A program made the translations under genes and the position numbers. This document shows positions 1-43,987 of a stretch of DNA of 43,987 nt, in pieces. Position 1 is the stretch's first letter. The number at the start of each line of letters is the position of its first letter. Source of the stretch: a virus. The notes under the pieces are model-generated. The model was not told the DNA's origin. It saw nothing but the letters and a program-made list of their open reading frames with translations, and searched no databases. The stretch covers positions 1 through 43,987 of the IMG/VR virus record IMGVR_UViG_3300017767_000032; one strand, 5' to 3'.

Positions 1-1
1 A

Positions 2-1261
2 ACTCCATCTGGAGACTTATTTTACATTACCTTTATAGGCACTGGTCTTACGCTTAGTTTACCTTCTAGTAATGCAACAGAAATAGGTACTCAATATACG
101 ATAGCTCAAAATTTACCTTACGGAACTCATGTATATAAACAAGAAAGAAGTGGAAGCAACGGAATTCACACAATAGATGGAGTTGTTGTAGCAACATCTG
201 CACCTAATGGGGCTAAATATATTGCCATCCACCAACCCAAGAAACCACCAATCCCTGAAGATGCTGTAGTGCTATGTGACTATATGCTGATGGCAGATTT
301 TGTCCCTCAAACGTCTAAAGGAATAGACAAAATTAGTAAAGGGGTTAGGAGGTGTAGTGTTTCAAGGGATGTCTTCTGCAATGAAACTGGTGGTGATGCA
401 TTTAGCTTTGCTCAAGATGTTAACTATGCAAGCGGATTTCGTCTTAGGTTAGATGGTGGTGCTGATGGTGTTGATAAAATGAAATTACGAATCCCTTCAT
501 TTGGAACTAATATTGTACACATAGGATATGCTTCTCCTACAAGATCCCAGATTTACATAGACAGTTCACCGCAAACTACTACAGATGATCCAGATAGTAA
601 TTCAAATGGCTCATATCAAAGTATTGCTACAAACAAAGATTTAGGTTTATACAATTGGGGGATAAACGCAGTAACAGGTCAAAATGGAGCTACAGCAGGT
701 TTTGATATAGCCACCCCAATCCACACTTCTCACCATTACCAATCCTTTGAAACCCCATACCTTCATGAGTTAGTTGGTGGTGACAGAAACATGGAACAGA
801 CTAATTTAGTTTGTAGTCCAGATGGACGTAGCTGGGACCAGATTTCTAGGGATACGAGTTTTTTGTCACAAGTAAAAGTTTCTTGTCAAATTGATCACGA
901 TTCTAGTGCAGGTAATATAGTTTTTGACGAGTGGAGGGGCCAAAACGATGCAGGATTAAACGCCTTTAATAAGTCCTTTGCAATAGCGTATGATCGACTA
1001 ATTTGTTTAGAAGAAGGTACTTACCAATTTAATGTTATTTTCTCAGCCAGTACAGATGGAGCTTCAATAGGTATTAATCTTTATATAGATCCTGATTTAG
1101 TAGTTTCCCAATATGCAGATCATGAATCAGGAGAAAAAAGTTCAGTAGCGTATTCTGCTGTTTTAACATTAAAAAAGGGTGATATAATAATTATGAGTAA
1201 TGCAGGCACAGTAGAAGGAACTAACCCTGAAAAAAATCAATTTAGTATTGTAAAACTATAA
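2..1261 (+). CDS. Tail fibre protein, C-terminal part (5' end outside window)
   Basis: The frame is open from base 2, so the true start lies outside the window; the first in-frame ATG (269) is internal. The visible 419 residues include YITFIGTGL, NLPYGTHVY, IPEDAVVLCDYMLMADFVPQ and ISKGVR, phrases I know from long tail fibres of uncultured marine podoviruses. The role is probably receptor binding at the tail tip. The upstream half is most likely the gene that runs off the right end (42617-43987). The stop codon overlaps the ATG of the next gene by one base, so a fibre-plus-assembly-protein unit is likely. The fibre identity is fairly safe; host receptor and fold are unknown. Confidence 0.8.
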   Translation, partial: TPSGDLFYITFIGTGLTLSLPSSNATEIGTQYTIAQNLPYGTHVYKQERSGSNGIHTIDGVVVATSAPNGAKYIAIHQPKKPPIPEDAVVLCDYMLMADFVPQTSKGIDKISKGVRRCSVSRDVFCNETGGDAFSFAQDVNYASGFRLRLDGGADGVDKMKLRIPSFGTNIVHIGYASPTRSQIYIDSSPQTTTDDPDSNSNGSYQSIATNKDLGLYNWGINAVTGQNGATAGFDIATPIHTSHHYQSFETPYLHELVGGDRNMEQTNLVCSPDGRSWDQISRDTSFLSQVKVSCQIDHDSSAGNIVFDEWRGQNDAGLNAFNKSFAIAYDRLICLEEGTYQFNVIFSASTDGASIGINLYIDPDLVVSQYADHESGEKSSVAYSAVLTLKKGDIIIMSNAGTVEGTNPEKNQFSIVKL

Positions 1262-1770
1262 TGTTTATAGCAACAAAAGACACAAAAGTAATAGCTATTC
1301 ACGAAGTTGAATGGCAGTGCAGAAGGAAAGCTAAAGGTCTATCAAAACTTCAATACTGGACTTGGTTAGAAACTGTTACTTCTGGTGATCCACCAGTGTC
1401 CGATTTTAGTGGTGAAGATTACGAGATTGTAGAAACCGATGCACCACTTAGTTATCAAGACGAAGAAGATAATACTATTAGTTTTAACCAAAGTGGTTAC
1501 ATAGTCTCAGACTTAGTAGGAACACACTACCACCTCAAGTGGGATGGATCTAAGATCGTAAAAGATGATGAAGCTTTAACCGCATATCAAACCGCAAAGA
1601 AGTGGAAAAGAATCCGTAATGATCGCAATAGGCGGTTAGCAGAAACGGACTACCTATCGTTAAAAGATAATACATTAAGTGACGATATGAAAACCTATCG
1701 ACAAGCATTGAGGGACGTACCGAAACAAACGGACCCAGATAACATCACATGGCCCAGTAAACCATCATGA
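1261..1770 (+). CDS. Tail assembly chaperone-like protein (PF16778-like)
   Basis: This 169-aa protein ends in the signature of the phage tail assembly chaperone family (PF16778 type, by my reading): RNRRLAETDYLSL, then YRQALRDVPKQ and ITWPSKP. In known phages such proteins sit directly behind tail fibre genes and help fibre folding or attachment. The N-terminal 110 residues are acidic and not recognised. It overlaps the fibre stop by one base (TAATG) and its own stop overlaps the next ATG (ATGA), which suggests translational coupling. Family assignment is from motif memory and was not searched. Confidence 0.7.
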   Translation: MFIATKDTKVIAIHEVEWQCRRKAKGLSKLQYWTWLETVTSGDPPVSDFSGEDYEIVETDAPLSYQDEEDNTISFNQSGYIVSDLVGTHYHLKWDGSKIVKDDEALTAYQTAKKWKRIRNDRNRRLAETDYLSLKDNTLSDDMKTYRQALRDVPKQTDPDNITWPSKPS

Positions 1771-2324
1771 GTAGCATAATAAAAGTAGGGAAAGTACAGT
1801 CATCCACAGGGCAGGATGCAGTTACAGTAGCTGACAGTGGAGCTATTACTGCTAATGGAAATATTACTGCTAATGGAAATATTACTGCTAGTGGAACATT
1901 AACAACTACTGGTGCAATAACTGCTTCAGGTGGGATAGCTAATGCAGGGACAATTAGTGCAGGGACTGTTGGTAATAACGTAGCTGTTCAAGGAAGTTTT
2001 GGTGTTACTGATATAAGTAGCGATTTTACGCATAATACTGGTTGGTCATTATCACATTTCAGAGCCTATTCGTTTAATGGTTTTGTATTTATAACTATGC
2101 AAGCATCACTGGGAAGTACCCCTTCTGGAGCTTCACAGACAATAACAACTAATGGAAATTCAACGTATAGACCATTTGAAAATTTTCAAATGCCTACTGT
2201 ATCATATCAAGGTGATACTGCTAATTTTGTACGCTTTAGTACAAATGGCGAAGTAATCGTTGGTAGTCCAGTTAATGCTTCTGGCTCTTACTATCTAGTA
2301 GTCAATGGTTTTTATAGAATTTAA
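1767..2324 (+). CDS. Short tail fibre-like protein with repeated Ala/Gly/Thr/Asn segments
   Basis: A 185-aa protein starting MSSIIKVGKVQSSTGQ, a beginning shared in pattern with the protein at 2373 (MPSIIEVDTIKNKTGT). I take this as a common attachment segment of marine phage fibre-like proteins. Residues about 26-70 are near-repeats of the type ITANGN, ITASGT and AITASGG, typical of a beta-structured shaft. The C-terminal about 110 residues look like a globular tip. The start overlaps the stop of the chaperone-like gene. Probably an alternative receptor-binding protein; the function is inferred from position and repeats. Confidence 0.65.
   Translation: MSSIIKVGKVQSSTGQDAVTVADSGAITANGNITANGNITASGTLTTTGAITASGGIANAGTISAGTVGNNVAVQGSFGVTDISSDFTHNTGWSLSHFRAYSFNGFVFITMQASLGSTPSGASQTITTNGNSTYRPFENFQMPTVSYQGDTANFVRFSTNGEVIVGSPVNASGSYYLVVNGFYRI
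1845..1896 (+). repeat. 18-bp in-frame tandem repeat in fibre shaft
   Basis: The unit ATTACTGCTAATGGAAAT occurs exactly twice in a row (1845-1862 and 1863-1880), followed by a partial third copy with one change (1881-1896). It encodes ITANGN repeats. Because the unit is a multiple of three, slippage or recombination would lengthen or shorten the shaft without breaking the frame. Confidence 0.85.
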
Positions 2325-2331
2325 AATATTT

Positions 2332-2367
2332 ATGACAAACACAACTTGGCCCAATAAACCAGAGTAA
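2332..2367 (+). pseudogene. Remnant of a tail assembly chaperone gene 3' end
   Basis: A tiny open frame directly after the fibre-like gene encodes only 11 residues ending TWPNKPE. This matches the very C-terminus of the chaperone-like protein at 1261-1770 (ITWPSKPS). The rest of a chaperone gene is absent. The simplest reading is a leftover of a deleted or replaced chaperone cassette, which would place each fibre-like gene originally in front of its own chaperone. It is too short for statistical proof. Confidence 0.45.
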
Positions 2368-2372
2368 CAACA

Positions 2373-3041
2373 ATGCCTTCAATAATCGAAGTAGATACTA
2401 TAAAAAATAAAACAGGAACCCAGAACACTGTTTTGAGTACCGATGGTTCTGGGAATAACACGCTTAATGCTAATACCATTAAAGACGGATCAGCAACTAA
2501 GACACTAGCAACCCTTAGTTCTAGTGCTGTTACTTTGCATTCTGATGTTAGTTTTCCTGCTGGTCATGTCATTCAAGGTGGGATTATAGATATACCAGCA
2601 ACTAACGTAAATTGTAATCATGGGGGTACTGGTGATGCAGCTGGAGGTGTGGCAGTCACTCATAGTGGTGGAGGTTCTATATTAGGTGCCACTCAAATTA
2701 CACCAAAGTCAAATTCAAGTAAGTTTATATTTATTTTAGGTATTCATGTTGATTCTAATTTAGGTGGAGGGATGCCGACAAAATTTGCTGTATGGGGTGG
2801 ATCATCAAACACTTTAATAATAGAAACATATTGGCATACAAGATACCACAATACAGAACCTTTACCTCACGTTGGTACTGGGTTTTTAAATAATACTGAT
2901 GGTAGTGCTTTTAATGTTAAAATAAGAGGTTATACCACCATTGCGACTCTGATGCGTGTAGGTCAATTAGGTAGTGGATCTGCTGTTGTTCCTCAAAGTA
3001 ATACAACATCAAGTCTCGTTTTTTATGAGGTACAAACATGA
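2373..3041 (+). CDS. Short tail fibre-like protein
   Basis: A 222-aa protein beginning MPSIIEVDTIKNKTGT, a pattern common at the N-terminus of marine phage fibre-like proteins and shared with the gene at 1767. Next come Ser/Thr/Asn-rich segments (about residues 20-65). The C-terminal domain from about residue 85 contains SNSSKFIFIL and ends SLVFYEVQT; this looks like the tip of small receptor-binding proteins from marine phages. It overlaps the next gene by four bases (ATGA). Likely an additional receptor-binding protein; not experimentally supported. Confidence 0.65.
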   Translation: MPSIIEVDTIKNKTGTQNTVLSTDGSGNNTLNANTIKDGSATKTLATLSSSAVTLHSDVSFPAGHVIQGGIIDIPATNVNCNHGGTGDAAGGVAVTHSGGGSILGATQITPKSNSSKFIFILGIHVDSNLGGGMPTKFAVWGGSSNTLIIETYWHTRYHNTEPLPHVGTGFLNNTDGSAFNVKIRGYTTIATLMRVGQLGSGSAVVPQSNTTSSLVFYEVQT

Positions 3042-3337
3042 GTGCGTTAGGAAATGCTTTAATAAAATTATCACCAACCGGTAAATGGAGAATTTTAGGT
3101 GAGGATAGAATTGAAAACATAGAATGGGAAATAGAACCTGAAAATAAACCTACTGATGAAGAAATAAAAGAAGAGGTAGTAAAACAGGAAAAGTTGATAC
3201 AAGACACTCAATATCAACGTGACCGAGCTGATGCTTACGACCCAATTCCTGAACAGCTAGACCAGATTTACCATGATATAGATGGGTGGAAAACTAAGAT
3301 TAAAGCAGTAAAAGATAAATTCCCGAAGCCAACATGA
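3038..3337 (+). CDS. Small tail-fibre-associated protein
   Basis: A 99-aa acidic protein. The C-terminal half carries YQRDRADAYDPIPEQLDQIYHDIDGW followed (with a short gap) by IKAVKDKFPKP. Short proteins with this R-x-Y-P-x-x-x-QLD-x-IYHD-x-DGWK pattern are frequently encoded right behind phage fibre genes, and I regard it as an assembly-chaperone-like partner of the 2373 protein. Start and stop both overlap neighbours by four bases. The biochemical role is not established. Confidence 0.6.
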   Translation: MSALGNALIKLSPTGKWRILGEDRIENIEWEIEPENKPTDEEIKEEVVKQEKLIQDTQYQRDRADAYDPIPEQLDQIYHDIDGWKTKIKAVKDKFPKPT

Positions 3338-3666
3338 GTGGACATAGCCCTAACCCAGCGGATTCAATTTACTATAATTACCCTACAACAACACAAGCAA
3401 CAGAAGTTATGCCAGAAGTAAGTACATTATATCAGATGGTTATGGACTTAGGTATCCCTGCCTGTGTCATCATAGCTGCATTTTGGTTCATTAGGTACCA
3501 GAGTGAACTAGCGAAAAAAGAACGAGAAGAGTTCTGGAAGAAAGATGAGGAGCACGATGGTAGACTCTTGGATATGATCGAGAGATCCTCGGATGCTATT
3601 CTTCAGATTAAGCTGGCATTGGAAGCCAATACACAAGCAATCAAAGAATTAATGGTTAAGAAATAA
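3334..3666 (+). CDS. Small membrane protein with C-terminal coiled coil, holin candidate
   Basis: A 110-aa protein. One hydrophobic segment (about residues 36-50, IPACVIIAAFWFIRY) is followed by a charged helical region rich in Lys/Glu with a likely coiled coil up to the C-terminus. This layout resembles BhlA/UviB-type holin-like proteins and spanin-like lysis proteins. It sits three genes upstream of the M15 endolysin and overlaps the next membrane protein by one base. Participation in lysis is inferred from topology and location only. Confidence 0.5.
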   Translation: MSGHSPNPADSIYYNYPTTTQATEVMPEVSTLYQMVMDLGIPACVIIAAFWFIRYQSELAKKEREEFWKKDEEHDGRLLDMIERSSDAILQIKLALEANTQAIKELMVKK

Positions 3667-4007
3667 TGGAAACAGTCACAGAAAAAACAACTGTAAAGAA
3701 TGGTGGAAAGCAAAAAGATGACCCACATATACAACTTATGAAACTAAGATTTTGGGCAAGGTTTCTTATTAGTCTTCTTGCCTTTGGTCTTTTTGGATGG
3801 CTTGTGTTTACTATGGTCAACAAACCAGATGAACTAGCTCAATCAAGTAAAGACCTTATAAACTTAGCATTCGGTGCATTCTTACCAATCATCGGAATGT
3901 TAGGTAAACACTGGTTTGAAGTTAGTCATGACGAACCAGAACATAACCCTGAACCTAAACAACCTATAGAAGAAGAAGAAGCAAATGGTAGCCTCGTTAC
4001 TCCTTAA
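3666..4007 (+). CDS. Putative holin, two transmembrane segments
   Basis: A 113-aa protein with a charged N-terminus, a strong hydrophobic segment at about residues 29-51 (WARFLISLLAFGLFGWLVF), and a second weaker one at about 66-80 (INLAFGAFLPIIGML). The acidic tail is rich in Glu and Pro. Size, topology and position two genes before the endolysin fit a holin. The start ATG overlaps the preceding TAA. Which of the two membrane proteins forms the lethal pore cannot be decided from sequence. Confidence 0.55.
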   Translation: METVTEKTTVKNGGKQKDDPHIQLMKLRFWARFLISLLAFGLFGWLVFTMVNKPDELAQSSKDLINLAFGAFLPIIGMLGKHWFEVSHDEPEHNPEPKQPIEEEEANGSLVTP

Positions 4008-4173
4008 TGTAATCCAATCGTTAGTCGTAGACCAAGCTCAGTCATTAGCCAAAGAGCACGTATCAAAAGTAATGGAAGATAACCTTAGTGAGGATCAACT
4101 TAAGCTAATTGATGCATGTGTGGATGAAATGCCAGAGAACACATTTAAGTCAGTGAAAGAATTTCTCGGATGA
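3985..4173 (+). CDS. Small conserved protein of the lysis cassette
   Basis: A 62-aa protein overlapping the putative holin gene by 23 bases and the endolysin gene by four. It begins with a hydrophobic stretch (VASLLLNVIQSLVV) and continues as an amphipathic acidic helix. I do not recognise a family. The tight overlaps on both sides imply coupled translation with the lysis genes. A role as a lysis accessory or antiholin-like factor is only a positional guess. Confidence 0.55.
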   Translation: MVASLLLNVIQSLVVDQAQSLAKEHVSKVMEDNLSEDQLKLIDACVDEMPENTFKSVKEFLG

Positions 4174-4634
4174 AACTAAGTAAGAACTTCTCATTGAAGG
4201 AACTTACTAGATCACAAACTGCTATACGTCACGGCATTGATAACTCTCCTACTTTAGATCAACTCGTGTGCCTCACCGCTTTAACCACGGCAATACTTCA
4301 GCCGATCCGTGAGGTACACGGGCGAGTCAATATTAACTCTGGATTAAGAGTCTTAGAGTTAAATAGAAAGATCGGAAGTGGGGATAACTCACAGCATGTC
4401 TTTGGAATGGCAGCAGACCTAGAATGTCCCTCAATTGATAACCTACAACTAAGCAAGTGGATTGAAAGTAATCTTAAGTTTGATCAACTCATTCTGGAAT
4501 ATTATGAGAGTGGAGATCCCACGAGTGGATGGATACATTGCAGTTACAACAATTCAGGAGAAAATCGTGGTCGAGTACTTACTGCAAGTAGGATAGACGG
4601 AAAGACCCAGTATACAGAAGGAATACATGAGTAA
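4170..4634 (+). CDS. Endolysin, M15-type zinc peptidase
   Basis: This 154-aa protein matches the Peptidase_M15 type used as an endolysin by many marine phages. It cleaves the peptide cross-links of peptidoglycan. The zinc-site pattern is visible: SGLR near residues 57-60, then H76 (SQHVFGMAAD), D83, and H123 in GWIH. There is no signal peptide, so it needs a holin, and two membrane-protein genes lie just upstream. It replaces the T7 amidase (gp3.5), which I do not find here. The start overlaps the preceding stop (ATGA). Confidence 0.85.
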   Translation: MKLSKNFSLKELTRSQTAIRHGIDNSPTLDQLVCLTALTTAILQPIREVHGRVNINSGLRVLELNRKIGSGDNSQHVFGMAADLECPSIDNLQLSKWIESNLKFDQLILEYYESGDPTSGWIHCSYNNSGENRGRVLTASRIDGKTQYTEGIHE

Positions 4635-4845
4635 CCTAAGTGACCTACATGATGCCTTAGCAAAAGAGCTACTCCAGAGAATCAAGAGTGGTGAAGCTAA
4701 AGCACCTGACCTCGCTGTGGCAGCCAAGTTCCTCAAGGACAATGAGATCACAGCGGTACCCACAAATAACAATGCGTTATCACAACTCCTAGACTCGATG
4801 CCCTTCCCTACTGAGGAAGACATCAAAGAAGCTAGAGTTGTTTGA
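4627..4845 (+). CDS. Terminase small subunit (DNA maturase A-like)
   Basis: A 72-aa protein with LHDALAKELLQRIKSGE and AVAAKFLKDNEITAVP, the characteristic pattern of short small-terminase subunits in marine T7-like phages. It would recognise concatemeric DNA and regulate the large subunit encoded at 6745. T7 gp18 is longer (89 aa). It overlaps the endolysin gene by eight bases. The large subunit is not adjacent: six small genes lie in between. Confidence 0.75.
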   Translation: MSNLSDLHDALAKELLQRIKSGEAKAPDLAVAAKFLKDNEITAVPTNNNALSQLLDSMPFPTEEDIKEARVV

Positions 4846-4874
4846 TAATATATACACTAATTCATACAATCCAC

Positions 4875-4886
4875 GTATGCACACGT
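4875..4886 (+). promoter_or_regulatory. Candidate phage promoter element
   Basis: GTATGCACACGT in the 73-bp gap after the small terminase gene. The near-identical GTATGCACATGT lies in the leader of the capsid gene (29681-29692), and TGCACATGTGTA is also found inside the RNA polymerase gene (17122-17133). Two of the three are in rare intergenic gaps before late genes, so a promoter for the phage RNA polymerase is possible. No transcription data; low confidence. Confidence 0.25.
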
Positions 4887-4918
4887 TTATTGAGTAACCC
4901 ATACAAACACACTAACCC

Positions 4919-5269
4919 GTGATAAAAACAGCGTTAAAGATAGGTTTAAGCATTCTCCCGAAGCGTTATAGGACGAGTGAATGGCTCCTAGTTACATCTC
5001 GGAAGAGAAAGAACAAGAAAACAGGTAAACCTGAGACTAAATCAAAAGTCGTAGGTGGAAGTGACTTAAAGAAGATGATGGAGCTTCAAGCCACAGGAAT
5101 CAATAAAAAAGGTGGAGGGAAGGTAACCGCTAAGGTTGTCAAGAACACCAAGAAACTCGGATCGAGGAAAGAATACGACACCTTGTACGAGAAGGCTACT
5201 GGGAGAAACCCAGTGTCAGGTAAGGAAGCTATGAGTGATAGTGAAATGATGAAGCAGGTAATACGATAA
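4919..5269 (+). CDS. Small basic protein, function unknown
   Basis: A 116-aa Lys-rich protein with a GTG start that follows the candidate promoter gap and has no clear ribosome binding site. Several Lys clusters (RKRKNKKTGK, KKGGGKVTAKVVKNTKK) suggest nucleic acid binding. The central part with KKMMELQATGINKKGGG is not a family I can name. It overlaps the next gene by one base (TAATG). It opens the block of small, mostly basic genes between the two terminase genes. Confidence 0.6.
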   Translation: MIKTALKIGLSILPKRYRTSEWLLVTSRKRKNKKTGKPETKSKVVGGSDLKKMMELQATGINKKGGGKVTAKVVKNTKKLGSRKEYDTLYEKATGRNPVSGKEAMSDSEMMKQVIR

Positions 5270-5601
5270 TGCCACAAGGACCAGGAACATACGGAAGGCA
5301 AGTAGGAAGACCACCTAAGAAAACATCAGTAGGACTCTCGAAAGCAGGAGGAAACTTTGCAGTAGGACGGAAGCAAGCTAAGGAGTTGAAGAAGAAGAGG
5401 AAGAAGAAATCTAAACTCTCCCTCAAGCAGAAGATTCTCAAGGCACTCAAGATTACCGCAAAGGGAGCAGGAGGTGCAGCAGCGATAGCAGGTGAACTAG
5501 CAGTACCTAATAAAGCAGGGGCACCTACGTTACCTCAAGGGTACCACAAGATGTCTCCGAGGAAGAAAGCACAATACATCAACTCTATGAAGAGGTCTTA
5601 A
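5269..5601 (+). CDS. Lysine-rich protein with hydrophobic centre
   Basis: A 110-aa protein with a Gly/Pro-rich N-terminus (MPQGPGTYGRQVGRPPKK), a very basic middle (ELKKKRKKKSKLSLKQK), a short Ala/Gly-rich hydrophobic stretch (residues about 64-75), and a C-terminal YHKMSPRKKAQYINSMKR. The C-terminal phrase recurs in small basic marine phage proteins as far as I remember, but I cannot attach a function. DNA binding or virion association is possible given the charge. Confidence 0.55.
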   Translation: MPQGPGTYGRQVGRPPKKTSVGLSKAGGNFAVGRKQAKELKKKRKKKSKLSLKQKILKALKITAKGAGGAAAIAGELAVPNKAGAPTLPQGYHKMSPRKKAQYINSMKRS

Positions 5602-5874
5602 GTGAGCAAGAACGTATCCCTCAAAATAGGTAAGCACAAGAGTCGTGAAGGTGGTTTAACGCAAGCAGGGGTAACCAAATACAATCGTGCCACAGGTTCT
5701 AATATCAAGATGGCAGTTACCGAAAAAGATCCTAAAGGTAAACGAAAGGCACGGAGGAAATCCTTCTGTAGTCGTATGTGTGGAATGAAACGTAGGTTAA
5801 CCTCTGCGAAGACTGCGAGAGATCCAGACTCAAGAATAAACAAATCGTTACGCAAGTGGAACTGTAAATGCTAA
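5602..5874 (+). CDS. Small basic Cys-containing protein (DUF6321-like)
   Basis: A 90-aa protein with a GTG start immediately after the previous stop. It has GGLTQAGVTKYNRATGSNIK, then AVTEKDP, and then RRKSFCSRMCGMKRR and a terminal LRKWNCKC. This order fits a small domain I know as DUF6321 from phages and other aquatic viruses (from memory, not searched). The paired cysteines (FCSRMC and NCKC) could bind a metal. Function unknown. Confidence 0.6.
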   Translation: MSKNVSLKIGKHKSREGGLTQAGVTKYNRATGSNIKMAVTEKDPKGKRKARRKSFCSRMCGMKRRLTSAKTARDPDSRINKSLRKWNCKC

Positions 5875-6060
5875 ATGGATAAAGAATCACAGAAACAAAG
5901 AGAACAACGAGTTAGTTATCAGAGAGCAATGGGTATGATATTCGATAGATTTAATGATGATGATGTATGTCCTAAGTGTAATGAGAACCCATGTACTTGT
6001 GGATTCCGTGCATTAAAAGATAAAGAAAATAAACTTAGGGACATCCGAGGAGGAATGTGA
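5875..6060 (+). CDS. Small protein with CxxC pair
   Basis: A 61-aa hydrophilic protein. The centre reads DDDVCPKCNENPCTCGFR, giving CPKC and CTC, four cysteines in 11 residues, likely a small zinc knuckle. The start ATG follows the previous TAA directly, and the stop overlaps the GTG of the next gene. No family recognised. Confidence 0.5.
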   Translation: MDKESQKQREQRVSYQRAMGMIFDRFNDDDVCPKCNENPCTCGFRALKDKENKLRDIRGGM

Positions 6061-6446
6061 GTACTGCCACTAAGACAAATCCTGGACTCTGGATTCGTGC
6101 GAAGTCTCAAGCAAAGGCAAAACTCGGTGGTCACTCTGCTCGTGCGATGCAACTAGCAGTCAAGATCTACAAGAGTAAAGGCGGTGGATACAAAGGAGGT
6201 AAGAAGAGTTCCAATAAACTGAGTAAGTGGTCTAAGCAGAAATGGAAGACCAAATCAGGAAAGCCTAGTAAGGAAACAGGTGAACGCTATCTTCCCTCGA
6301 AGGTGATCAAGAACATGTCTTCTTCTGAGTATGCAGCATCTACTAAGGCAAAGAGACAAGGTGGAGGTACAGGTAACGTAGTAGCACAACCCAAGGGTGC
6401 ACGAAAGAAACTCTCTAATTACTTAAAGATACAAAAGAAGTCATGA
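6057..6446 (+). CDS. Lysine-rich protein (DUF5872-like)
   Basis: A 129-aa protein with a GTG start behind GAGGA. It contains NPGLWIRAKSQAKAKLGGHS, AVKIYKSKGGGYKGGKK, then KWSKQKWKTKSGKPS and GERYLPSKVIKNMSSSEYAA. This order matches a small basic domain (DUF5872 as I recall) seen in phages and in large algal viruses. Function is not known; the charge and the conserved Trp/Tyr positions suggest binding to nucleic acid. It overlaps its neighbours by four bases on both sides. Confidence 0.65.
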   Translation: MSTATKTNPGLWIRAKSQAKAKLGGHSARAMQLAVKIYKSKGGGYKGGKKSSNKLSKWSKQKWKTKSGKPSKETGERYLPSKVIKNMSSSEYAASTKAKRQGGGTGNVVAQPKGARKKLSNYLKIQKKS

Positions 6447-6748
6447 GTGAAAAACTAAAGATAAAGAAAAAGAAGAAGAAGAAATTAAAACCTTTAAGTA
6501 AAAAAGAGTTTCAGACTCGATTTAAAGGTAGACAATTTGATCCAGAAGAAGCTTACTCTGAGCCTCCATCTAAAACTGGATTAAGATATGGAGCAGGTAA
6601 AAATTTAGATACTAGTCCTGGTGGAGACTTAGCAGGTCCAATAATTAAAGGATTAAAATCAGGTAAACTAAAATCTGCACCTAAACTTTCTGATGTAGCG
6701 ATTGCTGCACTTAAGTATCAAAAAAAGAAGAAGAAGAAAAAGAAATGA
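6443..6748 (+). CDS. Lysine-rich protein with polylysine ends
   Basis: A 101-aa protein with a polylysine run near the N-terminus (KLKIKKKKKKKLKPL) and nine lysines at the C-terminus. The middle contains RFKGRQFDPEEAYSEPP. The N-terminal phrase LKIKKKK recurs in the 58-aa protein encoded at 31076. It overlaps the terminase large subunit gene by four bases. Polylysine tails suggest DNA condensation or virion packaging, which is an inference. Confidence 0.6.
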   Translation: MSEKLKIKKKKKKKLKPLSKKEFQTRFKGRQFDPEEAYSEPPSKTGLRYGAGKNLDTSPGGDLAGPIIKGLKSGKLKSAPKLSDVAIAALKYQKKKKKKKK

Positions 6749-8406
6749 ATGAGCTTAAGGACTTCCGCAATTTCCTATTCATGTGCTGGAGGCACCTCAA
6801 CCTTCCTAACCCAACTCCAGTGCAGTACGATATTGCTGACTTCTTACAGAATGCTCCTAAACGGGGAGTCATAGAAGCATTTAGAGGAGTCGGGAAGTCC
6901 TACGTTACGAGTGCCTATGTATGCCATAGGTTACTCCATGATCCTCAGATAAAGGTATTGGTGGTCTCTGCTTCTAAGATTAGGGCTGATGACTTCTCTA
7001 CCTTTACTCAGAGATTGATTCACGAGATGCCTATCCTTCAGCACTTGGTTCCTAAGGATAACCAGAGGCAATCTAAGATTTCTTTTGATGTCGGTCCTGC
7101 TAAAGCATCCCATAGTCCCTCGGTGAAGTCCGTAGGTATCACTGGGCAGTTAGCTGGATCGAGAGCAGACTTAATCGTAGCAGACGATGTAGAAGTTCCT
7201 AATAACTCTATGACCCAGATGATGAGAGATAAACTCTCTGAGGCAGTTAAGGAGTTTGATGCTATCCTCAAGCCTGATGGTATGATCATCTACTTAGGGA
7301 CTCCTCAAACCGAGATGTCCTTGTACGAACAACTCCCTAACCGAGGGTACCAAGTCCGTATCTGGCCTGGGAGATATCCGAACAATAAGTTGAGGGAGAA
7401 GTATGAAGATAGACTTGCTCCCTTTATCTTAGATAAACTTGAGAGAGACCCTAAGGTCGAAGGAGACCCAACAGATCCATTGAGGTTCGATGATGAAGAC
7501 CTCTTGGAACGAGAGTTGTCCTATGGTCGTTCAGGGTTCAATATGCAATATATGCTCGATACGTCATTGAGCGATGCAGATCGGTACCCATTGAAACTCT
7601 CGGACCTCATTGTGATGTCATTGGATGGAGACAAAGCACCAGAGAAACCAATATGGTCGAATGATCCACAAGATAAACTCACTGATGTACCAAATGTAGG
7701 ACTTCCTGGTGATGCTTACTACAAACCTCAAAAGTTGTTAGGAGATTGGATCTCCTACTCAGGCTCTATCTTGAGTATTGATCCTAGTGGGAGAGGTAAA
7801 GATGAGACAGGCTATGCAGTAGTCAAGATGCTCAATGGTTACCTCTATGTCCTAGAGTGTGGAGGGATACAAGGAGGGTACCGAAAGGAGAACCTAGAGT
7901 TTCTCTCAGTGGTTGCTAAGAGGAACAAGGTAAACGCAGTGTTAATCGAGAGTAACTTTGGTGACGGGATGTTCCAAGAGTTACTCAAGCCTGTCTTATA
8001 TAAAGTCTATAATGTGTCTATAGAAGAAGTAAGAAGTAATATACAAAAGGAAAGACGTATAATAGACACGCTGGAACCCGTATGTAACCAACATAGACTA
8101 GTAGTAAACAAGGGTATTATAGAACATGACTACAAATCTGTCAAGAACTATTCTGCTGAAACACAGGCTAAGTATATGTTGTTCCATCAGTTCTCTCGGA
8201 TCACGAGGGATCGAGGTGCGTTGAGTCATGATGACCGCTTGGATGCCTTAGGTATGGCTATTGCCTACTGGGTGGAACAAATGGCTTCCGATGCAGACCA
8301 GAGGATACGGGATCGCAAAGGTGAACTCATGGATCAAGAGCTAGAGAGGTTCATGCAGCATGTGGTTGGCAAGGGTTACCAAGAGAAACACTTGACATGG
8401 ATGTAA
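6745..8406 (+). CDS. Terminase large subunit (DNA maturase B)
   Basis: A 553-aa protein of the T7 gp19 type. It pumps DNA into the prohead by ATP hydrolysis and cuts concatemers. Walker A is FRGVGKS (K51), Walker B is LIVADDVE (D147/D148), and the RNase H-like nuclease begins at SIDPSGRGKDETGYA (D346), with later acidic positions in VLIESNFGDGM and SHDDRLDALGMA. Length is close to T7 gp19 (586 aa). It is the last gene before the presumed physical genome end. Confidence 0.95.
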   Translation: MNELKDFRNFLFMCWRHLNLPNPTPVQYDIADFLQNAPKRGVIEAFRGVGKSYVTSAYVCHRLLHDPQIKVLVVSASKIRADDFSTFTQRLIHEMPILQHLVPKDNQRQSKISFDVGPAKASHSPSVKSVGITGQLAGSRADLIVADDVEVPNNSMTQMMRDKLSEAVKEFDAILKPDGMIIYLGTPQTEMSLYEQLPNRGYQVRIWPGRYPNNKLREKYEDRLAPFILDKLERDPKVEGDPTDPLRFDDEDLLERELSYGRSGFNMQYMLDTSLSDADRYPLKLSDLIVMSLDGDKAPEKPIWSNDPQDKLTDVPNVGLPGDAYYKPQKLLGDWISYSGSILSIDPSGRGKDETGYAVVKMLNGYLYVLECGGIQGGYRKENLEFLSVVAKRNKVNAVLIESNFGDGMFQELLKPVLYKVYNVSIEEVRSNIQKERRIIDTLEPVCNQHRLVVNKGIIEHDYKSVKNYSAETQAKYMLFHQFSRITRDRGALSHDDRLDALGMAIAYWVEQMASDADQRIRDRKGELMDQELERFMQHVVGKGYQEKHLTWM

Positions 8407-8937
8407 AATTGGTACAAAAATACGAGGGGGTTACGCTATACATTAAAATCTAAATTTCCCCCTTCGTTCGATTTGGTGAACATTTGTACAATTTAATGAA
8501 CATGGGGGCCATGGGGCCACAAGTCTAGCCACATACCAGTGTAAGCCCTTGATATCCTTGGGTATTCACAAGATTCAATATCTGATGTCTTGGAATCACT
8601 GGTATTCTTGAGGATTCATCACTTGAATCTGAGATCTGCTGTTCTTTGTCTTCTATCTCATCTATCGTTTTTCGTCCTTTGGCAGGATTTGCCGATGGGG
8701 CAAAATGTACCTAGAAAATCTTGCCTCTTTTGATTCTTTATATATCTTTTCAAAACCATAACTCCTTGAAATCATTGATGTTTTCACTTTGGCATCCCAA
8801 ATGCAATAATATCCTTAAGTTTCATTCATGTTCTTTTATATTCTATTATTTCATTTGTGTTCTTGAGTGTGACCACAAGTGCAAAACGTACATAAAAGAA
8901 TATTTGTTCTTTGACAATCAAATCAAAAAAGGAAGTT
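8407..8937 (+). other. Gene-free region, presumed genome terminus
   Basis: 531 bases without a supported gene, the only such stretch above 300 bases. It follows the large terminase gene and precedes the early genes, exactly where T7-like genomes have their terminal repeats. The sequence is AT-rich with G runs (GAGGGGG near 8422, CCCCC near 8459, GGGGGCCATGGGGCC near 8503) and degenerate repeats of the type CTTGGGTATTCACAAGATTCA and CTTGAGGATTCATCACTTGAAT at 8556-8630. I see no clear sigma-70 promoter. The 80-residue frame at 8721 has no ribosome binding site and looks like noise. Confidence 0.5.
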
Positions 8938-9240
8938 ATGGAAACCATAATAATCAATGGTAAGCCTATGGTATCAGCACACGGACCTAATGGGGTGATC
9001 CTCAGTAAAACTGGTACGATAAAAACGAGTGGGGCTTTCGTAAAATGTAAGTCTGATGCTATTATGAGTCGCAATCCGAGGGCATTACGCAATAGTGCTA
9101 ATGTCCGAAAGAATATGACACTAGTGTATGGCAACGGAACAATCTTGACTCGTAAGGAAGCCAGATCAAAGCATGATCGGCTTAGAGGTGTGAATGTTTC
9201 GATAGGTGTGGGTATTGATCCCAACATGGAAAGCTATTGA
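8938..9240 (+). CDS. Early small protein, function unknown
   Basis: A 100-aa basic protein. I place the start at the ATG at 8938 because AAAGGAAG lies four bases upstream; a TTG 27 bases earlier has no such site. It begins METIIINGKPMVSAHGPNG and contains KEARSKHDRLRGVNV. It is the first gene after the presumed genome end and so should be among the first expressed. No family recognised; a host-takeover role is a guess from position. Confidence 0.6.
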   Translation: METIIINGKPMVSAHGPNGVILSKTGTIKTSGAFVKCKSDAIMSRNPRALRNSANVRKNMTLVYGNGTILTRKEARSKHDRLRGVNVSIGVGIDPNMESY

Positions 9241-9246
9241 CATTAA

Positions 9247-9263
9247 ATATCCACTAGTGCAAA
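9247..9263 (+). repeat. 17-bp motif shared with the RNA polymerase leader (copy 1)
   Basis: ATATCCACTAGTGCAAA. The same 17 bases with a single C/T difference occur at 14805-14821, just downstream of the attP candidate and upstream of the RNA polymerase gene. The core CACTAGTG is palindromic. It may be a promoter or operator element. Confidence 0.5.
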
Positions 9264-9275
9264 GTGTGCTAGTGG
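9251..9275 (+). promoter_or_regulatory. RNA hairpin with 17-bp motif (1 of 3)
   Basis: CCACTAGTGCA pairs with TGTGCTAGTGG (two G-U pairs) around a three-base loop. The right arm lies in the repeated motif AGTGTGCTAG-N3-GTAC (9263-9279). There is no T-run after it, so a classical terminator is unlikely. RNA processing site or regulator binding site are the alternatives. Confidence 0.5.
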
Positions 9276-9285
9276 GTACACTCTG

Positions 9286-9305
9286 GTACACTCTTGGGAG
9301 TGTGC
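9286..9305 (+). promoter_or_regulatory. RNA hairpin with 17-bp motif (2 of 3)
   Basis: GTACACTC pairs with GAGTGTGC around TTGG (one G-U pair). The right arm is part of the second copy of AGTGTGCTAG-N3-GTAC (9299-9315). Just before it is an exact 10-bp tandem repeat, GGTACACTCT twice (9275-9294), so alternative pairings are possible. Confidence 0.5.
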
Positions 9306-9359
9306 TAGATTGTACTTGATTTGATCTTTGAAATTTTAATCTGAAATATAAAGGTAGAT

Positions 9360-9545
9360 ATGAAATCAACAGATATCATAGCTGTTAAATCCTTAGTGTG
9401 TGAGGCTCAAGCCTGTTTGCTTGAGTTGAATGATGATAAAAATAATACCACTAGATTAGCATTGAGCTATATGGATGATGTAATTAATAAGTTAGATCAA
9501 AGATTAGGTCAGTGTGTGTACAAATCTAGAACTAGGGGTGACTAG
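9360..9545 (+). CDS. Early small protein, function unknown
   Basis: A 61-aa protein, MKSTDIIAVKSLVCEAQACL onward, largely helical with mixed charge; two closely spaced cysteines (residues about 14 and 19). Its ribosome binding site is a modest AAAGGTAG six bases upstream. It is flanked on both sides by hairpins carrying the same 17-bp motif. No family recognised. Confidence 0.5.
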   Translation: MKSTDIIAVKSLVCEAQACLLELNDDKNNTTRLALSYMDDVINKLDQRLGQCVYKSRTRGD

Positions 9546-9556
9546 TGTATAGTTCG

Positions 9557-9587
9557 GCACACTTTCTTCCATGTGTGGAGAGTGTGC
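9557..9587 (+). promoter_or_regulatory. RNA hairpin with 17-bp motif (3 of 3)
   Basis: GCACACT at 9557-9563 pairs with AGTGTGC at 9581-9587, and inside it CCA-TGTG-TGG forms the tip, giving one imperfect long hairpin. The right arm begins the third copy of AGTGTGCTAG-N3-GTAC (9581-9597). It lies between the 61-aa gene and the tRNA, where a transcript-processing site would make sense. Confidence 0.5.
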
Positions 9588-9642
9588 TAGGGTGTACACG
9601 TATACACCAATTCAGATTATTAGTTCTATGACAATTTAATAT

Positions 9643-9729
9643 GGGTGAGTATGCAAACTGGATAAGCAACCTGACTGTAAATCAGGCGTGTGCACACACT
9701 TGTAGGTTCGAGTCCTACCTCACCCACCA
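9643..9729 (+). tRNA. tRNA-Tyr (anticodon GUA)
   Basis: A full class II cloverleaf: acceptor GGGTGAG/CTCACCC, D stem TGC/GCA, anticodon stem CCTGA/TCAGG with loop CTGTAAA (GTA at 9677-9679), a long variable arm, and T arm GTAGG-TTCGAGT-CCTAC. Discriminator A and an encoded CCA end (9727-9729) are present. It sits between early protein genes on the same strand, directly after a hairpin, so it is probably cut from a longer early transcript. Confidence 0.95.
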
Positions 9730-9747
9730 AAACCAAAAGGAGAGTGT

Positions 9748-10080
9748 ATGAATCATAAACCATACAACGGATGGTACAACTATGAGACATGGTGTTTCAA
9801 TGTTTGGTATGGGACCGATCAGTTTCAAGAACCAATCGCTGAGATGTTAGAGCACTATGTACATAGGGAGGATGACATCCTTACACCTGAGGATAGACAT
9901 ATCATTTGTTTGAGAGACTACCTCAAGGAATGGATGGAAGAAGTTAACTCACATAGACTAAACGATGATCATGGTTTCTTAGCTGACATCCTCGGTGCAG
10001 GATTACAAGAGATCAACTGGTTTGAGTTAGCCAAGAATTATTACGAGGGGTATGTGGAGGAGCATGTCGATAGAAGTTAA
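9748..10080 (+). CDS. Early protein of the NGWxNYETW family
   Basis: A 110-aa acidic protein starting MNHKPYNGWYNYETWCFNVW. The phrase YNGWxNYETWxxxLW is the hallmark of a small family found in many phages and plasmids (DUF7249-like, from memory). The function is not known to me. AAAGGAGAG lies upstream of the ATG. The end overlaps the next gene by 17 bases. Confidence 0.7.
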   Translation: MNHKPYNGWYNYETWCFNVWYGTDQFQEPIAEMLEHYVHREDDILTPEDRHIICLRDYLKEWMEEVNSHRLNDDHGFLADILGAGLQEINWFELAKNYYEGYVEEHVDRS

Positions 10081-10369
10081 GGAGTTTAAGGGTGGTCGCT
10101 TAGTACACCACCAAGTAGTGAGAGAACCTGACCCTGAGTCCTACCTCGATGAGAGGTTTGAAATATTTGATGGTATGTCTGGTCTCCAAGTGTGGAGAAG
10201 GCCAGGGATGCTAGTCAAAAAGAGGTTAACTAAAGACACAGTAGTGTATTGGAAAAAGGTAGAGAGTGATGAACCAGTGTGGGTACTCGGTGAAGAGTGG
10301 TACCACTATTATCCAGTGGACAATGGTGTCCGTTGGGAGTCAGAAACAACTATATACAAGGCTATATGA
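10064..10369 (+). CDS. Early small protein, function unknown
   Basis: A 101-aa protein. The frame is open from an ATG at 10052, but I choose the ATG at 10064 because GGAGG precedes it with good spacing. Starts MSIEVKEFKGGRLVHHQVVR, followed by many Trp and charged residues. Its stop overlaps the next ATG (ATGA). No family recognised. Confidence 0.6.
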   Translation: MSIEVKEFKGGRLVHHQVVREPDPESYLDERFEIFDGMSGLQVWRRPGMLVKKRLTKDTVVYWKKVESDEPVWVLGEEWYHYYPVDNGVRWESETTIYKAI

Positions 10370-10503
10370 CAATTAGAGAAGGTATGGAATTGCGTAAACT
10401 CAAACGTCAACTAATGTTGATTGAACGCAAGCTAAAGGGTGAGAAGAAAGCGGGTAAAAGGGGTATCAGAAGATACAAAATGAATAACAAAAAGAAAAAG
10501 TAA
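10366..10503 (+). CDS. Very small basic early protein
   Basis: A 45-aa protein, MTIREGMELRKLKRQLMLIE followed by a strongly basic tail ending KMNNKKKK. The ATG overlaps the previous TGA. A longer frame from 10297 would overlap the upstream gene and lacks a ribosome binding site, so I reject it. It looks like a helix plus RNA- or DNA-binding tail; function unknown. Confidence 0.5.
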   Translation: MTIREGMELRKLKRQLMLIERKLKGEKKAGKRGIRRYKMNNKKKK

Positions 10504-10512
10504 GGAGAGTCA

Positions 10513-10650
10513 ATGGACCCAGACTTTGATGATATGAGTATGTGTGAACAGCAACAGTTCATTCTTGAGCATGTCTTGAGTGAAATAGGTTTGACCTCGA
10601 TAGAGGTAGATGACACCGCATTTGAGAACCCTAAGAAGGAGAGTGAGTGA
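10513..10650 (+). CDS. Very small acidic early protein
   Basis: A 45-aa protein, MDPDFDDMSMCEQQQFILEH onward, net acidic. TAAGGAGAG stands before the ATG, a strong ribosome binding site. The final bases overlap the GTG start of the next gene. The basic 45-aa protein just upstream and this acidic one form a charge-complementary pair, but any interaction is speculation. Confidence 0.5.
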   Translation: MDPDFDDMSMCEQQQFILEHVLSEIGLTSIEVDDTAFENPKKESE

Positions 10651-10832
10651 AAGGTATTCGGAATAGAGGTGCACAAGTGCACGGGGTGCACAAGTGTAAA
10701 CCTAAGCACACCTTGCACCCATCGGACCTGGAGTATGATCTCCAAGAGGATGAGTACAAGGAACACAAATCAATGAGGGAGTTCTATGACTTCATCGAAA
10801 AGTATAGGGTTACTGACACGGGTACATGTTAA
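10647..10832 (+). CDS. Small early protein, function unknown
   Basis: A 61-aa protein with a GTG start overlapping the previous stop (GTGA), behind AAGGAGAG. N-terminal half is basic with several His residues (GAQVHGVHKCKPKH); C-terminal half is acidic (LEYDLQEDEYKEH). It overlaps the next gene by 47 bases, unusually long for this genome, so the exact junction is uncertain. Confidence 0.5.
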   Translation: MKGIRNRGAQVHGVHKCKPKHTLHPSDLEYDLQEDEYKEHKSMREFYDFIEKYRVTDTGTC

Positions 10833-11037
10833 CCAATATGTTGCTCGTGCTAATAAAAAGAATGGTACCGATCACCCTGCTATAACAATCAAGAGTAGTA
10901 AGGGTAATAGGTACGCTAATAGAGTTAAGTTTGATGGTGAGTGGACATTGATTTCCTCACCCTTAAAGCCACTTAGTTGTGGAGCTACCCTCTGGGTAGA
11001 GGGATACGACAATGGTACTAACCTACATGCGGAGTAA
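10786..11037 (+). CDS. Small conserved phage protein (VNQxVxRANKKNG family)
   Basis: An 83-aa protein. I recognise HVNQYVARANKKNGTDHPAI and ending PLSCGATLWVE from small proteins spread through cyanophages and other marine phages (many of them T4-like). The function is unknown to me. The ATG at 10786 is preceded by GAGGGAG, which supports it although it lies inside the upstream gene; conservation starts about 12 residues later. Confidence 0.6.
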   Translation: MTSSKSIGLLTRVHVNQYVARANKKNGTDHPAITIKSSKGNRYANRVKFDGEWTLISSPLKPLSCGATLWVEGYDNGTNLHAE

Positions 11038-11042
11038 AGCCT

Positions 11043-11270
11043 ATGAAGTATGCAGATAGATTCCTCCAATACGATGAGGAGTACACACCTAAGCACCACT
11101 ATACTTTTCATGGTGAGTGCTTGGAAGGAAAGCATCATGAAGTGATAGTACCTAGTGAAGAACTCTTTGAGTATAGAGATGGTGCCTTAATTCAGGATGC
11201 CTTAGTGTCGGTGAGTGATACAGATAGGGAGTTCCTCTTGACAGGAGGATGCTGTATCGAATGGGAATAA
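11043..11270 (+). CDS. Early small acidic protein, function unknown
   Basis: A 75-aa acidic protein, MKYADRFLQYDEEYTPKHHY onward, ending in LLTGGCCIEWE with adjacent cysteines. It follows the previous gene by five bases. No family recognised. Confidence 0.5.
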   Translation: MKYADRFLQYDEEYTPKHHYTFHGECLEGKHHEVIVPSEELFEYRDGALIQDALVSVSDTDREFLLTGGCCIEWE

Positions 11271-11293
11271 TATTAACATGGAGTAGATAGCCT

Positions 11294-11914
11294 ATGTTCA
11301 GAAGAGACAATCCGATATGTCGTGCTCGTGCACTTGAGTCACCCCAGGGATTAGAGCAAAACTATGCCTTGGTAAGTGGTAGTATCCGTAAGCAAACGTC
11401 TATGTTATGTGACGTTATGGATGACTATCGTGTCAATGGTTTGCTCGGTGCCAAGGAGTACCAATGGGGTAACAAGAAACGAGGGGCAGAGTATGTGACT
11501 ACTCACCTTCAAGAGTTGTACGATGGTACGATGAAGATCGTAAAGAGTAAGAAGAGAGGGTCAGAGTTGGACATGATTCTCCATTGGTTACAAGTCCCTG
11601 GACTTGGTTTACCAAAGGCAGGATTCATGGTCCAGTTGACTATGGGTAGGGCAGGATGTATGGATGTGCATAACATCAAGAAGTACTGCCCTGATGATGA
11701 CGCATCCATTGGTACACCTACGAGGTGGCAGACAGCAGGACAATCCGCTGAGACTAAGCGGAGAAAGGCAGTAGACTACCTTGATACCTGCGAGAGAGCA
11801 GGAGGATGTGCGTTCTTATGGAATACATGGTGTACCGATAGAGCAGAACAGTATCCAGATCACTTCGATGATGGAGATCATGTGTCTGCTTTACACCCTT
11901 ATTGGGTCTGTTAA
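11294..11914 (+). CDS. Protein with HhH-GPD DNA glycosylase-like motif
   Basis: A 206-aa protein, the largest in the early block. Residues 99-115 (LQVPGLGLPKAGFMVQL) fit a helix-hairpin-helix. They are followed at the spacing seen in HhH-GPD base-excision glycosylases (EndoIII/AlkA fold) by GCMDVHNIKKY, where D124 would align with the catalytic Asp of the VDTHV motif. The N-terminal part is helical and basic; the C-terminus has paired cysteines (CERAGGC and WNTWC) but not the EndoIII iron-sulfur pattern. Homologues exist in marine phages as far as I remember, annotated hypothetical. Activity on damaged or modified bases is inference. Confidence 0.55.
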   Translation: MFRRDNPICRARALESPQGLEQNYALVSGSIRKQTSMLCDVMDDYRVNGLLGAKEYQWGNKKRGAEYVTTHLQELYDGTMKIVKSKKRGSELDMILHWLQVPGLGLPKAGFMVQLTMGRAGCMDVHNIKKYCPDDDASIGTPTRWQTAGQSAETKRRKAVDYLDTCERAGGCAFLWNTWCTDRAEQYPDHFDDGDHVSALHPYWVC

Positions 11915-11940
11915 TAACCACATGTGTAGAAAGGAGTTAT

Positions 11941-12243
11941 ATGCACACTAATCAATACATCGGTAAGATCGTTTGTAAGAATGGCAATAAAGCCACAGCA
12001 GATAGGATCATTGACTATATTCCAGGTCAGTGGATGACTAGGGCAGACGATGAGGGAAACCCCAGAGATTGTAGATACGTAGGCTACGATTGGGGCCATA
12101 AGGAGCACAAGTGGTGTGACTTGACAGGCATTGAACCTATGGTAGCGAACAAGATATTCTCCGAGGATCGGATGAAGTATAAGGCTATCGATAGTTACTT
12201 TGATGGTATGGGTATGGGAATCTTAGGGGAGTATCGAGTATGA
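11941..12243 (+). CDS. Early small protein, function unknown
   Basis: A 100-aa protein. I choose the ATG at 11941, preceded by AAAGGAGTT; an upstream TTG at 11902 overlaps the previous gene. It starts MHTNQYIGKIVCKNGNKATA and has a central GYDWGHKEHKWCDLTG. The stop overlaps the next ATG (ATGA). No family recognised. Confidence 0.55.
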   Translation: MHTNQYIGKIVCKNGNKATADRIIDYIPGQWMTRADDEGNPRDCRYVGYDWGHKEHKWCDLTGIEPMVANKIFSEDRMKYKAIDSYFDGMGMGILGEYRV

Positions 12244-12446
12244 AGACAGAACACAAGAGAGTGGAGTATTACTCCGAGTCAGGTGAACAGTGGGTGCCAG
12301 TGGAACAGTTACACCACGACCACTTAATTAATTTAGTCCTCAAGCTAGTGAGTAAAGATTATGATGGCAGATTCAGGGTCGTTACCAAGACCACAGAAAC
12401 AATCGAGCAAGAAGACGAGTACGTCATCACTTCATTCATTCAATGA
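12240..12446 (+). CDS. Early small protein, function unknown
   Basis: A 68-aa protein, MKTEHKRVEYYSESGEQWVP onward, coupled to the previous gene by ATGA. Middle contains HHDHLINLVLKLVSKDYDG, probably one amphipathic helix. No family recognised. Confidence 0.5.
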   Translation: MKTEHKRVEYYSESGEQWVPVEQLHHDHLINLVLKLVSKDYDGRFRVVTKTTETIEQEDEYVITSFIQ

Positions 12447-12465
12447 ACGTGAGGTGGTGAGACTC

Positions 12466-12591
12466 ATGCTCACTCAAATACGAGATGCACTCAATGGGTG
12501 CTTAAATACCCTTGATCAATGGGATCGAGGGGCACACCTCAGAGATCCTGAGGGTGCTAACAAACAAGACAAGGAAAGGAAAGCAGGGTAG
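12466..12591 (+). CDS. Very small early protein, start uncertain
   Basis: The frame is open from an ATG at 12361, but that would overlap the upstream gene by 86 bases with a low-complexity Ser/Lys-rich stretch. I prefer the ATG at 12466 (41 aa, MLTQIRDALNGCLNTLDQWD onward), which has GGTGAG four bases upstream; GTG at 12454 or 12457 is also possible. No family recognised. Confidence 0.4.
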   Translation: MLTQIRDALNGCLNTLDQWDRGAHLRDPEGANKQDKERKAG

Positions 12592-12593
12592 AT

Positions 12594-12806
12594 ATGGATG
12601 ATGTAGAACGACAACAAGTAGCGCAAGTATTTATGCACAATCTAGTACAGTTTGTATCCAAGGTCGGAGAGATCGTGGAAGATAATAACGTGGGTCACAT
12701 GGAACAAGTTCAGCTTATCGGGCATGAACTTAGTGACCTCAGGCAAGCGAGTATAGGCTTGCATGATACAGTATTAGTGGAGTCAGGTCAGGTCTCAGTA
12801 AATTAG
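12594..12806 (+). CDS. Small helical early protein
   Basis: A 70-aa protein, MDDVERQQVAQVFMHNLVQF onward, predicted by eye to be almost fully helical with heptad-like hydrophobic spacing. It starts three bases after the preceding stop. It is the last gene before a likely host promoter (12809-12836). No family recognised. Confidence 0.5.
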   Translation: MDDVERQQVAQVFMHNLVQFVSKVGEIVEDNNVGHMEQVQLIGHELSDLRQASIGLHDTVLVESGQVSVN

Positions 12807-12808
12807 CC

Positions 12809-12836
12809 TTGACTAAAGCAACCACTAGTGTACGAT
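12809..12836 (+). promoter_or_regulatory. Candidate sigma-70 promoter
   Basis: TTGACT (12809-12814), 16-bp spacer, TACGAT (12831-12836). The spacer contains CACTAGTG, the same palindrome seen in the 17-bp motif at 9247 and 14805. A promoter here would feed the two small genes at 12871 and 13033 and perhaps the regulator-integrase pair. Overlap of the palindrome with the promoter would suit repression. Based on consensus similarity only. Confidence 0.4.
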
Positions 12837-12870
12837 ATGATGAAATGGGAACGATGGAGTAGGAGTAGCT

Positions 12871-13017
12871 ATGTTATTACGTGTATTAAATTGGGAACTG
12901 TTTGTTACTCGAAATGTAGGGGTATTCTGTGATGGAACTAGGTTCTGGAACAGAGATAATGATGGTACAATAACTGCTTGCATAGGTGGATTATACTTGT
13001 GCATGTGTAACAAATAA
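12871..13017 (+). CDS. Very small protein, function unknown
   Basis: A 48-aa frame, MLLRVLNWELFVTRNVGVFC onward, ending GLYLCMCNK. TAGGAGTAG is placed six bases before the ATG. Cysteines at the C-terminus (LCMC). It overlaps a second, weaker frame starting at 12838 with no ribosome binding site. No family recognised; a real gene is likely but not certain. Confidence 0.4.
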   Translation: MLLRVLNWELFVTRNVGVFCDGTRFWNRDNDGTITACIGGLYLCMCNK

Positions 13018-13032
13018 AAAGAAAGGTGGAAT

Positions 13033-13263
13033 ATGCAAACATTAAAGATCAGACCTTCAGAATACCGCACACAAGGTGGTGTGATTTTCAGACACCCGAT
13101 GTGGATGTCTGCTAATCCACCGCCCAAGATGGACAGCGGTGACGTAGTGGCTATTCACCACCGCTTTAACAACTCAAAGATCGGCTTTAAAAGAAAAAAT
13201 AATATTGGATTTAAATACAAACATATTTTTTTCCTGATCATACACCCACCACCACATAAATAG
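13033..13263 (+). CDS. Small basic protein, function unknown
   Basis: A 76-aa protein, MQTLKIRPSEYRTQGGVIFR onward, behind AAAGGTGG. The C-terminal third (KRKNNIGFKYKHIFFLIIHP) differs in composition from the rest and the DNA becomes AT-rich there, so a frameshift or extension of an originally shorter protein is possible. It is the last gene before the palindrome and the regulator. Confidence 0.4.
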   Translation: MQTLKIRPSEYRTQGGVIFRHPMWMSANPPPKMDSGDVVAIHHRFNNSKIGFKRKNNIGFKYKHIFFLIIHPPPHK

Positions 13264-13265
13264 AT

Positions 13266-13287
13266 TTAACCAGGCCGTCCTGGTTAA
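13266..13287 (+). promoter_or_regulatory. Perfect 9-bp inverted repeat, operator or terminator candidate
   Basis: TTAACCAGG-CCGT-CCTGGTTAA, both arms perfect. It lies 44 bp before the winged-helix regulator gene. No T-run follows on the + strand, so an operator for the regulator is at least as likely as a terminator. A second small stem (AGTGG/CCACT) lies at about 13299-13317, directly before an A-run. Confidence 0.55.
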
Positions 13288-13330
13288 TCAAAAACGTGAG
13301 TGGTACGGACACCCACTATAAAAAAACACT

Positions 13331-13672
13331 ATGGATGAATTAAAAAAGTTAGTGTTAGTACTCAAGGCATTCCAGGATTTAGATCCTGAGATGCAGATAC
13401 CTACGATGTTATCGTATTTGTATCCGAGTATGCAGAACCCGAATAAGCCCTTGACTATTAAGCAAGTGGCTATGAAGTCGGGAGTCAAACAGTCGAGTGC
13501 ATCACGTAATGTGATGGCATTCACTGAGGTGACGAGACATCGTAAGGATGGACATGGGTTACTCAAGACAGAGGAGAATCCTATGTTCCGTACCGAGAAA
13601 CTAATCACACTCACCGATGATGGTGAGAACTTTAAAAATAAACTCATTGAAATCTTGGAGAAGAATGAATGA
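13331..13672 (+). CDS. Winged-helix DNA-binding regulator, MarR-like
   Basis: A 113-aa protein. Residues about 40-60 (LTIKQVAMKSGVKQSSASRN) form a helix-turn-helix with the Ser-rich recognition helix typical of MarR-like proteins. The strand-turn-strand wing follows (GLLKTEENPMFRTEKLITLT), then a dimer-type C-terminal helix. It ends by ATGA overlap with the integrase gene, so the two are co-translated. A perfect palindrome lies just upstream and could be its operator. It probably governs integrase expression or the lysis-lysogeny choice; that role is inferred. Confidence 0.7.
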   Translation: MDELKKLVLVLKAFQDLDPEMQIPTMLSYLYPSMQNPNKPLTIKQVAMKSGVKQSSASRNVMAFTEVTRHRKDGHGLLKTEENPMFRTEKLITLTDDGENFKNKLIEILEKNE

Positions 13673-14655
13673 GTATAAAGCAGAGAGGAAAGAGTTGGGA
13701 AGCGTATGTGAGGAAGGGTAGGGATAGGTACCGAAAGTCATTCAAGTCTCGTGCTGAAGCTGAGTCTTGGGAAGCAATGGCTAAGTACCACATGTCTATT
13801 GGTATGCCAATCGAAACTAAAGCTGCGAGTCAAGGTGAGTGGACCTTGAGGAAAGCAGGTGATGAGACATACAAAACTTATTGGGCTAATGGTAGGTCAC
13901 GTAAGGTTATGCTCTATAATGTAAACATGGTGTGTGATCATTTAGGTAGTAAGACTTTAGTATCATCTATTAATACTGAAACCCTTACTAAATATATGCT
14001 CGACTCTCGTGCATCGGGAAAGAAAAACTCCACTATAAATCGTAGGCTATGTTGTATTAGTAAGATCTTACATCATGCCCAGGATTGTGGGTACTTAACT
14101 TCATTACCTAAGATACCTCTTCAACAAGAGGACAATGGTAAGATCCGATGGATAACTGAGAGGGAAGAGAGTGATATTCGTAACCACTTTGTTGCGGTAG
14201 GTGGTGCTATTCAGATGGCACAACTATTCACAGTAGCAGTGGATACTGGTATGCGTAGATCAGAACTATTAAACCTGAGGGTAGGGGATATTAGTCTCGG
14301 TAAGCTACATATATGGGAGACCAAGGCAAACTTACCGAGGTCTATCCCGATGACCAAGAGAATCGATGGTCAACTAAGTGTGATGATGTATGATAAAAAA
14401 AGTACAGATCATATCTTTACCTTGAAGGTTCATCAGATTAGATCAGCATGGGATAGGATGAAGAATACTTTAGGTCTCCATGACTTAAGGTTTCATGATT
14501 GTAGACACACGTTTGCGAGTAGGTTAGTGCAACGTGGTGTACCTATACCTGAGGTACAAGAACTGTTAGGTCATCGTGACATACAGATGACCATGAGATA
14601 CTCACATTTAGCACCTCAAAACTTAAGGAGTGCCATTGATAAACTCGAAGCATAA
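13669..14655 (+). CDS. int: Tyrosine recombinase (phage integrase)
   Basis: A 328-aa integrase that would recombine attP with a host tRNA gene. The catalytic set is complete: R196 (TGMRRSELL), K219, H276-x-x-R279 (HDCRH), H302 (LLGHRD) and nucleophile Y311 (MRYSHL). The N-terminal about 45 residues resemble an arm-binding domain (QRGKSWEAYVRKGRDRYRKS), followed by a SAM-like core-binding domain at about 60-145. Translation is coupled to the upstream regulator (ATGA). The attP candidate lies 98 bp downstream. Integrases at this position, just before the phage RNA polymerase, are known in T7-like pelagiphages. Confidence 0.95.
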   Translation: MSIKQRGKSWEAYVRKGRDRYRKSFKSRAEAESWEAMAKYHMSIGMPIETKAASQGEWTLRKAGDETYKTYWANGRSRKVMLYNVNMVCDHLGSKTLVSSINTETLTKYMLDSRASGKKNSTINRRLCCISKILHHAQDCGYLTSLPKIPLQQEDNGKIRWITEREESDIRNHFVAVGGAIQMAQLFTVAVDTGMRRSELLNLRVGDISLGKLHIWETKANLPRSIPMTKRIDGQLSVMMYDKKSTDHIFTLKVHQIRSAWDRMKNTLGLHDLRFHDCRHTFASRLVQRGVPIPEVQELLGHRDIQMTMRYSHLAPQNLRSAIDKLEA

Positions 14656-14679
14656 GATGTGCAGTTTTGTGAGGACCAC

Positions 14680-14711
14680 ATGTGGCCTAAGATGTGGCCT
14701 AATGTGGCCTA
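14680..14711 (+). repeat. Three direct repeats, putative integrase arm sites
   Basis: ATGTGGCCTA occurs three times: 14680-14689, 14692-14701 and 14702-14711. They lie between the integrase stop and the attP candidate. Short direct repeats beside the core are typical of arm-type sites bound by the integrase N-terminal domain. The irregular spacing (12 and 10 bp) still places the first bases roughly one helical turn apart. Confidence 0.55.
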
Positions 14712-14752
14712 GTATTCAAGAACTTGTATATGTAAGTGCTTGATATTACAGT

Positions 14753-14798
14753 GCGAGAGTGGTGGAATTGGTAGACACGCAAGATTTAGGATCTTGGG
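14753..14798 (+). other. attP core candidate: 5' half of a tRNA-Leu(UAG) gene
   Basis: The sequence starts as a normal tRNA-Leu: acceptor strand GCGAGAG, D arm GTGGAATTGGTAGACAC, and anticodon arm CAAGA-TTTAGGA-TCTTG with anticodon TAG (14787-14789). After about 14798 it no longer resembles a tRNA: no T arm and no acceptor 3' strand. Half-tRNA sequences next to an integrase gene are the signature of attP. Unusually the phage carries the 5' half, so after integration the rebuilt tRNA would have a phage-derived 5' end and upstream promoter region. Confidence 0.8.
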
Positions 14799-14804
14799 TG
14801 TACT

Positions 14805-14821
14805 ATATCCACTAGTGTAAA
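14805..14821 (+). repeat. 17-bp motif shared with the early region (copy 2)
   Basis: ATATCCACTAGTGTAAA, one base different from 9247-9263. It lies in the leader of the RNA polymerase gene. A small hairpin, CAAGG-TGCAATG-CCTTG (14822-14838), follows at once. A regulatory site for the polymerase gene is likely; its binding partner is unknown. Confidence 0.5.
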
Positions 14822-14879
14822 CAAGGTGCAATGCCTTGGTATAACTCAATTGGTGAACATCAAATACAAATAAACATAG

Positions 14880-17375
14880 ATGGATAATGTGCCAATGATT
14901 TCCACAAATGTGGACGAGGGTGTGGACAACAAGAGTTTATTGGAGCAGGAGTATGATCTTGAAAACCACATGAGAAAGAGTGGGATTGATAAGTTTATAA
15001 AGGAAGTACAGAAGGCTAAGGATAGGGGCCAAGAGGGTAATACCTTACATGGTATTATGCTAATGAAGCACTCGGTTGATAAGGTTAGTGAGGGTATCAG
15101 TGAATTTATAAAGAAGGCTAGTAAGGGACAAGCAGAACAAGGCTTTAAGATAGCACCTATGATAGCCATGTTAGACCCTGATCTATGTGCCTTCTTAACT
15201 TTAAAGAGTGTCATTAATATGGTGAGTAATACCCAAAGTTTTATAGGGATTGCTCGTAATTTAGGGATGACAATAGAGGATGAGATTAAGTTACAAGTAT
15301 GGGAAGATCACGATAATAGAATGTTTAAGATTCTTCAGGAGAAGATGACTAAGCACACTGCATCAAGACACTACCGAAGGTACGGATTAATAAAGAGATG
15401 TAAGAAGTATATAGATGTAGAAGAATTAAACCCATTTACTATTCAAGAGAGATGTTTAGTTGGGTCTAAATTGATTGATATACTAGTAGCTACTACTGGA
15501 CTAGTTGAAGTACGTACTATGTCTCAGACTAGAAAAAGAAAACATATAAATATTATACCATCTAAGGGTACAGTTGAGTGGATAGAAAAGGTTAATCAGT
15601 TCGGTCAGGTATTATGCCCTGCTTACCTACCTATGATTACTATACCTCGTAGGTGGGAGGGTATTAATGACGGAGGGTACTATACCTTTAAGATACCTAT
15701 AATTAAAACATCTAATAAAAAGTTTTTAAAAGGTATGAAGCATCATGATATGCCTTTGGAGTATGAGTGTATTAATTCACTCCAAGAAACTTCATGGTGT
15801 ACTAACACTAGAGTTTTAGATGTGATGAATAAGGTATGGGAGAGTGGATTAAATTGGAATGGAATACCAAACCGAGAACCTTTAGATATTCCTCCATGTC
15901 CTGCCCCACTTGGAATGAAGAAGAACGATATGACTCCATCAATGCAGAAGGAGTTTATGAGTTGGAAGTCAACTGCATCTAGTGTCTATAACGAAAATGC
16001 GCGAAGGTTCTCTAAGGTTCTTCAGTTTGTTAGGACATTAAGTATGGCACGGGAGATGGGTCAGTACGATAAGTTTCATTTTGTATATCAATCTGACTTC
16101 AGAGGTAGGAAGTACACAGTGTCCTCGTTCCTCACACCTCAAGGACCAGAGTATGCCAAGGGTTTACTCCTCTTTGGTAAGGGAGAACCCATCGAGACAG
16201 ATGAACAGGCAGATTGGTTAGCGATACATGGGGCCAACTGTTTCGGGATTGATAAGGTACCATTTGAAGATCGCATCAAGTGGGTAGATGACCATGCAGA
16301 ACAGATCATAGCGAGTGCGAGAGACCCTCTCAGTGAACGATGGTGGAACGAAGCGGATGACCCTTGGTTATTCCTAGCGTTCTGCTACGAGTGGTCTGAG
16401 TTCTTAGAGGAAGGGTTTGGATACATGTCTAGGATACCAGTACAGTTAGATGGATCTAACAATGGACTCCAGAATTTCTCAGCTATGCTTAGAGATCCCA
16501 TCGGTGGTAAGGCTACCAATCTCTTACCATCGGATGTACCTATGGACATCTATCAAGATGTAGCAGACTTGGTACTCAAGAAGGTGGAAGCATTGGCAGA
16601 GGATGGTGAACGTATGGCAATCCAATGGAGAGACTCAGGGTTTATCAATCGTAAACTCTGTAAGAGACCAGTGATGGTCGTGCCATACGGAGGTACTAGA
16701 CACTCATGCCGTGGGTATGTACTCCAGTACCTCAAGGATGAGTTCACTAAGGGTTCCCCGAATCCTTGGGCACAGGAAGATTTCGATATGTTCTTACCTA
16801 CTTTCTGGTTATCCCAGATATTATGGGAAGCAATAGGTGAGATCGTAATCGGTGCTCGTGAATGTATGAAGTGGATACAAGACTGTTCTTCTATTGTAGC
16901 TAAAGAGGATAGACCTTTAGTATGGAAGACACCCACTAATTTTGTAGTACACCAAGAGTACTTTGATTACAAGGAGCATCGGATTAATACATATATAGAT
17001 GGCACATTAGTAAAACCTTTAGTGAGGGAACATAACAATAAGATGGATACCTTTCGCAATAGGAATGGGAGTGCCCCTAATTTTGTACACTCCCTAGATG
17101 CTAGTCATTTAACCATAAGTGTGCACATGTGTAATAAGTACGGAGTGACAGATTACTCAATGATCCATGACTCTTATGGTGTCCATGCTCATCATGTACC
17201 GAGGATGGCACATTCTCTAAGGGAAGCATTCGTTGAGATGTACAAGGAGAATGATGTTATCACTGACTTTAGAGGAGATGCAGAAGAATCTGTTGGACTC
17301 TCAATGCCTGAGCCACCTGACCGAGGTAACTTGGATATAAATTCAGTGATAGGTGCTACCTATTTCTTTGCCTAA
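14880..17375 (+). CDS. T7-like DNA-dependent RNA polymerase
   Basis: An 831-aa single-subunit RNA polymerase (T7 gp1: 883 aa) that transcribes middle and late phage genes. Catalytic motifs are present: SDFRGRKYTVSSF, motif A QLDGSNNGLQ with D524 (T7 D537), motif B KRPVMVVPYGG with K595 and Y603 (T7 K631 and Y639), and motif C MIHDSYGVHA with D764 (T7 D812). The N-terminal promoter-binding region is weakly conserved, as expected. The ATG has no good ribosome binding site, and the leader holds a hairpin and the 17-bp motif, so expression may be controlled at RNA level. Located after integrase and attP, as in other integrase-bearing T7-like phages. Confidence 0.97.
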   Translation: MDNVPMISTNVDEGVDNKSLLEQEYDLENHMRKSGIDKFIKEVQKAKDRGQEGNTLHGIMLMKHSVDKVSEGISEFIKKASKGQAEQGFKIAPMIAMLDPDLCAFLTLKSVINMVSNTQSFIGIARNLGMTIEDEIKLQVWEDHDNRMFKILQEKMTKHTASRHYRRYGLIKRCKKYIDVEELNPFTIQERCLVGSKLIDILVATTGLVEVRTMSQTRKRKHINIIPSKGTVEWIEKVNQFGQVLCPAYLPMITIPRRWEGINDGGYYTFKIPIIKTSNKKFLKGMKHHDMPLEYECINSLQETSWCTNTRVLDVMNKVWESGLNWNGIPNREPLDIPPCPAPLGMKKNDMTPSMQKEFMSWKSTASSVYNENARRFSKVLQFVRTLSMAREMGQYDKFHFVYQSDFRGRKYTVSSFLTPQGPEYAKGLLLFGKGEPIETDEQADWLAIHGANCFGIDKVPFEDRIKWVDDHAEQIIASARDPLSERWWNEADDPWLFLAFCYEWSEFLEEGFGYMSRIPVQLDGSNNGLQNFSAMLRDPIGGKATNLLPSDVPMDIYQDVADLVLKKVEALAEDGERMAIQWRDSGFINRKLCKRPVMVVPYGGTRHSCRGYVLQYLKDEFTKGSPNPWAQEDFDMFLPTFWLSQILWEAIGEIVIGARECMKWIQDCSSIVAKEDRPLVWKTPTNFVVHQEYFDYKEHRINTYIDGTLVKPLVREHNNKMDTFRNRNGSAPNFVHSLDASHLTISVHMCNKYGVTDYSMIHDSYGVHAHHVPRMAHSLREAFVEMYKENDVITDFRGDAEESVGLSMPEPPDRGNLDINSVIGATYFFA

Positions 17376-17439
17376 ATTGATACACATGTGGATCTAATGG
17401 ACATAATCGACCAACAGTCCCGAAAGCTAAACATTAGTT

Positions 17440-17601
17440 ATGAATCAAGACTATCGAAAGTTACTGAGGTTCCTTAAGCAAGGACTCCCAGTACCCACGG
17501 ACATCCATGCGAGACTCTTAGAGGAAGGCATCGATGTTCAATTTATCATTAACCTATATCAATATGGTGAAGATGAATGTGACTCCCAAAGGGCCATGTG
17601 A
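17440..17601 (+). CDS. Small conserved protein overlapping the SSB gene
   Basis: A 53-aa protein, MNQDYRKLLRFLKQGLPVPT then DIHARLLEEGIDVQ, predicted helical. Small proteins with YRKLLxFLxxGLPVPxDIHAxLLEEGI occur downstream of the RNA polymerase in other marine T7-like phages as I recall. Its last 38 bases overlap the start of the SSB gene in another frame, suggesting coupled translation. Function unknown. Confidence 0.6.
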   Translation: MNQDYRKLLRFLKQGLPVPTDIHARLLEEGIDVQFIINLYQYGEDECDSQRAM

Positions 17602-18130
17602 GTGGCCCCACTTGTTCAAACCAGATACTCACTTTGGTACCCCAGGTAACTTCAACATCACGTTGACCTTACCTTTGGAAGAAGCAAAGACCATCATGGC
17701 TGAAGTTGATGAAGTCATTGAGAAAGATGAGTCGATGCACGACAAGAAGTCGAGGGGATCTATCCCTTATAAAGTCGAGGGTGACTTTGTAAAGATCAGG
17801 TTCAAACAGAAAGCAGAGATACGCATGAAGGATGGTAGTACTAGAGTACCATCCATTGCAGTAGTCGATGCTAACCTTCAACCAGTTGACTCTACTGTAT
17901 CCATTGGTAATGGAAGTATGGTCAAGGTTTCTTATAAGACTAGACCTTGGGGTCCGAAGCCACCTAACGCAGGGTGTTCCTTGGATCTCGTAGCAGTCCA
18001 AGTGATAGACCTCAAAGAGTATGCTAACACTGGGTTTGAAGCAGTTGAGGGAGGCTTCGCTGTTGATAGTGTCAAGCCTATAGATGAGGAAACCAAAGAA
18101 GAAGTCACCGAAGAAGAAGGAGACTTCTAA
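17564..18130 (+). CDS. Single-stranded DNA-binding protein (T7 gp2.5-like)
   Basis: A 188-aa protein by position and pattern equivalent to T7 gp2.5: VTPKGPCEWPHLFKPDTHFG at the start, an OB-fold-like centre, and an acidic tail (PIDEETKEEVTEEEGDF) ending in Phe. In T7 the acidic tail and last aromatic residue contact polymerase and helicase. I start at 17564; the ATG at 17573 is equally good, and the longer frame from 17534 lies inside the neighbouring small gene. The tail overlaps the endonuclease gene by 47 bases. Confidence 0.75.
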   Translation: MVKMNVTPKGPCEWPHLFKPDTHFGTPGNFNITLTLPLEEAKTIMAEVDEVIEKDESMHDKKSRGSIPYKVEGDFVKIRFKQKAEIRMKDGSTRVPSIAVVDANLQPVDSTVSIGNGSMVKVSYKTRPWGPKPPNAGCSLDLVAVQVIDLKEYANTGFEAVEGGFAVDSVKPIDEETKEEVTEEEGDF

Positions 18131-18494
18131 ATACAGAAGTAAATTTGAGGAAACCATTGCGGATGCGTTGAGTGTCCGTAAGGTTCCTTTCGGTTATGAG
18201 ACTGAGACAGTTTCGTACATCGTTGAACGTACCTACAAACCTGACTTCATACTAGAGAATGGAATCTACATTGAAGCTAAAGGTTACTTCCGATCTGCTG
18301 ATCAACGAAAACATAGAGCAATCAAGAATCAACATCCTGATCTTGATATTAGGTTCGTGTTCTTGAGGCTCAGTTCTCGTGTTCAAGGGAGTCAGATGAC
18401 ATGCCAAGAGTGGTGTGAGAAGTATGACTTTCTGTATGCAGAAAAAGAAATACCTAAGGAGTGGGTACGCAAACAAAAACCTAAGAAAAAATAA
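18084..18494 (+). CDS. Endonuclease I (T7 gp3-like Holliday junction resolvase)
   Basis: A 136-aa protein (T7 gp3: 149 aa). It cuts branched DNA and helps break down host DNA. The PD-(D/E)XK active site is clear: E22 in KFEETIADAL, D54 in YKPDF, and E64 and K66 in IYIEAKGYF, matching T7 E20, D55, E65 and K67. QHPDLDIRFVF and the terminal EIPKEWVRK are also family typical. The N-terminus is very basic. The start lies within the end of the SSB gene. Confidence 0.92.
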   Translation: MRKPKKKSPKKKETSKYRSKFEETIADALSVRKVPFGYETETVSYIVERTYKPDFILENGIYIEAKGYFRSADQRKHRAIKNQHPDLDIRFVFLRLSSRVQGSQMTCQEWCEKYDFLYAEKEIPKEWVRKQKPKKK

Positions 18495-18742
18495 TGGAAG
18501 ACGAAAGACCAGAAACACTTTATTCATTCTCATCACAGAATGAAGGACCACTTCAAGAAGTAACAGTATCCTTTGAAGGGTCATACTTAATGGATGTTCT
18601 CTTTGAGTTTAGTAACTTCTTGAGAGCATCTGGATTCTCCTACGTGAGTGAAGTAGCTGCTGTCTATGAAGATGGATCGGGAATTACTTCAGAAGGAGTT
18701 GACTTCGATCACATTGCAGAAGATGAGGAATCAGACGAGTGA
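18494..18742 (+). CDS. Small acidic protein, function unknown
   Basis: An 82-aa acidic protein between endonuclease I and primase-helicase. It contains LQEVTVSFEGSYLMDVLFEF, a strand-helix-like pattern, and a C-terminal acidic tail (HIAEDEESDE). It overlaps the primase-helicase start by 20 bases. Similar short genes at this place in marine T7-like phages have no assigned role. Confidence 0.6.
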   Translation: MEDERPETLYSFSSQNEGPLQEVTVSFEGSYLMDVLFEFSNFLRASGFSYVSEVAAVYEDGSGITSEGVDFDHIAEDEESDE

Positions 18743-20303
18743 GTTCATAGCACATGAACCATGTCCTAAGTGTGGATCTAAAGATAACTTAGCGAGATAC
18801 ACCGATGGACATGCTTGGTGCTTTGGTTGTGGTTATTACGAAGGAATAGAGAAAGAGGTGACAAGTATGGAATTTGTACAAGGGGAATGCGTTCCCTTAA
18901 ATAAGAGAAATATTAGTCAGGCAACTGTAGACCATTGGGGTTACCAAATAGGTGACTACAAAGGTAAGAAAGTTCAGATCGCAAACTATCGTAACGATCA
19001 AGGCACCATCAAAGCTCAGAAGATTAGATTTCCAAATAAGGATTTCTTATTCATTGGAGATACAAAGTCTTGTGGTCTCTATGGTAAACATCTCTGGAGA
19101 GATGGGGGAAAAATGATTGTGATAACTGAGGGGGAATTGGATGCACTCTCGGTATCACAGGCACAAGGGAACAAGTGGCCTGTGGTTTCAGTACCAACAG
19201 GATCAGCAGGAGCACGTAAAGCTATCGCTCAAGACCTCGAATGGCTTGAGCATTTTGATAGTGTGATCCTCATGTTCGACCAAGACGATGCAGGTCGTAA
19301 AGCCTTGGACGAATGTGTTCCCTTGTTCACCCCAGGTAAAGCAAAGATAGCAAAGCTACCACTCAAGGATGCCAATGAGTGTCTCGTGAAGGGTAGAAAC
19401 TCAGAGATTATCGATGCTATCTGGGGTGCAAAAGTCTTCCGTCCTGATGGGATTGTAGATGGTAGAGATTTATGGGACTTAATCTCCAATGAAGACTCAA
19501 GGGAAGCATGTGATTATCCTTATAGTGGTCTTAATGATATGACCAAGGGATGTAGGAGAGGTGAGATAGTTACGATTACCGCAGGGTCAGGGATTGGAAA
19601 GTCCTTGATATGTAGGGAGATAGCGTATCACTTCATGCTCCAAGATAAGAAGGTAGGTTACATTGCCTTAGAAGAATCTAACAAGCGGAGTGCCTTAGGG
19701 TTTGTTGGATTGTACTTGAACAAACCAGTTCACCTCAATGAGAAGGTAGATCAAGAGGAACTAAAGGAAGGGTTTGATAATACCTTAGGCACAGGGAACT
19801 TATACTTCTATGACCATTGGGGTTCCACTCAAATTGAGAACCTACTAGGTAAGATCAAGTACATGGTGAGGGCACTCGGTTGTGAGTACATCATCCTCGA
19901 TCATATATCTATTGTGATCTCAGGTATCGAAGGTGGTGATGAACGTAGGATGATCGATGTTGCTATGACTAAACTGAGATCCCTATGTGAAGAAGTCCAG
20001 TGTGGTTTGATACTCGTGTCTCACTTACGTAGACCGAGTGGTGACAAAGGACATGAAGAAGGAGTCAAGACTAGTCTCTCTCAACTGCGTGGTTCACATG
20101 CCATAGCACAACTGAGTGATCAAGTGTTCGGTTGTGAGAGAGATCAGCAAGGAGACAATCCTGACATGACTACATTACGTGTCTTGAAGAACCGATGGAC
20201 AGGTGAAACAGGTATAGCTACTCATCTCTTCTACTCCAAGGAGACAGGGAGATTGAGTGAAACCCAACTCACCGAGGAAGAAGAGAATGATCAAGACTTT
20301 TGA
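18723..20303 (+). CDS. DNA primase/helicase (T7 gp4-like)
   Basis: A 526-aa bifunctional protein (T7 gp4A: 566 aa). The zinc-binding domain has C14, C17, C33 and C36 (CPKCGS...CFGCG). The TOPRIM motifs are ITEGELDAL and DQDDAGRKA. The RecA-like helicase has Walker A GSGIGKS (K293) and Walker B YIILDHISIV, plus SHLRRPSG. I start at the ATG at 18723 because family members begin just before the zinc finger. A second in-frame start at 18867 (M49) with its own ribosome binding site would give a helicase without zinc finger, as T7 gp4B. Confidence 0.95.
   Translation: MRNQTSEFIAHEPCPKCGSKDNLARYTDGHAWCFGCGYYEGIEKEVTSMEFVQGECVPLNKRNISQATVDHWGYQIGDYKGKKVQIANYRNDQGTIKAQKIRFPNKDFLFIGDTKSCGLYGKHLWRDGGKMIVITEGELDALSVSQAQGNKWPVVSVPTGSAGARKAIAQDLEWLEHFDSVILMFDQDDAGRKALDECVPLFTPGKAKIAKLPLKDANECLVKGRNSEIIDAIWGAKVFRPDGIVDGRDLWDLISNEDSREACDYPYSGLNDMTKGCRRGEIVTITAGSGIGKSLICREIAYHFMLQDKKVGYIALEESNKRSALGFVGLYLNKPVHLNEKVDQEELKEGFDNTLGTGNLYFYDHWGSTQIENLLGKIKYMVRALGCEYIILDHISIVISGIEGGDERRMIDVAMTKLRSLCEEVQCGLILVSHLRRPSGDKGHEEGVKTSLSQLRGSHAIAQLSDQVFGCERDQQGDNPDMTTLRVLKNRWTGETGIATHLFYSKETGRLSETQLTEEEENDQDF
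18854..18869 (+). promoter_or_regulatory. Internal ribosome binding site and ATG in primase/helicase
   Basis: AGAGGTG (18854-18860) stands six bases before an in-frame ATG (18867-18869), right after the zinc finger. T7 makes gp4B from such an internal start at Met63/64. The arrangement predicts two co-assembled isoforms here. Confidence 0.5.
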
Positions 20304-20502
20304 TGTTACACTCGCTGTGTTCATAGTGTTCTTCATGTGTGTACTAAGTTCTCTTCTCCTAAATATTTATTTAGTAAGAGAGATGAAGTACATGTCCTCT
20401 AACATAAGGTATGGTCATGATTTGATTAACACCTTAGGTTTAAAAATTGAGTTACTCCATAGAGAGAACGTATGCGACAACCACCGAAGCAAATCTTTGT
20501 AG
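20287..20502 (+). CDS. Small single-pass membrane protein
   Basis: A 71-aa protein. It has a strong hydrophobic segment at residues about 6-28 (LAVFIVFFMCVLSSLLLNIY) and a polar C-terminal tail. The ATG at 20287 follows GAGGAAGAAGAG, and the gene overlaps both the helicase end (17 bases) and the polymerase start (31 bases). Function unknown; anchoring of the replication complex to the membrane or host exclusion are possible. Confidence 0.55.
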   Translation: MIKTFDVTLAVFIVFFMCVLSSLLLNIYLVREMKYMSSNIRYGHDLINTLGLKIELLHRENVCDNHRSKSL

Positions 20503-22214
20503 ACATTGAAACAGACGGACTCTTGGATGAAGTAACCAAGGTTCACTGTTTAGTTTATTCATGTGATGGAGAGACCACTGTTGTCACTGGTGATGACATA
20601 AGGGACTCACTCTCGTTTCTTAAGGATCAACATCTTATTGGACATAACCTCTTAGGGTTTGACTTCCGTGTCTTAGATAAACTCTATGGGTTTTGTCCTA
20701 CTTCATACACCGACACCTTGATCCTATCGAGACTCACGTTCCCAGACTTGAGAGCAAAAGACTTCGATGCAAGAGCAATGGACTCAAAGATGTATGGGTC
20801 ACATGCACTCAAGGCATGGGGTCATCGACTCTCATTCTTCAAGGGTGACTATGGTGAACAAGAAGGAGCATGGGAACACTTAAGTGATGAGATGATTGAG
20901 TACTGTAAACGTGATGTATCTCTCACTGAGAAACTTCATAGTCACCTGACTAGTCATCACAAACACTATAGTCCTGACTCCTTAGAACTTGAGCATAGCG
21001 TATCCAAGATATGTTATGAGCAGGAGAACTTCGGGTTTCCCTTCGATGTTCCTAAGGCATTAGAACTATACAAAGAACTCACAGATCGCAATGTACAACT
21101 CAACAAAGATTTAGTTGAGGCATTTGGTTCATGGGTTGTGGATGAAGGTGAGAGAAAGAAAGGACTCTATCATAAAATAAAGATCGTAGAGTTCAACCCT
21201 AACTCTCGGCAACATATAGCCAAGAGACTCAAGGATATACACGGATGGAAACCAAAGGAGTTTACTCCTAGTGGTGAACCAAAGATAGATGAGAAGGTAC
21301 TCGGTAAACTTAAGTATCCTGAAGCGGAACTAATGAGTGAGTACCTAATGATCTCCAAACGATTAGGACAACTAGCAGAAGGTAACGAAGCATGGTTGAA
21401 ATTAGAGAAAGATGGGAGATTGCATGGGTCAGTTAACTGTATGGGGTCAGTCACAAGTCGTTGCTCTCATTCGCATCCGAACCTCGCTCAAGTTCCGAGC
21501 ACTAAAGCACCCTTTGGGAAGCAGTGTCGAGAACTTTTTACGACAGATCCAGGATTTTCCCTTCTGGGTATTGATGTCTCTGGGCTTGAACTGCGTTGCT
21601 TGGCTCACTATATGGCTCGTTATGACGATGGTGCATACGGCAAGATCCTACTTGAGGGTGATATTCATACTGCCAATCAAGAAGCTGCTGGACTCGCTAC
21701 AAGAGACCAAGCGAAGACTTATATTTATGGCTTCTTGTATGGCGCAGGAGACCAGAAAATCGGTCAGATCATTGGTAAAGGGGCAACGGAAGGTAAACGA
21801 TTAAAGGAAAAGTTCCTTAAGAAAATACCTGCGTTGAGGAAACTACGTGAGCAAGTCCAAGATAAAGCAAACAAACATGGGTTTGTACGTGGCTTAGATG
21901 GTAGGAGAGTTCCTGTTCGATCCGCACATGCAGCACTCAATACATTACTACAGAGCGCAGGTGCAATTATATGTAAACGATGGGTCGTATTGCTACACGA
22001 TATGTTGGAAGCAGAAGGATACTCTTATGGACATGACTATGCACAGGTGGCATTTGTGCATGATGAAGTACAACTCATGGTAAAGGACGAACATGTCGAT
22101 AGTATCGGACGAATCGCAGTTCACGCAATTGAGCTTTCTGGAGAGTATTACGGATTCAGAATCCCACTCACAGGAGAGTATAGAGGCGGAAGAAACTGGG
22201 CTGACACCCATTGA
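20472..22214 (+). CDS. DNA polymerase, family A (T7 gp5-like)
   Basis: A 580-aa replicative polymerase (T7 gp5: 704 aa). The 3'-5' exonuclease has D11 and E13 (FVDIETDGL), GHNLLGFDFRVL, and YCKRDVSLTEKL. Polymerase motif A has D368 (LGIDVSGLELR), motif B AKTYIYGFLYGAG with K415 and Y419, and motif C FVHDEVQ with D531. Y419 aligns with T7 Tyr526, E. coli Phe762. It is shorter than T7 gp5, and I do not see a clear counterpart of the thioredoxin-binding loop, so processivity may be achieved differently. The end overlaps the nuclease frame at 22093. Confidence 0.96.
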   Translation: MRQPPKQIFVDIETDGLLDEVTKVHCLVYSCDGETTVVTGDDIRDSLSFLKDQHLIGHNLLGFDFRVLDKLYGFCPTSYTDTLILSRLTFPDLRAKDFDARAMDSKMYGSHALKAWGHRLSFFKGDYGEQEGAWEHLSDEMIEYCKRDVSLTEKLHSHLTSHHKHYSPDSLELEHSVSKICYEQENFGFPFDVPKALELYKELTDRNVQLNKDLVEAFGSWVVDEGERKKGLYHKIKIVEFNPNSRQHIAKRLKDIHGWKPKEFTPSGEPKIDEKVLGKLKYPEAELMSEYLMISKRLGQLAEGNEAWLKLEKDGRLHGSVNCMGSVTSRCSHSHPNLAQVPSTKAPFGKQCRELFTTDPGFSLLGIDVSGLELRCLAHYMARYDDGAYGKILLEGDIHTANQEAAGLATRDQAKTYIYGFLYGAGDQKIGQIIGKGATEGKRLKEKFLKKIPALRKLREQVQDKANKHGFVRGLDGRRVPVRSAHAALNTLLQSAGAIICKRWVVLLHDMLEAEGYSYGHDYAQVAFVHDEVQLMVKDEHVDSIGRIAVHAIELSGEYYGFRIPLTGEYRGGRNWADTH

Positions 22215-22599
22215 TCTTCACTCTCATTACTCTGGTGAAGCAGGAGAAAACTTAGTCTCTTATCTATTTCATAGGTGGTCTTACAATGTATGTAAACCAA
22301 TGGTTGCGCAACCCTACGATCTAGTTGTAGAAAGAGATGGTATCTTTAAGAAGATACAAGTGAAGCATTCTTTTACATCTAGGGTTAGGCTTAGAAAGAG
22401 AGATCATAAATCTCCTGATGGTAAGCAATATTATAGAGAAGGAGACTTTGATTATCTTTGTGCTTGTAAGTTTCCACATGTGTATGTTGTGCCTTGGGGT
22501 AAGTTAAAAGCTAAAACACAATTAACTTTCTCAGCATACCCAGAATATTGTTATGACCTCAACGATCCACAAACCTACGAGTACCGACCAACGATATGA
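22093..22599 (+). CDS. PD-(D/E)XK nuclease-like protein
   Basis: A 168-aa frame. From about residue 48 it reads GEAGENLVSYLFHRWSYNV, then PYDLVVERDG and KKIQVKHS. E (GEAGE), D (YDLVV) and Q-x-K (IQVK) fit the PD-(D/E)XK nuclease fold, as in group I intron/HJ-resolvase-like enzymes. The only in-frame ATG is 22093, 122 bases inside the polymerase gene, and adds a Ser/Glu-rich N-terminus that is probably not conserved. A start at a rare codon near 22201 behind GAGGCGGAAG is possible. It joins two other nucleases in the DNA metabolism block. Confidence 0.65.
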   Translation: MSIVSDESQFTQLSFLESITDSESHSQESIEAEETGLTPIDLHSHYSGEAGENLVSYLFHRWSYNVCKPMVAQPYDLVVERDGIFKKIQVKHSFTSRVRLRKRDHKSPDGKQYYREGDFDYLCACKFPHVYVVPWGKLKAKTQLTFSAYPEYCYDLNDPQTYEYRPTI

Positions 22600-23369
22600 C
22601 TACTCAACTCCTCATCGATGCAGACATAGCAATATACAAAGCTACTACTGCAAATGAAGTACCTATTAATTGGGATGGTGACTTATGGTCTCTCCATTGT
22701 GACATGGCGAAAGTCAAGTGTGACATAGATGACTATGTTAATAACATTAAAGAGAAGACTAATGCCACTAAAGTAACGATGTGTATATCACATCAGAATA
22801 ACTTTAGAAAACTCATTAACCCTAAGTATAAACTTAATAGAAAAGCTACGAGGAAACCAGTTTGTTTTGTACCTGCTAAGAAGTACGTGATGGAAACTTA
22901 TGAGTACGAAATCCAACCTTGGTTAGAGGCAGATGATGTCATAGGAATCTTAGCTACATACGATAATGGTAATGAGAAAATAGTAGTTAGTGAAGACAAA
23001 GACTTATTAACAATTCCAGGTAACCATTGGGATATAAAGAACCAAGTGTTATGGGAACAAGATGAGCACACTGCTAACTATCTTTTCTATAAGCAAACAT
23101 TAACTGGTGACACAGTTGATAACTACCAAGGTTGTCCAGGCATTGGCCCAAAAAAAGCAGAAAAAATTTTGGGAGAATGTGAAGACTTTGGTTTTGATCC
23201 TAAGCACGTTTGGAATGCTATTACCTCTACTTATAAGAACGCAGGATTAGATGAAGATGATGCGTTACTTAATGCGAGGATGGCAAGGATACTTAGGCAT
23301 GGTGAATATGTAATGGGTGAACCTATCTATTGGAGTCCAGAGAATGAGCAGTACGATCTTAAATCATGA
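22596..23369 (+). CDS. 5'-3' exonuclease (T7 gp6-like)
   Basis: A 257-aa protein (T7 gp6: 300 aa) of the FEN/5'-nuclease family. It removes RNA primers and degrades host DNA. Visible are LLIDADIAIYKAT at the N-terminus, PWLEADDVIGILA, VVSEDKDLLTIPG, and the helix-hairpin-helix region TGDTVDNYQGCPGIGPKKAEKI. The metal-binding Asp residues are in place. The start overlaps the preceding stop (ATGA). Confidence 0.92.
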   Translation: MTTQLLIDADIAIYKATTANEVPINWDGDLWSLHCDMAKVKCDIDDYVNNIKEKTNATKVTMCISHQNNFRKLINPKYKLNRKATRKPVCFVPAKKYVMETYEYEIQPWLEADDVIGILATYDNGNEKIVVSEDKDLLTIPGNHWDIKNQVLWEQDEHTANYLFYKQTLTGDTVDNYQGCPGIGPKKAEKILGECEDFGFDPKHVWNAITSTYKNAGLDEDDALLNARMARILRHGEYVMGEPIYWSPENEQYDLKS

Positions 23370-23571
23370 TGAGTTTGAAAGACCTAAACATTACACCTCA
23401 GGGTTTGGAATTGAACCACTCGATTACATTATACAGAACGAGTTGGATTTCTTAGAGGGTAACATTATTAAGTATGTATCTCGATACTCACACAAAGGGG
23501 GTATAAGAGACCTCATGAAAGCACAGGTGTACTTGAATAGATTAATCGAAAGAGAAAGTAAAAATGAGTAA
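23344..23571 (+). CDS. DUF3310 protein (T7 gp1.7 nucleotide kinase-like)
   Basis: A 75-aa protein with HYTSGFGIEPLDYIIQNELD, EGNIIKYVSRYSHKGGIRDL and KAQVYLNRLIE. This is the DUF3310 pattern, the domain of T7 gp1.7, reported as a dGMP/dTMP kinase in T7. The ATG at 23344 leaves a 26-base overlap with the exonuclease gene. Proximity to ribonucleotide reductase fits nucleotide supply. T7 gp1.7 is longer, so enzyme activity is uncertain. Confidence 0.8.
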   Translation: MSSTILNHDEFERPKHYTSGFGIEPLDYIIQNELDFLEGNIIKYVSRYSHKGGIRDLMKAQVYLNRLIERESKNE

Positions 23572-25462
23572 CTTACCTACGCAGTACCAAGAATACATTC
23601 ACTTATCACGATACTCCAGATGGGACTATGAACAAAAAAGGAGAGAAACTTGGGAAGAAACAGTGGGAAGGTACTTTGATTTTTTCATCACCCATCTTAG
23701 GAACCATAGTGGTTATGCTATTGATGTTACTACTTTAGAAGAACTAGAGAAAGCAGTACTTAACTTAGAAGTCATGCCTAGTATGCGGTGTTTAATGACT
23801 GCTGGTCCTGCTTTAGAAAAGGAAAACATTGCAGGATATAATTGTTCATATTTACCAATTGATTCTCTTAGGTCTTTTGATGAGTTGTTGTACATACTTA
23901 TGAATGGAACTGGAGTTGGTTATTCAGTTGAAGAGAAGTACACATCTCAGTTACCTATGGTACCTAATGAGTTACATCCTACTGATACTCGCATCGATGT
24001 ACGTGATAGTAAACTAGGGTGGGCTAAAGCATTCCGTGAGTTAATTAGTTTACTCTACGCAGGATTAATTCCTACTTGGGACTTAAGTAAAATCCGTAAG
24101 GCAGGAGCAGTACTTAAAACTTTTGGTGGGAGAGCAAGTGGACCTGATCCCCTTAACAAATTATTTCTTTATACTTGTAAGATATTTGAAAATGCAAAAG
24201 GACGAAAGCTCAGACCAATTGAATGTCATGACATTGTTACAAAAACAGCAGAAGTCGTGGTGGTTGGTGGTGTTCGTAGGTCTGCTCTTATTAGTCTCAG
24301 TGATCTTGGTGATGAGCAAATGCGACAAGCCAAGTCAGGAGCATGGTGGGAAGACTATGCCCATAGAGCACTCGCAAACAACTCCGCAAACTATCACTCC
24401 AAACCTGACACAGGAACCTTCCTTAAAGAATGGGCTTCCCTCTATGAGTCGAAGTCAGGAGAACGTGGGATCTACTCTGCGTTCAATGCAAGAAAACAAG
24501 TCGAGCGATTTGATTATCGAGAACCTAGAGATGACTTCGGGACGAATCCGTGTTCTGAAATCATTCTAAGACCTCGTGAATTTTGTAATCTTTCTGAAGT
24601 AGTTATCCGAGAGGGAGACAAGGAAAAGGATCTCTTAAGGAAAGTTGAGTACGCTACCATCTTAGGTACATGGCAGAGTACATTAACAAACTTTAAGTAT
24701 ATCCCTAAGAAGTGGAAAGAAAACTGTGAGGAAGAGAGGTTACTCGGTGTGTCATTAACAGGGATAATGGATAACAAACTAACGAGTAATCCAGATCCTA
24801 AACTACTTAACAAGATGAGAGACTATGCTAGAGAAGTAAATGAAAAATGGGCCGATACTCTCAAGATTCCAAAGAGTGCTTCAATTAGTTGCATCAAACC
24901 TTCGGGTACAGTTTCACAACTTTGTGATTCTGCTAGTGGCATACACTCTCGTCATAGTGATTACTACATACGCACTGTACGAGGGGATAACAAAGACCCT
25001 ATTACGCAGATGATGAAAGACCAAGGGGTACCTAACGAACCCGATGTGATGAAAGCAGACATGACTACTGTGTTCTCATTCCCTATTAAATCTCCAGAGA
25101 ATAGTATTAAGAGAGATGATATGAGTGCATTGGAGCAGTTAGAAATGTGGAAGGTTTATCAAGAACATTGGTGTGAACATAAACCCTCGGTAACTATTTC
25201 AGTTAAAGAGGACGAGTGGACTTCAGTAGGAGCATGGGTTTATGACAACTTTGACTCCGTTAGTGGTATATCTTTCTTACCACATTCGGATCATGTTTAT
25301 AAACAAGCACCTTACCAAGAGTGTACTAAAGAAGAACACGATGCCTTATTGGAAAAGATGCCACAGTTAGAGTGGGCTAACTTATCTTCTTATGAGCAAG
25401 AAGATTACACAACTTCATCACAAGAACTCGCATGTAGTGGTAATTCTTGTGAAATCATCTAA
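23564..25462 (+). CDS. nrdJ: Adenosylcobalamin-dependent (class II) ribonucleotide reductase
   Basis: A 632-aa monomeric class II enzyme that makes deoxynucleotides with coenzyme B12. The key site is NPCSEI with C330 and E332, followed by C341 (EFCNLSEVV). The 11-residue spacing equals C408/C419 of the Lactobacillus leichmannii enzyme. Other motifs: NGTGVGYSVE, GGVRRSALISL, SCIKPSGTVSQLCDSASGIH. The C-terminus ends CSGNSCEII, a likely redox-active cysteine pair. The start overlaps the preceding gene (ATGAGTAA). Class II reductases are typical for marine phages of this group. Confidence 0.93.
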   Translation: MSNLPTQYQEYIHLSRYSRWDYEQKRRETWEETVGRYFDFFITHLRNHSGYAIDVTTLEELEKAVLNLEVMPSMRCLMTAGPALEKENIAGYNCSYLPIDSLRSFDELLYILMNGTGVGYSVEEKYTSQLPMVPNELHPTDTRIDVRDSKLGWAKAFRELISLLYAGLIPTWDLSKIRKAGAVLKTFGGRASGPDPLNKLFLYTCKIFENAKGRKLRPIECHDIVTKTAEVVVVGGVRRSALISLSDLGDEQMRQAKSGAWWEDYAHRALANNSANYHSKPDTGTFLKEWASLYESKSGERGIYSAFNARKQVERFDYREPRDDFGTNPCSEIILRPREFCNLSEVVIREGDKEKDLLRKVEYATILGTWQSTLTNFKYIPKKWKENCEEERLLGVSLTGIMDNKLTSNPDPKLLNKMRDYAREVNEKWADTLKIPKSASISCIKPSGTVSQLCDSASGIHSRHSDYYIRTVRGDNKDPITQMMKDQGVPNEPDVMKADMTTVFSFPIKSPENSIKRDDMSALEQLEMWKVYQEHWCEHKPSVTISVKEDEWTSVGAWVYDNFDSVSGISFLPHSDHVYKQAPYQECTKEEHDALLEKMPQLEWANLSSYEQEDYTTSSQELACSGNSCEII

Positions 25463-25480
25463 TGGACATAATAGGAAGAA

Positions 25481-25663
25481 ATGCCTTTTACAATCGGTGA
25501 AACAATTTCAAAAGAACTTGTAGACAAGTTAAAAGAAAAGTACCCCAATCAACTACCGAGCACCATAGTAGAGAAAGAACAGTTGGCCTATACCTTAGGT
25601 CAACAATCGGTAGTCAACTATATAGAAGATTTATACGAGAATCATGTGCGGTCCAGCAGCTAG
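25481..25663 (+). CDS. Small protein, function unknown
   Basis: A 60-aa protein, MPFTIGETISKELVDKLKEK onward, helical and charged, with TAGGAAGAA in front of the ATG. It lies at the boundary between nucleotide metabolism and virion genes and overlaps the next gene by 20 bases. No family recognised. Confidence 0.55.
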   Translation: MPFTIGETISKELVDKLKEKYPNQLPSTIVEKEQLAYTLGQQSVVNYIEDLYENHVRSSS

Positions 25664-25853
25664 TCCACCATCTATGCCTACTATTGTAGCACCTCCCCAG
25701 ATGCCTTCACCTACTTTAACTAAAAGAAAAGTGGAGACACCAGTGCTAAGTACAAATGTCAGAGGTGAAGACATGACTCCTAGTGAAAAACTTAAAGGTA
25801 TTAAATCTGGATTCTCACAATTCAGAGTGAAGAGTCCCTTAAAAATAAAATAA
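25644..25853 (+). CDS. Small Pro-rich protein, probably virion-associated
   Basis: A 69-aa protein starting MCGPAASPPSMPTIVAPPQM and ending with basic residues (FRVKSPLKIK). Short proteins of the MCxGxxxPPxMP type are common just upstream of the portal gene in marine podoviruses and cyanophages, from memory. It is not a classical lipoprotein because no hydrophobic signal precedes the cysteine. Function unknown. Confidence 0.55.
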   Translation: MCGPAASPPSMPTIVAPPQMPSPTLTKRKVETPVLSTNVRGEDMTPSEKLKGIKSGFSQFRVKSPLKIK

Positions 25854-25856
25854 ATT

Positions 25857-26231
25857 ATGTTTAGTGACGTATCCGTACACCCTATTGATTCACATGAGGT
25901 GTATAAAGAGGTTATGGAAGCAGCGATTGCGGATGGTCATGGGCCATATATGCCCACACATTATGTTATGAAAAACGGAATAGTAATAGGTGCATTTAGT
26001 ACTCAGAGTCCAACAGTTCATTGGTGGATGAGTGAGAAACACGCATCGAGAAAAGATTCATTATTAGCATTTCAATCGTTAGACACCCTAATGACTAATT
26101 TAAATTGTTCGGAGTACTTAATACCCTGCGAACCTGAATCTCCTTACTATGAATTAATGAACAAAAGATTACCTGATGCCCACGAAGGAACTACTGGTGG
26201 ACATTGGAAACTATTTAGAAGGAAATTATAA
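25857..26231 (+). CDS. Unknown protein, possible GNAT-like T7 gp13 analogue
   Basis: A 124-aa protein. Alternating strand/helix pattern: PIDSHEVYKEVMEAAIADGH, VIGAFSTQSPTVHWWMSEKH, and a terminal GGHWKLFRRKL. Size and placement beside the portal recall the GNAT-fold internal virion protein gp13 of T7, but no acetyl-CoA loop is visible and I would not name it. It is two bases upstream of the next gene. Confidence 0.5.
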   Translation: MFSDVSVHPIDSHEVYKEVMEAAIADGHGPYMPTHYVMKNGIVIGAFSTQSPTVHWWMSEKHASRKDSLLAFQSLDTLMTNLNCSEYLIPCEPESPYYELMNKRLPDAHEGTTGGHWKLFRRKL

Positions 26232-26232
26232 T

Positions 26233-26745
26233 ATGGGTGGAGCAGCGCGAGGAGCAGGACATCAAGTTGATGAGTTTACTAGAGCTGTTAATACAGGCAG
26301 TGGAGGTAGGACAGGTCAGACGGACCTAAAATCACAAGGTAAAAATATAGATACACATAATCAAAGAGAGTTAGGTAAAGTTCAATCTGGTGAAACTAGA
26401 CCAAATGAAAATAACGCTTTAGCAATGTTTTCAAAGGGAGTTACCCATGCAATTGATGAAACTAGTAACTTTTTAGCGGGAGATCCGAGAGGTTACAACC
26501 GAGAACAACAGCGAAAAAGAGATGCAAAAGCCCAAGCAGAAGCTATGGCTAATAGAACTACTGGTGCTTTCGCTCAAGATAATAATAAAAAGAAAAAGAA
26601 AAAAGGTTTACTCGCTATGAATACACCATCAGCTAAAGCATCTAGGTTTAGGAGTGGTAAGCGTAGATTTCGTGTGAAACCTGGAAGTGGAACAGGAGTT
26701 AATGTTGGTGGATCTTCTGGAAGTGCATCTGTAGGAACAAGTTAA
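26233..26745 (+). CDS. Gly/Ser/Lys-rich protein, probably virion-associated
   Basis: A 170-aa hydrophilic protein. I start at the ATG at 26233 (MGGAARGAGHQVDEFTRAV), just after the preceding stop; a longer frame from 26176 overlaps that gene. It has a six-lysine run (NNKKKKKKGLLAMN, about residues 119-130) and a Gly/Ser/Val-rich C-terminus. Low complexity suggests a flexible protein. The place directly before the portal gene suggests a head component; not recognised. Confidence 0.55.
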   Translation: MGGAARGAGHQVDEFTRAVNTGSGGRTGQTDLKSQGKNIDTHNQRELGKVQSGETRPNENNALAMFSKGVTHAIDETSNFLAGDPRGYNREQQRKRDAKAQAEAMANRTTGAFAQDNNKKKKKKGLLAMNTPSAKASRFRSGKRRFRVKPGSGTGVNVGGSSGSASVGTS

Positions 26746-26754
26746 TAAACAAAT

Positions 26755-28353
26755 ATGGTAGATAAAATAGAAGTTAGCGATGACCAGAGTTACCCTACTG
26801 GTACAATAAAAGGTAGGTACACTACTTGTTACGCAGAGAGACAACCATTCTTAGAACGTGCTAGGGAAGCAGCAGAGATTACTATTCCGTCACTTCTACC
26901 TCGTGAGGGTCACACTGGTGCTAACTTCTTTTCTCAACCTTTTCAGAGTGTAGGTGCTAGAGGAGTAAACAACCTAGCATCAAAGTTACTCTTAGCACTC
27001 TTACCTCCTAACTCACCCTTTTTCAGGTTAACAATAGATGACTTTGATTTACAAAACCTAGTAGGTCCAAACCAGAGAGGTGCAGTAGAAGAAGGTTTAG
27101 CACGTATTGAACGCTCTGCGATGCAAGAGATCGAAGCGAGGGCAATACGAGTGCCTGTCTTTGAAGCATTGAAACACCTAATAGTCACAGGGAATGCTCT
27201 CGTGTACATGCCTAAAGAAGGTGGTATGCGTGTGTTTCGCTTGGATCGTTATGTGGTCAAGCGTGATGCAATGGGGAATGTTCAAGAGATCATTACTGTA
27301 GAATCTCTTAGTCCTTTAATGTTACCTGAGGAGGTAAGATCACAAATCACTACACCCAATTCCGATTACGGACAAAAGAATTACGATCTTTACACTTGTG
27401 TCAAGAAGACAGAATCAGGATGGGAAGTAAGACAAGAGGTCGAAGGACAAGAAATCGAAAGTTCATACGGAACTTACAAGGAAGACAAGAATCCATTCAT
27501 ACCATTGAGATTCACGAGGATTGATTCAGAGGACTATGGACGAGGATTTGTAGAAGAGTATATCGGTGACCTCAAAAGTTTAGAAGCCTTAACTCGTTCT
27601 ATTGTAGAGGGATCGGCTGCTGCTGCGAAGGTACTCTTCATGGTGAGACCTAATGGTACCACTAAACTTAGGTCACTCGCAGAGTCACCCAATGGTGCCA
27701 TTGTACAAGGGTCAGGCGAGGATGTCTCAGTATTACAAGTAAATAAGTTTAATGATTTTAGGGTAGCACAAGAGGTAGCGAGGCAGATACAAGAACGGAT
27801 CTCGTTTGCCTTCTTACTCAACTCCGCAGTACAGAGACAAGCGGAGAGAGTAACCGCAGAGGAAATTAGATTCGCTGCCCAGGAATTAGAGATGGCATTA
27901 GGCGGTGTCTATTCCGTGTTATCACAGGAGTTCCAGGTACCCTTGGTTACTCTCCTATTAAGTAGATTAGAAGAACAAAAGAAGATGCCTAAGTTTCCTA
28001 AGGACTCACTCAAACCTGAAATTGTTACAGGTATTGAGGCATTAGGTAGAGGACAAGACTTAAACAAGTTAGGTACTTTCCTTCAATACCTCCAACCCTT
28101 AGGACCACAGGTCTTAACCCAGGAGTTAAATGTACCTGATTATCTTGATCGTCTTGGTGCATCTCTTGGCATTGATACTGACGGACTCATTAAGTCACAG
28201 GAACAAAAGCAACAAGAGATGATGCAAGCACAGCAAGCACAACAACAACAAGCACAATCACAAGTGATGGGTAAGGTAGTCGAAGGTGCCGTTAAGAACC
28301 CTGAAGTGGTGAAACAAGTAGCCGATGGTATTAAACAACAAGGACAACAGTAA
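26755..28353 (+). CDS. Portal (head-tail connector) protein, T7 gp8-like
   Basis: A 532-aa protein (T7 gp8: 536 aa) that forms the dodecameric channel at the capsid vertex. Typical family phrases: PFQSVGARGVNNLASKLLLA, ALLPPNSPFFRL, FIPLRFTRIDSEDYGRGFVE, and AERVTAEEIRFAAQELE. The C-terminal tail is Gln-rich (QQEMMQAQQAQQQQAQSQ), a low-complexity segment. It overlaps the next gene by one base. Confidence 0.95.
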   Translation: MVDKIEVSDDQSYPTGTIKGRYTTCYAERQPFLERAREAAEITIPSLLPREGHTGANFFSQPFQSVGARGVNNLASKLLLALLPPNSPFFRLTIDDFDLQNLVGPNQRGAVEEGLARIERSAMQEIEARAIRVPVFEALKHLIVTGNALVYMPKEGGMRVFRLDRYVVKRDAMGNVQEIITVESLSPLMLPEEVRSQITTPNSDYGQKNYDLYTCVKKTESGWEVRQEVEGQEIESSYGTYKEDKNPFIPLRFTRIDSEDYGRGFVEEYIGDLKSLEALTRSIVEGSAAAAKVLFMVRPNGTTKLRSLAESPNGAIVQGSGEDVSVLQVNKFNDFRVAQEVARQIQERISFAFLLNSAVQRQAERVTAEEIRFAAQELEMALGGVYSVLSQEFQVPLVTLLLSRLEEQKKMPKFPKDSLKPEIVTGIEALGRGQDLNKLGTFLQYLQPLGPQVLTQELNVPDYLDRLGASLGIDTDGLIKSQEQKQQEMMQAQQAQQQQAQSQVMGKVVEGAVKNPEVVKQVADGIKQQGQQ

Positions 28354-28703
28354 TGAAAAGACTTAGAGAAACTGATACTAGTGACTCTCTTTTGAATAAG
28401 TTCAAAGAGCACATGTCTCTAAAAAATGTTAACAAACGTGTACAAGGAGCATCTAAAACTCCTTCAAGAGAACAAATTAAATTAGCTGATTTTAAAAGTG
28501 CTTTTGCTAAAGCAAAGAAAGCAGGTAAAAAAACTTTTGAGTTTAAAGGTAAAAAGTTTACTACTAAAACTGAAGATGAAGCAGTGAGTGCCTTTCAAAA
28601 ATTAATTGCTAGACATGGATCATCACCAGAACAGGTAGAAAAATCAGCTAGAGAAATCCGTGTATCACATGGAATTCCACATCCTAAAAAGAAGAAAAAG
28701 TAA
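28353..28703 (+). CDS. Basic protein with AFAKAKKAGKKTFEFKGK motif
   Basis: A 116-aa basic protein between portal and scaffold. Residues about 48-68 (KSAFAKAKKAGKKTFEFKGK) carry a motif I know from several marine phage structural proteins (AFxxARxAGxxxFxWxGKxY). The C-terminus ends in five lysines after a HGIPHPK phrase. Presumably virion-associated; the exact role is unknown. Confidence 0.6.
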   Translation: MKRLRETDTSDSLLNKFKEHMSLKNVNKRVQGASKTPSREQIKLADFKSAFAKAKKAGKKTFEFKGKKFTTKTEDEAVSAFQKLIARHGSSPEQVEKSAREIRVSHGIPHPKKKKK

Positions 28704-28704
28704 A

Positions 28705-28782
28705 GTGGACTTAACAGAGAGAACACTTCGATTACTTCCAATTAAGGAAGAAGAAAAACAAGAAAAACCCGAAGAAGAGTAA
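28705..28782 (+). CDS. Possible 25-residue acidic peptide
   Basis: A short frame with a GTG start, MDLTERTLRLLPIKEEEKQE and an acidic end, filling most of the gap before the scaffold gene. No ribosome binding site is visible. It could be a real mini-gene or a chance frame; I list it because the gap is otherwise unexplained. Confidence 0.2.
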   Translation: MDLTERTLRLLPIKEEEKQEKPEEE

Positions 28783-28791
28783 AGAATTAAT

Positions 28792-29595
28792 ATGGATGCA
28801 ATTCAAACTCATAGCCCAGAAGAACACGATACTACTATTGAGAACGCAGAGCATGTGCAGGAGATGCTCGAAAAAGTAGAAGGTGTACAGCAAGTATCAG
28901 ATGATCGGCCCGAATGGTTACCTGAAAAGTTTGGTTCCGCTGAGGAACTAGCTGATGCATACCAAAACTTAGAGCAAGAGTTCCACACAAGAAACCAAGA
29001 GGAACCACAAGAGTATGCTCAGGAACCACAAGAAGTCGAAGAGTATGAAGAAGGAGATGAAGTAACCTCAAACAACATAGATAGTTTTCTAGAAGGTTAT
29101 GGTTTAGACTATCAAAAGTTTGAGGAAGAGTTTAACAATACTGGTGGACTCTCTGATGCAGCTTATAAGGCATTAGACGAAGCAGGGATACCATCAGAAT
29201 TGGTAGATAACTATTTGGAAGGTCAGATGGCTATGGCTGAACAAATAGAATCTAGTGTGTATGAGTCGGTTGGTGGTCAGGAAAACTATAATATGATGAC
29301 AGAGTGGGCTTCGGATAATTTAGATCAATATGAGATAGAAGCCTTTAATCACATGATGGAATCCGCAGACAACAACCAAATCAACTTTGCTATCCAAGGT
29401 TTAGCATCGAGGTACCTTTTAGCAAACCAAGATGGAGAACCAAACCTAGTATCGGGTTCGGGTGGTGAAGGAATGGGTAGTCGTTATGAGTCCGTACAAC
29501 AATTAACGTCTGCCATGAGTGACCCTCGATACCATAATGACCCTGCGTATCGTAGGGAAGTAACAGATCGTTTATCACGATCAAATATTATGTAA
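28792..29595 (+). CDS. Scaffolding protein (T7 gp9-like)
   Basis: A 267-aa strongly acidic protein directly before the capsid gene. The first half is full of Glu/Gln (EPQEYAQEPQEVEEYEEGDE), the second half is helical (GQENYNMMTEWASDNL, IQGLASRYL), and the end HNDPAYRREVTDRLSRSNIM is typical for podovirus scaffolds. It guides procapsid assembly and then leaves. Confidence 0.88.
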   Translation: MDAIQTHSPEEHDTTIENAEHVQEMLEKVEGVQQVSDDRPEWLPEKFGSAEELADAYQNLEQEFHTRNQEEPQEYAQEPQEVEEYEEGDEVTSNNIDSFLEGYGLDYQKFEEEFNNTGGLSDAAYKALDEAGIPSELVDNYLEGQMAMAEQIESSVYESVGGQENYNMMTEWASDNLDQYEIEAFNHMMESADNNQINFAIQGLASRYLLANQDGEPNLVSGSGGEGMGSRYESVQQLTSAMSDPRYHNDPAYRREVTDRLSRSNIM

Positions 29596-29725
29596 CATTT
29601 AGCAGTATTATCCGTACTCAAGATATTAGACTTTGCCCCTTGCGAGGGAGAACCTAGTACGAACTCTTGTTTACTAGATTGTATGCACATGTGTACATGC
29701 TTAACATAAACAAGAAAGGCTAATA
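29596..29725 (+). promoter_or_regulatory. Capsid gene leader with candidate promoter motifs
   Basis: A 130-bp gap, long for the virion block. It holds CTAGATTGTA (29674-29683; the same 10 bases occur at 9305-9314), GTATGCACATGT (29681-29692, near copy at 4875) and the palindrome CACATGTG. A good ribosome binding site (AGAAAGG) precedes the capsid ATG. T7 has its strongest promoter here, so a phage polymerase promoter is expected, but which bases form it is unproven. Confidence 0.4.
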
Positions 29726-30988
29726 ATGGCTACATTTCAACATGGCTCTAATGAATACCAAAGTATTCGTAGTGGTGTACGTAACGTAGGTGGTGCTGGT
29801 ACTCCAGATCGTGCTGGTAGTGATCCTAGAGAATTGTTCCTCAAACTGTACGCAGGTGAGGTTATGACTGCGTTCCAGACAAAGAACGTAATGATGCCTC
29901 TCGGTAGAGTGAGGACCATTTCAAAAGGTAAGGAAGCCCAATTTATCATGACAGGTAAATATAGGGATGCTGCTTACCATACTCCAGGTAATCGTATTGC
30001 ACCCGATGCAGTAGCATCACACTCAGAGAGACTCGTCACTATTGATGACCTCTTAATTAACGCTCAGTTCATTCCTAAAATTGACGAGGCAATTCAACAC
30101 TATGATGTTAGAAATGTCTACACTCAAGAAGCAGGATATGGACTTTCAAAAGTAGCTGACCAGAATATTTTACGTATTCTCACTAAGGCTGCTTTGGCAA
30201 CTAACGTAGAACGTGCGGGTAAATTGATCAACAACTATAAGTCATTTGATCAAGAAGACTTCTCCGCTAACATCACAATCGGAAGTAATGCAAACGGAAG
30301 TGACTCTCGAAAACCTAAGTTTATCGTTAAAGCCATCATGGATGCTAGGCGAGAACTTGAGAAGATCGGAGCACCTCTCGATGGATTAGTTTGTATTATG
30401 AGTACTGACTCATACTACGATCTCTTCGATAGTACTACTGCTGATACCGCAACTGATCTCGCTGTATTTAATAGAGACTTTGGTGGTACTGGTGCTATTG
30501 GTTCTATGCAAGCACCTACAATTGCAGGTATTCCAATTGTAACCACACCACACTTCGGTTCCTTTAGTTCAGCAGGAACTTGGAGCAATTCAATCTTCAA
30601 CTTAAGTGCTGCTGGTGCCACTGGAAATGCTACGGCAGGACCAGTACCTATTAGTGGAGAGTCAGGAAGAAACGCTGCTTACAATATTGTAAACGATGGT
30701 GATCCTGATTATACCGCTGTTATTAATAAAGGTAGTAATATAGGTGCCGATGGTGGTCTCGATGCAGGAGGTTCAGTTGACCTTATTGATGAAGTAAAGA
30801 AGATTCGTTTCTTCGTAATGGCAAAAGATGCTGTAGCTACAGTTAAGCTCATGGATCTTTCTGTCGAATCCGAGTACCAGATAGATCGACAAGGTACTCT
30901 AGTCGTGTCCAAATATGCGATGGGACATGACGTTCTCCGTCCTGCGATGGCAGTAGCATGTAAGTCTAAACACGCATCTACTGGATAA
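29726..30988 (+). CDS. Major capsid protein (T7 gp10-like)
   Basis: A 420-aa HK97-fold capsid protein (T7 gp10A: 345 aa). Recognisable: GVRNVGGAGTPDRAGSDPRE near the N-terminus, KLYAGEVMTAFQTKNVMMPL, and HVSEYxx-type E-loop region replaced by KYRDAAYHTPGNRIAPDA. C-terminal strand segment ends QGTLVVSKYAMGHDVLRPA. The length suggests an inserted surface segment at about residues 280-350, which is Gly/Ser/Ala-rich (NLSAAGATGNATAGPVPI). A probable terminator follows. Confidence 0.95.
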   Translation: MATFQHGSNEYQSIRSGVRNVGGAGTPDRAGSDPRELFLKLYAGEVMTAFQTKNVMMPLGRVRTISKGKEAQFIMTGKYRDAAYHTPGNRIAPDAVASHSERLVTIDDLLINAQFIPKIDEAIQHYDVRNVYTQEAGYGLSKVADQNILRILTKAALATNVERAGKLINNYKSFDQEDFSANITIGSNANGSDSRKPKFIVKAIMDARRELEKIGAPLDGLVCIMSTDSYYDLFDSTTADTATDLAVFNRDFGGTGAIGSMQAPTIAGIPIVTTPHFGSFSSAGTWSNSIFNLSAAGATGNATAGPVPISGESGRNAAYNIVNDGDPDYTAVINKGSNIGADGGLDAGGSVDLIDEVKKIRFFVMAKDAVATVKLMDLSVESEYQIDRQGTLVVSKYAMGHDVLRPAMAVACKSKHASTG

Positions 30989-31008
30989 TCATAGGATTGC
31001 ATCCATTT

Positions 31009-31066
31009 AAGGGGGTATCAGAAGTTTAGTGCGTGTTCGGGCCTGCTCTGCCCCCTTTCCTCATTT
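31009..31066 (+). terminator. Probable terminator after capsid gene
   Basis: AAGGGGG (31009-31015) can pair with CCCCCTT (31051-31057), followed by TCCTCATTTT. An inner hairpin GGGC-CTGCTCT-GCCC lies at about 31039-31054 and could act alone. T7 has its main terminator at the same position after gene 10, which lets capsid mRNA be made in excess. Confidence 0.5.
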
Positions 31067-31075
31067 TAAATACAC

Positions 31076-31252
31076 ATGGATAACTTAAAGATTAAGAAAA
31101 AGAAAAGTCCTTTACCTACTCATCCTTCAATATTTAAAGGTGACTTAAGAAGTGCAACTGTATCTGATGATCCTACTTCTAAGTATAAAAAGAAAAAGAA
31201 GAAAAAGAAGAAGAAGGTAAAGAAAAAAATACTAGCAAGTAATACATATTAA
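31076..31252 (+). CDS. 58-residue polylysine protein
   Basis: A short gene, MDNLKIKKKKSPLPTHPSIF onward, with a ten-lysine run in the second half. It shares LKIKKKK with the protein at 6443. It lies between the capsid terminator and tail tubular protein A, with two bases before the next ATG. The codons in the Lys tract mix AAA and AAG, arguing against an assembly artefact. Function unknown; DNA or RNA binding is likely from charge. Confidence 0.6.
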   Translation: MDNLKIKKKKSPLPTHPSIFKGDLRSATVSDDPTSKYKKKKKKKKKKVKKKILASNTY

Positions 31253-31254
31253 CA

Positions 31255-31887
31255 ATGGCTACACTCCAACCTACAACTAAACTAGAAGCAGTTAATGTGA
31301 TGCTCACGAGTATAGGTGAAGCACCAGTTAACTCTTTAATATCTGGATTAGAAGATGCTGAGTTAGCAGAAACTATTTTAGAAAGTGTTAACAAAGAGAC
31401 ACAGAGTAGAGGTTGGATTTTTAACACTGACTTGAAACTATCGCTAAGTCCTAACACTGATAACCAAATAGTTTTACCAGATAATTACTTACGTGTGGAC
31501 ACTAGAGGTACTTTAAGATCCTCAAGTAAAGACATCGTTGAACGAGGTAGAAAACTCTATGATAGAATAGGTAATAGTTTTACTTTTACTGATGCAGTCA
31601 CAGTTGATGTAGTTATTTTATTAGACTTTACCGACATACCAGAGGTAGCACGAAGGTACATAACAATTAGATCAGCACGTATATTCCAAGATAGAGTCTT
31701 AAGTTCAACTAATATACATGGGTTTCAGCTACAAGATGAACAACAAGCATACATAGAGTTACAAGATTACCACGCTGAGACAGCAGACTTTAACATCTTT
31801 GATAACTATGACACGTTTGCTCCATTAGATAGAAACATATATGGAGAGCATTACATAACAAACACCTTAACCGAAACGTCTTCTTAA
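31255..31887 (+). CDS. Tail tubular protein A (T7 gp11-like)
   Basis: A 210-aa protein (T7 gp11: 196 aa) forming the adaptor ring below the portal. Family phrases: TKLEAVNVMLTSIGEAPVNS, ESVNKETQSRGWIFNTD, LPDNYLRVDT, and EVARRYITIRSARIFQDRVL. Adjacent to tail tubular protein B, with one base in between. Confidence 0.93.
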   Translation: MATLQPTTKLEAVNVMLTSIGEAPVNSLISGLEDAELAETILESVNKETQSRGWIFNTDLKLSLSPNTDNQIVLPDNYLRVDTRGTLRSSSKDIVERGRKLYDRIGNSFTFTDAVTVDVVILLDFTDIPEVARRYITIRSARIFQDRVLSSTNIHGFQLQDEQQAYIELQDYHAETADFNIFDNYDTFAPLDRNIYGEHYITNTLTETSS

Positions 31888-31888
31888 T

Positions 31889-34540
31889 ATGCCCTTAGTA
31901 TCTGGAGCTATACCTAATTTAATTAATGGGGTGTCACAACAACCACCTTCATTGAGGCTACCTACCCAAGGGGATATACAAGAGAATGGGTTATCTTCGG
32001 TAGTTAGGGGTTTAGAGAAGAGACCTGGGACACAACATATAGCCGAAGTAGATAGTAGCTTTAGTGATAGTAGTGCGTTTATACATACGATTCAGAGGGA
32101 TGAAGAGGAAGCATACGTAGCAGTACTCACAAATAATAGTATTAAAGTATTTGATTTAATAGGTAAGTATGCTCCTTATCATGCTACTAATACTACAACT
32201 GCTGCTTCAGGTAATGAAATACCTGTCTATAAAAATACTAATAAAGATGCACTAACACCTACTCAAACAAATTACTTAACTGTACTCAGTGGTAACAACG
32301 CACAAGAAACATTTGGTTCCACAACTGTAGCTGATTATACCTTTATACTTAATCGTACTAAAACAGTAACTAGGAGTACTTCTGAGTATAGCCATAGGAG
32401 ACCCTACGAAGCCTATGTATACGTAGCAGGAGGTGATTTTAAATCTACGTACACTGTTAATGTATCGTTTGTTAAATCAGGCACTACTTATAAGTTTACT
32501 GCTAGTGCTAAAACTCCTGATGGAGTAGTAAAAAGTAATACAACTGGTGCTGGAACACCAGCCCCATCAACTACACAACTTAATAACCAAGAAGCAGCTA
32601 AGACTTCTAATATAGCAAAATCATTAGCTACTGGTAGTTCAGGATTAACCGCAGGAAGTAATGTAATAACTGATTTAGTTATAACCAATGCTTTAACGCA
32701 CACTAATATACGAGATGCTACTAAATGGAAGGTAGGTACAGCGTACACAGCAGATGCAACTGAAGTTGCTATAGGTACAGAAGTTGATACGTTTACAGTA
32801 CATTACAATACTGATGAAAACCATATTTACATTCGTTCTAATAGTGTAGATTTTGATGTAACAGTATCTGATGGTAGTGGCGGTACCGACATAACATCTT
32901 TTGTAGGACATAAAGAAGTAGCATCATTCGGTAAACTACCTGCTACATTACCTCAAGAAGCGGAGTGGGGTTACGATGGAACTAATATCGAAGTAGATAA
33001 TGATACCAATGGTTTCACTATTAAAGTAGGAGGTGATACTAAGGAAGCCCAGGATGACTTTTATGTCTACTGGAATGGTAAATCGTGGAAAGAAACTGTT
33101 AAACCTAGATATACAAATGTAACTGATGATGAATACAAATTAAAGTTTAACGCTGAGACAATGCCTCACCAGTTACGAAAGGCATTTGATGGTGACAAAG
33201 TTTATTTTATTTTTGAACAAGCACCTTGGAAGTCGAGGACTGTAGGAGATAACGATACCAATCCTTTTCCATCCTTTACTGACTTTGAGATTAACGATGT
33301 GTTTTTCCATAGGAATCGCTTAGGTTTCTTGAGTGACGAGAATGTAATCTTTAGTGAAGCAGGTGGGTTCTTTAATCTATTCTCCACTACTACATTAACC
33401 ATCTTAGATAGCGAACCAATCGATGTTGCAGTTTCAAATAATCAGGTCTCCATATTACGACACGCAATTCCTTTTAACGAAAGTCTTCTTATTTTCTCAG
33501 ACCTTCAGCAATTTAAGGTATCCGCAGGAGAACTATTAACCCCTACTTCTGTATCCATTGATGTCTCAACTAACTTTGAGGTAGACACGAGGTCCAAACC
33601 TGTACCTGCTGGTAGGTATGTTTACTTTCCTTTCAAGAGAGGTAGCTTCTCAGGTGTCCGTGAGTACTTCTTAGACATCTCTACTGAGACCTCTGATGCA
33701 CAAGAGGTTACCGCACATGTACCTGAGTACATTAAGGGTAACATAGTGCAACTAGCTTCATCCTCTAACGAGGACATCTTACTAGCATTAGGTAATACAG
33801 ATAAAAAGAACTTATACGTTTATAAGTACTTCTGGTCAGGCTCAGATAAACTTCAATCATCCTGGTCCACATGGACATTTGATGGAGAAGTACTGAGCAT
33901 GTCTATCTTAGGATCAGATGTGTTCTTACTCATCAAGAGGAGTTCCAAACTATACTTAGAGAAACTTACCTTATCCACTGACCCTGCAAGTTTAGTAATG
34001 GATGACTCTCAGAGTGTTCACTTGGACCGAAGGGTAGAACTTAAGACAGGTGGGTTAACATCGATACCTTACGCTGATGCCACAGGTGTACAGTATATTC
34101 TACAGACAGGTAAGATTATTACTCAGAGTGATGTGAGTGCTCAACTAACCTTAAGTAAATCAGTATTCGCAGGTATCCCATTTACATTTAAGTATCGAGT
34201 AAGCGAACAAGTATATAAACAAAACGAAGTAACTGTTGAGATCGCTAGGTTACAGATACGTAACATGTCGTTTAATTATAGTGAGTCAGGGTTCTTTGAA
34301 GTAGTTGTTACTCCATTACCGAGTAGTGGGAGAGTAGCGAGGACAAATACATTTAGTGGGGTCATTGTAGGTTCTACTGTCTTAAACAAACAAACCTTAC
34401 AATCGGGAACCTTTAGAGTCCCTGTGTTATCCAAGAGTGACAACGTGATTATAGAGATACAAAATAATAAACATTTGCCGAGTAGATTACAATCCGCAGA
34501 GTACGAGGGATTCTTGGTAGTACGTTCTCCGAGGGGTTGA
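31889..34540 (+). CDS. Tail tubular protein B (T7 gp12-like)
   Basis: An 883-aa protein (T7 gp12: 794 aa), the nozzle of the short tail. Starts SGAIPNLINGVSQQPPSLRL followed by a region with GLEKRPGTQHIAEV, both hallmarks of the family. Later phrases: DVFFHRNRLGFLSDENVIFS, VDVSTNFEVDTRSKPVPAG-like segment, and a terminal about 100 residues of beta structure ending YEGFLVVRSPRG. The extra length sits around residues 110-300, Thr/Ser/Asn-rich. Confidence 0.95.
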   Translation: MPLVSGAIPNLINGVSQQPPSLRLPTQGDIQENGLSSVVRGLEKRPGTQHIAEVDSSFSDSSAFIHTIQRDEEEAYVAVLTNNSIKVFDLIGKYAPYHATNTTTAASGNEIPVYKNTNKDALTPTQTNYLTVLSGNNAQETFGSTTVADYTFILNRTKTVTRSTSEYSHRRPYEAYVYVAGGDFKSTYTVNVSFVKSGTTYKFTASAKTPDGVVKSNTTGAGTPAPSTTQLNNQEAAKTSNIAKSLATGSSGLTAGSNVITDLVITNALTHTNIRDATKWKVGTAYTADATEVAIGTEVDTFTVHYNTDENHIYIRSNSVDFDVTVSDGSGGTDITSFVGHKEVASFGKLPATLPQEAEWGYDGTNIEVDNDTNGFTIKVGGDTKEAQDDFYVYWNGKSWKETVKPRYTNVTDDEYKLKFNAETMPHQLRKAFDGDKVYFIFEQAPWKSRTVGDNDTNPFPSFTDFEINDVFFHRNRLGFLSDENVIFSEAGGFFNLFSTTTLTILDSEPIDVAVSNNQVSILRHAIPFNESLLIFSDLQQFKVSAGELLTPTSVSIDVSTNFEVDTRSKPVPAGRYVYFPFKRGSFSGVREYFLDISTETSDAQEVTAHVPEYIKGNIVQLASSSNEDILLALGNTDKKNLYVYKYFWSGSDKLQSSWSTWTFDGEVLSMSILGSDVFLLIKRSSKLYLEKLTLSTDPASLVMDDSQSVHLDRRVELKTGGLTSIPYADATGVQYILQTGKIITQSDVSAQLTLSKSVFAGIPFTFKYRVSEQVYKQNEVTVEIARLQIRNMSFNYSESGFFEVVVTPLPSSGRVARTNTFSGVIVGSTVLNKQTLQSGTFRVPVLSKSDNVIIEIQNNKHLPSRLQSAEYEGFLVVRSPRG

Positions 34541-34543
34541 TAT

Positions 34544-35170
34544 ATGGGTGCAGATCCAGGAACTATAGCATTAATACAATTAGCTATTACTGCTGCTGTC
34601 ACATCTCAACAACAAGCAGAACAGAGGCAACAAATAGCTGAAGCTAATCGAATTGCCCAAGAGAACGCACGTATAGCGAGTGATAAGTTTAACAACGATA
34701 TAGCAGTTTTAAACGAAAAAAATCGTAGGATGCGTGAACAAGAACAAGAAACGCTTGCTCAAGCGAGTAACGCTCAATTAACAGAACAAGTAAAAGCATT
34801 GGAAGCTACTGGTACTGCAATTACTAGTACTGGTGAAGCAGGGGTTGAGGGTATTAGTCCTTACTTACAACTTCAAGATATTGATAGACAACAACTAAAG
34901 AACATAGGAGTTATAAGAGGTAATGTAGCCACTAACTTACGAAGTGTTTCTTTACAAAGAGAAGGTCTTAAGTATGAAGCACAAAATGCTTACTATGGTG
35001 CATTAAATCAAATTAATTCTAATCAAGGTGCTTTTGGTCAAAGTGCAACTGCTAATGCGTTACAGTATGCTACGGCTGGTTTAGATGCAGGTACTACTTA
35101 CTATAAACTAGGTGGTAGGTTTGATGATAAAGATACTATAAAAGAATTACCAGAAACCTCTTTTGCATAA
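34544..35170 (+). CDS. Internal virion protein (T7 gp14-like)
   Basis: A 208-aa protein (T7 gp14: 196 aa). A short hydrophobic N-terminus (TIALIQLAITAAVTSQQ) is followed by a long Gln/Glu/Arg helix region and a Gly/Ala/Asn-rich C-terminus. In T7, gp14 inserts into the outer membrane during DNA ejection. Position between tail tubular B and the two large internal proteins fits. Confidence 0.85.
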   Translation: MGADPGTIALIQLAITAAVTSQQQAEQRQQIAEANRIAQENARIASDKFNNDIAVLNEKNRRMREQEQETLAQASNAQLTEQVKALEATGTAITSTGEAGVEGISPYLQLQDIDRQQLKNIGVIRGNVATNLRSVSLQREGLKYEAQNAYYGALNQINSNQGAFGQSATANALQYATAGLDAGTTYYKLGGRFDDKDTIKELPETSFA

Positions 35171-35179
35171 CTTAAAATA

Positions 35180-37462
35180 ATGGCTAAAGATAGGAAGACG
35201 AGGTTGCGACCTCTACAACAAACCGCACAGTTACAAACTGGTGGACTTCCTAGTAGAACCTCTTATCAACCTAAAGCTGCACCTCAAGGTAAATCTAATG
35301 AGGCACAGATGGCTAATGCGTTAGCCCAGTTAGCACCTTCACTTACTGAATTTTTAGGTACTAAGTTTCAATCAGATAAGAAGGCAGGAGTAGCTAAAGG
35401 TCGTGCTACATTTAGACAACAGACTACGGAAGAACGTAAAGAAACTCAAAGAAGAATAGCATTAGGTAATCAAGAAGGAGATGAGTTTTTTATAGAAGGT
35501 TATCAAAGATCCTGGCTTAAAAACTTAGGTCGTAGTTATGGACTTGGGTTAACTTCTATGCTCGATAAGATACCTAAAGATTTAAGTGATGAAGAGTTTT
35601 TTGAAGCTATAGAAAAATATGACCAGGAGTTTCAAAGTACAAATGGCTTAGACCTCTACGATAAAGAATTTTATAACGAAGAATTTGTTCCTACTCAAGA
35701 ACAATTTAAAAATGTAATACAACAAGCATGGGGTGCTCAAAGAAGACAATTGTTGTCAGAGCAAGCCGATGCTGCTTATCAGCAAAATTTAGTTAATAGT
35801 ATTGATGAAGTAGGAAATAACTTAAGTACTATTACAAATGGACAAATTAATGACTTAAGTGAATTACTTGATGAATTACCTACTATAATTGAAAGTTTAA
35901 AAACAGAAGGAATTGATGTTCCTAATGAAAATGATTTTGAAGGTATTCTAAGGAGATCATTTCAAGTAGCAGAAGAAGATCCTTTAGTAAATGAAATGTT
36001 TGCTAAGGATGAAAAAGGCGAGTACATCGGCATAAATAAAGCTATTGAACAATCTCTTCAAAATGCTCCTGTTGGAAGTGAAGGAGAAAAGGCATATAAA
36101 AAATATAAGAACTACGAAAAAGCAAATGTATTACATGGGTTGCGAAAAACAATATCTGATACTGTTAATAAGCATGCAGATATAACTGGAGATTTTGTTC
36201 AAGCTAACAACTTAGCTGCTACTCAAATTGCTGAATTAGCATTACAAAAAGATGATGTAGACCTTTTAAAACTTATAGATTTTATTACTACAGAAAATGG
36301 TGCATCATGGGGTACCTCAGGTCCAGCAATTAAAATTAAAAGAACTTATGAAGAAAAGATTAAACAAAATATAATTGACAAAGCTAACCGAGAGTACACT
36401 TTAAAACAAAGACAAGAAGAAGAATTAAAAAAGAACGCTAAAGCTAATACATCTATTATACTAAGAAATATACAGAGGGATAGTAGTGGTAAATTAATTA
36501 TTGACAGTAAATCTTTACGAGCACTAGAGATGCAAATCGAAACCTTAGAAGACTTAGGTGAAAGAGATGAGGCTCGGAAACTAAGGATAAGTATAGGTTC
36601 ACACACTACACTCGAAGAAGAGTTAGCTCTTAAAAATTTAGAAATAGATGTTAGTACTGGTAATACTACTACTGAAAAAATTAGAGAAGATGGAGTATTA
36701 CTAGGACTAGATCCCAAAAAAATAGGAGACTTAGAAAAAGAACTAACTGATAAACAGTATAGAGATAGAATATTTAAAAAAGATTCTTTAGCAACTGTAG
36801 CTAGAAATGATGCACTCAAGTTAATTACTAAGAAACCAGTAGGTGCAGGAAAATCTTTAGAGGATTGGTTTGCTGAGTTTCAACAGAGTGATCCTAAAGA
36901 TGTTGAGAGAGTCCGTAATGCACATAGGTATCGAAGGGCACTCTTAGACTATGGTTATGAAAAACAAAAAGAATTAAAAGAACAAAACCCTAATATATCG
37001 CAAACAGACTTAGATGATAAACTAAGTAGAGCAATTGCAGATAAAGCCTTAGATCAAAACTTTTTAAAATCTTATTTAATTAAAGAAGATGAAGATAATA
37101 CTAAACTAAGTGTTATTCAGACTCACCCTAATATAGTTAAGCTACCTCAGAAAGGTTTTATTGATAAAACTTTTAAAGAAGATAAATTTCCTTACACTGA
37201 TAAAAATCAATACTTAAAAGATAGAGATACTATATTTCTCGCTTTTAAAAGCAATACTCCTTGGAAAACAGTAAGTGGTGTGGAAGTTTATGATAATAGA
37301 ATGGTTCAAATGATAAACAAGTTATTAGAAGGAGAAGGTGGAGGAAGTGATGGTACTTTGTATTCTAATTTTCTTGGAAAACCAGACGAAGCATTTTCAT
37401 TTTTAGCTCAACTATTAGACGAACATTTTAATATTCCCGATGCAAATAGATTTAAGCCCTGA
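35180..37462 (+). CDS. Internal virion protein (T7 gp15-like)
   Basis: A 760-aa protein (T7 gp15: 747 aa), mostly helical and rich in Lys, Glu, Asp and Gln. It starts MAKDRKTRLRPLQQTAQLQT, with GKSNEAQMANALAQLAPSL after it, a known pattern in marine T7-like phages. In T7 it forms part of the periplasmic DNA-ejection tube together with gp16. The end overlaps the next gene by 23 bases. Confidence 0.85.
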   Translation: MAKDRKTRLRPLQQTAQLQTGGLPSRTSYQPKAAPQGKSNEAQMANALAQLAPSLTEFLGTKFQSDKKAGVAKGRATFRQQTTEERKETQRRIALGNQEGDEFFIEGYQRSWLKNLGRSYGLGLTSMLDKIPKDLSDEEFFEAIEKYDQEFQSTNGLDLYDKEFYNEEFVPTQEQFKNVIQQAWGAQRRQLLSEQADAAYQQNLVNSIDEVGNNLSTITNGQINDLSELLDELPTIIESLKTEGIDVPNENDFEGILRRSFQVAEEDPLVNEMFAKDEKGEYIGINKAIEQSLQNAPVGSEGEKAYKKYKNYEKANVLHGLRKTISDTVNKHADITGDFVQANNLAATQIAELALQKDDVDLLKLIDFITTENGASWGTSGPAIKIKRTYEEKIKQNIIDKANREYTLKQRQEEELKKNAKANTSIILRNIQRDSSGKLIIDSKSLRALEMQIETLEDLGERDEARKLRISIGSHTTLEEELALKNLEIDVSTGNTTTEKIREDGVLLGLDPKKIGDLEKELTDKQYRDRIFKKDSLATVARNDALKLITKKPVGAGKSLEDWFAEFQQSDPKDVERVRNAHRYRRALLDYGYEKQKELKEQNPNISQTDLDDKLSRAIADKALDQNFLKSYLIKEDEDNTKLSVIQTHPNIVKLPQKGFIDKTFKEDKFPYTDKNQYLKDRDTIFLAFKSNTPWKTVSGVEVYDNRMVQMINKLLEGEGGGSDGTLYSNFLGKPDEAFSFLAQLLDEHFNIPDANRFKP

Positions 37463-40400
37463 AAGAATAAAAGAATTAGAAAATGAAGACATATACGCTC
37501 AATCTGGTGGACTAGTAGATACCTTAGGAGATATAGGTCAAGGAAGTGCTAGGGGAATACTAAAGATTCCAGGTCAGTTTGCTGATAATATGAATGGTCT
37601 CCTCGATTGGAGTGCTGATAAATTAATAGGTGAAGGTGATTATCGATTACAAGAAGTAGATAAAGTAAAAGATTGGTATCAAGATAAACTTAATACTTAT
37701 ATTCCTCCTGAAGATACAACTGCATTCAAAACATCAGAAGCAATATCTAATGCTTTAGCTTCTTTTTTATTACTAAGAAAAGTTGTACCAATACAAAACT
37801 GGTTTGCTAGAAGTGCTGTGGCTGAAGCAGGTGCATCTTTAGTAAGAGATCCTTACGAAGAACGCTTGGCAGATATAATGGCAGATGTTGGACCTGATAT
37901 TACTGAGCCACTCTTTGAAGCCTTAAGGTCTAAACCAGATGATCCATTACCAATGGCACTCCTAAAGAGAGCATTTGAAGATGCTGGTATTGGAGCAACA
38001 GCAGATGGTTTGTTTAAAGTTGTAGGTGCTATTAGAGGAATTAAGTATGCTAAGTCTTCTGATGAAGCTACTGCAATAGAAACTAATTTAGATAGTGACT
38101 TAAAACAACTAGCTAAAGACATTGATGATTTAGAAAAACTAGAATCAACAAAAGAAGTAGTTGAAGAAATGTCTGATGGTACAATTAAAAGGACTACTGT
38201 ACCTGCTGGCAAACCAAAAATAAAACCCAAGACTCAACCTAGTGAACCTACATTAGATACTAAACCACAGATTATACCTAGAGAAACATCTAAAATACCT
38301 AAAGATAAAATCTTTGATTCTCAGAAGATTGCACAAAAGATTATAGAAAAAGTAAAGACAGGTGATTTAGATGAGACTAGACTAAGTTACGAAACTGACC
38401 TTCCTTATTTTAATAAAGACCATTACTTAGTTAAAGATGATGAGACATTTGACAAAGTACTAATTACTTTAAGTAATGGTTATAAACAAGCAAAGAAGAA
38501 ACTTTCTCCTGATAAAGTAAGTTTTGATGAGTACGAGGTAGAAGCAGAAGAATACCTCACTACCTTAGGTATGGGAGATTTTCTAGGTAAATTAAGAGAA
38601 AGTGCTAAGAGTTCGCAGGAACTAGGTGGTTTATTATTTGCTGGTAAAACTGCAATCAATTGGTACACAAAAGAACTAAATGATACTGCAAAATTAATTT
38701 TAAATTCTCCTACTGAAAATCAAAAATTACAAGCCTTGGCTCGTTTAGATGAGTTAGAGTTAATGATGCCTAACATGGGTAGGATAGGAGCATATAGTAA
38801 AGCTATTCAAGAAGGTAGTGCTCGTACTACTGCTATGGGACGGATGGATGTTAGATTACCTGAAGATCCTATGAAATTCATGGATGGTGTTGATATACAA
38901 AACCTTTATAATACTAATAAAGGTGCCGACTACATTCAAAAACTAGAACAAAAAGCTAAATTAATTGTTGAAGCAGCAGAAACAACAGGACGAGCAGGAA
39001 GTGACCTAAATAGTACATCAAGATTTAGAATACTTAGAATAGCCAAAGAAGATACGAGTGCTCATAAACCATCCCATTTTCTTTCTGAGAGGTTCCGTAG
39101 AAACATTTTGTTAAACGTACCTACCTTAGGTATCAACTTAGTATCCAATGGTATAGAGACTGTTTTAAGGCCAGTTAGTGAACTAGTCATGAATAATCTT
39201 AATCCTATTGGTGATCGTGCTACGAGAGAAATGATCTCTAGGGAACTTAAAGGACAAATTGCAGGTATATGGTGGGGTTCAAGGATGGCTTTAGGTAGAG
39301 CAGCAAAAGCCTTTAGGGAAAACAAAGCAATCTTAGATCCTAACATTACACAGTATGAAGGAGTTATAGATAGAGGTAGTGCAGAGTATTTGTTTGGAGC
39401 ATCTGACTTAGGTAAAAATTCATTTATGAATACTAAGGCAGGATCAGCATTAAGACACGCAATAAATCTCACAGGAAAACCAGGAGAATGGTCATATAAA
39501 TTACTTAATGCTACTGATGAGTTCTATAAAGAATTAAATTATTTTGGAAAAAGGTTTGGTCAAGAAATGGCTGACCTATCTGACGAACAACTTCTCGTAT
39601 TAAAAAACGGAACTAAGCTAGAGAAAGATGCTTTAAAGAGTAGTATTCGTGAACGTATAATGAAAGATTCTTTTGAAGATGGTGGGCAAGCATTATCTGA
39701 AAAAGACTTATATAGACTTAGACGAGGTTTAAAAGATACAGATCAAGCAGATACTAAAGTAGTTTCTTCTAAACTTGATCCTAACTTATTAGCATTAGAA
39801 CAAACTAAACTAAAAGAAAAAAGATTTAAGGCACTAGAGTATGCTAGGGAAGCCTCTTTTACTAGTGAAGAACTATTTGAAGGATCAGATTTAACTGCTA
39901 TAGGTTTAAAACATGCACGAGAAATGATACAGAGAAACCCCTACCTTCAAGTATTTTTTCCATTTGTAAGAACTCCAGTAAATATAATTGCTAAAGGTCT
40001 TAGATTAACCCCTGCTACTCATCTCTTAAGACCGATGAAGTTAATGGAAAGACTTAGGAGTGATGACCCTATGGTAGCTCTTAAAGCTAGAACAGAAGTA
40101 GGATTAGGTACTGCATTATCTGCTACTGCATTTTTCTTAGTCGCTTCAGATCGCATTACTGGTGCAGGACCAAAGGATTTTAAACTACGAAAAGCATGGC
40201 TAGAAGAACATCAACCTTACTCAATTAAGGTAGGAAATGTATGGGTAGATTACGGAAGATTTTCTCCATATAGTACTCCGTTTAAAGTAGCTGCTGATAT
40301 GATGGATACTATTAGGTATTCAAAAGACGATAGTATGTTTAGAGATGAAGAAGTAAGTGATTATGTAATGGCATATATAATGAGTATGACTAATGTTGCT

Positions 40401-41132
40401 CAAGAAGAATCATTTACTCGTGGTTTAAAAAATCTAACCGATGGTATCGAAGCAGTTACAAGCGGTACTGGAATGGCTAGAGCAGAAAGATTTGTTGAAG
40501 ATATATTTGCTTCAATGGTTTCTGTAAAAGCCCCTGGTCAAGTTATAGGCATTTTTGCTAGAGATAGTGATGTACAGTTAAGGAGTACTAATAGTTTATT
40601 TGAGTGGTCTTTTGATTCTTTAGGTGACCAAGTTCTTCGTAATTTTGGAATGCCTTACGCAAAAACAGCACCTAAGTATAGTTGGTTAACTGGAGAAAAA
40701 GTAATAAATTCTCAGTATCCTATGTATACTTTAGGTGGTCTTTTACCTCTTAAACTTAGAAAAGAAAAAGACAATTTTGTTTTAAATGAAATAATACGTT
40801 TAAATACTCCAGGGTTATCTGATGATATAAATGTTTCTATTGATGATGTACCACTATCTGCGGAACAACAGAGTAGGTACCAACAATTAATGGGCACTGT
40901 TAAATATAAAGGTAAAGATTTAGAATCTTTTTTACGACAAGTAATTATTAGTAAAACCTATCGTAAGTTACCTGATGATTTAAAAGCAAAAGAGTTAATG
41001 TCAATTAAACGTACATATAGAAAAAAAGCAGAGATTGCTCTTATGAAAGAATATCCTAATAAAGGTAATGAAATATTTCAAGCTAGAAGACAAGCAGAAT
41101 ATAAACAAAAACTAGGAATAAATATTAATTAA
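37440..41132 (+). CDS. Internal virion protein (T7 gp16-like)
   Basis: A 1230-aa protein (T7 gp16: 1318 aa), the largest in the window and the second ejection-tube component. The N-terminus (DIYAQSGGLVDTLGDIGQGS) does not show the lytic transglycosylase domain found at the start of T7 gp16. From about residue 560 it contains phrases common in marine relatives: RRNILLNVPTLGINLVSNGI, NPYLQVFFPFVRTPVNIIAK, and WVDYGRFSPYSTPFKVAADM. Hydrophobic stretches fit membrane interaction during ejection. The exact start is uncertain within the overlap. Confidence 0.88.
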   Translation: MQIDLSPERIKELENEDIYAQSGGLVDTLGDIGQGSARGILKIPGQFADNMNGLLDWSADKLIGEGDYRLQEVDKVKDWYQDKLNTYIPPEDTTAFKTSEAISNALASFLLLRKVVPIQNWFARSAVAEAGASLVRDPYEERLADIMADVGPDITEPLFEALRSKPDDPLPMALLKRAFEDAGIGATADGLFKVVGAIRGIKYAKSSDEATAIETNLDSDLKQLAKDIDDLEKLESTKEVVEEMSDGTIKRTTVPAGKPKIKPKTQPSEPTLDTKPQIIPRETSKIPKDKIFDSQKIAQKIIEKVKTGDLDETRLSYETDLPYFNKDHYLVKDDETFDKVLITLSNGYKQAKKKLSPDKVSFDEYEVEAEEYLTTLGMGDFLGKLRESAKSSQELGGLLFAGKTAINWYTKELNDTAKLILNSPTENQKLQALARLDELELMMPNMGRIGAYSKAIQEGSARTTAMGRMDVRLPEDPMKFMDGVDIQNLYNTNKGADYIQKLEQKAKLIVEAAETTGRAGSDLNSTSRFRILRIAKEDTSAHKPSHFLSERFRRNILLNVPTLGINLVSNGIETVLRPVSELVMNNLNPIGDRATREMISRELKGQIAGIWWGSRMALGRAAKAFRENKAILDPNITQYEGVIDRGSAEYLFGASDLGKNSFMNTKAGSALRHAINLTGKPGEWSYKLLNATDEFYKELNYFGKRFGQEMADLSDEQLLVLKNGTKLEKDALKSSIRERIMKDSFEDGGQALSEKDLYRLRRGLKDTDQADTKVVSSKLDPNLLALEQTKLKEKRFKALEYAREASFTSEELFEGSDLTAIGLKHAREMIQRNPYLQVFFPFVRTPVNIIAKGLRLTPATHLLRPMKLMERLRSDDPMVALKARTEVGLGTALSATAFFLVASDRITGAGPKDFKLRKAWLEEHQPYSIKVGNVWVDYGRFSPYSTPFKVAADMMDTIRYSKDDSMFRDEEVSDYVMAYIMSMTNVAQEESFTRGLKNLTDGIEAVTSGTGMARAERFVEDIFASMVSVKAPGQVIGIFARDSDVQLRSTNSLFEWSFDSLGDQVLRNFGMPYAKTAPKYSWLTGEKVINSQYPMYTLGGLLPLKLRKEKDNFVLNEIIRLNTPGLSDDINVSIDDVPLSAEQQSRYQQLMGTVKYKGKDLESFLRQVIISKTYRKLPDDLKAKELMSIKRTYRKKAEIALMKEYPNKGNEIFQARRQAEYKQKLGININ

Positions 41133-41134
41133 CA

Positions 41135-42079
41135 ATGCCATTAACATACTCACAAACAGCGTATAGTGACTTAACGATTACTGGAACATCCCCTAATCAA
41201 CAAGCACTTATATCTTATAGTGGTTTAGATTATAATACTGATATAGGTGATACTTTAACAGTGTATAACGATACTACTCTTTTAACAGATGGAACTGGAG
41301 GGTCAACTGTTAATTATAGTTTAGACACTACTAATAAAAAAGTAGTACTAAAAACCAATACATTTACTGGTGGTACCACTATATCCGTATATCGTATAGC
41401 TAACAAAACAGCACGTACAATTGACTTTGCTAATGCCTCAGTATTAACAGAAGCAGACTTAGACAATAGTGCCCTCCAGACATTCCACGTAGCCCAGGAA
41501 GCCTTGGATACTGCGGAGTCTAGTATTACCGCAGATTCCGATGGTACCTTTGATGCTGGAAATAAACGAATCAAGAACTTAGCACAACCAACTGCTAACA
41601 ATGATGCAGCGAGGAAAGTAGATATTGACTCAGGTATTGGTGCGAGTGTAACTGCTGTAGGAAACATAGCTCCAAATGTAACTACAGTAGCAGGTCAAAT
41701 AAGTCCTACTAATAACATTTCAGTTGTCGCAGGGAAAGCTACTGAAATACAAACTGTAGCTGATTTAGAGGATGGTACAACAGCCACAGGTGCAATAAGT
41801 GCAGTTGCGGGTAAAGCTACTGAGATTGGTTTATTAGGTACAAATCCAATGGCTAATAGTAGCGATGGTCACTTAAAGGTCTTAGGTACAGATACAGTAG
41901 TCGCAAACATAGCAATAGTGGCAGGAGAAGTAGGAGCTATCTCATCTAAAGTTTCTAAATCAGGTGATACGATGACAGGACTTCTTACGTTATCTGGAGC
42001 ACCAACCGCAGATAACCATGCTTCTACTAAATCATACACAGACTCACAAGCCACTGCTCTTGCTTTGGCGTTAGGATAA
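41135..42079 (+). CDS. Tail fibre anchor protein (T7 gp17 N-terminal domain)
   Basis: A 314-aa protein. The first about 150 residues match the T7 tail-fibre N-terminal family (PF03906): a SGLDY-type strand region, VVLKTNTFTGGTTISVYRIA, RTIDFANASVLTEADLDNSA, LQTFHVAQEALDTAES. Then NKRIKNLAQPTANNDAARK, a Gly/Ala/Val-rich shaft and a terminal KSYTDSQATALALALG. It is much shorter than T7 gp17 (553 aa) and lacks a receptor-binding head. The head domains appear to be separate downstream proteins. Confidence 0.9.
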   Translation: MPLTYSQTAYSDLTITGTSPNQQALISYSGLDYNTDIGDTLTVYNDTTLLTDGTGGSTVNYSLDTTNKKVVLKTNTFTGGTTISVYRIANKTARTIDFANASVLTEADLDNSALQTFHVAQEALDTAESSITADSDGTFDAGNKRIKNLAQPTANNDAARKVDIDSGIGASVTAVGNIAPNVTTVAGQISPTNNISVVAGKATEIQTVADLEDGTTATGAISAVAGKATEIGLLGTNPMANSSDGHLKVLGTDTVVANIAIVAGEVGAISSKVSKSGDTMTGLLTLSGAPTADNHASTKSYTDSQATALALALG

Positions 42080-42082
42080 TAT

Positions 42083-42391
42083 ATGGCATTTAACAACTAC
42101 AAAAAAACTATAGCTGCTGGAGCTTCTAGTGCTAGTGATATATTAGTAAGAGAAGCCACAACTACCGATGTAATTATTGGTCTTAATATAGCAAACACAA
42201 GTTCTAGTGCGACTGCTACAGTAAAAGTAGAGGTAGATACTACATCATTATTAGAAAATGCTAAAATACCAGTAGGTGGAGCAATAGAAGTAATACAAGG
42301 TAAAGTAGTAATAAAAGATAACGATAAAATAAATGTAACACCCACAGGTGCAGGAGTAGATGTGGTTATGTCAGTCTTGGAGAGTGCATAA
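42083..42391 (+). CDS. Small beta-rich tail-associated protein
   Basis: A 102-aa protein, MAFNNYKKTIAAGASSASDI onward, with VIIGLNIANTSSSATATVKV and a terminal VVMSVLESA. This is a small all-beta family very common near tail or fibre genes in marine phages, with no experimentally known role as far as I recall. It overlaps the next gene by one base (TAATG). Confidence 0.65.
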   Translation: MAFNNYKKTIAAGASSASDILVREATTTDVIIGLNIANTSSSATATVKVEVDTTSLLENAKIPVGGAIEVIQGKVVIKDNDKINVTPTGAGVDVVMSVLESA

Positions 42392-42615
42392 TGAAAAGAT
42401 ATGGAACAGGAACCATAGATCCTAGTGCTTTTACACCAGTGCAAGCAGACAATTCAGGACTCACAGGATACGAAGCAAACAACCAAGGTATCCTGAGAAA
42501 CCCTTCTACCATTTCCTCAGATATTGAAATTAAGGCAAACGAAAACGCATGTCTCGTGGGGCCAATCACAATTTCTGGAACCTTAACAGTCTCAGGTCAA
42601 TTACAGATTATTTAA
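42391..42615 (+). CDS. Small tail-associated protein
   Basis: A 74-aa protein, MKRYGTGTIDPSAFTPVQAD onward, ending SGTLTVSGQLQII. The C-terminal phrase PITISGTLTVSGQL has the beta-repeat look of fibre shafts. Short proteins of this type are found next to fibre genes in pelagiphages and cyanophages. Its stop is one base before the fibre start. Possibly a fibre adaptor; unproven. Confidence 0.6.
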   Translation: MKRYGTGTIDPSAFTPVQADNSGLTGYEANNQGILRNPSTISSDIEIKANENACLVGPITISGTLTVSGQLQII

Positions 42616-42616
42616 A

Positions 42617-43987
42617 ATGGCAATACACTTAACACCCGAAGCAAATCCTACAGTACAAGAAGGTACACTATACGTTGATAGTGCTACTGGTGAATTCAAT
42701 GTTGCTGGTAGAACGACACCACATATCATTCCTGGGGTTCTGTATCCTGCTTATGTTGCATCTGGGACAACTACAAAGTTACTTGATGGAACCACAACTC
42801 ATGGAACAGGAACATATAACGGAGTTGCTGTAAGCACTGCTTATGGAACAGTTCAGGCAGATGGGAGGAAATATTACTACACCAACATTGCTGGCAGTAA
42901 ACCAATCAAAGACCCTCGTATTGGTGGGCATTTTGGGAGTCAAAGGCATAAGTTCAAAAGTCTACAATTACTTGAGCAGGAAACTGCTACTCACGGAAAT
43001 AATGTTTATAGTATAGATGGGAGAGAGTGGATAAGAGCAGTTGGGGCCAATTTTGAACAAGAGTATAATACCAAAGGTAGCGGAATTAAAATTTCTAAGG
43101 TAGCAACTGACACTAATTTTATAGAAATAGTTGGTTATTTCAGTGATGCAAATATTATTAGATTTACAGCTGCAGACAATGATCATTTAAGAGTTGTGTT
43201 AAATGGGGGAACTGTTGAACCAACCGATTTAGAAATAGCCGTTGATTCTCCTTTGTCTACTCGGTATGTCGATGATGGAAGTGTCATAAACTTATCGTTT
43301 CATTCTAGTAGCACTCCAGTATTGGGGATTAATACTGTTAAAATATTAAATACTAATGCTGATGAATATCATATTAATGGCATCGAACTAATCGCCCAAG
43401 ACACTACATCAACTGCAAACCGATCAAAGATTCAGATCCCTAGTCAGAATGTGGTTAGTTATGGGAAGAAGTTTAATGTAAGCGAAACTCCGCATTACGA
43501 TCCTTTTAATGGGTTTACCTCTGGTTCTTCTGTTACATCCTATATCGATACAGCAACTTCGTTAGGTGTAGAAAATTGGAAGAATAGTTCAACGTACTAT
43601 CGACCTTATAATGGTGAACGAGTTGTGAAGTGGGTGGACAGTAGTGGAGTGATTAAAACAAGTGTAACTCTAATACCACCTAATGCAAAAAGTATAGCTG
43701 ATTCCTCATCACTTACTAATGCAACTGCAAAGGCGAATGCTTCAGTAGCGAACAATACTTTCTATCCTACTTTTGAAGCTCATACCACATCAGTCAACGA
43801 AGATAATCTACATGAAGTAGCCAAGACTTTTCATTGGAGAGAGTTTGGAAACGGAAGTGCTAATGGGAGTGCTAGTTATTTAGATGTAAGCACAATTTCT
43901 TCTACTTCTGATGTTTCTTTTGTAATGGATGATGGATTAACTAGTTTTTCTGGTGATGATGTTAATGTGAGTGGTTATGATTATCTC
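42617..43987 (+). CDS. Long tail fibre, N-terminal part (3' end outside window)
   Basis: The frame is open for 457 codons to the last base. It begins MAIHLTPEANPTVQEGTLYV with DSATGEFNVAGRT, a pattern I associate with uncultured marine podovirus fibres. It continues with beta-rich segments and near the right edge AKTFHWREFGNGSANG, FVMDDGLTSFSGDDVNV. In known fibres this is followed by a FYLTFIGTG-like stretch, which is what opens the window at base 2 (FYITFIGTGL). The two parts are therefore probably one gene of roughly 880 residues. Confidence 0.8.
   Translation, partial: MAIHLTPEANPTVQEGTLYVDSATGEFNVAGRTTPHIIPGVLYPAYVASGTTTKLLDGTTTHGTGTYNGVAVSTAYGTVQADGRKYYYTNIAGSKPIKDPRIGGHFGSQRHKFKSLQLLEQETATHGNNVYSIDGREWIRAVGANFEQEYNTKGSGIKISKVATDTNFIEIVGYFSDANIIRFTAADNDHLRVVLNGGTVEPTDLEIAVDSPLSTRYVDDGSVINLSFHSSSTPVLGINTVKILNTNADEYHINGIELIAQDTTSTANRSKIQIPSQNVVSYGKKFNVSETPHYDPFNGFTSGSSVTSYIDTATSLGVENWKNSSTYYRPYNGERVVKWVDSSGVIKTSVTLIPPNAKSIADSSSLTNATAKANASVANNTFYPTFEAHTTSVNEDNLHEVAKTFHWREFGNGSANGSASYLDVSTISSTSDVSFVMDDGLTSFSGDDVNVSGYDYL

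Follow-up and report, generated by a model that had tools for sequence, protein, structure and literature searches.

The 5' half of a tRNA-Leu(UAG) at the likely attachment site of an integrase-carrying T7-like podovirus, with SAR324 as its probable host

The attP motifs of T7-like cyanophages all match the first half of a tRNA-Leu gene (PMC8776855), and in one such cyanophage, S-TIP37, deletion of either the integrase gene (int) or attP abolished integration, both being reported as required (PMC8776855). Classical 3'-half phages carry the opposite half of the target tRNA in attP, with the tRNA rebuilt at one junction. The T7-like pelagiphages HTVC011P and uv-Fonsiphage-EPL have int followed by tRNA-Leu sequence and the RNA polymerase (RNAP) gene, a tRNA-Leu(UAG) target and an anticodon-loop core (PMC6811365), and a tRNA-dependent lysogeny layout has already been proposed for a T7-like SAR11 phage (PMC6811365). 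In actinobacteriophages, a short core together with a replacement tRNA is the layout of tRNA-dependent lysogeny, in which a tyrosine integrase splits the host tRNA at a core flanked by arm sites, and the tRNA is not rebuilt but complemented by that of the phage (PMC10865867).

The window analysed here, meaning the whole stretch of 43,987 nucleotides of IMG/VR record IMGVR_UViG_3300017767_000032, contains a MarR-like regulator, a tyrosine integrase and a T7-type RNAP in the order marR-int-att-RNAP, which is also the order in HTVC119P, HTVC200P, LUZ100 and P-SSP7. These genes and the half tRNA with its repeats are on the + strand. The MarR-like transcriptional regulator (13331..13672; phrog_9665, E 2e-16; no Pfam match) shares 44% identity with the regulator of a SAR324 relic prophage described below, and overlaps by 4 bases with int (13669..14655; PF00589, E 5e-28; phrog_1), in which residues R196, K219, H276, R279, H302 and Y311 are invariant in a 12-member alignment. 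A leader (14656..14752) separates int from the half tRNA, and the single-subunit RNAP gene follows at 14880..17375 (phrog_414, E 6e-249).

As in P-SSP7, the first half of the tRNA lies directly downstream of int, in the same orientation and upstream of RNAP, and the window shares with both P-SSP7 and S-TIP37 the 5' half, the tRNA-Leu target and a position about 95-100 bases after int. The target in P-SSP7 is, however, the tRNA-Leu(UAA) of a cyanobacterial host, compared to the tRNA-Leu(UAG) of SAR324 for the window, and the shared block ends with the anticodon loop in P-SSP7 but continues through the stem in the window. The pelagiphages resemble the window in gene order, target and core, yet carry a complete replacement tRNA-Leu where the window has a half, and HTVC011P has a separate short core besides. 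With the actinobacteriophages the window has in common the integrase type, the predicted splitting of the host tRNA and the arm sites around the core, but its half would rebuild the tRNA through a 44-bp block, in contrast to the short core (about 10 bp) of tRNA-dependent lysogeny that does not, and its only tRNA is a tRNA-Tyr instead of a complete tRNA of the target isotype. Whilst the tRNA would be rebuilt at one junction as in the classical phages, the half carried is the opposite one, and in the window design the host promoter would leave the rebuilt tRNA. The 5'-half design is already known from T7-like cyanophages, and what is new here is the link to SAR324, the integrated relic and the family comparison.

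The half tRNA (14753..14796, anticodon TAG at 14787-14789) is identical at 44 of 44 bases to tRNA positions 1-44 of the tRNA-Leu(UAG) genes of three SAR324 genomes, and covers the 5' strand of the acceptor, the D arm and the complete anticodon arm. The original prediction, made from the window alone, had read 46 bases as a regular tRNA-Leu to just past the anticodon stem; this holds for the first 44, but in the two-base tail (14797..14798) the window has G at 14797 where the SAR324 hosts have T, agreement resuming at 14798, so the exact block is 44 bases long. Two related phages, L005 and L007, match the tRNA-Leu(UAG) half at 46/46 bases. No complete tRNA-Leu was found in the window by ARAGORN, whose sole call was a tRNA-Tyr (9643-9729), and a search of Rfam gave no match at the half-tRNA site. 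The comparison with bacterial tRNA-Leu genes that had been proposed as a check was positive, with the exact 44-mer occurring in three contigs among 84,980 species genomes (GTDB-species collection), all from SAR324 and all containing intact tRNA-Leu(UAG) genes with no insertion. It also occurs in four viral contigs, with integrase on one side and RNA polymerase on the other in 4/4, the integrase being truncated in L007. This match to tRNA-Leu(UAG) is far beyond chance. The half tRNA and adjoining phage flank (14753-14838) are predicted to fold into a long hairpin (z -3.4) without a poly-T tail, which may reflect the core and arm sites or may shield the half tRNA in the phage transcript.

Around the half tRNA are short repeats of the kind expected for integrase binding. 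On the left (P) side, TGTGGCC occurs three times (at 14681, 14693 and 14703; 14681..14709), these being the only copies on the + strand of the whole window, and on the right (P') side TGTGGAC occurs twice (at 14909 and 14921; 14909..14927), spaced by 12 bases as in the first left pair and having only one further copy elsewhere on that strand. The arm-type repeats vary by phage (TGTGGCC in L005, TGTGGTA and TGTGGCA in L007, ATGGCG in L094), and those to the left and right of the core agree within each phage and change together between phages; being phage-specific yet matched across the core, they behave as expected for integrase arm sites. Between them, a repeat search identified an inverted repeat (14775..14801; 91% complementary) formed by ACACGCAAGAT and ATCTTGGGTGT around five bases of the anticodon loop, with 11-base arms (14775-14785 and 14791-14801) that hold the anticodon arm and extend beyond the tRNA sequence. 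This repeat probably represents the core-type integrase sites and the overlap, within which strand exchange would take place. Judged by its sequence, a half tRNA with arm-type repeats on both sides is the anatomy of a working attP, and the int and RNAP flanks, the arm repeats, the core inverted repeat and the identity to a host tRNA bear out the proposal that the site is an attP with the 5' half.

The arrangement expected after integration was observed in a related relic prophage. Among 52 SAR324 genomes, G020 contains the best match to the integrase (about 43-44%) and is the only one with a match to the RNAP. Contig C18 of this genome has, in order, host sequence, a truncated 5' half of tRNA-Ser(CGA), an N-terminal RNAP fragment, a MarR-like gene, int and a complete tRNA-Ser(CGA), the three phage genes being all that is left. 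The 5' half of the tRNA forms a 44-bp direct repeat, the first copy (28481-28524) being the truncated half followed by the RNAP fragment and the second (31083-31126) lying inside the complete tRNA (31083-31171), right after int. The same relic, with both att sites kept, is also recorded as L049 10481-13172 (G020:C18:28481-31171). The right flank of C18 has 78-90% identity to stretches of eight other SAR324 genomes, which places the contig in the SAR324 group, and in the relative G014 the tRNA-Ser(CGA) is intact and its left flank matches. The att arrangement in G020 and the intact site in G014 show that a related phage integrated by the 5'-half design. The relic integrase groups with that of the window on the integrase tree (97/80), and the free phage L094 carries a tRNA-Ser(CGA) 5' half. 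In G020 no other tRNA-Ser(CGA) was found than the one after int, in which both the 5' half and the leader derive from the phage; a second tRNA-Ser(CGA)-like match in this genome (C39) was rejected as a chance 16-mer with no tRNA. The expectation that the phage supplies both the 5' half of the restored tRNA and the DNA in front of it is therefore realised in an integrated relic of a related phage. Junctions (attL or attR) of the window phage itself, which the original prediction had suggested looking for, were found neither in the 52 SAR324 genomes nor in the four viral contigs with the 44-mer, all of which are free attP sites.

Taken together, the site is best read as the attachment site of an integrase-carrying T7-like marine podovirus, probably of SAR324, that rebuilds tRNA-Leu(UAG) on integration, a reading to which a probability of about 0.86 is given. 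The sequence identity, the anatomy, the conservation and the arrangement in the related relic are observed, whereas integration by the window phage itself is what we infer. The integrase would bind the arm repeats on both sides and swap strands inside the anticodon loop of the host tRNA-Leu(UAG). Since identity to the tRNA does not continue beyond the anticodon loop in P-SSP7, L107 and L117, strands must be exchanged no later than the end of the loop, and the loop itself is the position that we infer. At attR, on the int side, the phage 5' half and the host 3' half would form a full tRNA behind phage DNA, with the leader (14656..14752) as its upstream region, and at attL the host promoter and host 5' half would face the phage RNAP gene. 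As attP lies between int and RNAP, integration would separate RNAP from the early region upstream; repression by MarR has been proposed to silence RNAP in relatives (PMC10134795). Most likely, the rebuilt tRNA would be made as part of the marR-int transcript, or else start from an atypical promoter, with RNase P trimming its 5' end.

The phage may instead be essentially lytic, though competent to integrate, with the site serving transient integration only, in which case the rebuilt tRNA would hardly matter for host fitness. This is a real possibility, albeit not the favoured one, since T7-like cyanophages of the 5'-half design integrate at low frequency and gave no stable lysogens (PMC8776855), and L007 is without most of its int yet has kept the half tRNA. 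In that phage (reverse strand, 6870-7156), int is cut to its C-terminal 53 residues and the 46-base tRNA half is intact. Against a purely transient role, one SAR324 genome has a fixed relic prophage whose tRNA was rebuilt, and several phages have kept the half without any change, which suggests that a working product is selected for.

With regard to how the rebuilt tRNA would be expressed, it had been predicted that the stretch 14656-14752 must supply a promoter. The best score for a sigma-70-type promoter there was no better than in shuffled sequences (p 0.59), a terminator search between int and the half tRNA was negative, and arm-type repeats fill part of the leader. In many relatives the tRNA begins only 9-60 bases after int, with the gap made up largely of arm repeats. 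Having no standout promoter, no terminator and such short gaps, the simplest source of transcription would be read-through from the marR-int operon, which would suffice for the rebuilt tRNA and is the most likely route; a host promoter drives the joint transcription of marR and int in LUZ100 (PMC10134795). The requirement for a promoter in the leader is thus not upheld. That the 97-base leader nevertheless holds a non-canonical promoter of its own, as originally proposed, is rather unlikely: L005, L031 and, despite its greater divergence, L007 share ACTTGTATATGTAAGT with the window, and in P-SSP7, in contrast to the window, a strong sigma-70-like promoter (p 0.003) precedes the half tRNA by 19 bases, but the score at shuffle level in the window, the lack of sigma-70 promoter enrichment across the integrase family as a whole and the short, repeat-filled gaps of the relatives argue against it.

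The host is probably a SAR324 bacterium, as suggested by sequence matches. Every SAR324 genome with a match has exactly one site, allowing up to 3 mismatches, and the near-complete G027 has one tRNA-Leu(UAG) among 26 distinct tRNAs read, of 34 matches. In these incomplete genomes, a second host copy of tRNA-Leu(UAG), the other way out that had been envisaged, is therefore unlikely. SAR11 was considered as host from the similarity to HTVC011P and rejected, as the match is merely 87% and the tRNA there is complete. The tRNA-Tyr of the window (9643-9729) is a complete tRNA-Tyr(GTA), and is present in L008 too. It has no full-length match in the SAR324 genomes, which, with the conserved nature of tRNA halves, would fit a different bacterium carrying the same half; such a host is nevertheless improbable, given that the exact match is restricted to SAR324 among the 84,980 species genomes and that the nearest integrated relic sits in SAR324. 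Finally, imprecise excision might have left the half tRNA behind without a function, such an origin having been proposed for the complete tRNA-Leu genes that LUZ100 and pelagiphages carry near int (PMC10134795). This is highly improbable, as the arm repeats, the core inverted repeat, the exact target identity and the relic prophage all indicate an active att site.

The sequences were read by hand to assign the attachment-site states in the integrase family, and the figures cover the integrase relatives among the matches listed. Among these relatives, the gap between int and RNAP holds a 5' half, a 3' half (L142, L095, L099, L121, L122 and L124) or a complete tRNA-Leu, which in some of the listed phages sits just upstream of int instead; in others no tRNA sequence was recognised. 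The 5' halves derive from Leu(UAG), Leu(UAA), Leu(CAA), Ser(CGA) and Arg(UCU) tRNAs. This recurrence of Leu, Ser and Arg halves, together with the shared design of the T7-like cyanophages (PMC8776855), does not support the rarity of the 5' half that was implied in the original prediction. The tRNA-Arg(UCU) half lies 60 bases past int in L093 and L119, a target beyond the Leu and Ser tRNAs, and in L114 (3781-4082) a tRNA-Leu(UAG) 3' half, a tRNA-His and a complete tRNA-Leu(UAG) stand in a row after int.

Within the complete-tRNA class among the matches listed, 30/36 phages have a second copy of the 7-base anticodon loop of that tRNA no more than 450 bases from int, against an expectation of 1.7 and a maximum of 6 over 500 shuffles, and in many of them this copy starts 1-24 bases after the tRNA. 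A complete tRNA-Leu with a loop copy (in gaps such as those of L065 to L153) appears to be a tRNA-dependent lysogeny layout outside the actinobacteriophages. In two contigs, L123 and L084, the core is followed at the contig end by a separate 3' half of tRNA-Leu, which is what a junction with the host would look like. On the integrase tree of the relatives among the matches listed, at least five changes are required to account for the 5'-half state, and the wider clade of the window (99/92) contains, among those matches, 5' halves and complete tRNAs only.

It is tentatively proposed, at somewhat less than even odds, that one family of T7-like phage integrases repeatedly swaps a 5' half, a 3' half and a complete tRNA with a loop core at the same slot, and that the 5'-half form couples the viability of the lysogen to expression of the repressor operon. 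If this is true, integration by the 5' half would make expression of an essential host tRNA part of the phage lysogeny operon and bring the phage RNAP under the host tRNA promoter, with the consequence that a single host tRNA would come to depend on phage transcription. Through these findings SAR324, which is widespread in the ocean, is connected with a group of T7-like phages, and the integrated relic shows the fate of a 5'-half site. The family also offers a natural comparison of integration that rebuilds a tRNA with integration that replaces it, the relationship between which has been termed unclear (PMC10865867).
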